Shown piece after piece: positions 1 to 46,051 of a DNA stretch of 46,051 bases. The DNA is from Candidatus Peregrinibacteria bacterium (lineage in GTDB: Bacteria > Patescibacteriota > Gracilibacteria > UBA1369 > LOWO2-01-FULL-3). The stretch covers positions 1-46,051 of the forward strand of contig JAUYJL010000019.1 in assembly GCA_030688025.1 (NCBI GenBank), written 5' to 3'. Below the pieces are notes generated by a model. It was not told where the DNA came from. It saw nothing but the letters and a program-made list of their open reading frames with translations, and ran no database searches. The stretch's first letter is position 1. Each line of letters starts with the position of its first letter. A program made the position numbers and the translations under genes.

Positions 1-120
1 TTTCTTCTCTTCCTTCTTTTGTTCTATGTTGTCCTTCTTCTCTTCCTTCTTTTGTTCTATGTTGTCTTTCTTCTCTTCTTTCTTTTGTTCTATGTTGTCT
101 TTCTTCTCTTCCTTTCTTTC
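1..120 (-). repeat. 33-bp in-frame tandem repeat in lipoprotein gene
   Basis: Three full 33-bp copies (1-33, 34-66, 67-99) and a degenerate partial fourth. Each encodes the 11-residue unit DNIEQKKEEKK on the minus strand. Copies differ by one or two bases, so the array is recent. It may continue past the left edge. There are no spacers, so it is not a CRISPR array. Confidence 0.9.
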
Positions 121-1560
121 CTGATTTTTGTCGATTCTTTCTTCAACATGTGTTTCCATTTGATCTTTGGCTTCCTGTACAGTTGATTCATCTCCTGCTT
201 TGACGGCGTCTTTTAGGTCTTTAAAGTCTTTTATCATTTGTTTTTTTTCTTCTTTTCTTTCTTCATGTTTTATTTTTGCTTCTTCTTGTTTTTCAGGTGG
301 AAGATTTTTTATCATTTTTTCGACTATTTGATCTTGTTTTTCCATTTTTTTGTTTATCTTTTCTTCTTTGTCTTTTTTGAACTCTTCTTTTATTTTCCCT
401 TCTGTTTCTTTATCTCCTGCTTTTATAGCTTCCTTAAGGTCTTCTATTTTTGTTTTATTCTCTTTTCTCATCTCTTCATGTTGTGTTTTTATTTCTTCAA
501 ATTTTGCTTTTGCCTCTTCTTGTTTTTCTGGAGGAAGGCTGTCGATTTTTTCAAGAACTTTTTCTTCATGTTCTTGCTTTCTTTCTTCTCTGAAAATTTC
601 TTTATGTTCTTTTATTGTTTCTTTTGCCTTCTTTATTGCGTCCTTGTCTCCTGATTCTATTGCAGTTTTAAGCAATTCTGAGTTTGTTTTTACTTCTTCT
701 ATTTTTGCGGCTAAATCATCTAAATGTTCTTTTTGTTTTGCGATAATTTTGTCCGCTTCTTCTTTTGGAATGTTTGATTCCGCTAATTTTTCTTCTAATT
801 TTTTTAGTTGTTCGGTTTTTCTTTGTAATTTCTTTTCTGCTTTAATGGTCGGATCTTTGAATTTTTTTAAATCGATTTTTTGTGATCCGTCGAAGATAAA
901 ATCATCGATATTTGTTTCTATATCTAGAGCAACTTCTTCTTCGTTATTTTCGACAGCTAATGCAACTTCTTCTAATGCCATATCGACGGCTTCTGTTGTT
1001 GCGCTTGTTTCCGCTAATGATTCTTCCGCAGAACTTGCGATTGTTGGATCTTCTACTGTTGCGACTGTCGTTTCTAAGAGTTCTGTTGTGTCAGCTTGTG
1101 TGACTTGGATGTCTGTAAGTAATTCTGCTGCAATTTCTGGATCTGTTTCTTCTGTGGCCGCTTCAACTGCAAGTTCTGTATATGTTTGGATTTCCAAAAT
1201 CATCAGTTCTATTTCGCTTGGATTTTCCTCTGTTGCTAATTCTGTCGCTAATTCTTCTGCATATGCTACTTCAAATAGGCTTGTGCTTTTGTTTTCCTCT
1301 GTTGGAGTATTGTTAAGTTCTATTAACTGTTCTAATTTTACTTGTGATTCTTTGGCTTTTTGATTGTAAGTCCCAACTTTTTCTGATGGGGTTCCGCTTA
1401 CTACGTCTATTGCGTTTTCCGCTTTTGGCTGCAAAATTTCCTTAGCTTCTTTGGTGTCATTTTGAAAGAAAGAACATCCTTGGAATAATACTGCGATAGT
1501 TACGGCAAAGGAGAGAAGGCTTTTTATTTTGAGCATTCTCGGTTTGAGGTTTGAGGCCAT
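1..1560 (-). CDS. Putative lipoprotein, helical, charged; 3' end cut by window edge
   Basis: Open reading frame of 520 codons starting at the ATG at 1560 and running off the left edge without a stop. The N-terminus has basic residues, a hydrophobic stretch (about residues 13-28) and the lipobox-like LFQGC, so lipidation at that Cys and export are likely. The next ~200 residues are Glu/Ala/Thr-rich and predicted helical, with AYAEELATELATEE, vaguely like the DUF5667-type helical domains of Patescibacteria (not certain). The rest is Lys/Glu-rich coiled coil, with two related segments containing LPPEKQEEAK and, at the window edge, an 11-residue tandem repeat. It has its own promoter (1592-1620) and lies downstream of glmS in the same direction. 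The long plus-strand frames over it are antisense shadows. Function unknown; an envelope or surface role is inferred. Confidence 0.8.
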   Translation of the reverse strand, partial: MASNLKPRMLKIKSLLSFAVTIAVLFQGCSFFQNDTKEAKEILQPKAENAIDVVSGTPSEKVGTYNQKAKESQVKLEQLIELNNTPTEENKSTSLFEVAYAEELATELATEENPSEIELMILEIQTYTELAVEAATEETDPEIAAELLTDIQVTQADTTELLETTVATVEDPTIASSAEESLAETSATTEAVDMALEEVALAVENNEEEVALDIETNIDDFIFDGSQKIDLKKFKDPTIKAEKKLQRKTEQLKKLEEKLAESNIPKEEADKIIAKQKEHLDDLAAKIEEVKTNSELLKTAIESGDKDAIKKAKETIKEHKEIFREERKQEHEEKVLEKIDSLPPEKQEEAKAKFEEIKTQHEEMRKENKTKIEDLKEAIKAGDKETEGKIKEEFKKDKEEKINKKMEKQDQIVEKMIKNLPPEKQEEAKIKHEERKEEKKQMIKDFKDLKDAVKAGDESTVQEAKDQMETHVEERIDKNQERKEEKKDNIEQKKEEKKDNIEQKKEEKKDNIEQKKEEKK

Positions 1561-1591
1561 GTGTTTTTATTAGGGAATAAGGTCGTGTTTT

Positions 1592-1620
1592 ATTATACGA
1601 CTACTTTTTTTATACATCAA
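1592..1620 (-). promoter_or_regulatory. Sigma-70-type promoter of the lipoprotein gene
   Basis: On the minus strand TTGATG (1615-1620), a 17-base spacer and a perfect TATAAT (1592-1597), about 31 bases upstream of the ATG at 1560. It lies in the 87-base gap after glmS. Confidence 0.75.
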
Positions 1621-1647
1621 GAGTTTTATAAAAATTGTGCTTATTTT

Positions 1648-3426
1648 TTATTTTACTGTTACGCTTTTTGCGAGGTTTCTTGGTTTGTCCGGATCTACGT
1701 GTCTTAAAACTGCAAGTTTGTAGGCCAAAAGTTGTACAGGAATTATATTTACGATAGGGGACGCTTCTCCGACATCCGGAACGCGAATCCAATAGTCGAA
1801 AACTTCTTGGTTTTCAGGTGAAACGCCGATGATGAAGCCTCCGCGGGCTTTTACTTCGATGGTGTTTGAAATGATATTTTTCTTTTGTTCATCGTTTGCG
1901 ACGAGTGCGATGACTGGGGTATCTTTTGATATTAATGCTAGTGGTCCGTGTTTCAGTTCGCCTCCTGCAAATCCCTCTGCGTGAATGTATGAAACTTCTT
2001 GTAGTTTTATCGCTGATTCAAGCGCTATTGGATAATTTTCTCCGCGACCGATTATGTACATTGATTCTACGTGTTTGATTTTTTCTGCAATTTTCGAAAT
2101 GTGTTCTTCGTATCTTGGATTCAACATGTCGTTTATTTGGCTGGCTGCATTTACAAGTAGTTGTTTTCCTATATTAATTTCTCCGTCGCAGGCGTAGGCG
2201 AGGAGCATAAGGATGGCGATTTGAGATGTTGTCGCTTTCGTCGACGCGACAGCTTTTTCCTGTCCGGCTTTTACTGGAATTACAAAATCTGACATTCTTG
2301 CCATGCTTGAGTTTTCTACATTTACAATTGAAACAATTTTTGCTCCGTTTCCTTTTGCAATTTCCATTGCTTCAAGCGTGTCAGCGGTTTCTCCGGATTG
2401 GGAAACTGCGATTATCAGGCTTTTTTTATTTATGAAATTTTTGTAGTTTTCAAATTCTGATCCGAAGGCGAAAGAGACTTGTTTGTTTGATATTTTTGAA
2501 AATAGATATTGACCGACCATACAGGCTTTTCCTGCTGTTCCGCATCCGACTAAAAATACGCTTTCCGCTGATTCTATTTTTTTTGCTACTTGTTTTATTG
2601 TTTCTGGATCTTGGTTTATTGCACGTGTTAATGTGTCTTTTTGTTCTGTTATTTCTTTGATCATGAAGTGTGGGAATTCTCCTTTCTCTGCGCTTTCTAT
2701 GTCCCAGTCGATTTCAATAATTCTTTTTTGGACGTCTGTTTTTTTGATTGTGTCAAAGAAGTGTGTAGATCCATTTTTTAGTGTGCAAATTTGATTGTCA
2801 TCCAAATAAATGACTTTGTTTGTGTATTTCAAAAATGCAGGGATGTCTGATGCGACGAAATATTCTCCGTGTTTTTTTCCGACTCCGAGAATGAGAGGGG
2901 ATCCGCGTCTGGCTGCGATTAATGCGTCTTCGTCTTTTTTCATTACGACGATTGCGTATCTTCCTTCCATTTCTGCCATTGCCATTTTTACACTGTCAAA
3001 AAATGAATGTGTGCGTGTGTAATCTTCTATCAAATGTGCAATTACTTCTGTGTCTGTTTGTGAACGAAAAGTGTGTCCTTTTTTCTCAAGATTTTTTTTG
3101 AGTTCGAGATAATTTTCTAAAATTCCGTTGTGGACGAGGACTATTTCTTTGTTTTCTGAAAAATGTGGATGTGCGTTTTTTTGCGTTACTCCGCCGTGTG
3201 TTGCCCAACGAGAATGTCCGATCGCTATCTTAGATTCGTCTTTTAATTCTTCAATGTTGTGTACGTCTCCGATTTTTCCGATTTCTTTGTGAATCGCAAT
3301 GTCTCCATCTTTTTTGTATGCAATTCCCCATGAGTCGTAGCCACGATACTCAAGTTTTTTCAACCCCTCAATCACTAGCTTTGGGGAGTGTGTTTTTTCT
3401 CCAAAATAGGCAAATATTCCGCACAT
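1648..3426 (-). CDS. glmS: Glutamine-fructose-6-phosphate aminotransferase (isomerizing)
   Basis: Makes glucosamine-6-phosphate from fructose-6-phosphate and glutamine, the first step of UDP-GlcNAc and peptidoglycan precursor synthesis, in the cytosol. The protein has 592 residues, normal for the family. It begins MCGIFAYFG, so Cys2 is the glutaminase nucleophile after Met removal. The N-terminal amidotransferase domain covers about residues 1-215 (GHSRWATHGG, HNGILENY). Two SIS sugar-isomerase domains follow (VGCGTAGKA, SQSGETADT, and later GRGENYPIALE and EGFAGGELKHGP). The C-terminus DKPRNLAKSVTVK is the conserved tail holding the Lys that contacts the sugar. Only 62 bases separate the start from the upstream stop, so no glmS ribozyme fits there. 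Confidence 0.97.
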   Translation of the reverse strand: MCGIFAYFGEKTHSPKLVIEGLKKLEYRGYDSWGIAYKKDGDIAIHKEIGKIGDVHNIEELKDESKIAIGHSRWATHGGVTQKNAHPHFSENKEIVLVHNGILENYLELKKNLEKKGHTFRSQTDTEVIAHLIEDYTRTHSFFDSVKMAMAEMEGRYAIVVMKKDEDALIAARRGSPLILGVGKKHGEYFVASDIPAFLKYTNKVIYLDDNQICTLKNGSTHFFDTIKKTDVQKRIIEIDWDIESAEKGEFPHFMIKEITEQKDTLTRAINQDPETIKQVAKKIESAESVFLVGCGTAGKACMVGQYLFSKISNKQVSFAFGSEFENYKNFINKKSLIIAVSQSGETADTLEAMEIAKGNGAKIVSIVNVENSSMARMSDFVIPVKAGQEKAVASTKATTSQIAILMLLAYACDGEINIGKQLLVNAASQINDMLNPRYEEHISKIAEKIKHVESMYIIGRGENYPIALESAIKLQEVSYIHAEGFAGGELKHGPLALISKDTPVIALVANDEQKKNIISNTIEVKARGGFIIGVSPENQEVFDYWIRVPDVGEASPIVNIIPVQLLAYKLAVLRHVDPDKPRNLAKSVTVK

Positions 3427-3488
3427 ATACGCAAAAATTTTAACCTGTCGATTTTATATTAGATTGGCTGAAAAAGCAATGTCTTGTC

Positions 3489-4568
3489 TCAGATTTTTTT
3501 ACTGATTTTTGTAAGGTTTATTGATTTGTCTTTTTTGACGAGAATCATGTCTTCTATGCGAACTCCGAATTTTCCTGTGAGATAAATTCCCGGTTCGACC
3601 GTGATGATTGAATTTTCTTTTAATTTTTCTGTGTATTTCTCAGCGAGTGATGGTTGTTCGTGGATGTCCAAGCCAATTCCATGGCCGCCTGAGTGGCCGT
3701 AATTTTCGCTGTAGCCTTCTTTCGCGATCATGTTGCGGGAAAGGGCATCTGCTTTTTTTCCTGTTATTCCTGAAACGATTTTATTGATTCCGTTTTCTTG
3801 GGCTTTCAGAACGAGTTCGTAAATTTCTTTTTGGAATTTTGTTGGAGTTGCGGTAAAAATCATGCGGGTCATGTCGGAGCAAAAACCTTTATATTTCATT
3901 CCCATGTCTATCATTACGATGTCGCCTTTTTTTAAACGTGTTTTGTCAGGATTATGATGGGGGATTGCTGTGTGTTTTTCGAATGCAACAATTGGATCAA
4001 ATGACATTTCTTCTGCTCCGAATTGGTATCCTAGTTCGCGGATTTTCCATGCTATTTCTATTTCTGTAGGAAGTTTCTGTTTTTGGGTTTGCGATGAGAT
4101 GCAGTCTTGTATAAACTTTTTGATCAAGAGGAATACTTTTTCATTTATTCTTTGGCTTTTTGTTATTAGTTTTATTTCTTCTGGAGATTTGATTTCACGC
4201 TTTGATTCTATGACTCCGGATATGTTTTGGAATTTGATTTTAATACCTGGCCGACTTTGTCGGCGTGTTATTTTGCAAAGTTTTTTGATTTTTTTGAATC
4301 TTGAAATTGTTAAATTATCTTCTTCGATTCCAATGATTTTTGTGTTTTCTTTTTTCAAAATTTCTTGCCAATTTTCTTTGTTTAGTTCGACGACGTGGAT
4401 TCCTTTTTTAACAGATTTTTTTGCACGTTCGATGTATCTGAAGTCTGTGAATAGATATTTTTTTTGGCTTACTATCAATAAAATTCCGTGTGATCCGGTG
4501 AAGTTTGAAAGATATTTTATGTTTGATTTATCTGTAACTATGAAAGAAGAAGGAAGAAACTTTTCCAT
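3489..4568 (-). CDS. Xaa-Pro peptidase, M24B family
   Basis: Cleaves N-terminal residues or dipeptides next to proline, using two metal ions; cytosolic. The 359 residues comprise a short creatinase-type N-terminal domain (about 1-120) and a pita-bread catalytic domain. Expected metal ligands are visible: the Asp residues in IDMGMKYKGFCSDMTR, the His in HSGGHGIGLDIHE, and the Glu residues in EPGIYL and VRIEDM. It starts 3 bases after ruvA and ends in TGA. Whether it acts as an aminopeptidase (PepP-like) or dipeptidase (PepQ-like) cannot be told from sequence. Cotranscription with tgt and ruvA is inferred from the spacing. Confidence 0.93.
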   Translation of the reverse strand: MEKFLPSSFIVTDKSNIKYLSNFTGSHGILLIVSQKKYLFTDFRYIERAKKSVKKGIHVVELNKENWQEILKKENTKIIGIEEDNLTISRFKKIKKLCKITRRQSRPGIKIKFQNISGVIESKREIKSPEEIKLITKSQRINEKVFLLIKKFIQDCISSQTQKQKLPTEIEIAWKIRELGYQFGAEEMSFDPIVAFEKHTAIPHHNPDKTRLKKGDIVMIDMGMKYKGFCSDMTRMIFTATPTKFQKEIYELVLKAQENGINKIVSGITGKKADALSRNMIAKEGYSENYGHSGGHGIGLDIHEQPSLAEKYTEKLKENSIITVEPGIYLTGKFGVRIEDMILVKKDKSINLTKISKKI

Positions 4569-4571
4569 TTT

Positions 4572-5144
4572 TTAGGCGTGTTTCAAAAAGTATTTTATTA
4601 TTTCTTCAGGTAGAGTGATTTCTTTTGGAAGATCTTTTAATGCTTCTAAAATTTCTGATTTTTGATATCCAAGTTTTGCGAGTGCATCGATGACTTCTTT
4701 GTTTACTTCTATTTTGCCGTGAGGACGTGAAAGATTTGCGATATCTGAAATTTTGACTTTGTCTTTTAGCTCTAATATAAGGCGTTTTGCCGTCTTGCCT
4801 CCGATGCCTGGAATCTTTGTGATAAATGCTTCGTCTTCATTTAATATTGCTGATTTTAGTTTGTCGATTTGTATATTTAGGGCCTCTACTGCAGTTCTTG
4901 GACCGATTCCGCTAACGCTTATTAGTTGTGTAAAGAAGTCTAATTCGTCTTCTGTTTTGAATCCATAAAGGTCGATTGCATCTTCTTTTACGTTTGTGTA
5001 AACGAAAATTTCGGTTTCCATTTTTTCTTTCATGTCGGCTAAAAGATTTCGAGAGATGTTTACAAAATATCCGACATTTCCTGTGTCGATGATTATTCCT
5101 TTTGTGTTTTTCTTTATGATTTTTCCTTTTAAATATGCAATCAT
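4572..5144 (-). CDS. ruvA: Holliday junction DNA helicase subunit RuvA
   Basis: RuvA binds four-way junctions as a tetramer and recruits RuvB for branch migration. The 190 residues match the family length. An N-terminal OB-fold (about 1-62, starting MIAYLKGKI) is followed by two helix-hairpin-helix motifs, SVSGIGPRTAVEAL and KIPGIGGKTAKRLI, and a small C-terminal domain (about 140-190) that would contact RuvB. Its ATG overlaps the TGA of the 44-aa gene (ATGA), so translation is probably coupled. ruvB and ruvC are not in the window. Confidence 0.96.
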   Translation of the reverse strand: MIAYLKGKIIKKNTKGIIIDTGNVGYFVNISRNLLADMKEKMETEIFVYTNVKEDAIDLYGFKTEDELDFFTQLISVSGIGPRTAVEALNIQIDKLKSAILNEDEAFITKIPGIGGKTAKRLILELKDKVKISDIANLSRPHGKIEVNKEVIDALAKLGYQKSEILEALKDLPKEITLPEEIIKYFLKHA

Positions 5145-5275
5145 TTTGGTCGTGCGATTAATTTTTGAAGAGTGAATACACTTTTTCCTGAAATTTTCAT
5201 TTTTGGCTTTTTCTTGCGATCTTTTTGATCGTATTTTTTTTCTACTATTTTTTCAAAATGTTCAAATTTGTTCAT
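5141..5275 (-). CDS. Small basic protein, 44 aa, unknown
   Basis: Short frame between tgt and ruvA. The ATG (5273-5275) comes 2 bases after the tgt stop, and the TGA (5141-5143) overlaps the ruvA ATG as ATGA. The tight fit on both sides is the best evidence that it is real. The peptide is Lys-rich, starts MNKFEHFEKIVEKKYDQ, and contains PKMKISGKSVFTLQKL near the C-terminus. It has no membrane segment or Cys. Charge and context suggest an RNA- or DNA-binding accessory protein, but no family is recognised. Confidence 0.7.
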   Translation of the reverse strand: MNKFEHFEKIVEKKYDQKDRKKKPKMKISGKSVFTLQKLIARPK

Positions 5276-5277
5276 TT

Positions 5278-6485
<1,208 letters not shown>

Positions 6486-6507
6486 GGTTTTGTAGTTTTA
6501 AAGAAAA

Positions 6508-7173
6508 TTAGCCTTGTTGTCCTTTCATCCATTCGTCTAATTCGTAGATAGGTTTTGTTGTCCATTCTGTGAATCGGCGAGGTTGTTTTAGTGCCCAACC
6601 TAAGCCGTTTGTGAGTTTCATGATTGTGTTTCCTATCTTTGGTATTCGTCCCAATGTTCTTTCTATCGGTCGAGATATTCCTCTTGAATATACTTCTTCA
6701 ATACTTCTTGGGATTGCATTGAAAATATTTGCGTAATTTTCAAGGGAAGTTGTGAAAATTCTTCCGAAGTTTGCTGAATATCTTAGTGGATGTTTTATTG
6801 TGTCTATTGGATGAAGAATTGGACCTGTGGCTATTTTTAATGTTGCGCGAATCATCGCTCCTGTGGTTTCAGTTACTTCCCAAATTCTTCTTGCTGCTGT
6901 TCCTGCAGTAGCGTCTAAAATGTCGCCTGCGATATAAACTGGTTCGATGAATATATTATGTTTTGTTGCTGGTCCGACTTCACCAAATCTTAAGAATCCG
7001 TGGACTTTTCCGGTTGCGTTATCGATTTTCCCTCCAATCTCAGCTCTTTTTGCGTCTATTGAATCGCGCATTGATTTAAGCTGATCGCCTGCATTTTTAG
7101 CTGGGGCATGAGATTCTGCCGCGGGTTTTGCCGCTTCTGCTGGAGCTGATTCTGCGTGTGCGTGATCTGACAT
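6508..7173 (-). CDS. Hypothetical protein, 221 aa
   Basis: Not recognised. The first ~30 residues are Ala/Glu/His/Pro-rich and low complexity. A short helical stretch follows (KSMRDSIDAKRAEIGGKID). From about residue 60 the sequence is better conserved in character, with repeated hydrophobic and Ile/Arg/Pro motifs (IFIEPVYIAGDILDAT, SIEEVYSRGISRPIERTLGR) and ending in LDEWMKGQQG. There is no signal peptide or clear transmembrane helix; amphipathic helices could associate with membrane. It has its own palindromic promoter (7202-7230). The clean frame and promoter support a real, possibly lineage-specific gene. Confidence 0.75.
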   Translation of the reverse strand: MSDHAHAESAPAEAAKPAAESHAPAKNAGDQLKSMRDSIDAKRAEIGGKIDNATGKVHGFLRFGEVGPATKHNIFIEPVYIAGDILDATAGTAARRIWEVTETTGAMIRATLKIATGPILHPIDTIKHPLRYSANFGRIFTTSLENYANIFNAIPRSIEEVYSRGISRPIERTLGRIPKIGNTIMKLTNGLGWALKQPRRFTEWTTKPIYELDEWMKGQQG

Positions 7174-7201
7174 AGGGATTTCTTAATTAAACGAGTCTTA
7201 T

Positions 7202-7230
7202 ATTATAACACGGGTGTTATAATTCATCAA
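7202..7230 (-). promoter_or_regulatory. Promoter with embedded perfect palindrome
   Basis: Minus strand TTGATG (7225-7230), 17 bases, TATAAT (7202-7207), driving the 221-aa gene. A perfect 10-bp inverted repeat, ATTATAACAC (7202-7211) and GTGTTATAAT (7214-7223), spans the -10 box and most of the spacer, as a repressor operator would. The stop codon of the upstream deacetylase (7217-7219) lies inside the palindrome. Confidence 0.65.
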
Positions 7231-8665
7231 CTGTTACGAATGCGTAATTATGCTCTCTGTACCATTGTATGATTTCAGGTAGTGTTCCGAGTGTTGATTT
7301 GCTTATGATGTGCATAAGTACTATTGAAGTTTCCGGTGGGTTTAGTGTTGAGTAAAAATACACCTGATGTCGTCCCACTGCAGTGTTTTGGTGATGTTGA
7401 TAGTCTCCTGTTCCGTTTGTCCAATGAATCCATTTCCAGCCATTTCCTTCGACGATTCCATTTGTATAATCATTGAATGCGCCGTATGGATATCTGAAAT
7501 AAGGTAATACGTCGAAACCGGTGATGTTTTTCATGATGTTTCGCGTTTCTTCGATTTGCCATACCACTTCGTCGTGAGTTAATGTGCGGAAATCCGGATG
7601 ATTGTAGCTATGATTTGCAAGTCTGTGACCATCGGCGATGATCCTTCTCATTTGTTCCGGTTGGTGTTGTGCGACTACTCCAAGCATGAAAAATGTGGCT
7701 TTTACGTTATGTTTATTTAATGTGTCGATGAATGGATCTATTTCTCCGTAGCCGTCATCGAAGGTTAGTGCGACTTTTTTGTTTGTGATATTCATTTCGA
7801 AATTTACAGGAGATGAGTCGAATGCTATTAAATTTTTTATTTTGAAAACGAATTGTTTTTCGTATGATCCGATCGAAGATGGAGTTACTGTTTTGACTAA
7901 AAATGTGCCTTCTTCTCCCGGATTTACTTGATATTCGGAGAGTTCTGTTTCTGTTTTTGTGCCATTTTCTTCTAAATATGTTTTGTAATTTCCAGATTTA
8001 TACCATGGTGTTTTTCCTGTGTTTTTTAGTTTTATTTCCTGTGTTTTTTCTTTGTTTGGAAGATAATTATCTTTCATTATTGGATCGACATATTCGTATG
8101 AATAGGAATCTGAATAATCTCCTTCTACGAGGATGTCTAAGTCCAAAGTTTTTGTTCGTAGTAATTTTTTGTTTTCAATAAGTAGTCCGAATTTTTCTTT
8201 GTAATATCCTGCGTTTTTTGGAGATGAAATTTTGAATTCAAATGTTATCGTGTCATTTGTTTTTATTTCTGTTTTTCCGTTTTTGTCATGAATTTTGTAA
8301 AGAGCAGGGGATTGCCAATTTTCGCTTTTGGAAGCGTAAATATTGCTATTCGCTCCGTTCGGAAAAATTGACTTTAGGAAAAGTGGATTTTCAGAATTCT
8401 CTGAAAGATCCCATGAATTTTTTCCTATATTTTGAAGAATTATTTCGAGATTTTTTTCTTCGTTTGGGTCTAATTTTACAGTGCTTTTATCTTGTGAAAT
8501 TATTTCGTAATTGTAGTTTTGAACTAGTTCGGAACGAGGATTTTCTTTCTCGTTTATGCTTATCAGAACTTGTGTTTTTAAGTTCTGATAAAGGTTCGTT
8601 TGGAAATGGAATAATGTTCCCATAAGTCCAACCGTTAGTATGGCAAGAAGTATTTTTGTTCTCAT
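7217..8665 (-). CDS. Exported polysaccharide deacetylase (NodB domain) with Ig-like domains
   Basis: Likely removes acetyl groups from a cell-wall or capsular polysaccharide outside the membrane. The start at 8665 (MRTKILLAILTVGLMG) gives a clean signal peptide or N-anchor; upstream in-frame ATGs at 8770 and 8704 lie in or before the promoter and hairpin, so they are rejected. The product has 482 residues. Two Ig-like beta domains, of the type that mention NTGKTPW-like turns, occupy about 40-290. The NodB domain (about 295-482) has TFDDGYGE, HSYNHPD (metal His pair) and FRYPYGAFND. An end motif IVLMHI supplies the last expected His. The gene is monocistronic. Confidence 0.9.
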   Translation of the reverse strand: MRTKILLAILTVGLMGTLFHFQTNLYQNLKTQVLISINEKENPRSELVQNYNYEIISQDKSTVKLDPNEEKNLEIILQNIGKNSWDLSENSENPLFLKSIFPNGANSNIYASKSENWQSPALYKIHDKNGKTEIKTNDTITFEFKISSPKNAGYYKEKFGLLIENKKLLRTKTLDLDILVEGDYSDSYSYEYVDPIMKDNYLPNKEKTQEIKLKNTGKTPWYKSGNYKTYLEENGTKTETELSEYQVNPGEEGTFLVKTVTPSSIGSYEKQFVFKIKNLIAFDSSPVNFEMNITNKKVALTFDDGYGEIDPFIDTLNKHNVKATFFMLGVVAQHQPEQMRRIIADGHRLANHSYNHPDFRTLTHDEVVWQIEETRNIMKNITGFDVLPYFRYPYGAFNDYTNGIVEGNGWKWIHWTNGTGDYQHHQNTAVGRHQVYFYSTLNPPETSIVLMHIISKSTLGTLPEIIQWYREHNYAFVTVDEL

Positions 8666-8697
8666 TTTTATTTTTGTTTTTATTTTTGAATCTAAAC

Positions 8698-8726
8698 ATT
8701 TTACCATAAATTTTCTGAGACAGCAA
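8698..8726 (-). promoter_or_regulatory. Promoter of polysaccharide deacetylase gene
   Basis: Minus strand TTGCTG (8721-8726), 17 bases, TGG-extended TAAAAT (8698-8703). It sits about 32 bases before the ATG at 8665 and supports that start. Confidence 0.65.
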
Positions 8727-8735
8727 ACCTTGATT

Positions 8736-8847
8736 GGAGCAAAAGGATAGAAATACCTTTGCGAGCGCATTGCGTTTTTCAGAAAAGAAGATGGACAACG
8801 GTAAAAAGAAGCTTAAGCTCAAAAAGGTGTTTCTATCCTTTTGCTCC
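8736..8847. repeat. Long fold-back hairpin after aroC
   Basis: A 25-bp inverted repeat, 8736-8760 against 8823-8847, with one mismatch (a G-U wobble in one transcript). The 62-base centre contains GCGAGCGCATTGCG and the palindrome AGCTTAAGCT. It begins 9 bases after the aroC stop and lies upstream of the deacetylase promoter, so terminating aroC transcription is the likely role. No U-tract follows the stem. Confidence 0.75.
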
Positions 8848-8855
8848 TGTAATAA

Positions 8856-9935
8856 TTATTGTTGTCTTAGCAACATATCTGTAAGTACGATTGCACACAT
8901 AGCTTCGGCTACAGGAATTATGCGTGGAGCTAAACAGCAATCGTGACGACCGAGAACGGAGATTTGTGTGTTTTTGAGGTCTTTTGTAATTGTTTTTTGA
9001 AGTTTTGCGATGGAGGGGACGGGTTTTACTGCGAGTCTTATTATGATGTCTTCGCCTGTTGAAATTCCGCCTAAAATCCCTCCGGCATTGTTGGATAAAA
9101 AATGAATTTTTCTATTTTCTATTTCCATTTGATCATTGTTTTGGCTTCCTTTCATTTCTGCGGATTTAAATCCTGTTCCGAATTCAATGCCTTTTATAGC
9201 TCCGATTGACATTAGGGCTTTGGCAAGCTCTGCGTCGAGTTTGTCGAAAACCGGTTCTCCGAGTCCTTTTGGCGGATTTTTTATTATAATTTCTATAATT
9301 GCTCCGACGCTGTCTCCATTTTTTCGTGCTGTTTCGACTAATTTTATCATTTTTGGAAATGCTGATTTATCTGATGTTCGAAGTGGATTTTCTTCGATAA
9401 AATCTTTGTTAAAATCCTTTGTTTTTATGTTTCCGATTTGTATTGTATGTCCGAAAATTTCAGTTTTATTGTTTTCTTTTAGGATTTTTTTTGCAACGGC
9501 TCCTGCCATTACTCTTGAAACGGTTTCTCTACCGGAAGATCTGCCTCCTCCAGTTTCTTTTAAATCTCCATATTTTATGAAATATGCGATATCTGCGTGT
9601 CCGGGTCTAAATGAGTTTAGTATGTTTTTGTAGTCTTGAGGGCGTGTGTTTTCGTTTTTTACTGTTAGAGTTATTGGGTTTCCGTCTGTTTTGTCATTTT
9701 TTATGCCGGATTCGATCAGAACTTCGTCTTTTTCGACCCTTGTCGTTGAAATCTTAGGATCTTTTGGTTTTCTACGATCTACCTCTTTTTGGATGTCTTT
9801 TTGGCTTAGTTTTAGGTCTTTTGGGCATCCTTCAATACGCACTCCCATTTCCGGGCCGTGCGAAGCGCCCCATGTTGTTACGACAAAAACCTTTCCGTAT
9901 GTGTCTCCTTCGGAATGAATAAGATTTTTGTTCAA
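8856..9935 (-). CDS. aroC: Chorismate synthase
   Basis: Converts 5-enolpyruvylshikimate-3-phosphate to chorismate using reduced FMN, the last common step of the shikimate pathway. 359 residues, normal length. Motifs: TTWGASHGPEMGVRIEGCP near the N-terminus, the GGGRSSGRETVSRV block, and the C-terminal GRHDCCLAPRIIPVAEA. It follows rpmE by 13 bases and sits at the end of the gyrA run, apart from the main aro operon at 28626-33597. It may therefore be expressed constitutively rather than under the aroF attenuator. Confidence 0.97.
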   Translation of the reverse strand: MNKNLIHSEGDTYGKVFVVTTWGASHGPEMGVRIEGCPKDLKLSQKDIQKEVDRRKPKDPKISTTRVEKDEVLIESGIKNDKTDGNPITLTVKNENTRPQDYKNILNSFRPGHADIAYFIKYGDLKETGGGRSSGRETVSRVMAGAVAKKILKENNKTEIFGHTIQIGNIKTKDFNKDFIEENPLRTSDKSAFPKMIKLVETARKNGDSVGAIIEIIIKNPPKGLGEPVFDKLDAELAKALMSIGAIKGIEFGTGFKSAEMKGSQNNDQMEIENRKIHFLSNNAGGILGGISTGEDIIIRLAVKPVPSIAKLQKTITKDLKNTQISVLGRHDCCLAPRIIPVAEAMCAIVLTDMLLRQQ

Positions 9936-9948
9936 GGGTGTTTAAGGT

Positions 9949-10245
9949 TTAGTCTACTGAGCCTTCTTCTGCTGTTGCTTCAGCGATTTCTTCTTCTTCT
10001 CCTTTAGCTACTTTTTTTACTTTTTTTGCGGCGGTTTCTTGAGCTTTTTTCATCTTTGCGACGAATTTATCAACACGTCCTGAAGTATCTATAAGTTTTT
10101 GTTTACCTGTGTAGAATGGGTGGCAATTTGAGCAGATTTCAGTGTGAAACTCGTCTTTTTCCATTGTTGAGCCTGCGATATATTCGGCTCCGCAAGCGCA
10201 TTTAAACGTTACTTGTTTGTATTGTGGATGTATTTCAGCTTTCAT
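9949..10245 (-). CDS. rpmE: 50S ribosomal protein L31
   Basis: Large-subunit protein bridging to the 30S head. [19 protein letters not shown] and [13 protein letters not shown] show the zinc-binding form with two Cys pairs. At 98 residues it is longer than the usual ~70, because of a Lys/Ala then Glu-rich tail from about residue 68. It lies 10 bases after the surface-protein gene and 13 before aroC. Confidence 0.97.
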
Positions 10246-10255
10246 ATGCTTAGTT

Positions 10256-11542
10256 TCAAGAATTATGATTTTTTTGATTTTTTGTGCCGGTAATATACTT
10301 TAAAATAATTACCAATGCAAGTAAAATTGAAAGAATTGTGAGGGCTATCTGTTTGTATGCGGTAATGTTCATTACATTTACAGAGAATTCTTTGGTTGAA
10401 AATTCGCCTGAATTGTCTTTTACGCTTAGTTTTACTTTGTATTTTCCTGTTTTATTGAAGGTATATGTGACTGATTTTCCTTCTTTTGTGGTGGGATTTG
10501 ATTGATCTAGAGTTGTATTTGGGGTTTCGATAATTTCCCATATATAAGAGGTTATGTCTCCGTCTTTATCGTAGGAAGGGGAGGCATCCAATGTGATTTT
10601 ATCGCTGAGATCAACTATTGGTTCGCTATTTGTAACATCCGGAACAGGGGAATTATTTAATGGGAATGGGTCTGAGGCGTCAGGAAATAAGTCATTGTCG
10701 TCATTTGGGTCGGTATTGTTTCCAATTCCATCGTCATCTGTGTCGAGTTGTTCTTTCGGGTCGAGTGGAAAAGCGTCTGTTTTGTCGTTCATTCCATCTC
10801 CGTCTGTGTCAGGATTTATAGGATCTGTTCCTGTTTTTAATTCTTCTGCGTCCGATAATTTGTCTCCATCGTCGTCTGTGTCCGCATTATTTCCGATTCC
10901 GTCTTTGTCGGTATCGAGAGTTTCGTTTGGATCAAGTGGCATGCCGTCTAAATCGTCGGGAACGCCGTCATTGTCATCATCTGTGTCAACATTGTCTCCT
11001 TTCCCGTCGCCGTCTGTGTCATATTGCTCTTTTGGATCAAGGGGGAAAGCGTCGTTTTCGTTTATAACTCCGTCTCCGTCCATGTCCAGATCTTCGGAAT
11101 TTGGAATTCCGTCGTGATCTGAATCTTGAGTTACGTCTACATAATCAACGATCCAGTTATTGCTTGGGTCGTCTATTTCCGGTTCCCAAGGGAAGATTTT
11201 AACCGCTATTTTTACAGACCCATAATTTAAAGCGGTCCAATCCATGAATACGTCGTCTGTTTTGTGTTTAAAAATCGAGATGGCTTGGTCTCCGCCAATT
11301 TGGTTTCCATTTGCGTAAAATCGCACTACGCCCAAGAGGTCTAAATTACTTTGACTTGTTACTGTTGCATATATTCTTATAGTTTTTCCTTCCATAAATG
11401 AGTCGGAAGAAAATCTGATGTCTTTTGAATTTATTGAAATATCTCCTGTGTATGCGGCAAAAGCCGTTAGTGGAAAGGTAAGGAATACAGTTGCCACTAC
11501 AAAAGTTTGCGTAATTAATCTGTGACAATTAAATCTTTGCAT
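10256..11542 (-). CDS. Cell-surface protein with thrombospondin type 3 repeats and PKD domain
   Basis: 428 residues. A signal peptide (about 1-30, ending AFAA) is followed by a beta-rich domain (about 30-135). Next come Asp-rich calcium-binding thrombospondin type 3 repeats (about 137-300: [38 protein letters not shown]). A PKD-like Ig domain (about 305-390, [28 protein letters not shown]) precedes a C-terminal transmembrane helix ([18 protein letters not shown]) and a short basic tail. It is probably membrane-anchored and exposed, with calcium-stabilised rods for adhesion or contact. It lies 20 bases after gyrA. It ends in TGA. Confidence 0.88.
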
Positions 11543-11562
11543 TTTCTTTGTGTAGAATTAGG

Positions 11563-14256
11563 TTATTTTTCTTCCTCTACTGCAATTTTGGTTTGTTTCT
11601 CCGCTTGTTCTTCTTCTTTTCCTTCTTTTGCAGGGATGATGTTTTCTATTAATGAGATTGATGCGACTTGATCGTTTGTATGCATTCTCATCAGGTAAAC
11701 TCCTTGTGTCGCCCTTCCTTGAGAAGGAATATCTTTTACATTCAATCTTATGATTTGGCCAATTTTTGAGGCGATTATCAAATCTGCGTCTATGTCTTTA
11801 TCAAGAATTTTTGCTCCTATTACTTTTCCTGTTTTTGGCGTGATATTGGCTGTTTTTACTCCTGTTCCTCCGCGTGTTTGAGTTCTGTAATCTTTTACTG
11901 ATGTCATTTTTCCGAGTCCGTTTTCCATCACAACTAGAAGTTTGGAGTTTTCCTTGTCTTTTATTACATTCATTTCTACGACTTCATCGTCGGTTTTGAT
12001 TTTTATTCCTCTTACTCCAATAGAAGCTCTTCCCATTGGGCGGGCATCATCTTCGTGGAATCTTATTGATTTTCCATTTTTTGTGACAATGATTATTTCG
12101 TCTCCTTTTGAAGTTTCTTTTACCCATTCAAGAGAGTCTTTGTCTCTTAATTTTATGGCTATGAGACCGCTTTTCCTTACGTTGGTGAAATCTCCGACAG
12201 GGGTCTTTTTTACTGTTCCGTTTTTTGTCGCAATAAGTAAAAATTCTTCTGTTAGTTTTTCTCCACTATTTAAAATTGCGGTGACGTATTCGTTTTCTTG
12301 TAGTTGAAGAAGATTTACGATTGCTTGGCCTTTTGATGTTCTTGATCCGATTGGAAGTTCATAGACTGGAAGCCTGAAAACGCGTCCACGGTTTGTGAAA
12401 TATAGAAGTTCTTCGTGGTTTGTTCCGTATACAATTACTCTTATTTCATCTTCATCTTTTGTTGTTCCGCCGATGATTCCTTTTCCTCCGCGATTTTGTG
12501 TCCTGAATGAGCTTGGAGGCATCCTCTTGATGTAATTTTCACGGCTTAACATGACGATCATTTCTTCGTTTGGAATTGTGTCTTTTTTTGAAATGCTGTC
12601 GACTGCGTGAGGAACAACTTCGGTTCTTCTTTTGTCGGAATATTTTTCTTTTACTTCCGCGAGTTCATTTTGCATTATTTTTAGGATTTTCTTTACGTCT
12701 GCAAGAATTCCTTCAAGTTTTGTAATTAAAGCCATTTTCTCAGCCAATTCATCTTCGATTTTTTGTCTTTCAAGACCGGCTAAAGTCTGGAGTCTCATTT
12801 CCAAAATGGCCTTTGATTGTTCGTCTGAAAGTTCGAATTTCTTAATCAATGCTACATGTGCTTCTTCTTTTGTAGGAGATTTTCTGATTGTTTGGATTAC
12901 TGCGTCGATATTGTCGAGTGCAACTTTCAATCCTTCTAAAATATGTGCACGAGCTTTTGCAATCTTAAGATCATATTCTGTCCTTTTCGTAATCATTATC
13001 TTTCTGTGAGCAATGAAATACTCAAGAACTTGTTTTAGGTCTAGAAGATGTGGTTGAATTTCGTCAACAAGCGCAATCATATTCATGTTGAATGATGATT
13101 GAAGTTGTGTGTATTTGAATAATTGGTTTAGGATTTTTCTTGGGAAGGAATCCTTTTTTAGCTCTATAACTACACGAATTCCATCTTTGTTTGATTCATC
13201 CCTGATGTCAGAAATTCCTAAGATTTTTTTATCTCTTACCAATTCTGCCATTTTACTTACTAAGTTTGATTTGTTTACTTGGTAAGGAATTTCAGTGACG
13301 ATAATTGCGTATTTTCCGCCTTTTTTCTCGACGATGTCTGTTTTTGCTCTTACCACCATTCCTCCACGACCTGTCATGTATGCTCTTTTTATATCTTCAA
13401 TGCTGTAAATAATACCTCCAGTTGGGAAATCAGGTCCTTTTATGAATTGCATCAAGTCTTCGATCGTACATTCTGGAGTGTTTGAGAGGTGCATCAAGGC
13501 GTCTACGAGCTCACCTAGATTGTGTGGGGGGATAGATGTCGCCATTCCTACCGCGATACCTGTAGAACCATTTAAAAGCAATTGTGGTAGTTTTGCAGGA
13601 AGGACTGTAGGTTCTTGATGTCTTCCATCGTAATTATCTCTAAATGAAACAGTTTCTTTGTCGATGTCTTGAAGCATTTCGTCTGTAATTTTCTCCAATT
13701 TTGCCTCTGTGTACCTCATTGCGGCAGCGGAGTCTCCATCAATTGAACCGAAATTTCCTTGTCCTCTTACTAACGTGTATCTCATTGCGAAATCTTGGGC
13801 CATTCTGACCATGGAATCGTAAACTGCGCTGTCTCCATGTGGATGGTACTTAGCTAGCACCTCTCCCACTACGGCTGCTGATTTTCTGAATCCACCTGAG
13901 GATTTTAGTCCGATTTCGTTCATGGCGAATAAAATACGTCTGTGTACAGGCTTAAGTCCGTCTCTTACATCCGGAAGCGCACGTGAAACGATAACGCTCA
14001 TGGCGTATTCCAAATATGAAGTTTCCATTTCTTCAGAGATATTTGCCGGATTTACTTTTCCTGCTGGGAAGAGTTTTTGCTCGACTTCTGTCTCTTTTGT
14101 GTATTCGCTTGATCCACTTTCTTCGTTGTCTTCTTCGAGTTCCATCTCTTCTTGTTCGGTTTTTCCTTCATCTTCGATCTTTGTTTTTCTCTTCTTTTTG
14201 TCTTTGTTCTCTTCGTTTTCGTTGTTGGTTTGATCGTTTTTCTTTCTCGGATTCAT
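11563..14256 (-). CDS. gyrA: DNA gyrase subunit A
   Basis: Breaks and rejoins DNA during supercoiling, in an A2B2 complex with GyrB (gene at 21345). 897 residues. An unusual ~70-residue charged N-terminal extension (Lys/Glu/Asn) precedes the canonical start region [19 protein letters not shown]. The catalytic Tyr is in [10 protein letters not shown] (about residue 182). The quinolone region [10 protein letters not shown] keeps Ser and Asp. QNRGGKGI is the GyrA box, marking a gyrase rather than Topo IV. Six C-terminal beta-pinwheel blades end near residue 870. The start is supported by the promoter at 14289-14316. Confidence 0.97.
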
Positions 14257-14288
14257 TGGTATTTAGATTTAAATTTTTTTGCCGCCAC

Positions 14289-14316
14289 ATACTAGCATAC
14301 TTTTACCCCTTGTAAA
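14289..14316 (-). promoter_or_regulatory. gyrA promoter
   Basis: Minus strand TTTACA (14311-14316), 16 bases, TGC-extended TAGTAT (14289-14294), about 33 bases before the gyrA ATG. Its -35 box overlaps the -35 of the opposing virB4 promoter. Confidence 0.75.
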
Positions 14317-14338
14317 AGGGCTTAATTTTTGCTAAAAT
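14310..14338 (+). promoter_or_regulatory. virB4 promoter
   Basis: TTGTAA (14310-14315), 17 bases, TGC-extended TAAAAT (14333-14338), about 37 bases before the virB4 ATG. The shared -35 bases mean RNA polymerase should not occupy both promoters at once. Confidence 0.75.
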
Positions 14339-14375
14339 GATATGAATATTTCGAAATAGTAAAAACAAAAAATAA

Positions 14376-16649
14376 ATGGACCCTAAAAGTACAACTGCCG
14401 CTGTGATTACAGATGATAAAGCTGAAGCTAAAGAAAATAAAAATGTTTTCTCTGAGACTCAAGGGCAAAATCTTGAAACTCCAGAGTGGCTTAAGGATGC
14501 TTCGCAGGCATCTAGTGGAGCTAAAATTAGTTATGGAGATGCGAAGGTTGAGATAAAGGCGGAGAGAGTTACGGCTACGGAACTTGGTGAAAATCCTGAT
14601 TCTATGATTGAAGTAACGCCTTCTCTTGAAGTTGTGCAAAAGGCTGATTTTGAAGCGAAACCAAAGCTTGAAAAGGCCGGATATGATCCAAAAACTGGAA
14701 AAAAAGTTTCTCAAGATGTTTTGGCTGAGGTTCAAATTCAGCCTCAAGTTCCAAGTGTGGATCCTGCGAAAAAGAAATCCGTTTTTGACAATTTGAAATC
14801 TTTATTTGTTTCAAGTGATGCAAGCAGGAAGGATGTTGTAGCTAAGGCTGGTGAGCTCGATGCCGTAAAGGCGAAGATGTCCAATGAAGAAAGACAAAAA
14901 TATATTGAAGCTGAAAAAATTTATCAACAAGGACTTTCTGCAATAAAAGATCTTATCTCTCCGTCTGCGATGGAGATAAAATATGATTCTTTATGTTTGG
15001 ATGGCCTTTATACAAAATCTTTTTATGTTTATGCATATCCTCGATATTTGTATGCAAACTGGCTTTCGCCGGTAGTGAATTTTGATGTAACGATGGATAT
15101 TTCTCAATTTATTTATCCTATTTCTTCAGAGGAAATAATGAAAACTTTGAGGAAAAAAGTGGCACAAATGCACTCAAGTATTCAAATATTGCAAGAGAAG
15201 GGGATTGTGCGTGATCCTGCGCTGGAAACTGCGCTTGAAGATGCGGAACAATTGCGTACGGAAATTCAAAGAGGACAGGAGAAATTTTTCCAATTTGCGC
15301 TTTATTTTACTATTTATGCAGAGGACGAAAAGAAGCTTGAAAAGGTTTCGAAACAGCTTGAAACTTTGCTTGCCGGTCGTTTGGTTATGACAAAGCGAAC
15401 GCAACTTCAGGCTGAGCATGGACTAAATGCTTGTTTGCCAATGTGTTTGGATGAACTTTATGTGATTCGTAATATGAATACGAGTCCGCTTTCTACGACT
15501 TTCCCATTTTCTTCTTCCGATCTTACTTCGGATAAAGGAATTTTGTATGGATTAAATAGGCATAATGACAGTTTGATTATTTTCGATCGTTTTGCGCTCG
15601 AAAATGCGAATAGTGTCGTGTTTGCTAAATCCGGTGCCGGAAAATCTTACGCCGTTAAGCTTGAAATGCTTCGTCTTATGATGATGGGTACGGATGTAAT
15701 TGTAATTGATCCGGAAAATGAGTATGAGGCGCTTGCAAATACGGTTGGAGGAACTTATTTGAGACTTAGTTTGAATAGTGATCGTAGAATTAATCCTTTT
15801 GATTTGCCTAAGCCTTTTGAGGGAGAAGATACTGCTCCTGGGGATTTGCTTAGATCAAATGTTATTACTCTTCATGGACTTCTTAAGCTTATGCTCGGAG
15901 GGGTTAATCCTGAGGAAGAATCTATTTTGGATAAGGCTTTGATCGATGTTTATGCGCTTAAAGGAATTACTATGGAGCTTACGGATCCTTCGACTTACGA
16001 ACCTCCTACAATGGAGGATTTGCACAAAGTTCTTGGCTCTATGAAGGGAGCGGAATCTCTTGTTCAAAGACTTTCGAAATATACGACCGGTTCTTATGGT
16101 GGAATTTTCAATAAACCTACGAACTTGGATCTTTCAACAGGAATGATGGTCTTCTGTATTCGTGATCTTGAAGATGCCTTACGTCCTATTGCGATGTATA
16201 TTATCCTTAATTATATTTGGAATAGAATTAGAAGTCAGTTAAAAAAGAGAGTTCTTGTTATTGATGAGGCATGGACGATGATGCAACATGAGGATAGCGC
16301 GAAATTTTTGGCCGGACTCGTGAAACGTGCGAGAAAATATTATCTTGGAGTTACTACTATTACGCAGGACGTTGAGGATTTCTTGAAGAGTGCTTACGGA
16401 AAACCTATTATTACAAATTCATCTATTCAGCTTCTATTAAAGCAATCTCCGTCTGCGATAGAGATGCTTGGAACTTTATTTAATCTTACCGAAGGGGAAA
16501 AATATGTCCTTCTAAATAGTGGAATCGGACAGGGACTTTTCTTCGCAGGACTCAAGCATGTTGCGATACAAATTATTGCATCTTTTATTGAGAATAAGAT
16601 TGTGACTACAAATCCTGAAGAACTTTTGAAACAGAAGGAGGAGCAGTAG
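14376..16649 (+). CDS. virB4: VirB4/TraC-family ATPase
   Basis: Hexameric AAA-type ATPase that energises type IV secretion or pilus assembly at the inner face of the membrane. 757 residues. The first ~140 are low complexity and variable. A VirB4 N-terminal domain follows (about 150-390). The motor domain has Walker A KSGAGKSYAVK (about 418-428) and Walker B VLVIDEAWTMM (about 626-636), then TQDVEDFLKS. No VirB6, VirB8 or coupling protein is nearby. In Patescibacteria such ATPases often occur apart from full conjugation systems and may serve pili or competence; that is inference. The last codons and TAG lie inside the fold-back arm at 16640. Confidence 0.9.
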   Translation: MDPKSTTAAVITDDKAEAKENKNVFSETQGQNLETPEWLKDASQASSGAKISYGDAKVEIKAERVTATELGENPDSMIEVTPSLEVVQKADFEAKPKLEKAGYDPKTGKKVSQDVLAEVQIQPQVPSVDPAKKKSVFDNLKSLFVSSDASRKDVVAKAGELDAVKAKMSNEERQKYIEAEKIYQQGLSAIKDLISPSAMEIKYDSLCLDGLYTKSFYVYAYPRYLYANWLSPVVNFDVTMDISQFIYPISSEEIMKTLRKKVAQMHSSIQILQEKGIVRDPALETALEDAEQLRTEIQRGQEKFFQFALYFTIYAEDEKKLEKVSKQLETLLAGRLVMTKRTQLQAEHGLNACLPMCLDELYVIRNMNTSPLSTTFPFSSSDLTSDKGILYGLNRHNDSLIIFDRFALENANSVVFAKSGAGKSYAVKLEMLRLMMMGTDVIVIDPENEYEALANTVGGTYLRLSLNSDRRINPFDLPKPFEGEDTAPGDLLRSNVITLHGLLKLMLGGVNPEEESILDKALIDVYALKGITMELTDPSTYEPPTMEDLHKVLGSMKGAESLVQRLSKYTTGSYGGIFNKPTNLDLSTGMMVFCIRDLEDALRPIAMYIILNYIWNRIRSQLKKRVLVIDEAWTMMQHEDSAKFLAGLVKRARKYYLGVTTITQDVEDFLKSAYGKPIITNSSIQLLLKQSPSAIEMLGTLFNLTEGEKYVLLNSGIGQGLFFAGLKHVAIQIIASFIENKIVTTNPEELLKQKEEQ

Positions 16650-16776
16650 TACAAATTGAAAAATATTGCTAAAAAAGACGAGGATCATGATGCGAGTCTT
16701 CGCGAAGGGCGTACATGTTAGCCCGAGTGATGCGCCTATGGCGCTTTAGCTATTTTTCAATTTGTACTACTGCTCC
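16640..16776. repeat. Fold-back element with conserved core, between virB4 and ctpA
   Basis: A perfect 26-bp inverted repeat, 16640-16665 and 16751-16776, encloses a core at 16664-16750. The left arm includes the last codons and stop of virB4; the right arm starts about 14 bases beyond the ctpA stop. The core (16664-16732) matches 66 of 69 bases at 43831-43899. It holds the palindrome CTTCGCGAAG and a GCGCC-TAT-GGCGC hairpin (16732-16744). The arms are unrelated to those of the other copy. It probably acts as a bidirectional terminator for the converging genes. Confidence 0.85.
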
Positions 16777-16789
16777 TTTTTCACTTGTT

Positions 16790-18535
16790 TCAAAATTGCT
16801 CTAGGGCTTTGTCTAGCTGTTTTGTTGCATCTGTTACGGAGATGTCCGGAGCAATTCCCATTTTATTTATGTTTGTTCCTTTTGGAGTAAGCCACTCTGA
16901 AATGGTGTATTTGAAAAGAGAGCCGTCTTTGTATGTGTTCAATTGTTGAACTGTGCCTTTTCCGAATGATTTGTCTCCGACAAGTTTTGCGAGATTGTGG
17001 TCTTTTAGTGCGCCTGCCAATATTTCGGAAGCTGAAGCTGAGCCATTATTTATAAGTATGATTGTTTTGTATCCCGCAAGAAGGCCGTTTCCGTCTGTTT
17101 GATATTTGTCGATGTTTCCGTCGCTGAATTTTAATTCCACTGCGGTCTTCTTTTCTTTTGTGAATAAGCTGACGAGTTGAATTGCCGTGTCCATGTATCC
17201 TCCTGGATTATTTCTTAAATCAATTATAAATCCGGATACTTTTTTCTTGAGTAAATCGTTTGCTTGAGCCACGAAATCGCTATAAGTTTCCGCTCCAAAT
17301 ATATTTATTTGAATATATCCGATAGTTTTTTTGTCTTTTGTTAATGTTTTTGAAGATACACTTTTGTAGCTAATTTTTTCTCTTGTGACTTTGAATGTTT
17401 GTTCTTTTTTATTGCGAAGCATTTTAATTTTCACTACGGTTCCGGCTTTTCCTTTAATTTTTGCGGTTACTTCTTCAAGAGTTTTTCCTACGACGTTTGT
17501 TCCGTCGACTTCTATTATGATGTCATTTGCTTTTATGCCTGCTTTGTCTGCCGGCGAGTCGTTAAATGGAGATATGACTGTGATGTTTCCGTCGATTAAT
17601 TCGAGGGTCATTCCGACTCCTTCGTATTCTTGTGTCGATAAACTGCCAAGTAGTTTTTCGGCTTCTGTCGGGGCTTGATAGACCGTGTAGATGTCTTTTG
17701 CTTTTTCTACCATGCCTGTGATCGCGCCATTTATTAATTCGGTGTCGTCGATTTGGTCTTTATAGTGGTAGTCTGTTTTTAGTTTGTTCCATACGTCCAA
17801 AAGTTTTGAGAATGTTGAGCTGTTTATGAGTTCTTTTTCGGTAGGAGTGTAGTTTGATTGGTTTGATTGGCTTGATTTGATTGGAGTTATATTTATCGTA
17901 AATGTCGAAGTAGGGGAATATTTGTATATTTTGTAAAGATAGTCTATTGCTTCTCCTTTTGTTATTCTTTTTGCTTTTTTGAAAGTTTCCGGATTGCTTG
18001 TTTCCTGTACTCCAAGTTCGAGAGCTTTCATTGCCACTGCCGCGGCGTCTGAAGTTTTATTTACGTCTGTGAATATGAATTTTGATTGATCAAAAAAATA
18101 GTTCACGCCGATGCCGAGAGTCTTAAACATTACAGATAATGCTTGGTATTTTGTGATTGATTGTTTTAGGTCGAATGTCGTTGAGTCGGCTTTTATAAGC
18201 CCAAAATCAAGAGCTGTCTGAAGGTATTTTGCGTAGGAAGCCGAGTCATCTGTGTTTGTAAATGGTAATTTTATCGTTGTCGATAAAGGGGCTTTTGCGT
18301 AAGTAAAAAGTATTTCGTAGAAATCCAAAGTTTTTAATCTTTCATTTGGATTTAATTTGTTCTCGGTGTATTCGGGAAGTTTGTTTGCGTCGTATAATTC
18401 TTGAATCTCCTTGTAATAGGTGTTTGTTTCCGGAACGTCGGAGTAAAATGCGAACGCGGTAGTGAATGTGTTTAGCGAAAAAATAGATGAGGCAATAATT
18501 ATCGCGACAAGCTTTTTTAATATACTTTTTTGCAT
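16790..18535 (-). CDS. Carboxyl-terminal processing protease, S41 family, with SLH-like domain
   Basis: Exported serine protease cutting proteins near the C-terminus. 581 residues. A signal peptide (about 1-30) precedes an S-layer-homology-like region (about 32-205; SDVPETNTYYKEIQELYD and FTDVNKTSDAAAVAMKA blocks), which could bind cell wall. A PDZ domain (about 300-380; DSPADKAGIKANDIIIEVDG) precedes the S41 core. The catalytic dyad is the Ser in GSASASEILAGA (about 500) and the Lys in GDKSFGKGTVQQ (about 525). It ends in TGA. It converges on virB4 and diverges from the split gene at 18671. CtpA/CtpB-like by architecture; the substrate is unknown. Confidence 0.93.
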   Translation of the reverse strand: MQKSILKKLVAIIIASSIFSLNTFTTAFAFYSDVPETNTYYKEIQELYDANKLPEYTENKLNPNERLKTLDFYEILFTYAKAPLSTTIKLPFTNTDDSASYAKYLQTALDFGLIKADSTTFDLKQSITKYQALSVMFKTLGIGVNYFFDQSKFIFTDVNKTSDAAAVAMKALELGVQETSNPETFKKAKRITKGEAIDYLYKIYKYSPTSTFTINITPIKSSQSNQSNYTPTEKELINSSTFSKLLDVWNKLKTDYHYKDQIDDTELINGAITGMVEKAKDIYTVYQAPTEAEKLLGSLSTQEYEGVGMTLELIDGNITVISPFNDSPADKAGIKANDIIIEVDGTNVVGKTLEEVTAKIKGKAGTVVKIKMLRNKKEQTFKVTREKISYKSVSSKTLTKDKKTIGYIQINIFGAETYSDFVAQANDLLKKKVSGFIIDLRNNPGGYMDTAIQLVSLFTKEKKTAVELKFSDGNIDKYQTDGNGLLAGYKTIILINNGSASASEILAGALKDHNLAKLVGDKSFGKGTVQQLNTYKDGSLFKYTISEWLTPKGTNINKMGIAPDISVTDATKQLDKALEQF

Positions 18536-18567
18536 GGTTTTTTGTTAATGAGGTAAATTCAAAAAAT

Positions 18568-18605
18568 GCTGTCCTATGATAGAACAGCGCTTTTAGGATG
18601 TCCAA
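18568..18605 (-). promoter_or_regulatory. ctpA promoter with overlapping inverted repeat
   Basis: Minus strand TTGGAC (18600-18605), 18 bases, TATCAT (18576-18581). A 10-bp inverted repeat with one mismatch, 18568-18577 and 18579-18588, is centred on the -10 box, so it could be an operator. The promoter for the opposite gene begins at the next base. Confidence 0.55.
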
Positions 18606-18634
18606 TTGTTTTTTGTGCTTATTTGTGGTATAAT
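18606..18634 (+). promoter_or_regulatory. Promoter of the split membrane-protein gene
   Basis: TTGTTT (18606-18611), 17 bases, TGG-extended perfect TATAAT (18629-18634), 36 bases before the ATG at 18671. It abuts the ctpA -35 box back to back. Confidence 0.75.
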
Positions 18635-18670
18635 TCCTAGATATAAAAACAAATAAAAGTAGAGTCCCAA

Positions 18671-19006
18671 ATGGAAGAATTGAATGAGAAGCAAAATCAG
18701 GAAATTTTAAGCGGAGTTGAGTTCAAATTTAAAAGTAAATTTGGAAAAGTCGCGAAGGTGATTATTTTGGCGGCAGTCTCTTTATCCTTGGTCGTAGGAA
18801 ATTATTTTGTCGAGGCTTCTTTTGATTCTAAAAAATTGGAAGCGGAAAATGAAATTTTATCTGTAAATTATGAGGATGGCGTCGTTTTTTCGGAGGGTGG
18901 TTTGTTGCGTTTTGCGAAAGAGGGAGATAGTGGTATTAAAAATAACTTAAGTTTGATAGGGGAGAATCTAGGAAAAGATCCATATTTTTTTAAGGTCGAT
19001 TCCTGA
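18671..19006 (+). CDS. N-terminal part of a membrane-anchored protein, ended by in-frame TGA
   Basis: 111 codons. A basic start is followed by one transmembrane helix (about residues 36-54, VAKVIILAAVSLSLVVG) and an extracytoplasmic part that ends at TGA 19004-19006. The frame downstream of this TGA is the same frame as the next large gene, and no other stop separates them. The piece is therefore most likely the N-terminus of a single protein. Two readings are possible. Either a single nonsense codon or readthrough splits it, or a T7 run (18985-18991) and the bases near 19025 carry two compensating indels, because the intervening alternative frame reads RSIPEDFGVILL. Function unknown. Confidence 0.7.
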   Translation: MEELNEKQNQEILSGVEFKFKSKFGKVAKVIILAAVSLSLVVGNYFVEASFDSKKLEAENEILSVNYEDGVVFSEGGLLRFAKEGDSGIKNNLSLIGENLGKDPYFFKVDS

Positions 19007-19027
19007 AGATTTTGGGGTAATTTTGCT

Positions 19028-21043
19028 TTGAGTGATGCGAAGGTGAATTTTATAATTGATAGGATTGTTATTATGCCTGATGCTAGTGCGATTGATGTTT
19101 CTTTTGATGGTAAAAAGCTTGATATTGCAAATTATGATGGGGATACATATGTGGGTATTTTGCCGAAGGATTTTGAATTTAAAAGTTATGTAGATTGGTA
19201 TAGTCCTATTTTTGTTAATAGGTTGCTTGTCCCAAGAGATTCCAAGATAAGTATTTCTGTCGATAAAATTGACGACAGAACGGCAAAACTGCTTTACTCA
19301 AAGCTAATCAAGGAATTTAAATATTCCATAATTCCTCAAGTTGAAAAAGAAGATCCGTGGGCTTTTGGTAATTTGAATAAGGATAAAAAATTTCTTGAGA
19401 AAAATAAGCAAGAGGTGATTTCAAAGATTAGAAAGGCCGGAAGCTCCATAGCTGTTTCGGATTCTGGATTTGTTTCTTGGGTTACAGAGAATCTCACGTT
19501 TATTCCTGCTAAAAAGAAAGATCTTGTCTTTAATAAATTCTCTACTCGTTTGAGCGATGTGCTTTATTATTCTTCTGAGAATGATGTTGAAAAGGCAAAA
19601 AGCTCTTTGGAGGCATTTGATTTGTATCTGAAAACGTTGTCTCCTGATGTGATTTCTTCTCCGATTTTTTCCAAAATTGTGGTTGAATTCCTTCGTAAAA
19701 CTCGTGTTTTCACTCTTGATGATAAGCAATATGGTATTTATAAAGCCCTTTTGGATGAGAGATTCTTGAATGGTGAAAATCAGTACAAGGCGATAGGGGA
19801 TATGTGGAAAGGAGTTTACAAAGGGTTAAATGTGGGTGATGCTTACGCAAAAATGGCTTTTGATTCGTATTACGATAAATTGGATAAAGTGCTTGGAAAT
19901 AAAGGAAATCTTGATTTTTATCAGCCTTTTGTTGTTTATCAAAATCAGCTTTTCGATAATCTTTTTATGAAATATCCTGTTTTTTATAAGGATGAGTATT
20001 TTACGGTAAAATCTGTGCTTGAAAAAGAACTTTTATCTCTTTATGGAGATGGTCAGCTTAAGACTGAGCTCGAACAAGATCTTATAAGTGATAAAATTGA
20101 TTTCTTGAAGAGACTTGTGAAATTTTTCTTTGAAGGAAAAGTTGCCGTTGCGGATGCGAAAAAGATTGTTTCTTCTCTTTTTTCTCAGGTGAATGCTCTT
20201 ATGCCTGCTGAAAGTAGCGATGTAGCAGTGATTGCTGTTTTTGAAGCTCAGCTAAAAGATCTTGGAAATTTCTGGGGATATTTGAATACTCCGGAATATT
20301 CAAATTCTACAGCTTATGGGCCTACTCATAATGAAAGATATAGCGCTTACGTAGAAGATAAAAATAAAATTTGGGATATTATGAGTCTTAAGGCTGACGT
20401 TCTTGGAGGTGAAAATGTTAAAGAGAAATCTGTTGAAGAGGTTGAAAATGAAGTTTTGGCCGCTTTTGCTGAAGTGAAAGATGTTTCTGATTTAAAAATA
20501 GGTAAGATTCAGGATCCTAAAGAGCGATATGTTCCTGTTGACGGTATTGCCGGTGGATATGCGTTTACGGCTTCTTATGATAGGGAAAAAGTGATTTTGA
20601 AGGATGTTGTGGCTTATGGCGAGACATTGTCTGACAAGCCTATGAAAATAGATAATTTACTCCCTGTTTTGAAGAGTAAATTTGCGAATTTTACGCCTGA
20701 TGTAGAGCCTAAAAATGATAAGCAGAGAGAGGAAAGTTATGCTCAAAGATTTGCGAGAACTTATGTGTCCAAGGAGGTTGCGAAGGCCGGATTTGTGGTC
20801 AGTCTTGAAAATATTTCTATAGTGGATGAAGTTTCGGCTATTTATAGGGTTTCAGATGTTATTCTTGAAGGATATGCGGAAGTAAAAGTGACTTTTGATT
20901 TTGTTGCAAATGGAGAAAAGGCTAAAAATGTTTATCTTCTTATAAATAAAAATTCTCTTGTTATGGAAGGTGAATATACTCTTGAAGAACTTGCTCAAGT
21001 TGTGATCGCGGAAAAGGATTTTACGGGGAAGATTGAGAGATAA
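19028..21043 (+). CDS. C-terminal bulk of the split protein, 671 aa, unknown
   Basis: Same reading frame as the 111-codon piece upstream. The listed start is a TTG (19028) with no convincing ribosome binding site, so independent translation is doubtful. The sequence begins with a beta-rich part (VNFIIDRIVIMPDAS) and continues as a long helical region (about 130-480). It ends in a domain of about 150 residues after VDGIAGGYAFTASYD. There is no signal or membrane helix of its own; it would be displayed outside the cell if joined to the upstream anchor. No family is recognised. It ends at TAA just before a 27-bp hairpin arm. Confidence 0.75.
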   Translation: MSDAKVNFIIDRIVIMPDASAIDVSFDGKKLDIANYDGDTYVGILPKDFEFKSYVDWYSPIFVNRLLVPRDSKISISVDKIDDRTAKLLYSKLIKEFKYSIIPQVEKEDPWAFGNLNKDKKFLEKNKQEVISKIRKAGSSIAVSDSGFVSWVTENLTFIPAKKKDLVFNKFSTRLSDVLYYSSENDVEKAKSSLEAFDLYLKTLSPDVISSPIFSKIVVEFLRKTRVFTLDDKQYGIYKALLDERFLNGENQYKAIGDMWKGVYKGLNVGDAYAKMAFDSYYDKLDKVLGNKGNLDFYQPFVVYQNQLFDNLFMKYPVFYKDEYFTVKSVLEKELLSLYGDGQLKTELEQDLISDKIDFLKRLVKFFFEGKVAVADAKKIVSSLFSQVNALMPAESSDVAVIAVFEAQLKDLGNFWGYLNTPEYSNSTAYGPTHNERYSAYVEDKNKIWDIMSLKADVLGGENVKEKSVEEVENEVLAAFAEVKDVSDLKIGKIQDPKERYVPVDGIAGGYAFTASYDREKVILKDVVAYGETLSDKPMKIDNLLPVLKSKFANFTPDVEPKNDKQREESYAQRFARTYVSKEVAKAGFVVSLENISIVDEVSAIYRVSDVILEGYAEVKVTFDFVANGEKAKNVYLLINKNSLVMEGEYTLEELAQVVIAEKDFTGKIER

Positions 21044-21208
21044 TTTTCCGTATTTATTATAGTCCAGACACGCTGCGCAAAGCCCAGCGGCTTTGCTTGC
21101 TATCCGTCGAAGCTTTTATTTGTGTTATTCTACGCCGCAAGGGCTCGAATAACACAAAACCATGCTAAAAGCTTCTAGGAATGTCTGGACTATAATAAAT
21201 ACTGAAAA
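21044..21208. repeat. Nested fold-back hairpin between the split gene and gyrB
   Basis: The outer stem is 27 bp with one mismatch (21044-21070 and 21182-21208) and begins right after the stop at 21043. Inside are a perfect 8-bp hairpin GCAAAGCC/GGCTTTGC (21077-21096) and a second long stem made of two segments (21109-21118 with 21166-21175; 21121-21130 with 21147-21156). The interior is GC-richer than its surroundings. The position suggests a terminator. The remaining gap to the gyrB promoter (21209-21278) shows nothing further. Confidence 0.8.
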
Positions 21209-21278
21209 CTTAAATTTCAAATCTTTATTGAAAATCCTCATCTTTTATAACTTTCCATGCCTATGCTCAAATCGCACA

Positions 21279-21307
21279 TTTACATTCTAAATTTCACGTG
21301 CTAGAAT
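21279..21307 (+). promoter_or_regulatory. gyrB promoter
   Basis: TTTACA (21279-21284), 17 bases, TGC-extended TAGAAT (21302-21307), 37 bases before the ATG. Its TTTACA -35 and TGC-extended TAG-type -10 resemble the gyrA promoter. Confidence 0.75.
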
Positions 21308-21320
21308 CTTTCTGCTTTAA

Positions 21321-23270
<1,950 letters not shown>

Positions 23271-23278
23271 AACTTCCC

Positions 23279-23306
23279 TTGCGTTTCCGAGAAACTTGAA
23301 TATAAT
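23279..23306 (+). promoter_or_regulatory. Promoter of rpsU-prmC-prfA
   Basis: TTGCGT (23279-23284), 16 bases, perfect TATAAT (23301-23306), 26 bases before the rpsU ATG. Confidence 0.65.
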
Positions 23307-23332
23307 TCTTTTGCTTAATATTATAATAATCT

Positions 23333-23539
23333 ATGAGAGTTACAGTCTGGAAAAACGAGAAAGAATCTAACGAAAGACTTGTTACAAGATTCAACAAAAA
23401 GGTTCAAGCAAGCCGAAAACTCTTGAAAGTCCGTTCGGGGAGATACAACAAAAAAGCTCCGACAAAGAGGCTTAAAAGAATTGTTGCGGTTATGCGTGAA
23501 TCTTATCGGTCTCAAAAAGAGAAGAGCAAGTTTTACTAA
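23333..23539 (+). CDS. rpsU: 30S ribosomal protein S21
   Basis: Small basic protein of 68 residues near the anti-Shine-Dalgarno end of 16S rRNA. It starts MRVTVWKNEKESNERL and contains the typical RFNKKVQASRKL stretch and a basic tail. One base separates its stop from the prmC ATG, giving an operon with translation-termination genes. Confidence 0.95.
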   Translation: MRVTVWKNEKESNERLVTRFNKKVQASRKLLKVRSGRYNKKAPTKRLKRIVAVMRESYRSQKEKSKFY

Positions 23540-23540
23540 G

Positions 23541-24431
23541 ATGCAAATTTGCGAACTACTTAAAAGCGGATACTCCAAAATTTCTTTGGTTAAGGAAGCC
23601 GCTTTTCTTGACAGAGAGGTCATTTTAGCGCATTTGCTTGGTGTTTCTAAGGAATATCTTTTGGCGCATGGAGACGAAGAGGTGTCAGGTGAGGATGCGT
23701 TAGTTTTTTATTCTTATGCGGATCGAATTGCTTTGGGAGAGCCGGTTGCTTATATAACTTGTCATAAGGAGTTTTATGGCAATGATTTTTTTGTGGATAA
23801 ACGCGTGCTTGTGCCAAGACCTGAAACTGAAATGATAGTTGAAATGGTTATTAAATTTATTGAGGGGGTTGTGAAATATGTAGATGGAAGTCAAAAATTG
23901 AAACTTGTGGACGTAGGAACTGGAAGTGGGTGTATTGCTATTTCTATCGCGAAGCATTTTCAGGAATACTTGGATGATCCTTTGGATGAGGTGTTTGCGG
24001 TGGATATAAGTGAAGATGCGCTTGAGGTTTGCAAAATCAATATTGATCAGCATGGACTTGAGGATAAAGTTCAGGCTTTCCAGAGTGATTTACTTGAATT
24101 TTTGGAAGACGGAGAGGTTTGTGATATTATTGTTGCGAATTTGCCTTATATTGGAGAAGTTGAAAATAGATTTGTTGAAAAAAATGTTGAAGAATTTGAG
24201 CCGAATGTGGCACTTTTTGGTGGATATGATGGCTTAGAGTTGTATAAAAAAATGTTTCAACAGATTAAGGAAAAGGAGGTGAAGTTTAAGCTAATGATTG
24301 GAGAATTTGGCTTTGCACAGGGAGAAAAGATGGGAGAGTTGTTGAGTAAATATTTTGAACAAGATGAGTGGGGGATTGAGGAAGATTTGGCTGGAATTGA
24401 AAGGGTGTTCGTTGTTAAGAAAAAACATTAA
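23541..24431 (+). CDS. prmC: Peptide chain release factor N5-glutamine methyltransferase
   Basis: Methylates the Gln of the GGQ motif in release factors with S-adenosylmethionine. The start at 23541 (MQICELLKSGYSK), one base after rpsU, is preferred; the ATG at 23481 lies inside rpsU. 296 residues: a helical N-terminal domain, RVLVPRPETEMIVE, the SAM-binding VDVGTGSGCIAISIA (about 122-136), and the catalytic motif at about 199 as NLPY rather than the usual NPPY. prfA follows after 9 bases, so enzyme and substrate are made together. Confidence 0.94.
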   Translation: MQICELLKSGYSKISLVKEAAFLDREVILAHLLGVSKEYLLAHGDEEVSGEDALVFYSYADRIALGEPVAYITCHKEFYGNDFFVDKRVLVPRPETEMIVEMVIKFIEGVVKYVDGSQKLKLVDVGTGSGCIAISIAKHFQEYLDDPLDEVFAVDISEDALEVCKINIDQHGLEDKVQAFQSDLLEFLEDGEVCDIIVANLPYIGEVENRFVEKNVEEFEPNVALFGGYDGLELYKKMFQQIKEKEVKFKLMIGEFGFAQGEKMGELLSKYFEQDEWGIEEDLAGIERVFVVKKKH

Positions 24432-24440
24432 AATTAAATT

Positions 24441-25517
24441 ATGCTGTTCGATAAGCTTGAAAAAATAGATAAGGAGTACTTGGATATTCAAAATCAATTG
24501 TCTGATCCTTTGGTTACTTCTGATTTGGGAAAGTACAAAGCTTTGTCTAGGAAATATAAGATTTTGGAGAAGGCGCATGTTTTGACGCTTGAATATAGAA
24601 AAGTTTTGAATGCGAAGGCGGATGCGGAGGAAATGTTGGCGCAAGAAAAAGATAGTGAAATTAGGGAGATGGCGGAGTTGCAAAAGAGTGAAGCTGATAT
24701 GAGAATTATTGAGCTTGATGAGCTTGCGAAGCTTGAAATTTTGCCGAAAAATCCTGATGATGCGAGAAATTGTATCATTGAAATTCGTGCTGGAGCTGGT
24801 GGAGATGAGGCGGCAATTTTTGCCGGAGAGCTTTCTAGAATGTATTTTCGTTTTGCTGAAAATCATGGGTTTAAGGTAGAGATTATGGATAAAAGTGAGG
24901 GGGATCCTGGATGTATCAAGGAAATTGTTTTTTCTGTGATGGGTGAGAATGCTTATGGAGCTTTGAAATATGAAAGTGGCGTGCATCGCGTTCAGAGAGT
25001 TCCCGTGACGGAAAGCCAAGGGCGAATTCATACTTCTGTGGCCAGTGTTGCGGTTCTTCCTGAGGCCGAAGAGGTTGATGTGAATATAAATTTAAATGAT
25101 TTGAGAATCGATGTTTATCGTTCCGGTGGATCTGGAGGACAGAGTGTAAATAAGACTGAATCAGCGGTTCGTATTACGCACGTTCCGACTGGAGTTGTGG
25201 TTACTTGTCAGGATGAAAGGTCTCAGATTAAAAATAGAGCGAAGGCGATGAAAGTTCTTTTGACTAGATTGTATGATCTAGAAGAGGAAAAGCTTAGGAA
25301 AGAGCGTGGAGATGATCGTGCGAGTCAGATTGGGACTGGAGATAGAAGTGATAAAATTCGAACTTACAATTTTCCTCAGGATCGAATTACGGATCATCGA
25401 ATTCACAAAAGTTGGAGTAATATTCCTGCGATAATGGAGGGAGAAATCGAGGATATTGTTGAAAGTCTTCACCTTGCGGATCAGGAACAAATGCTTGAGA
25501 AGGTGGGGGAGAAATAA
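24441..25517 (+). CDS. prfA: Peptide chain release factor 1
   Basis: Recognises UAA and UAG and triggers peptide release. 358 residues. The codon-recognition motif is PVT (in RVPVTESQ, about residue 187), the RF1 form rather than RF2's [17 protein letters not shown] holds the GGQ that PrmC methylates (about 230). Downstream, RNYNFPQ-like residues ([16 protein letters not shown]) are typical. It converges on nadB with only 2 bases between the stops and no visible terminator. Confidence 0.97.
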
Positions 25518-25519
25518 TT

Positions 25520-27076
25520 TTATGCTACGAAGTGGCATCCAAGGGATTTTTTCCTTTTGTATGCGGCTTTTAGGATGAGGAGGGAGGTTGTTGCCATGTT
25601 TAGCGTCTCTGCGATTTCTTGGTTTGTTCCGTTCATTTTTTTGAGTTCTTTTGTGATGTGTTCTATCTTTGGGATGGCTTCTTTTTTGATCCTCTTGAGG
25701 TTTCTTACGATTCCGGCGTATTCCCACATTATATTTTTTATCTCTTTTTTTAGCTTTTCTGCGAGGATTGTTTCGTTTGTGTTTTTTCTTAGGATTTTTG
25801 GTGCATCGAATTTTGTTTGTTTGATCTTTTGGTTTGGAGTGAGATTTTTGGCTACCTGATTGCTAAAAACCAATGCTTCCAAAAGTGAATTTGAGGCTAG
25901 TCTGTTTGCTCCGTGTACTCCAGTGTACGAAACTTCGCCGAATGCGAATAGGTTTTTTACGCTTGTTTGTCCGTTTAAATCGACTTCAATTCCTCCGCAT
26001 TCATAATGAGCCGCAGGTGTTACAGGAATCAAATCTTTTGCCATGTCTATCTTCAGTTTTTTCAGCTTTTCGTATATTTGAGGGAAGCGTTTTTTTAAAT
26101 ATTCACGTGATTTGTGACGTATGTCTAAGAAAACTTGTCCAGTCTTTTGTTGTTGATAAATTTCTCGTGCGACGATGTCTCGAGGGGCAAGATCTTTTAA
26201 TGGATGGGCATTTTTCATAAAATTTTCTCCTTTTTTATTTACTAATTTTGCACCTTCTCCGCGGACGGTTTCTGAAATTAAAAATTTCGGAAATGTGTTT
26301 TTGTTTAACGCTGTTGGATGAAATTGTATAAATTCTATGTCTTTCATTTTGCAGCCGATTTGGCTTGCCATTGCGGTTCCATCCGCTGTTGCGATTTGTG
26401 GATTTGTTGTTTGTAAAAATAATTGTCCTACTCCTCCGGTTGATAAAATTGTTTGATCTGCCAAAATATTTTCTATTTTATTTCCTCGAATTATTTGTGC
26501 GCCGATGCATGTGTCATTATAAAGCTCGCTTCGGCTCACAACTGGCAAAGCCAGATTGTTCGCCTTGCTGCGCGCTCGCGCCGTGCGCTCGCCAAAAAAA
26601 CTCTTTTGCGTAAGTAATCTTAGTGCAAATGCATCTTCCAAAATTGTGATATTTGGATGTTCTTTTACGCGTTTTACCAAAATTCTTTCAATCTCTTTTC
26701 CTGTGTAGTCTCCCACAAATGCGATTCTTCTTTCTGAGTGTCCGCCTTCTTTTGTAAGAGAAAGTTTGCCGTTTTCTTTTTGGAATTCGACTCCTAAATC
26801 TATCAATCTGTAGATTGCGTCTGCGGAATTTTTCACCATGAATTCAACGGCTTTTTTGTTGTTGTGATATGATCCGGCTTTCAGTGTATCCTCAACGTGT
26901 TTTTCAAAATTGTCAGTTTGGTCTAGTACTGCCGCGATTCCTCCTTGTGCGAAGTTTGTATTTGAATCGATTAATTTTTTCTTTGTGACGATTGTCACTT
27001 TGCCTTTTTTGGCTGCTTGTAAGGCAAAATTCAATCCTGCAATTCCAGATCCGATTACTAAGAAATTTGTTTGCAT
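25520..27076 (-). CDS. nadB: L-aspartate oxidase
   Basis: FAD enzyme making iminoaspartate from aspartate, the first step of de novo NAD synthesis. 518 residues. The FAD-binding start is FLVIGSGIAGLNFALQAA. Other motifs: TNFAQGGIAAVLD, HPTALNK, RGEGAKLVN, ARDIVARE, and HYECGGIEVDLNGQTSV with GVHGANRLASNSLLEALVF. Residues about 162-185 are an Arg/Ala/Ser-rich insertion encoded by a GC-rich palindromic segment (26523-26592). nadA and nadC are not nearby. The -10 box ends 6 bases before the ATG, so the mRNA may be leaderless. Confidence 0.95.
   Translation of the reverse strand: MQTNFLVIGSGIAGLNFALQAAKKGKVTIVTKKKLIDSNTNFAQGGIAAVLDQTDNFEKHVEDTLKAGSYHNNKKAVEFMVKNSADAIYRLIDLGVEFQKENGKLSLTKEGGHSERRIAFVGDYTGKEIERILVKRVKEHPNITILEDAFALRLLTQKSFFGERTARARSKANNLALPVVSRSELYNDTCIGAQIIRGNKIENILADQTILSTGGVGQLFLQTTNPQIATADGTAMASQIGCKMKDIEFIQFHPTALNKNTFPKFLISETVRGEGAKLVNKKGENFMKNAHPLKDLAPRDIVAREIYQQQKTGQVFLDIRHKSREYLKKRFPQIYEKLKKLKIDMAKDLIPVTPAAHYECGGIEVDLNGQTSVKNLFAFGEVSYTGVHGANRLASNSLLEALVFSNQVAKNLTPNQKIKQTKFDAPKILRKNTNETILAEKLKKEIKNIMWEYAGIVRNLKRIKKEAIPKIEHITKELKKMNGTNQEIAETLNMATTSLLILKAAYKRKKSLGCHFVA
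26523..26592. repeat. GC-rich palindromic segment inserted in frame within nadB
   Basis: By hand count 47 of 70 bases are G or C, against an AT-rich gene. It contains the hairpin CTGGC-AAA-GCCAG (26541-26553) and two copies of GCGCTCGC (26571-26578 and 26584-26591). The reading frame stays open and adds about 23 residues between the conserved parts. It resembles the interior of the intergenic fold-backs (GCTGCGC, GGCTTTGC-type stems). Confidence 0.65.
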
Positions 27077-27082
27077 GGTTGC

Positions 27083-27088
27083 ATTATA
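27083..27088 (-). promoter_or_regulatory. Extended -10 box of nadB
   Basis: Minus strand TGC-extended perfect TATAAT (27083-27088) with no good -35. Six bases separate it from the ATG at 27076, placing the transcription start at or beside the start codon. Confidence 0.6.
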
Positions 27089-27125
27089 GCATTTGTTGAT
27101 AGAAGAAGTTTAGACGGTTTTTGAT

Positions 27126-27201
27126 ATTTGCCAAAAAGCGAATTAGGTTTGTGAGTCGTCGGCACTGATGAATTAGAATTGGTTTTGAAGTTTTGGCAAA
27201 T
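27126..27201. repeat. Inverted repeat between nadB and the U32 gene
   Basis: Perfect 11-bp arms ATTTGCCAAAA (27126-27136) and TTTTGGCAAAT (27191-27201) around 54 bases. Farther out, GACGGTTTTT (left) and AAAAATCGTC (right) extend the symmetry imperfectly. It lies between two divergent promoters, unlike the other fold-backs, so it is not a simple terminator. Role unknown. Confidence 0.6.
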
Positions 27202-27244
27202 TTCGGTTTGAAGAAAAATCGTCATATTCCTTAAGCTTATTCTT

Positions 27245-27272
27245 TTGACAATCGCTTAGTTTAGGGTAAAAT
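27245..27272 (+). promoter_or_regulatory. Promoter of the U32 gene
   Basis: Perfect TTGACA (27245-27250), 16 bases, TAAAAT (27267-27272). The first ATG (27283) is only 10 bases on, leaving a leader of a few bases. Confidence 0.75.
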
Positions 27273-27282
27273 CCGTGTTTGT

Positions 27283-28527
27283 ATGATAAAGAAAAAAGAA
27301 AAAATGATGAAACCGGAACTTCTTGCTCCAGCAGGAAATTTGGAGAAGGTGAAAATCGGGCTTATGTATGGCGCGGATGCGTTTTATATGGGGATGCCAA
27401 GTTTTAGTATGAGAAGTCGTACAAATAATTTTACGCAGGATTCTTTGATGGAAGCTGTTGATCTTATTCGTAAAAACCATAAGACTTTGTACATGACGAT
27501 GAATATTTATCCTCGTGGAAATAAAATTGATGCGTTTAAAAAGCATTTGGCCTTTGTACGTGAAACTGTGAAGCCTGATGCCATTATCGTGGCTGATCCG
27601 GGTGTTTTTGAGCTTATAAAGGAGCATTATCCTGAGGTTGTTTTGCATATGTCTGTGCAAGCGAATGTTTTGAATTATCGTGCTGTTGAATTTTGGCGTA
27701 AACAAGGTGCGGAAAGAATTATTTTGCCGAGAGAACTTATGCTTTCTGAGATAAATGAAATTCATCAAAATGTTCCAAATGTTGAACTTGAATTTTTCGT
27801 ACATGGAGCGATTTGTATGGCGTACAGTGGAAGATGTTTGCTTTCGAATTATATGACGGGTCGTGATAGTAATCAGGGGATTTGTGCGCATAGCTGTAGA
27901 TGGAAATATAAAGTTTATTTGGAAGAGGAAAAACGTCCGGGAGAAATGATTCCTGTGGATGAAGATGAACATGGAACGTATTTTATGAATTCAAAGGATA
28001 TGTGTTTGTTGCCTCACATAAAGGATTTGTATGATTCTGGAATTTGTAGTTTTAAAATTGAGGGAAGAAATAAAAGTGAATATTATTTGGCGACTGTCGT
28101 AAAGGCTTATAGAAAGGCGATTGATGAGATGTTGGCCGGTAAAGAATTTGATAAAACTTTGATAGATGAGGTTGAATCGACTGCAAATCGTGGCTTTATT
28201 CCTGGATATCTTTTTGGTTTCCCTGCGAAAAATGATATTCGTTATGATGCCGGCAATCCTTTGCAGAAAAAGAAATTTATGGGAATGGTTTTGGAAGAAA
28301 AAAATAAAACTGATTATGTCGTGGACATCAAAAATAAATTAAATGTTGGGGAAATTTTGGAAGTGATGACTCCTGATGAAAATTTCGAAGTTGAGGTTTC
28401 TGCGATTTCTGATGTAGATGGAATTGCGCTAACTGAAGCCCACGGTGGAGCAGGAAATAGAATTCTTACATTCAAAGGAAATAAGAAAAATATTCCGGTG
28501 TATGCGATGCTTCGAATGAAATGCTAA
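27283..28527 (+). CDS. Peptidase U32 family protein, TrhP/YegQ-like
   Basis: 414 residues. The family start ELLAPAGNLEKVKIGLMYGA appears at about residue 12, so the true start may be 27304 or 27307; with the promoter so close, 27283 is also possible as a near-leaderless start. The middle has HGAICMAYSGRCLLSNYM and GICAHSCRWKY, whose four Cys match the iron-sulphur site of U32 proteins. Such proteins (TrhP in E. coli) are linked to prephenate-dependent 5-hydroxyuridine formation at tRNA wobble positions. That link is interesting beside an aro operon, but a U32 protease role cannot be excluded. It converges on aroK. Confidence 0.88.
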   Translation: MIKKKEKMMKPELLAPAGNLEKVKIGLMYGADAFYMGMPSFSMRSRTNNFTQDSLMEAVDLIRKNHKTLYMTMNIYPRGNKIDAFKKHLAFVRETVKPDAIIVADPGVFELIKEHYPEVVLHMSVQANVLNYRAVEFWRKQGAERIILPRELMLSEINEIHQNVPNVELEFFVHGAICMAYSGRCLLSNYMTGRDSNQGICAHSCRWKYKVYLEEEKRPGEMIPVDEDEHGTYFMNSKDMCLLPHIKDLYDSGICSFKIEGRNKSEYYLATVVKAYRKAIDEMLAGKEFDKTLIDEVESTANRGFIPGYLFGFPAKNDIRYDAGNPLQKKKFMGMVLEEKNKTDYVVDIKNKLNVGEILEVMTPDENFEVEVSAISDVDGIALTEAHGGAGNRILTFKGNKKNIPVYAMLRMKC

Positions 28528-28528
28528 A

Positions 28529-28647
28529 GAATTTCAAAAAACACGTACTACTGCGTCAACTTCGTTGCTCTCTCCTCGTCGTACATGTTTGTACGGCTGT
28601 GTCGCGAGCTCCTTGTTTCCTTGTATTACATTGTTTTTTTAAAATTC
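28529..28647. repeat. Fold-back element between U32 gene and aroK
   Basis: Imperfect arms 28529-28543 and 28632-28647 (one substitution, one extra A). The left arm starts 2 bases after the U32 stop; the right arm is inside the last codons of aroK. The centre is GC-richer, with the hairpin CGTACA-TGTT-TGTACG and a TCGCGA. It shares CGTACATGTT with the cores at 16664 and 43831. Probably a bidirectional terminator. Confidence 0.65.
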
Positions 28648-29192
28648 TCTGAGATCGTTTTTATAAGTTTCTTTACGTCTTTTTCTTTGTCGTCAGATCT
28701 TTTAAGGATGATGTCTGCGTTCTCTTTGTAGGTCTTGTGACGGGTTTTGTAAAGTTCTTTCATTTCTGACAGGAGTGTTTTTTGGCTTGTTAATGCTGGG
28801 CGTGTTTTGTTGGAATGTTTTTTGTTTGATTCTGTGATTTTTTTTGTGCAATTTTCTGGAGTGTCTTGCAAATAGATTACAAAGCAATTTTGGTTTATTA
28901 ATTTCGCGTTTTTTTCTTGGATTATTGCTCCGCCACCGAGAGATAAAATTGTTAATTTTTCTTTTGCGGATTTTTTTGTTTCTAATTTTTTTATCAATTT
29001 TTCTAAAACTTCACTTTCGATTTTACGAAAAGATTCCCATCCTTTTTTTTCGACTAAATCTTTTATTGTCGATTTTATTTTTTTCTCAATTTCTTGGTCT
29101 AAATCGTAAAATTTTACTCCAAGTTTCTCGGCTAGGATCTCGCCGATTTTTGTCTTGCCGCTGCCACGAAGGCCTGTTAAAGCTATTATCAT
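28626..29192 (-). CDS. aroK: Shikimate kinase
   Basis: Phosphorylates shikimate at the 3-hydroxyl with ATP. 188 residues. The P-loop is GLRGSGKTKIG; DLDQEIEKK supplies the substrate/Mg Asp region; LSLGGGAI is the shikimate-binding GGG motif; TRPAL is the lid region. The ATG overlaps the TGA of the MFS gene (ATGA). It is the last gene of the aro operon. The C-terminal codons lie in a fold-back arm. Confidence 0.95.
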   Translation of the reverse strand: MIIALTGLRGSGKTKIGEILAEKLGVKFYDLDQEIEKKIKSTIKDLVEKKGWESFRKIESEVLEKLIKKLETKKSAKEKLTILSLGGGAIIQEKNAKLINQNCFVIYLQDTPENCTKKITESNKKHSNKTRPALTSQKTLLSEMKELYKTRHKTYKENADIILKRSDDKEKDVKKLIKTISENFKKTM

Positions 29193-30331
29193 TTATGGTC
29201 GAAATATTTTACGAATGAGAGGACTACTATTACCGCTAATAATGATGTGATCCCACTTACTGCGATTGGGATATCATATCCAAATTTTTCTCCGATAGGA
29301 CCGAAGAATGCAGAAGAAATCGCTCCTCCGATTGCTGAAACAAAATTTATCATTCCGGTGTTTCCGCCGATTCTTTCCATGTTGAATATTTTTGAAACAC
29401 CATAATATAAGAAGAAGAAAAATGCTGAGTCTCCTATTTCATGAATAGTTCTAAATAAGAATGATATTTCTACGATTTTTATTGTCATCAAAATGTGACC
29501 GAATCCACTTAAAATTAATCCGAAAAGAAGTATGTTTTTTGCTTTCCAGTTTTTTAATTTTTTTGAAATGATTAAACTGCTTATTGCCATTGGTAAGATC
29601 GCAAGTCCCATGTACAAGCCAGTTTGAAGGGATGAAAGGTGCAATGTTTCTTTTAAAAATAATCCATAAGATGTTCCTTCAACTCCGAAATGAATTGCGA
29701 ATAGGGCTATTACTAGAAGAAAAACGAGTACGTCTTTTTTGAATATGTCTTTTTTGTAATGTATGATATCGAATTTTGTAGTGTCATTTTTTGGAAGAAT
29801 GAAAAATCCTAAAATTGCTAGAATTAAGAAAATTATTGCGACTACATCGAATATGATTTTATAGTCTACGTTTGCTCCGATTACGTAGCCTGTAAGCATG
29901 ATTCCAAGCGAAATAGTGAGATAATTGAAGCTTTGAAATGTTCCTAAATGTTTATTGAAATTTGCTGATTCTGCTGTTCTGTAAAAAAGGCTATCTGAAG
30001 AAGAATCATATATTTTTAAACTTACTCCTATTAATGCTGACAAGATTAATAGGAGGGGGAATGATGTCGTAGAGGCCATCCCAAAATAGAATACTGCGGC
30101 GAGGACTAGTGAAATTGATATTAAAGTTTTTGAGTTGAATCTGTCGTTTGAAAGTCCGGATGGCAAGATTGTCAGGATACTTGAGAAGGAATTTACTGAG
30201 AAGAATGTGCCTATTTCAAGTCCTGACATTCCTATTGATGCAAAGTAAATTCCCCAGAAAAAAAATAAGGAAGTTTTTAGCATTCTTACTATGCCGTTGA
30301 ATACTGAGATTGTTATGATTGATCTTGTCAT
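29189..30331 (-). CDS. Major facilitator superfamily transporter in the aro operon
   Basis: About 12 transmembrane helices in 380 residues. The start at 30331 (MTRSIITISVFNGIVRML) is chosen because its ATG overlaps the aroA TGA as ATGA; the ATG at 30385 would run 58 bases into aroA. Its own TGA overlaps the aroK ATG. A loop SGLSNDRFNSKTLI after helix 2 matches the MFS cytoplasmic signature in position. Both overlaps imply translational coupling with aroA and aroK, so a shikimate-pathway or aromatic compound is a plausible substrate. Substrate cannot be read from sequence. Confidence 0.88.
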   Translation of the reverse strand: MTRSIITISVFNGIVRMLKTSLFFFWGIYFASIGMSGLEIGTFFSVNSFSSILTILPSGLSNDRFNSKTLISISLVLAAVFYFGMASTTSFPLLLILSALIGVSLKIYDSSSDSLFYRTAESANFNKHLGTFQSFNYLTISLGIMLTGYVIGANVDYKIIFDVVAIIFLILAILGFFILPKNDTTKFDIIHYKKDIFKKDVLVFLLVIALFAIHFGVEGTSYGLFLKETLHLSSLQTGLYMGLAILPMAISSLIISKKLKNWKAKNILLFGLILSGFGHILMTIKIVEISFLFRTIHEIGDSAFFFFLYYGVSKIFNMERIGGNTGMINFVSAIGGAISSAFFGPIGEKFGYDIPIAVSGITSLLAVIVVLSFVKYFDHK

Positions 30332-31503
30332 TTTTGTAATTTTGATAAGTCTTTCCAAAATGTTGGATAACTTTTCGAAACGCATTTTGGATTTTCGATT
30401 TTTAGCTTTGGTATTTTACTCTTTAATACTCCAAATGCCATGGCAATTCTGTGATCGTTGTAAGTGTTTATGGAGATAGTGGATAGTGCTATTTTTGAAA
30501 TTAAATTTGGATTTCCGTGAATTTCTATAAAATCTTTCCCTGTTTTTACTTTTATTCCGAATTTTTTTATTTCATTTTCGAGTGCCTGTAGACGGTCTGT
30601 TTCTTTGATTCGTAAATTACCAATATTTGTTATTTTTGTGACTCCATTTGCAAACATTGCAAGGACTGAAAATGTCATAACAAGGTCTGGAGTCTCGTTC
30701 ATGTTCACATTGCTTAAAGGCTTGAGGGTGCGTGTTCCTTCAATTTCTGTGCAATTTTTGTGTTCAGTGGTTTTGCATCCCATTTTTGATAAATATTCCA
30801 AAAACTTTATGTCACCTTGAATTGAGTTTTTTGTGAGGTTTTCGAGTATTATTTTTTTGTCAGGATTCAGTGCGGCGTATTCTCCGATGTATGAAGCTGA
30901 TGATGCATCACTTTCGACTGTGAATTTTTTTAAATTTTCATTCTCAAACTCTTTTATAAGTTTTTTTGTGATTTTTACATAAGGTTTTGAGCAAAGTTTT
31001 TTTTCTATTTCTATCGTCGTTTTGTTCTTTGTAAATTTTGCAATCATTAACAATGCAGAAATATATTGGCTACTAATATCTCCACGAATTTTTATTTTTC
31101 CGCCCGTAAGTTCTGATGGATATATCTTGATTGGGGGACAATCTTTTTTCTTTCCGCCCAGGGTCTCTATTTTTGCTCCGAGCTGATTTAGCGCTGACGT
31201 AAGCTCTTTTATTGGGCGTTCGTTCATTCTTTCATCCCCAGATATCGTTATTGTTTTTTTGTTAAGTTGATTTATTTTTAATGCACAAAATGCTGTTAAA
31301 AATCTTGTTGTTGTTCCGGCATTTCCTGTGAAAATTTTTATGTTTTTATTTTTTAGTGCATTTATTAGATATCGGGTGTCATCGCACTTTGGAATATTTT
31401 TTAGTTTTATTTTTTTGTCATGAAGTGCCGCAAGGATCATTGCTCTTGCGGCAATGCTTTTTGAGCCCGGTGCTAAAATTTTTATAGTTTTTTTTGAGGA
31501 CAT
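30328..31503 (-). CDS. aroA: 3-phosphoshikimate 1-carboxyvinyltransferase (EPSP synthase)
   Basis: Adds enolpyruvate from PEP to shikimate-3-phosphate. 391 residues, on the short side of the family (about 430). Motifs: PGSKSIAARAMILAA, GNAGTTTRFLTAF, GDERMNERPI, SSQYISALLM, ESDASSASY, DLVMTFSVLAMFA, IKETDRLQA, and NDHRIAMAFGVL. It starts 3 bases after aroB and ends in TGA overlapping the MFS start. Confidence 0.96.
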   Translation of the reverse strand: MSSKKTIKILAPGSKSIAARAMILAALHDKKIKLKNIPKCDDTRYLINALKNKNIKIFTGNAGTTTRFLTAFCALKINQLNKKTITISGDERMNERPIKELTSALNQLGAKIETLGGKKKDCPPIKIYPSELTGGKIKIRGDISSQYISALLMIAKFTKNKTTIEIEKKLCSKPYVKITKKLIKEFENENLKKFTVESDASSASYIGEYAALNPDKKIILENLTKNSIQGDIKFLEYLSKMGCKTTEHKNCTEIEGTRTLKPLSNVNMNETPDLVMTFSVLAMFANGVTKITNIGNLRIKETDRLQALENEIKKFGIKVKTGKDFIEIHGNPNLISKIALSTISINTYNDHRIAMAFGVLKSKIPKLKIENPKCVSKSYPTFWKDLSKLQK

Positions 31504-31506
31504 TCT

Positions 31507-32562
31507 TTACAGTTTTGTGATTTTTTCTTTGTGTACAATTGCTTTTCCTATCTTTTTTGCGAAGATAAAATTCATAAAGTCTCCGGATCTTTTTTTGTCA
31601 CTCAAGATATCTTTTGTTTCAGGTTTTTTCATGCTTGTGATTGGTAGTCCAGCTTTTTTCAACAATGCTTTTATTCTTTCTGCTTCTTTTTCTTTCATGA
31701 TTTTTTGTTCTACTGCTAGCTTGTTTATTATTACCATGCCGATGCTTATCGCGAATCCATGTAAAAGTGTGTAATTCGACATTTTCTCTAGTGCATGCCC
31801 AAAAGTATGACCATAATTTAATAAAATTCTTTCATTAGTTAATTCTTTTTCATCTCTTTCAATTATTTTTACTTTAATTTTTATTGATCTTTCAATGATG
31901 TATTCCAGTGCCTTTGTTTCTTTTTCTAATATTTTTTCGAGATTTTTTTCTATGTATTTGAAAAGTTTTTTATCTTTTATTACTCCGTATTTTATTATTT
32001 CGGAAAGTCCGTTTACTATTTGATTTTGTGGAAGTGTTTTTAAATAATTAATGTCTACAAAGACTGCTTTTGGTTGAGAAGTAGTGCCTATTAAGTTTTT
32101 TCCTCCTTCAAGGTCTACTCCTGTTTTTCCGCCAATGGCGGAGTCTACCATTGCGAGGAGTGTTGTTGGAATTTGTATATAGGGGATTCCTCTCATGAAA
32201 ATTGAGGCTAAAAATCCACCGATATCTCCGGCAACTCCACCTCCTAAAACTATAAGAGCCGAGTCTCTGTCGAAATTTTTTGCTATCATTTCTTCTGCTA
32301 ATTCTGCAACCGTTTCAAGTGTTTTTGATTTTTCTCCTTGATTGAATGATATTATTTCGGCATTTATTTTATTTTTTTTCAAAAATTTTAGTAAAGAATC
32401 TCCGTAAATTTTTTTAGTTTTTGAATCGGTAAGAATTGCGTATTTTGTTCCGATTTTATTTTCCTTCAAAAACTCAGGAAGAGAATCTATGCAATTTTCT
32501 TTTATAAAAATCATGTATTTATCTCGTTGACGACGAGCTATTTTTACTTTGATTTTTGGCAT
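31507..32562 (-). CDS. aroB: 3-dehydroquinate synthase
   Basis: Converts DAHP to 3-dehydroquinate using NAD and a divalent metal. 351 residues. Motifs: GGGVAGDIGGFLASIFMRGI (NAD binding), DSAIGGKTGVDLEGGKNLIG, LSEIIKYGVI, and the zinc ligand region NYGHTFGHALE with a later LLHG. It lies 15 bases after aroF. aroD and aroE, needed for the next steps, are not in the window. Confidence 0.96.
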   Translation of the reverse strand: MPKIKVKIARRQRDKYMIFIKENCIDSLPEFLKENKIGTKYAILTDSKTKKIYGDSLLKFLKKNKINAEIISFNQGEKSKTLETVAELAEEMIAKNFDRDSALIVLGGGVAGDIGGFLASIFMRGIPYIQIPTTLLAMVDSAIGGKTGVDLEGGKNLIGTTSQPKAVFVDINYLKTLPQNQIVNGLSEIIKYGVIKDKKLFKYIEKNLEKILEKETKALEYIIERSIKIKVKIIERDEKELTNERILLNYGHTFGHALEKMSNYTLLHGFAISIGMVIINKLAVEQKIMKEKEAERIKALLKKAGLPITSMKKPETKDILSDKKRSGDFMNFIFAKKIGKAIVHKEKITKL

Positions 32563-32577
32563 ATGGATCAGGTTAAT

Positions 32578-33597
32578 TTATTGCATGGTTTTTCCTACAG
32601 CTTTTATTATCGGGTCTGAATTTTTTAGTAATTTTTTGAATTCTTCCGGAGTTAATTGTTGTTGTGCGTCTGATAATGCTTCTTTTGGATTTGCATGTAC
32701 TTCAATAATAACTCCATCTGTACCACATGCGATAGATGCTTTTGTCATTGGTTCGATCAATGATTTTTTTCCTGTTCCATGACTTGGATCGACAATGATT
32801 GGGAGGTGCGAAAGCTCTTTCACAAGCGGTACTGTCGCAAGCGCGAGAGTGTTTCTGGTTTCTTTTTCAAATGTTCGGATTCCTCTTTCACATAAAATTA
32901 CATTTGGATTTCCGTATACAAGAATATATTCAGCGGCAAGTAATAATTCTTCTATTGTTGCTGAAAGTCCACGTTTTAAAAGTATAGGTTTTTTGATTTT
33001 TCCAAGTTCTTTTAGTAATTGGAAATTTTGCATGTTTCGTGCGCCGACTTGAATAATGTCGCTGTATTTACAAATTTCATCTAAAAATCTTATGTCTGTT
33101 ACTTCTGTAACAACGCCCATTTTGTATTTGTCTGCAACGCGTTTTAGGATTTTTAATCCTTCTATTTCAAGTCCTTGAAAAGCGTATGGGCCTGTTCTTG
33201 GCTTGAATGCGCCTCCTCGAAGTAAATTTATTCCCATTTTTGCGAGTGGTTTTGCTACTGCTTCCATTTGTTCTTCGGATTCAACTGAGCATGGTCCTGC
33301 GATTATTGCGAATGTTTTTGGATCTCCGATCTTTACTCCGTTTACTTTGATTATTGTTGGAGTTGTTTTTACTTCTTTGCTTACGAGTTTGAATGGGCTT
33401 ACTACTCGCATTACTTTTTCTACGCCATCAAGAGCTTCCAGATGTTCAAGGCTTAAAGATCTTTCTTCGCCGATTACGTTTATTACTGCACGTTCGATCC
33501 CGAAGGAAAGAAGTGGTTCAAGTCCTTTTGCTTTTAATTCTTTAACTATTTTTTCAGCGCTTTGTTTTGATGCGCCTGCTTTCATTACTATAATCAT
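32578..33597 (-). CDS. aroF: DAHP synthase, type I-beta with N-terminal ferredoxin-like domain
   Basis: Condenses PEP and erythrose-4-phosphate, the committed step of aromatic synthesis. 339 residues. The N-terminal ferredoxin-like domain (about 1-72, MIIVMKAGASKQSAEKIV) resembles that of Thermotoga DAHP synthase, where it mediates feedback inhibition by Tyr and Phe. The barrel has AGPCSVESEEQ, RGGAFKPRTGPYAFQG, IQVGARNMQNF, LLKRGLSATIEE, CERGIRTFE and VDPSHGTGK. It is the first gene of the aro operon. A leader peptide and terminator precede it, so control acts on both transcription and (by family) enzyme activity. Confidence 0.96.
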   Translation of the reverse strand: MIIVMKAGASKQSAEKIVKELKAKGLEPLLSFGIERAVINVIGEERSLSLEHLEALDGVEKVMRVVSPFKLVSKEVKTTPTIIKVNGVKIGDPKTFAIIAGPCSVESEEQMEAVAKPLAKMGINLLRGGAFKPRTGPYAFQGLEIEGLKILKRVADKYKMGVVTEVTDIRFLDEICKYSDIIQVGARNMQNFQLLKELGKIKKPILLKRGLSATIEELLLAAEYILVYGNPNVILCERGIRTFEKETRNTLALATVPLVKELSHLPIIVDPSHGTGKKSLIEPMTKASIACGTDGVIIEVHANPKEALSDAQQQLTPEEFKKLLKNSDPIIKAVGKTMQ

Positions 33598-33619
33598 TTT
33601 TGTGGGGGTATAAGAATAT

Positions 33620-33652
33620 AAAAAAATCTCCTGCCGGGCTTAGCAGTGAGAT
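33620..33652 (-). terminator. Attenuator terminator upstream of aroF
   Basis: In the minus transcript, ATCTCACTGC (33643-33652) pairs with GCAGGAGAT (33626-33634): nine pairs, one bulged A, an 8-base loop. Seven U's (33620-33626) follow directly. It ends 23 bases before the aroF ATG, so it would stop transcription of the whole aro operon. Confidence 0.8.
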
Positions 33653-33689
33653 AATATGGCTTATGTTGCAACGTTTATCTCACGCTAAG
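33639..33689 (-). promoter_or_regulatory. Antiterminator hairpin of the aroF attenuator
   Basis: CTTAGCGTGAGATAA (33675-33689 on minus) pairs over 15 bp, with one bulged base, with the segment at 33639-33654. The 3' arm contains the whole 5' half of the terminator, so the two structures exclude each other. The 5' arm is exactly the last five codons, including the stop, of the leader peptide. The 20-base loop holds the small palindrome GTTGCAAC. Confidence 0.8.
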
Positions 33690-33773
33690 GATATAAAGTA
33701 AATAAGCATACAAGTCAGAAACCCATTGTAGTGGATTTTTGAAAACTGCTATTTTTACTTTTGATTCTTGCAT
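33675..33773 (-). CDS. Leader peptide of the aro operon, 32 aa, Tyr-rich
   Basis: ATG at 33771-33773, TAA at 33675-33677. The peptide has one Trp (codon 17), then DLYAYLLYILSVR: three Tyr codons, all TAT, within seven codons. Its final codons form the antiterminator arm. A ribosome finishing the peptide would mask that arm and let the terminator form. A ribosome stalled early in the Tyr stretch for want of Tyr-tRNA would leave it free. The frame extends upstream to 33884, but that part overlaps the tyrA start and the promoter, so the internal ATG is preferred. Ordinary function is regulatory, not structural. Confidence 0.75.
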   Translation of the reverse strand: MQESKVKIAVFKNPLQWVSDLYAYLLYILSVR

Positions 33774-33780
33774 GTACGTT

Positions 33781-33811
33781 GTAAAGTAAGACAAGTTAGA
33801 TGTTACTTTAC
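33781..33811. promoter_or_regulatory. Perfect inverted repeat in the aroF/tyrA intergenic region
   Basis: GTAAAGTAA (33781-33789) and TTACTTTAC (33803-33811) with 13 bases between. It overlaps the predicted aroF -10 box and transcription start, and lies just upstream of tyrA, so it could be an operator for both. GTAAA and TTTAC resemble TyrR half-sites, but the spacing is different. Confidence 0.55.
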
Positions 33812-33827
33812 TTTTCGATAAAGTCAA
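33800..33827 (-). promoter_or_regulatory. Predicted promoter of the aro operon
   Basis: Minus strand TTGACT (33822-33827), 16 bases, TAACAT (33800-33805). The predicted start near 33793 gives a leader of about 20 bases before the leader-peptide ATG and ~195 before aroF. The -10 is weak, so the call is tentative. Confidence 0.5.
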
Positions 33828-33833
33828 ATTTTT

Positions 33834-34658
33834 ATGAAGAAAATAGTCGGAATTATAGGTGGAAAAGGTAGGACTGGAAGCCAATTTGCAGGGTTTTTCA
33901 AGAAAATGGGGTTTGATGTTATTGTGTCTGATATCGGCACAAAACTTTCCAATAAAGATCTTATTAAAAAGGCTGACATTGTTGTTTTTAGTGTTCCATT
34001 TGAAAAAAGTGTTCAGATTATGAAGAAGGAAATTTTGGCTTGTACAAGGAAAGATCAGATAGTGATGGATTTGAGTTCGTTAAAGAAAAATCAGGTTGAG
34101 GTTATGAATAAATCTAAAGGAAATGTGATAGGAATTCATCCTTTATTCGGTCCAACCACTAATAAAAAGAAAGATTTGAATGTTGTTTTTTGTGCTGGTA
34201 GATGCGATAAAAAAGTGTTTGCACAAATGAAAAAACTTTTTGAAAAATTTGGTTTTAATGTGATAGTGATGACTCCGGAAGAACATGATAAAGCGATGGT
34301 GCTTGTTCAAGTGATTCCTCATTTGAAAATAATTTTGGCCGGTGAACTTATGAAATTTTCAGGGATTAATCCTGAAAAATTTTATGATATCGGTACGCCG
34401 ATGTACAAGGTGGAAATGAGTTTTATTGGAAGAATCTTTGCTCAAGATCCGGGGCTTTGTACTGCTATTATTGTGAACAATCCTTATTCAAAAGATTTGA
34501 TAAAGTTCTTTGGGAAAATTTCTAAAGTTTACGAAAAACTTATTTTGAAAAATGACATAAAAGGTCTTTCAAAAAGGTTTGTTGATGTGAGTAAATTTCT
34601 TGGAGATTTTCCTAAAACAGCTTTAGATGAAAGTGAAAAAATTATTAATAAAATGTAG
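33834..34658 (+). CDS. tyrA: Prephenate dehydrogenase
   Basis: Oxidatively decarboxylates prephenate to 4-hydroxyphenylpyruvate, the tyrosine branch. 274 residues. NAD-binding GIIGGKGRTGSQFAGFFKKM at the start, VVFSVPFEKS, MDLSSLKKNQ, and the family motif GIHPLFGPTT. No chorismate mutase or ACT domain is visible, so chorismate mutase must be elsewhere. It diverges from the aroF leader and precedes tatD by 3 bases. Sharing the regulatory region with aroF fits tyrosine-responsive control. Confidence 0.92.
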   Translation: MKKIVGIIGGKGRTGSQFAGFFKKMGFDVIVSDIGTKLSNKDLIKKADIVVFSVPFEKSVQIMKKEILACTRKDQIVMDLSSLKKNQVEVMNKSKGNVIGIHPLFGPTTNKKKDLNVVFCAGRCDKKVFAQMKKLFEKFGFNVIVMTPEEHDKAMVLVQVIPHLKIILAGELMKFSGINPEKFYDIGTPMYKVEMSFIGRIFAQDPGLCTAIIVNNPYSKDLIKFFGKISKVYEKLILKNDIKGLSKRFVDVSKFLGDFPKTALDESEKIINKM

Positions 34659-34661
34659 CTT

Positions 34662-35447
34662 ATGTTAATTGATACTCATGCGCATGTAACGTTTGATGAA
34701 CTTGTCTCTCAAGGTATCGAAAATGTGATTAATAGGGCAAAAAGTGTTGGGGTTGGGAAAATTATAAATATAGGGTGTGATATAAAATCTTCTGAAGATA
34801 CCGTGAAATTTGCTGATGAAAATGAGATTTTTTATGCGACAGTTGGGTTACATCCTTATGATGCGGGGCAGGCGAGTGATGAGTTAATGGATGAATGGAA
34901 AAAACTTATTCTTGAAAATAAAAAAATTGTTGGGGTTGGGGAATGTGGGTTGGATTATTTTAAAGCGAAAATTCCGCAGGATGTGCAGAAGTCTGCTTTT
35001 AGGCTTCAAATAGACCTTGCGAAGAGTGTTGGTGTTCCGTTGATTGTGCATTGTAGAGATGCTTACGAAGATTGTTTGGAAATTTTGGATGAAAAATTTG
35101 ATTGGGATGGCAAAAATATTGGTATAGTTTTTCATTGTTATAGTGGTACTTTGGAATTTGCTGAAAAATTGTGGGGAAGGGGGATTGTGACTTCTTTTAC
35201 GGGCATCGTGACTTATCCAAATGCGAAGGATGTGCAAGAAGTTGCCCGAAATGTGCCTATGGATATGTTTATGGTTGAAACCGATTGTCCTTATCTTGCT
35301 CCACAAAAGTTTAGAGGACAGACAAATGAACCTGCTTTTGTTTCAGAGGTTGCTCAGAAAATTGCTGAGATAAAAGGAATTTCTTATGAAGAAATTTGTG
35401 AAAAATCTACGGAGAATGCAAAACGATTTTTCGAGAGATTATTTTAG
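34662..35447 (+). CDS. tatD: TatD-family metal-dependent hydrolase
   Basis: Amidohydrolase-fold nuclease, probably a 3'-5' DNase. 261 residues. Metal ligands in LIDTHAHVTFDE, GVGECGLDYF, IVHCRDAYED, VFHCYSG and VETDCPYLAPQ. It follows tyrA by 3 bases. The substrate in this organism is not known. Confidence 0.95.
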   Translation: MLIDTHAHVTFDELVSQGIENVINRAKSVGVGKIINIGCDIKSSEDTVKFADENEIFYATVGLHPYDAGQASDELMDEWKKLILENKKIVGVGECGLDYFKAKIPQDVQKSAFRLQIDLAKSVGVPLIVHCRDAYEDCLEILDEKFDWDGKNIGIVFHCYSGTLEFAEKLWGRGIVTSFTGIVTYPNAKDVQEVARNVPMDMFMVETDCPYLAPQKFRGQTNEPAFVSEVAQKIAEIKGISYEEICEKSTENAKRFFERLF

Positions 35448-35472
35448 GTATTAATTAGTTGAGAGGGGTTTC

Positions 35473-35865
35473 TTGTTGACTAGGCTCTTTGTTATGTTAT
35501 TATGCGCTCTTGTTTTATTTAAAAAATCTATGGGAATGGAATTTGCAGACAGAGAGGTTGAAGAATTTGGATTTTCCGAGGAGGATATTGGTCTTCCTAT
35601 TTATATTAATGGGGAAGAGGGTTTTAAAATTTCACATGTGTTTTCTTCTGGAGAAATTGAGGTTACTCCCGCGGAGAGATATTTGTTTCTAGCTGAGGGG
35701 CAAGGATTTAATATTATGAGAGGGGTTGAGAAGGATGAATTGTATGCTGTTTTTAGGTTTGATAACGGAAAATCTTTGAAAGTTGAAATAAAGGGTTTTG
35801 ATGTTAATGGTAAGAAGCTCTTGGAAGCTTCTATTCTTTCCTCTGATTTTCAGGTGCAGAATTGA
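35473..35865 (+). CDS. Small exported protein, unknown
   Basis: 130 codons from TTG 35473, ending in TGA. GAGAGGGG lies 4 bases before this TTG and 7 before the next TTG, a strong ribosome binding site; an ATG at 35494 is a weaker alternative. A hydrophobic start (LFVMLLCALVLF) suggests a signal peptide, followed by an acidic beta-rich domain (VEEFGFSEEDIGLPIYING, AVFRFDNGKSLKVEIKGF). Its last 35 bases overlap the 3' end of radA on the other strand. No family recognised. Confidence 0.65.
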   Translation: MLTRLFVMLLCALVLFKKSMGMEFADREVEEFGFSEEDIGLPIYINGEEGFKISHVFSSGEIEVTPAERYLFLAEGQGFNIMRGVEKDELYAVFRFDNGKSLKVEIKGFDVNGKKLLEASILSSDFQVQN

Positions 35866-37174
35866 TTGCTTGAATGATTTCTTTGTATTTGGTTGGGGTC
35901 ATTTGATTTGTGAATCCGAGTTTCTCGGCTTCTTTAGCGCGTTTTTCTGCGTGGCTGACTTTACGAAGTTCGCCTGAAAGACCTACTTCCCCGTAAATAA
36001 TTGTGCTTGGTGAAACTGGTTTTTTTGTATGGGATGATACTATTGCCATGAGTACTGCGAGGTCTGCGGCAGGTTCATTTAAGCGAATCCCTCCGACTAT
36101 ATTTATGAATACATCTTGTGTCTGGAGATTTATTTTTGCATGTTTCTCCAAAACGGCTATGAGGATTTGTAGGCGATTCAGGTCGAAACCGTTCGCTGTG
36201 CGTTTTGGATATCCGAATGGACTGGTTGAGGCAAGGGCTTGCACTTCAACCAAAAAGGGTCTTGTTCCTTCCATTGCGACTGTTATTACACTTCCGATTG
36301 CGTCTTTTTTTCTGCCTTCTAAGAATTGTTCTGATGGATTTTTCACTTCTGTCATTCCTTTTTCTGTCATTTCAAAAATTCCCACTTCGTTACATGAGCC
36401 AAATCTGTTTTTTGAAGTTCGTAGCATTCTGAATTGTTGGAATCTGTCGCCTTCAATTTGCATTACTGTATCTACCAAATGTTCCAAAACCCTTGGTCCT
36501 GCGAGGTTTCCGTCTTTTGTAACGTGACCAATTAGCATGACTGCAATGCCTGAAGTCTTGGCGACTTCCATTATTTGTTCTGTACAATACCTGACTTGAG
36601 TTATTGAGCCTGCTGATCCCGGAATATCGATGCTGGAGATTACTTGAATCGAGTCGATTATGACAAAATCCGGTTTTTCTTTTCGAATAGTTTCTAGCGT
36701 TGTTTCCAGATTGTATTCGTTTATGGCCGTGAGCTTTTCTTCGTTTAGATTTAGTCTTTGTGCTCTTTCGGCGATTTGATCTACGGATTCTTCTCCGGAA
36801 ACAAGTAAAACTTTTTTGATTTTTGAAATATTATTTGCGATTTGAAGGGTGAGGGTTGATTTACCAATTCCTGGCTCACCACTGAGTAAAATCAAACTTC
36901 CCGCAACAATCCCTCCGCCTATTACGCGGTCAAATTCTTCAATTCCCGTGAGGAATCTGGAGATTGAGGTTTTGTTTGTATTGAGTGAAGAAGGGGATAG
37001 TGCTGATATTTTTAGAGATCTTGGTGTCGATGAAATTCCTTGTTTTATCGGTTTCCCGACATTTATGACATCTTCCATAAAAGTATTCCATGCGTCGCAG
37101 TTTGGACATTTCCCGACCCATCTTTGGCTTTCGTGGCTACAATTTGAGCAAATATAGACAGTTTTTAATTTCAT
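35831..37174 (-). CDS. radA: DNA repair protein RadA
   Basis: RecA-related ATPase that promotes branch migration in recombination. 447 residues. N-terminal zinc finger CSNCSHESQRWVGKCPNC; Walker A GEPGIGKSTL; Walker B FVIIDSIQVI; the RadA-specific SKNRFGSCNEVG; and a C-terminal Lon-protease-like domain (about 280-440) without the catalytic Ser-Lys activity expected. Its promoter contains a palindrome between -35 and -10. Confidence 0.97.
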   Translation of the reverse strand: MKLKTVYICSNCSHESQRWVGKCPNCDAWNTFMEDVINVGKPIKQGISSTPRSLKISALSPSSLNTNKTSISRFLTGIEEFDRVIGGGIVAGSLILLSGEPGIGKSTLTLQIANNISKIKKVLLVSGEESVDQIAERAQRLNLNEEKLTAINEYNLETTLETIRKEKPDFVIIDSIQVISSIDIPGSAGSITQVRYCTEQIMEVAKTSGIAVMLIGHVTKDGNLAGPRVLEHLVDTVMQIEGDRFQQFRMLRTSKNRFGSCNEVGIFEMTEKGMTEVKNPSEQFLEGRKKDAIGSVITVAMEGTRPFLVEVQALASTSPFGYPKRTANGFDLNRLQILIAVLEKHAKINLQTQDVFINIVGGIRLNEPAADLAVLMAIVSSHTKKPVSPSTIIYGEVGLSGELRKVSHAEKRAKEAEKLGFTNQMTPTKYKEIIQAINSAPENQRKE

Positions 37175-37196
37175 AATTGAGGATTAAACTGCCTAC

Positions 37197-37225
37197 AGTA
37201 TAGGTGAGTATACGCTCACCGTCAA
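37197..37225 (-). promoter_or_regulatory. radA promoter with operator-like palindrome in the spacer
   Basis: Minus strand TTGACG (37220-37225), 17 bases, TATACT (37197-37202), 22 bases before the ATG. The spacer is almost wholly the inverted repeat GGTGAG (37203-37208) / CTCACC (37215-37220). This is the classic site for a repressor. Confidence 0.7.
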
Positions 37226-37261
37226 GGTGGATTGTGTTGACGATTGTATGGAAAAAATGTT

Positions 37262-38389
37262 TTAGCCTAATTCTGAATAGAGTTTTTCGTATTTCTCTGC
37301 CATTTTTTGAGCACTGAAGTTTTCTTTTACTCGTAAAAATCCTTTTTCTGCCATTTTTTCACGGAGAGGTGAATCGGATATGAGCGTTTCAAGGGCTTTT
37401 GCTAGCTCTTTTTCATCTTCAGCTTTGACTAATATCCCTGTTTCTCCATTTTTTATTATTTCAGGAATTCCGCCGACTGCACTTGCGATTACTGGCAGGG
37501 GAGTGATCATTGCTTCGAGATTTACTAGGCCAAAAGCCTCTCTTCGCGATGGTAAAACGAAGATGTTTGAACTTTTTAAAAGTTTTGGAATTTCTTTTCT
37601 GCGTCCTAGAAGTATCACATGATCTTCGAGTTTTAAATCTTCTATCAAGTTCTCGAGATTTTTTCGATTAGGACCTTCACCTACGATGACTAATTTTATA
37701 TTTGGATATTTTTCTTTTACTTCCGATACGGCTTTTATCAAGTATTTAAGCCCTTTTCTCTCGTGAAGTTCTGCGACGGAAATTATTATTAATGTGTCTT
37801 CGTTTGCACGGAAAACTTCAGTTTTGATTTCGTGTCTGTCGTTTTCTGCGAATCGCAAGACTTGTGATTGCCACCAATCTGTGTCGATTCCGTTTTGAAT
37901 TACTTCGATTTTTTCTTTGTGTTCAGGGAAAAGTTTCTTTAATAATTTTTGATTTTCCAATGAAACTGTGACTATTTTTGAAACGGCTTTAAGTCCGTAT
38001 TTTTTGAATGCATTTTTAAATCCTGTGAGTTCGAATGGATCATGTTCGGTGACAATCATCGGAATTTTTGCTGATTTGCCTGCCAAAAATCCATAGCGAC
38101 AGCTTGCCGGATTCCATAAATTTAAATGTAAAATGTCGATTTTTTCTTCAGCAATTATTCTTTTCAATGAAAGGTAATGAATGGGGTTGTGCTTGCTCTT
38201 TGCGTTGATTCGTATAACCTTGATTCCTTCTTTGTCGAAATTTTCTCTGAGTTTATCGAGTGATTCGTTGCTACTTAGTGCGAGGATTGGGGTAAACTTT
38301 TTTTTGTCCAAAAATTTTGCAAGCAAAAACATCTGGATTTCGGCTCCTCCTGCGAGTGGCGTGTCTGTATAAAGTAAGATTCTTTTCAC
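37262..38389 (-). CDS. Glycosyltransferase, GT4 family
   Basis: Retaining GT-B glycosyltransferase, probably building a surface glycan. 375 residues. N-terminal Rossmann domain with TPLAGGAEIQMFLLAKFL and EHDPFELTGF; C-terminal nucleotide-sugar domain with VAELHERKGLKYLIKAV, GEGPNRKNLE and the E-x7-E motif in SRREAFGLVNLEAM. No membrane helix. Acceptor and donor cannot be told. No other glycan genes adjoin it. Confidence 0.93.
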   Translation of the reverse strand: MKRILLYTDTPLAGGAEIQMFLLAKFLDKKKFTPILALSSNESLDKLRENFDKEGIKVIRINAKSKHNPIHYLSLKRIIAEEKIDILHLNLWNPASCRYGFLAGKSAKIPMIVTEHDPFELTGFKNAFKKYGLKAVSKIVTVSLENQKLLKKLFPEHKEKIEVIQNGIDTDWWQSQVLRFAENDRHEIKTEVFRANEDTLIIISVAELHERKGLKYLIKAVSEVKEKYPNIKLVIVGEGPNRKNLENLIEDLKLEDHVILLGRRKEIPKLLKSSNIFVLPSRREAFGLVNLEAMITPLPVIASAVGGIPEIIKNGETGILVKAEDEKELAKALETLISDSPLREKMAEKGFLRVKENFSAQKMAEKYEKLYSELG

Positions 38390-38417
38390 GCGTGTGAGTA
38401 TAGCTGATTTTTTTTTA

Positions 38418-38446
38418 TTGATAAAGTATTGAAGAGGTGGTAACTT
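38418..38446 (+). promoter_or_regulatory. Possible promoter of tRNA-Lys
   Basis: TTGATA (38418-38423), 17 bases, TAACTT (38441-38446), which would start transcription about 20 bases before the tRNA. The -10 is weak. Confidence 0.4.
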
Positions 38447-38473
38447 TTCACGTGCGAATTTGTCGCATAGTGT

Positions 38474-38549
38474 GGGTCAGTAGCTCAGTCGGTAGAGCAG
38501 TTGCCTCTTAAGCAATTGGTCCCGGGTTCGAGCCCCGGCTGGCCCACCA
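38474..38549 (+). tRNA. tRNA-Lys (anticodon CTT)
   Basis: 76 bases with encoded CCA. Acceptor GGGTCAG/CTGGCCC has one G-U pair. D-arm GCTC/GAGC, anticodon stem GTTGC/GCAAT with loop CTCTTAA, anticodon CTT at 38507-38509, T-arm CCGGG-TTCGAGC-CCCGG. It reads AAG. It ends 9 bases before the 3' end of the opposite-strand gene. Confidence 0.97.
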
Positions 38550-38558
38550 TGAAAAAAT

Positions 38559-39407
38559 TTAAACCAGTTTTCTGAAAACCGCCATACTGGAAACTGCTTT
38601 GAGTGGAGTTGGTGTTATTTCGTGGAGTGCGGCGGCGGCTTGATTCTCATTTGAAACTTCTCTAAGGACTATTCTATGGCTTTGGATGCTGGAAACGGCT
38701 ATTCTTTTTCCATCTTTTGTTGTTCTGTCTGTGAGAAGCATTGTTGGGGAGCTCGGTTCGTGGGTGTGAACCACTTTTTGAATAGCTATCTGTAAGGCTG
38801 TTGCAAGGTCTAATTCTCTCATGTCTAAAGTGTATCTGCATCGTTTGCCGAAGGAGTTTACTGTTAATGGAACATTTGGATGGTCGGAGAGCTTTATTCC
38901 CGGAGTTTCAAGTACTAATTCTATTGCCGGAGTTTTTGTCTCTTCAGAAAATGATAATGTTAATCCTCTTATTATTCTTTGAGTTTCTTCGTCTTCCGTA
39001 AATAATTCCGAAAATGTATTTACTATGTTTTCTGCTGTGGCAGGGATGACGGATTGAGTATATTCTTCTAAAAATCTTGGGATTGTCATTGAAAGATTGA
39101 ATGGTTTTGGCAGAGGTGTTCTTGGTAGCATTCCGCTTCCTGTCAGGTCTCCAAGCTCGTATAGGGCGTTAAAGAGTTTGTGCGTGATATGCATGTGCTC
39201 CGCCGCTGTTATTCGTGCACTCATCATTCCAGGATGAATTCTTATTTCGGAGTCACTGTTGGCTAATCTTAATAATTTTTGTCCTCCCTTGTCTATGTTT
39301 TCTATTCCGGATTTTGCCAAGACTTCAGAGGTTCCATATAGATTTAATCCTACGGGGAATGCTTCTCTTGATGCTTCCGCCTCCGGAAATGTGTTTGATA
39401 CTTCCAT
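38559..39407 (-). CDS. Hypothetical protein, 282 aa
   Basis: Not recognised. Soluble, no signal peptide or membrane helix. Predicted alpha/beta with ITAAEHMHITHKLFNALYEL near residue 70, TLSFSEETKTPAIELVLETP in the middle, and RCRYTLDMRELDLATALQIA later. It has no clear catalytic motif. Base composition is slightly richer than the neighbours. It stands alone between tRNA-Lys and a divergent operon. The 168-base gap upstream (39408-39575) holds two TTGTTCTTA copies and no gene. Confidence 0.7.
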   Translation of the reverse strand: MEVSNTFPEAEASREAFPVGLNLYGTSEVLAKSGIENIDKGGQKLLRLANSDSEIRIHPGMMSARITAAEHMHITHKLFNALYELGDLTGSGMLPRTPLPKPFNLSMTIPRFLEEYTQSVIPATAENIVNTFSELFTEDEETQRIIRGLTLSFSEETKTPAIELVLETPGIKLSDHPNVPLTVNSFGKRCRYTLDMRELDLATALQIAIQKVVHTHEPSSPTMLLTDRTTKDGKRIAVSSIQSHRIVLREVSNENQAAAALHEITPTPLKAVSSMAVFRKLV

Positions 39408-39575
39408 GCTATTTTTTTATTTGGTTTTGCAGTTTCTCTGTTTTTTGCTTCTTTGTCAAACAATTTATTCGTAATTGTTCTTATAGAATTTTGACTAATT
39501 TGTTCTTAAGACATACACTTGATTTAAGAAAATTTGGGAAGTTTCGTTACGGTGTATATGTAGCATCTTATTCTT

Positions 39576-40796
39576 ATGGTTTATTTAAGTCACGTTTTAG
39601 GCGCAAAAATTTTGGACAGTGCGGATAATGTTGTCGGAGTTTTGGAAGATCTTGTTATTGCTCCAAAATCCGGTGAATATGCGCCTATTAAATTTTTGGC
39701 TGTAAATTTAACGAAAAGCAAAAAAGATGTTTTCATTCCTTATGAATATGTCGATGACTTTAGCAAAGAGGAGGTTTCTTTGAATACTTTGTTTAGGAAA
39801 GTTGAGGTAGTGAAAAATGTTTCTGTGAGGGCTATTTTTTTGGATAGAGATGTTCTTGATCAGCAAATTGTAGATGTATCCGGTATTCGTGTTGTGCGTG
39901 TGAATGATTTGAGAATGGGGAAGGTGAATGGGAAAATGTGTGTATTCGGAATTGATATAAGTACGAGGGGAATTCTTCGAAGGCTTGGGATTGAGTGGAT
40001 GGACGTGTTTGATTGGTTTAAAGTGAATTTCATTGATTGGAGGAAAGCGCATGCTATAAGAGGGGAGCTTAAACTTAGTATGGGATCGAATGAGCTTGAT
40101 AGGCTTCATCCTGCGGATCTTGCAAATATTATTGAAGGGTTAAATGTTCAACATGGTAGTAATTTGGTTGAGTCTCTGGACGTGAAAGATGCGGCGAAGG
40201 TTTTGGAAGAGGTTGAGCCAAAACTTCAGAAAATTCTTGTAAAACATCTTGGTCCCGATAAAGCTTCTGAAATTCTTTCTCAAATGTCGATTGATGAAGT
40301 TGTTGATCTTATGAAAAGCTTGCCGAGAGAGGATGCGAGAGTGTTTTTGTCTCATTTGAGGGGAGCAAAAATGAAAAATGTGGAGAAACTTTTGCTTTAT
40401 CCTGATGATACGGCTGGTGGACTTATGACTTTGGATTTCATGAAGGTGTCTCCTGAGATGATAGTAGGAAGCGTGATTGATGAAATTAAAAAACAATCTT
40501 CGAAGTTTAGATTCTTATTATATGTCTATGTGACTGATGTAGATGATAAATTTAAAGGAGTTGTGTCTTTGAGATCGCTTATCGTTTCTAATCCTTCAAA
40601 GAAAATCAGTGATCTTACTGATGAGGGAGATTTTCATAAGGGATCTACATTGAAAGTTGATGATGATATTGATGAAATAATGGAGGTGATGACTAAATAC
40701 AATCTTTTTACTGCGGCCGTTTTGGGGGAGGATGGTAAACTTCTTGGGATTGTTTCCATTGATGATGTGATGAGGCATTTAGTCCCTAACGCATAA
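39576..40796 (+). CDS. PRC-barrel / MgtE N-domain / CBS-pair regulatory protein
   Basis: 406 residues, no membrane helix. A PRC-barrel-like domain (about 1-75, LSHVLGAKILDSADNVVGVL) and a second similar part (to ~150) lead to an MgtE N-domain (about 175-275, LHPADLANIIEGL, ILSQMSIDEVVDLMKSLP). The MgtE signature DDTAGGLMT joins a CBS pair (about 290-403, ending GIVSIDDVMRHL). This is the cytosolic magnesium-sensing half of MgtE without its channel. Two bases later starts an Nramp-like permease, so it probably senses metal and gates that permease. Confidence 0.88.
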   Translation: MVYLSHVLGAKILDSADNVVGVLEDLVIAPKSGEYAPIKFLAVNLTKSKKDVFIPYEYVDDFSKEEVSLNTLFRKVEVVKNVSVRAIFLDRDVLDQQIVDVSGIRVVRVNDLRMGKVNGKMCVFGIDISTRGILRRLGIEWMDVFDWFKVNFIDWRKAHAIRGELKLSMGSNELDRLHPADLANIIEGLNVQHGSNLVESLDVKDAAKVLEEVEPKLQKILVKHLGPDKASEILSQMSIDEVVDLMKSLPREDARVFLSHLRGAKMKNVEKLLLYPDDTAGGLMTLDFMKVSPEMIVGSVIDEIKKQSSKFRFLLYVYVTDVDDKFKGVVSLRSLIVSNPSKKISDLTDEGDFHKGSTLKVDDDIDEIMEVMTKYNLFTAAVLGEDGKLLGIVSIDDVMRHLVPNA

Positions 40797-40798
40797 AG

Positions 40799-42058
40799 AT
40801 GATTGCAGCAATAAAAGATAGGTGGTTTAAATTTAAGTATAAATTGATTTTTTTCTTAGGAGTTCTTGGGCCTGGAATTATTTCTGCGAATGCGGACAAT
40901 GATGCCGGTGGAATAACGACTTATTCTGTAGTGGGTGCGCATTTCGGCACGAAGATGTTGTGGATTTTGCTTCTTCTTACTTTTGCTTTGGCAGTGACGC
41001 AGGAGATGGGAGTTAGGATTGGACTTGTGACTCGTCAAGGACTTGGTGGTATTATTCGTGAAACTTTTGGAGTGAAACTTACTGCGCTTGTGATGTTCCT
41101 TATGCTTATTGCGAACATGGGGACTGTCACTGCGGAATTTGCCGGAGTGGCGGCGGCTTTTGGAATTATTGGAGTCGGGAAATATATTGCGGTGCCTGTT
41201 GCGGCGGCTTTTGTTTTCTTTATTCTTTTTAAAGGTTCGTTTAAAACCACTCAAAAAATATTTTTGATTTTCTCATTTTTTTATATTGTTTACATTATAA
41301 ATGGTTTTGTTATAGGGCCTGATTTTGGTCAAGCTTTCAAGGATATGGTCACTCCTACGATTGAATGGAATGCTGTGTTTTTGCTTATGGTTATTGCGCT
41401 TATAGGTACGACTATCACGCCTTGGGGGCAATTCTTTATACAGTCTTACGTCGTTGATAAGGGAATGGATGTTCAGCATTATAAAGCGGAAAGAGTGGAG
41501 GTTTATGCGGGGGCGTTTATTACGAATGTAGTTAGTTTTTTCATAATAATAAGTACGGCGGCGACTCTTTATAAATATGGAATAAAGATTACTGATGCCG
41601 GAGATGCGGCGGCGGCGCTTGAGCCTTTGGCGGGGCATTTAGCGCAGTTTTTGTTTGCGTTTGGATTGTTTGTGGCTTCGATGCTTGGAGCGTTTATTTT
41701 GCCCACTGCAACGGCTTACGCGATATGTGAGGCGTTTGGATGGGAAGATGGATTTGACAGCGACTGGAATCGCGGAAAATATTTTTATTCGATTATTCTT
41801 ATTACTATAATTTTGCCGTGTTTGGTTGTGCTTATCCCTGGGGTTTCGTTGGTTAACATTATGATTTTGTCTCAGGATATTAATGGAATTTTGCTTCCGT
41901 TTGTTTTGCTGTTTGTGCTGAAGATTATTAATGATAAGAGCATAATGGGGGAGTACACCAATGGTTTTTGGAGCAATTTGGTGGCGTGGGTTACTATTGT
42001 AGGAATAATAATCGCAACTGTGACTTTGGTTGTGTCTTCGTTTTTTATGCTAGGTTAG
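40799..42058 (+). CDS. Nramp-family divalent metal transporter, atypical
   Basis: 419 residues, about 11 transmembrane helices. The first helix reads GPGIISANADNDAGGITTYS, where canonical Nramp transporters have DPGN. Helix 6 reads IGTTITPWGQFFIQSYVV, where they have MPH. Both changes affect the metal site, so typical Mn/Fe selectivity should not be assumed. Nramp-related magnesium transporters also depart from the canonical site. Pairing with an MgtE-type sensor makes magnesium a reasonable guess. It ends 67 bases before tRNA-Leu. Confidence 0.9.
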   Translation: MIAAIKDRWFKFKYKLIFFLGVLGPGIISANADNDAGGITTYSVVGAHFGTKMLWILLLLTFALAVTQEMGVRIGLVTRQGLGGIIRETFGVKLTALVMFLMLIANMGTVTAEFAGVAAAFGIIGVGKYIAVPVAAAFVFFILFKGSFKTTQKIFLIFSFFYIVYIINGFVIGPDFGQAFKDMVTPTIEWNAVFLLMVIALIGTTITPWGQFFIQSYVVDKGMDVQHYKAERVEVYAGAFITNVVSFFIIISTAATLYKYGIKITDAGDAAAALEPLAGHLAQFLFAFGLFVASMLGAFILPTATAYAICEAFGWEDGFDSDWNRGKYFYSIILITIILPCLVVLIPGVSLVNIMILSQDINGILLPFVLLFVLKIINDKSIMGEYTNGFWSNLVAWVTIVGIIIATVTLVVSSFFMLG

Positions 42059-42125
42059 AAAAATCTGTTGATTTTATTTCTGAAAAAAGGAGAATGTACG
42101 AAGACCAATTCTTTAATTTTTATGT

Positions 42126-42212
42126 GTCCGGGTGGCGGAATTGGTAGACGCGCAGGACTTAAAATCCTGTTCCAGCAATGGAGTGCGGGTTCGATTCCCG
42201 CCCCGGGCACCA
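42126..42212 (+). tRNA. tRNA-Leu (anticodon TAA)
   Basis: 87 bases, class II with a long variable arm, encoded CCA at 42210-42212. Acceptor GTCCGGG/CCCGGGC with one G-U. Anticodon stem CAGGA/TCCTG, loop CTTAAAA, anticodon TAA (42160-42162), reading UUA. Its last base abuts the stop codon of the convergent lipoprotein gene. Confidence 0.97.
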
Positions 42213-42815
42213 TTATTTCAACTCAAAACTGTTTATTGTTTCCTCGATTTTTGCTACCACTTCCGGGTCTTCGTCTGTGCTGTATGAAGTTGTTATGATG
42301 TAGGCTGTGTTGTTGTTTTCTACATATAATTGTTTGAAATTCTTTGAATCTTCTATCGCGTCGGATTTTCCGGAAAAAGTTGTTAGGATCGCTTCGATTG
42401 GGGTTCCGTTTGCGTTTACATTTACTTTTTGATCTCCTAAATCTTTGAAGTCTATTAGTGTATTTTTAAAATTATCTTTCATGCTTTTTACCATTTCTTC
42501 TTGTGTTGTTTTTTGGTCTTTTGTGTCGTATTCGGAGACGTTCATGTTTGCGATGAATTTCTTGTTTTTTATGTTGTTTTTGAAAGCGACCACTACGCTT
42601 TGTGGGCTTCCGGCAGGGAGTTTTATGCCATCTAAAATTTCCCAATCTCTCGGAACTGTTATGTTGAAATCTGAAGCGTTATATATCACTTTGTTTGGAT
42701 TTGTTGAGGTGGTTGTTCCTGTGATTGAAGTGTCTGTGTCGGACGAAAATAAAGAACATCCTGTTAAAGATAAGATGGCTAGGCTCGTTATTATAATTTT
42801 TGATAATTTTGTCAT
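42213..42815 (-). CDS. Lipoprotein with PsbP/DcrB-like domain
   Basis: 200 residues. Lipobox LSLTGC in a normal signal peptide (Cys at 20), then a Ser/Thr-rich linker and an alpha/beta domain from about residue 43 (YNASDFNITVPRDWEI... and a final KIEETINSFELK). This matches the PsbP/DUF1795 fold in pattern. Anchored outside the membrane, function unknown. Its stop directly touches the tRNA-Leu end, leaving no room for a terminator. Confidence 0.85.
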   Translation of the reverse strand: MTKLSKIIITSLAILSLTGCSLFSSDTDTSITGTTTSTNPNKVIYNASDFNITVPRDWEILDGIKLPAGSPQSVVVAFKNNIKNKKFIANMNVSEYDTKDQKTTQEEMVKSMKDNFKNTLIDFKDLGDQKVNVNANGTPIEAILTTFSGKSDAIEDSKNFKQLYVENNNTAYIITTSYSTDEDPEVVAKIEETINSFELK

Positions 42816-42846
42816 GTTTTTTTGTCAGGAGATAATGTTTTGCGAA

Positions 42847-42875
42847 ATGTTAGCACAGCTTCTTGACTTTGTAAA
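42847..42875 (-). promoter_or_regulatory. Promoter of the PsbP-like lipoprotein gene
   Basis: Minus strand TTTACA (42870-42875), 17 bases, TGC-extended TAACAT (42847-42852), 31 bases before the ATG. It interleaves with the rimK promoter on the other strand. Confidence 0.6.
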
Positions 42876-42890
42876 AAACATGTATATCCT
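42863..42890 (+). promoter_or_regulatory. rimK promoter
   Basis: TTGACT (42863-42868), 16 bases, TATCCT (42885-42890), 29 bases before the rimK ATG. It overlaps the opposing promoter by 13 bases. Confidence 0.6.
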
Positions 42891-42919
42891 GTGCATTTGT
42901 TATCCTAAAAGAGAAATTA

Positions 42920-43810
42920 ATGAAAATAGGAATTCTTTCTTTTCGGGCTAGAAGTCGTAAAGTTTCGGAAGAAGAAACAGGGCTTAAGAAAGCGGCTAAA
43001 TTGCTTGGGCATTCTGCTAAAATTTATAGAGTTTCGAATTTTCACATGGTTTATGATAAATCTTCGCCATGTCTTATCTACGAAGGTAAGCCATTTAAGA
43101 AGTGTGATGTGATGATTACGAGGCCTTCTGTTTTGCAAAATGTTGAATTGCATATTTCTATTATTGATCAAATGGAAATGACAGGAACGCCTCTTTTTAA
43201 TAATTATAATTCTATTCTTTGCGCAAAAAATAAAGTGAAAACAATGCAAATTTTGGATGGCAAAAATATTCCAATTCCAAAAACTGTGGTGCTTCAAAGG
43301 CAAGATGATTTGAAAAGTGCGGTGAAGCTTCTTGGAGGGTTTCCGGTAATTGTTAAACAGCCTTATGGATCTTTTGGGAATGGCGTTGTGATTGTGGAAA
43401 GTATGCGTGCGCTGAATTCTTTTTTGGTCTGGGATAAGCCAATGTATTTGCTTCAGCAATTTGTGAAATATGCGAAAGGGCGGGATATTAGAATTTTTGT
43501 TATTAATGGAAAAGTTGTCGGATCGATGATGAGGTCTGCGAAAAAAGGTGAATTTAGGTCAAATATTGAACTTGGGGGGAAAGGAATGAATATAGAAATT
43601 ACTGAGCAGGAAGCGGATATTGCTATTCGTTCAATTGAGGCGTTGGGTCTTGAATATGGTGGAGTTGATGTTATCAGGGCGAATGGTTGCCCTGTAGTTC
43701 TTGAGGTGAATTCAAATCCAGGCTTTAAGGCTTTGGAAATGGCCACTGGCGTAAATATCGCTAAGGAGATAGTTACTCATGCGGTGGAATATGCTTCGAA
43801 AAGGAAATAG
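42920..43810 (+). CDS. rimK: RimK-family ATP-grasp ligase
   Basis: ATP-dependent ligase adding an amino acid to a carboxylate; RimK adds Glu to the C-terminus of ribosomal protein S6. 296 residues. Family start KIGILSFRARSRKVSEEETG; ITRPSVLQNVELH; ATP-grasp VIVKQPYGSFGNGVVIVES; LLQQFVKYAKGRDIRIFVI; and the metal-binding VVLEVNSNPGFKALE. A LysX-like or other substrate is possible. It ends SKRK in the fold-back arm at 43799. Confidence 0.93.
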   Translation: MKIGILSFRARSRKVSEEETGLKKAAKLLGHSAKIYRVSNFHMVYDKSSPCLIYEGKPFKKCDVMITRPSVLQNVELHISIIDQMEMTGTPLFNNYNSILCAKNKVKTMQILDGKNIPIPKTVVLQRQDDLKSAVKLLGGFPVIVKQPYGSFGNGVVIVESMRALNSFLVWDKPMYLLQQFVKYAKGRDIRIFVINGKVVGSMMRSAKKGEFRSNIELGGKGMNIEITEQEADIAIRSIEALGLEYGGVDVIRANGCPVVLEVNSNPGFKALEMATGVNIAKEIVTHAVEYASKRK

Positions 43811-43950
43811 GGAAAAACTATTTGAAAAAATATTGCTAAAAGAGACGAGCATCACGATGCGAGTCTTCGCGAAGGGCGTACATGTTAGCCCGAGTGATGT
43901 GCGGATGCACTTTAGTTGTTTTTTTGAATAGTTTTTCCCTATTTCCTTTT
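43799..43950. repeat. Fold-back element with conserved core, between rimK and clpP
   Basis: Perfect 24-bp arms, 43799-43822 and 43927-43950. The left arm contains the last codons and TAG of rimK, and the right arm those of clpP, so both genes end in the same 12 bases, encoding KRK-stop. The core (43831-43899) matches 66 of 69 bases at 16664-16732. A GTGC/GCAC hairpin (43899-43910) replaces the GCGCC/GGCGC of the other copy. Probable bidirectional terminator. Confidence 0.85.
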
Positions 43951-44553
43951 TATAAGGATTTCATCGATCAACCCATATTTTTTCGCAGTGTCTGCGTCCA
44001 TGAAATTGTCGCGGTCTGTGTCGCGTTCAATGTTTTTAAGCGGTTGACTTGTGTGTTTTGCAAGGATTTTATTTAACAAATCTTTAGTCTTCATTATATG
44101 GTCTGCGTGAATTCTGATATCTGAAGCTTGCCCTTCTGTTCCTCCAAGTGGCTGATGAATCATTACTTCTGAGTTTGGAAGTGCGAATCTTTTGCCTTTT
44201 GTTCCTCCTGCGAGTAGGACTGCGCCCATTGAAGCCGCCATTCCGACGCAAACTACTGAAACATCAGGTTTGATGTATTGCATTGTGTCGTAAATCGCAA
44301 GTCCTGCAGTGACATGTCCGCCCGGGCTGTTTATATACATTATAATGTCATCGTTTGGATTTTCATTTTCTAAGAATAGTAATTGTGCGATGATTAAATT
44401 TGCAACATTGCTGTCAATTGCTGTCCCAAGAAAGATAACTCTATCCTTTAATAGTCTTGAATAAATGTCATAAGCTCTTTCTCCGGCATGTGATTTTTCA
44501 ATTACAGTAGGGATTAAAATAGAATTTGTAATCTCTTTTGTTTGTGAATGCAT
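43939..44553 (-). CDS. clpP: ATP-dependent Clp protease proteolytic subunit
   Basis: Serine protease forming a double heptameric ring with ClpX, ClpC or ClpA. 204 residues. Start of the conserved region [20 protein letters not shown]; catalytic Ser in [14 protein letters not shown] (about 104); His in MIHQPLGG (about 131); Asp in [11 protein letters not shown] region (DRDN at about 184). clpX is not adjacent. Confidence 0.98.
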
Positions 44554-44591
44554 TATGTTTTTTTGTTATTTTGATATTTTTTACTCTTGTC

Positions 44592-44620
44592 ATTATAGCA
44601 AATATTGGCTTAATAGTCAG
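44592..44620 (-). promoter_or_regulatory. clpP promoter
   Basis: Minus strand CTGACT (44615-44620), 17 bases, TGC-extended perfect TATAAT (44592-44597), 38 bases before the ATG. Confidence 0.7.
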
Positions 44621-44678
44621 CCCAATGCTCTTGACGGAGACTCAAGCCTGTTGTCTAATTCTTTTTGTTAAAATGATG

Positions 44679-44707
44679 TTGACTTCGGTAAGCATTTTGA
44701 ATAAACT
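44679..44707 (+). promoter_or_regulatory. Ribosomal RNA promoter
   Basis: TTGACT (44679-44684), 17 bases, TAAACT (44702-44707), about 107 bases upstream of the predicted 5' end of 16S. Confidence 0.6.
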
Positions 44708-44724
44708 GCCTCCTGCGAATAGAA

Positions 44725-44735
44725 GTTCTTTAACA
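44725..44735 (+). promoter_or_regulatory. boxA-like antitermination site in the rRNA leader
   Basis: GTTCTTTAACA matches the boxA consensus TGCTCTTTAACA at all but the first bases, where NusB/S10 antitermination complexes bind. It lies 18 bases after the rRNA -10. A CTGAC-TTCG-GTCAG tetraloop hairpin follows in the leader. Confidence 0.65.
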
Positions 44736-44820
44736 TTTTGAGCGTAATAGAGAAGCCGAAAAGTTTTAAATCAAAATTTTTATTTCTGACTTCGGTCAGG
44801 AAAAACAAAGGATCACTTTT

Positions 44821-46051
<1,231 letters not shown>

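Follow-up and report, generated by a model that had tools for sequence, protein, structure and literature searches.

The aro operon and its leader

The window, by which we mean the whole analysed stretch of 46,051 nucleotides from a Candidatus Peregrinibacteria genome of 1.18 Mb (98% complete), carries a gene run in the order aroF-aroB-aroA-MFS-aroK, as the initial annotation had proposed and as Pfam matches to each product bear out, and a prephenate dehydrogenase gene that diverges from it (Table 1). Between the two lies a leader with a sigma-70-like promoter, which would place the transcription start about 20 nt upstream of its ATG; most relatives have a similar site approximately 19-26 nt ahead of the leader start, and a search for a Shine-Dalgarno sequence before the leader ATG in the window found none. 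The region of this promoter (33800-33834) and the start of the prephenate dehydrogenase gene are no more than about 35 nt apart, so that this tyrosine-branch gene may share the control region.

Table 1. Features of the aro locus in the window
Feature	Position	Strand	Basis
Prephenate dehydrogenase gene, divergent from the aroF leader	33834..34658	+	
Sigma-70-like promoter: TTGACT (33827-33822), 16 nt, TAACAT (33805-33800)	33800..33827	-	sequence; resembling sites in most relatives
Start-codon region CATGCAAG, able to pair with arm A as a possible protector strand	33759..33781	-	folding
Leader peptide frame MQESKVKIAVFKNPLQWVSDLYAYLLYILSVR, then stop; 32 codons, ATG 33773-33771 to TAA 33677-33675	33675..33773	-	direct reading; gapless alignment of relatives
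Putative regulatory Tyr codons, TAT at 33710-33708, 33704-33702 and 33695-33693	33693..33710	-	direct reading; modelled stalls
Arm A, CTTAGCGTGAGATAA, antiterminator 5' arm: codons 29-32 and stop	33675..33689	-	pairs with its own arm B, -21.1 kcal/mol
Arm B, TTATCTCAC-T-GCTAAG, antiterminator 3' arm; also contains the terminator 5' arm (33652-33643)	33639..33654	-	direct reading, folding
Arm C: terminator 3' arm GCAGGAGAT (33634-33626) and T7 run (33626-33620)	33620..33634	-	-12.1 kcal/mol
aroF, DAHP synthase (PF18152 and PF00793), first controlled gene	32578..33597	-	Pfam
aroB, 3-dehydroquinate synthase	31507..32562	-	Pfam
aroA, EPSP synthase	30328..31503	-	Pfam
MFS transporter	29189..30385	-	Pfam
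aroK, shikimate kinase	28626..29192	-	Pfam

The leader frame had been recognized in the initial annotation, and so had its cluster of Tyr codons, although the three TAT codons fall within six codons rather than the seven counted there; one Phe and one Trp codon lie upstream of them. By direct reading, the end of the frame, that is, its last four sense codons and the stop, forms 15 pairs with arm B, with one bulged base, and the 5' strand of the terminator, ATCTC-a-CTGC, which forms 9 pairs with GCAGGAGAT, again with one bulge, is contained within the same arm B. The antiterminator and the terminator are mutually exclusive because both use 33652-33643. This hairpin, with its 3' arm harbouring half of a terminator that ends in seven Ts, is the one originally described; the closeness of the terminator to aroF likewise holds, the T7 run being separated from the ATG (33597-33595) by 22 bases instead of the reported 23. 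Two features of a ribosome-mediated attenuator are accordingly present, namely, an intrinsic terminator between the leader frame and the first structural gene, and a short frame, predicted to be translated, with clustered codons for an end product of the pathway.

The 191-nt leader RNA is more stable than expected (folding z = -4.1), with none of 200 shuffled sequences being equally stable. Among 48 terminator-like sites in the 46-kb window, the one in the aroF leader has a strong stem and, of the sites listed, the strongest arm pairing (-21.1 kcal/mol); its short frame, with a tail containing four aromatic residues, stops 51 nt upstream. No other listed site combines these features at equal strength.

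Conservation of the leader

The leader peptide, for which the consensus is MQESKVKIAVLKNPLQWVxDLYFYFFDLLGMR, is encoded upstream of aroF in six species of three genera without a single insertion or deletion (E 1e-20 to 1e-24). Named records with this peptide are genome bins of Candidatus Peregrinibacteria and Peribacteria, which places the window species in the candidate phyla radiation. Tyr 22 and Tyr 24 occur in all six leaders, four of which also have Phe codons in the aromatic run; Tyr alone is found only in the window species (YAYLLY) and its closest relative, G002. In each species, the frame ends in an arm (GGCATGAGATAA or a similar sequence), the complement of this arm is also present, and the T run is immediately preceded by a copy or near-copy of it. 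In all six, the start-codon region can pair with arm A at -8 to -13 kcal/mol; this protector helix is clear only in the clade of the window species and is weak or absent in many other species of the order. At the DNA level, matches to the A-rich start of the leader turned up elsewhere in genomes G000 (that of the window), G002, G017 and G050; these do not encode the peptide and were dismissed as chance.

An aroF-like DAHP synthase is encoded in 58 of the 89 genomes of the order, and by our reading of the upstream regions, about 38 species of the order have short frames that end in an aromatic run, as do about 11 species outside it in the same class, the latter comprising the cases in family f24 and one in family f30. 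In most relatives, Phe and Tyr codons are mixed within the run, frequently along with a single Trp; the frame ends include WAFFYFF, FYFYF, GFYF, WAFFYFFS, WAFFYFYFS, WAYFYFTLKA, FYFYFNPLA, WGFFYFYF and FWFYFYFSKRP. In family f24, the frames, such as MHSSNYFFYGFYFKVR, are accompanied by wholly different arms (GCGGTCGTTGTT / AATAACGTCCGC / GCGGATTTTTT). In 29 species of the order, in which the arms were located with a stop-anchored arm finder, the stop codon and the T run are 45-66 nt apart, and across these leaders arm A either includes the stop codon or begins just after it. The comparison of aroF upstream regions that had been suggested at the outset thus shows that relatives have diverged in arm sequence yet retain the mutually exclusive pairing, together with the terminator and a leader frame with aromatic codons. 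No leader could be recognised upstream of about 10 aroF copies in the order. Upstream of aroF in L055 (G018), the promoter is kept and the leader has shrunk to a remnant, ATGAGCAATAAAAGCCTCATGCAAATGCATAAGGCC, which looks like a natural deletion of the attenuator.

Could a frame and a hairpin have come together by chance, or could the terminator be a constitutive one, without any regulatory role? T runs and Phe/Tyr codons are, after all, abundant in AT-rich intergenic DNA. A strict uniform detector, however, scores 37 of the 69 regions upstream of aroF as positive, a lower bound given that it misses GTG starts and some T runs. The pheS control loci (219 kb) gave one weak match and the hisG loci (131 kb) gave none, these background rates being based on the window and the loci compared; no convincing His-rich leader was seen before hisG in 20 loci. 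The conserved frame and the cross-species pairing test described below argue against coincidence as well. Furthermore, the terminator is not the 3' end of the prephenate dehydrogenase gene because that gene is divergent, so that no transcript needs ending there. The comparative sequence data already contradict a terminator or a frame without function, and we give such explanations hardly any credence.

Co-evolution of the arms and modelled ribosome positions

Pairing of arms A and B is much stronger between partners from the same species than between arms taken from different species (-15.1 vs -9.5 kcal/mol), and the same is the case for arms B and C (-12.0 vs -7.5 kcal/mol); in neither comparison did any of 20,000 permutations match the observed value, and removal of near relatives by dereplication left the result unchanged. 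At the level of sequence comparison, this difference is direct evidence that the arms co-evolve. The exclusivity of the antiterminator and the terminator is thus supported by covariation, to which the separate GCGGTCGTTGTT/AATAACGTCCGC arms of family f24 add.

The switch between the two structures was computed by folding the RNA with a modelled ribosome, the footprint of which extends 13 nt, counted from the first base of the codon in the A site. In each of the 29 species, the predicted terminator is suppressed and the antiterminator present when the A site is on the aromatic codons, and the terminator forms when it is at the stop codon, such that the RNA switches from one to the other as the modelled ribosome leaves the aromatic run. 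In the window species, the antiterminator stays intact, with about 2 terminator pairs, when the ribosome stalls on the first or second Tyr codon, compared with about 5 at the third Tyr codon and about 9.6 at any later position, the switch being complete one codon after the third Tyr. Because longer free RNA always has more pairing options, we ran a control in which the spacer was shuffled with preservation of base composition, not dinucleotides: the number of terminator pairs rose to 7.7, from 2.1 for natural spacers, in all 29 species, and suppression was abolished. When no ribosome is placed on the RNA, folding predicts the terminator in G000-G003.

Antiterminator/terminator pairs are likewise employed by T-boxes, metabolite riboswitches and protein-binding attenuators, any of which might overlap a short frame by chance. 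Nevertheless, a search of the window region and eight other loci against Rfam 15 gave no match to an amino-acid operon leader, a T-box or a riboswitch even at permissive E-values, and no conserved RNA core was seen across the order, where only the frame and the mutual complementarity persist. We regard an RNA- or protein-based sensor of this kind as exceedingly improbable.

Proposed mechanism and the amino acid sensed

Taken together, these observations are best accommodated by a ribosome-mediated transcription attenuator that controls the aroF-aroB-aroA-MFS-aroK operon, a reading to which we assign a probability of roughly 0.9. The ribosome would trail the RNA polymerase through the leader. 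With ample charged tRNA-Tyr, it would reach the stop codon and, because this codon lies inside or just before arm A, would hide that arm, freeing arm B for arm C, so that the terminator would form and transcription would end at about 33620. With charged tRNA-Tyr scarce, the ribosome would stall at the Tyr codons, which precede the stop by 6 to 11 codons; the arm A thus exposed would take arm B, no terminator would form, and the operon would be transcribed. In untranslated RNA, the start-codon region is predicted to settle on arm A and to favour the terminator in the clade of the window species, which would be the classic protector role. Ribosome stalling, termination itself and the response to tyrosine are what we infer from this architecture. 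Weighing on the other side are the missing Shine-Dalgarno sequence, the confinement of a clear protector helix to the clade of the window species, the aroF copies that have no leader, and the Phe and Trp codons ahead of the Tyr codons.

The aromatic codons fit the product of the aro pathway and count in favour of attenuation. Judging from codon content, Phe/Tyr would be the signal sensed in the clade, and Tyr alone probably that sensed in the window species. The initial annotation proposed control by charging of Tyr-tRNA: the comparison with relatives supports attenuation as such, and the restriction to Tyr codons proves to be peculiar to the window species and G002.

A different possibility is that the peptide itself is the sensor, its conserved KVKIAVLKNPLQW segment arresting the ribosome much as TnaC does when free tyrosine, or some other ligand, is present, with no involvement of codon starvation. 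The conservation of the non-aromatic N-terminal half across three genera, beyond what a plain attenuator needs, would be readily explained by such a peptide, as would the pattern of substitutions: between distant leader pairs, changes are concentrated at third codon positions (between close pairs, they are mostly amino-acid changes), an excess that we take as supporting evidence for the frame. However, outside the clade of the window species, the N-terminal half differs and conservation is limited to the aromatic run and the spacing; codon starvation predicts precisely such aromatic runs ahead of the antiterminator; and conservation within the clade could partly reflect recent descent or the pairing between the start-codon region and arm A. 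We therefore deem a nascent-peptide sensor unlikely and favour attenuation through codon starvation.

The implications of a clade-wide attenuator are twofold. To go by the sequences, Peregrinibacteria very probably sense the supply of aminoacyl-tRNA, tuning aromatic amino acid synthesis to it, and transcription and translation in these bacteria would have to be closely coupled.

Second frames and trp leaders

Where a long gap separates the attenuator from aroF, most relatives possess within it a second small frame that ends in a Tyr motif (CAYRY, AYRY, AYQNN, AYRN, YLYRR or CLYRR; in family f24, the Tyr-rich YYKKYYYYY and NYYRRGYRY) and that often stops 25-34 nt before aroF, for example, in L046 (G025), L056 (G022), L040 (3176-3250) and L038 (3177-3245). 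No second frame is present in the window species and its two near relatives, G001 and G002. It is conceivable, if rather speculative, that many relatives have a two-tier sensor made of tandem frames, with a Phe/Tyr attenuator followed by a frame through which tyrosine controls either aroF translation or a second termination event, and that the window species and G002 narrowed the first tier to Tyr.

The same genomes seem to attenuate trp genes as well. In the genome of the window itself, L112 (G000:C20) contains, at about 1328-1440 on the plus strand and before trpE, a putative Trp leader (MNTYIVKNWWQLSTFRRRKS, then stop; WW) with a strong terminator (-13.3 kcal/mol), an analogue that counts in favour of attenuation at aroF; trp leaders with WW or WWW, terminators and complementary arms are found in G009, G011, G033 and G035. 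A second, more distant DAHP synthase gene is located about 3-5 kb from trpE in G021:C6, G086:C9, G085:C5, G035:C38, G009:C18 and G038:C8 and may encode a Trp-controlled isozyme; a partial distant DAHP synthase gene lies at the start of contig C5 of G000. In L126 (G033), a tmRNA match at 915-992 (40.9 bits, just under the gathering score of 47) suggests that a tmRNA is encoded close to trpE; a weak match to a group I intron lies nearby (488-690).

Comparison with known attenuators

Ribosome-mediated attenuation is a textbook mechanism, and what is new here is the lineage and the breadth, not the kind of mechanism. The likeness to the trp and phe attenuators is functional, their testable features having been found in the leaders described here, and we claim homology to none of them. 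As in Escherichia coli pheL (pheA) and trpL (trp operon), there are control codons, a mutually exclusive antiterminator and terminator, and an arm that a finishing ribosome would mask; the genes controlled are different, the 1:2 protector that is standard in E. coli is clear here only in the clade of the window species, and, unlike in E. coli, the stop codon of the window leader lies inside the antiterminator arm and no Rfam leader family is matched.

The closest parallel by gene is the aroR leader (Phe-Tyr-Phe) of Corynebacterium glutamicum, which is reported to subject aroF to ribosome-mediated attenuation (Neshat et al., 2014, via PMC11802643; sRNA survey, PMC4046766). As judged from these descriptions, both systems have an aromatic-codon leader peptide before a DAHP synthase gene and attenuate transcription through the ribosome; they differ in phylum and in that aroR is described as responsive to Phe, not Tyr (PMC11802643), whereas the run in the window is Tyr-only. 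Codon content is therefore no proof of specificity, since a leader with Phe-Tyr-Phe responds to Phe alone of the two. The uORFC-13-1 motif, for which attenuation has been predicted, comprises 24 sequences upstream of aroF from Acholeplasma and unknown environmental organisms (PMC8632094); going by its description, it shares with the window a short frame, a promoter and a terminator before aroF, and its frame has one or more Phe codons with no mention of a Tyr run, unlike the window leader. The uORFC-8-2 cysS leader of Rhodobacterales, again a short upstream frame with tandem control codons before a terminator, differs in sensing Cys and in controlling a tRNA synthetase (PMC8632094).

The authors of a survey published in 2010 stated that they knew of no leader-peptide system demonstrated beyond Proteobacteria and Actinobacteria, and themselves contributed a case from Firmicutes (PMC2965389). 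In the open-licence literature, we found no account of leader-peptide attenuation in Peregrinibacteria, Patescibacteria or the candidate phyla radiation, in line with the novelty that had been surmised for this kind of organism; attenuation of a DAHP synthase operon as such is already known from C. glutamicum and predicted in Acholeplasma. To our knowledge, gene regulation in bacteria of the candidate phyla radiation, nearly all of which are uncultured, is almost unstudied. The present findings would add a further major branch to the bacteria with leader-peptide attenuation and provide dozens of natural variants for a covariance model.
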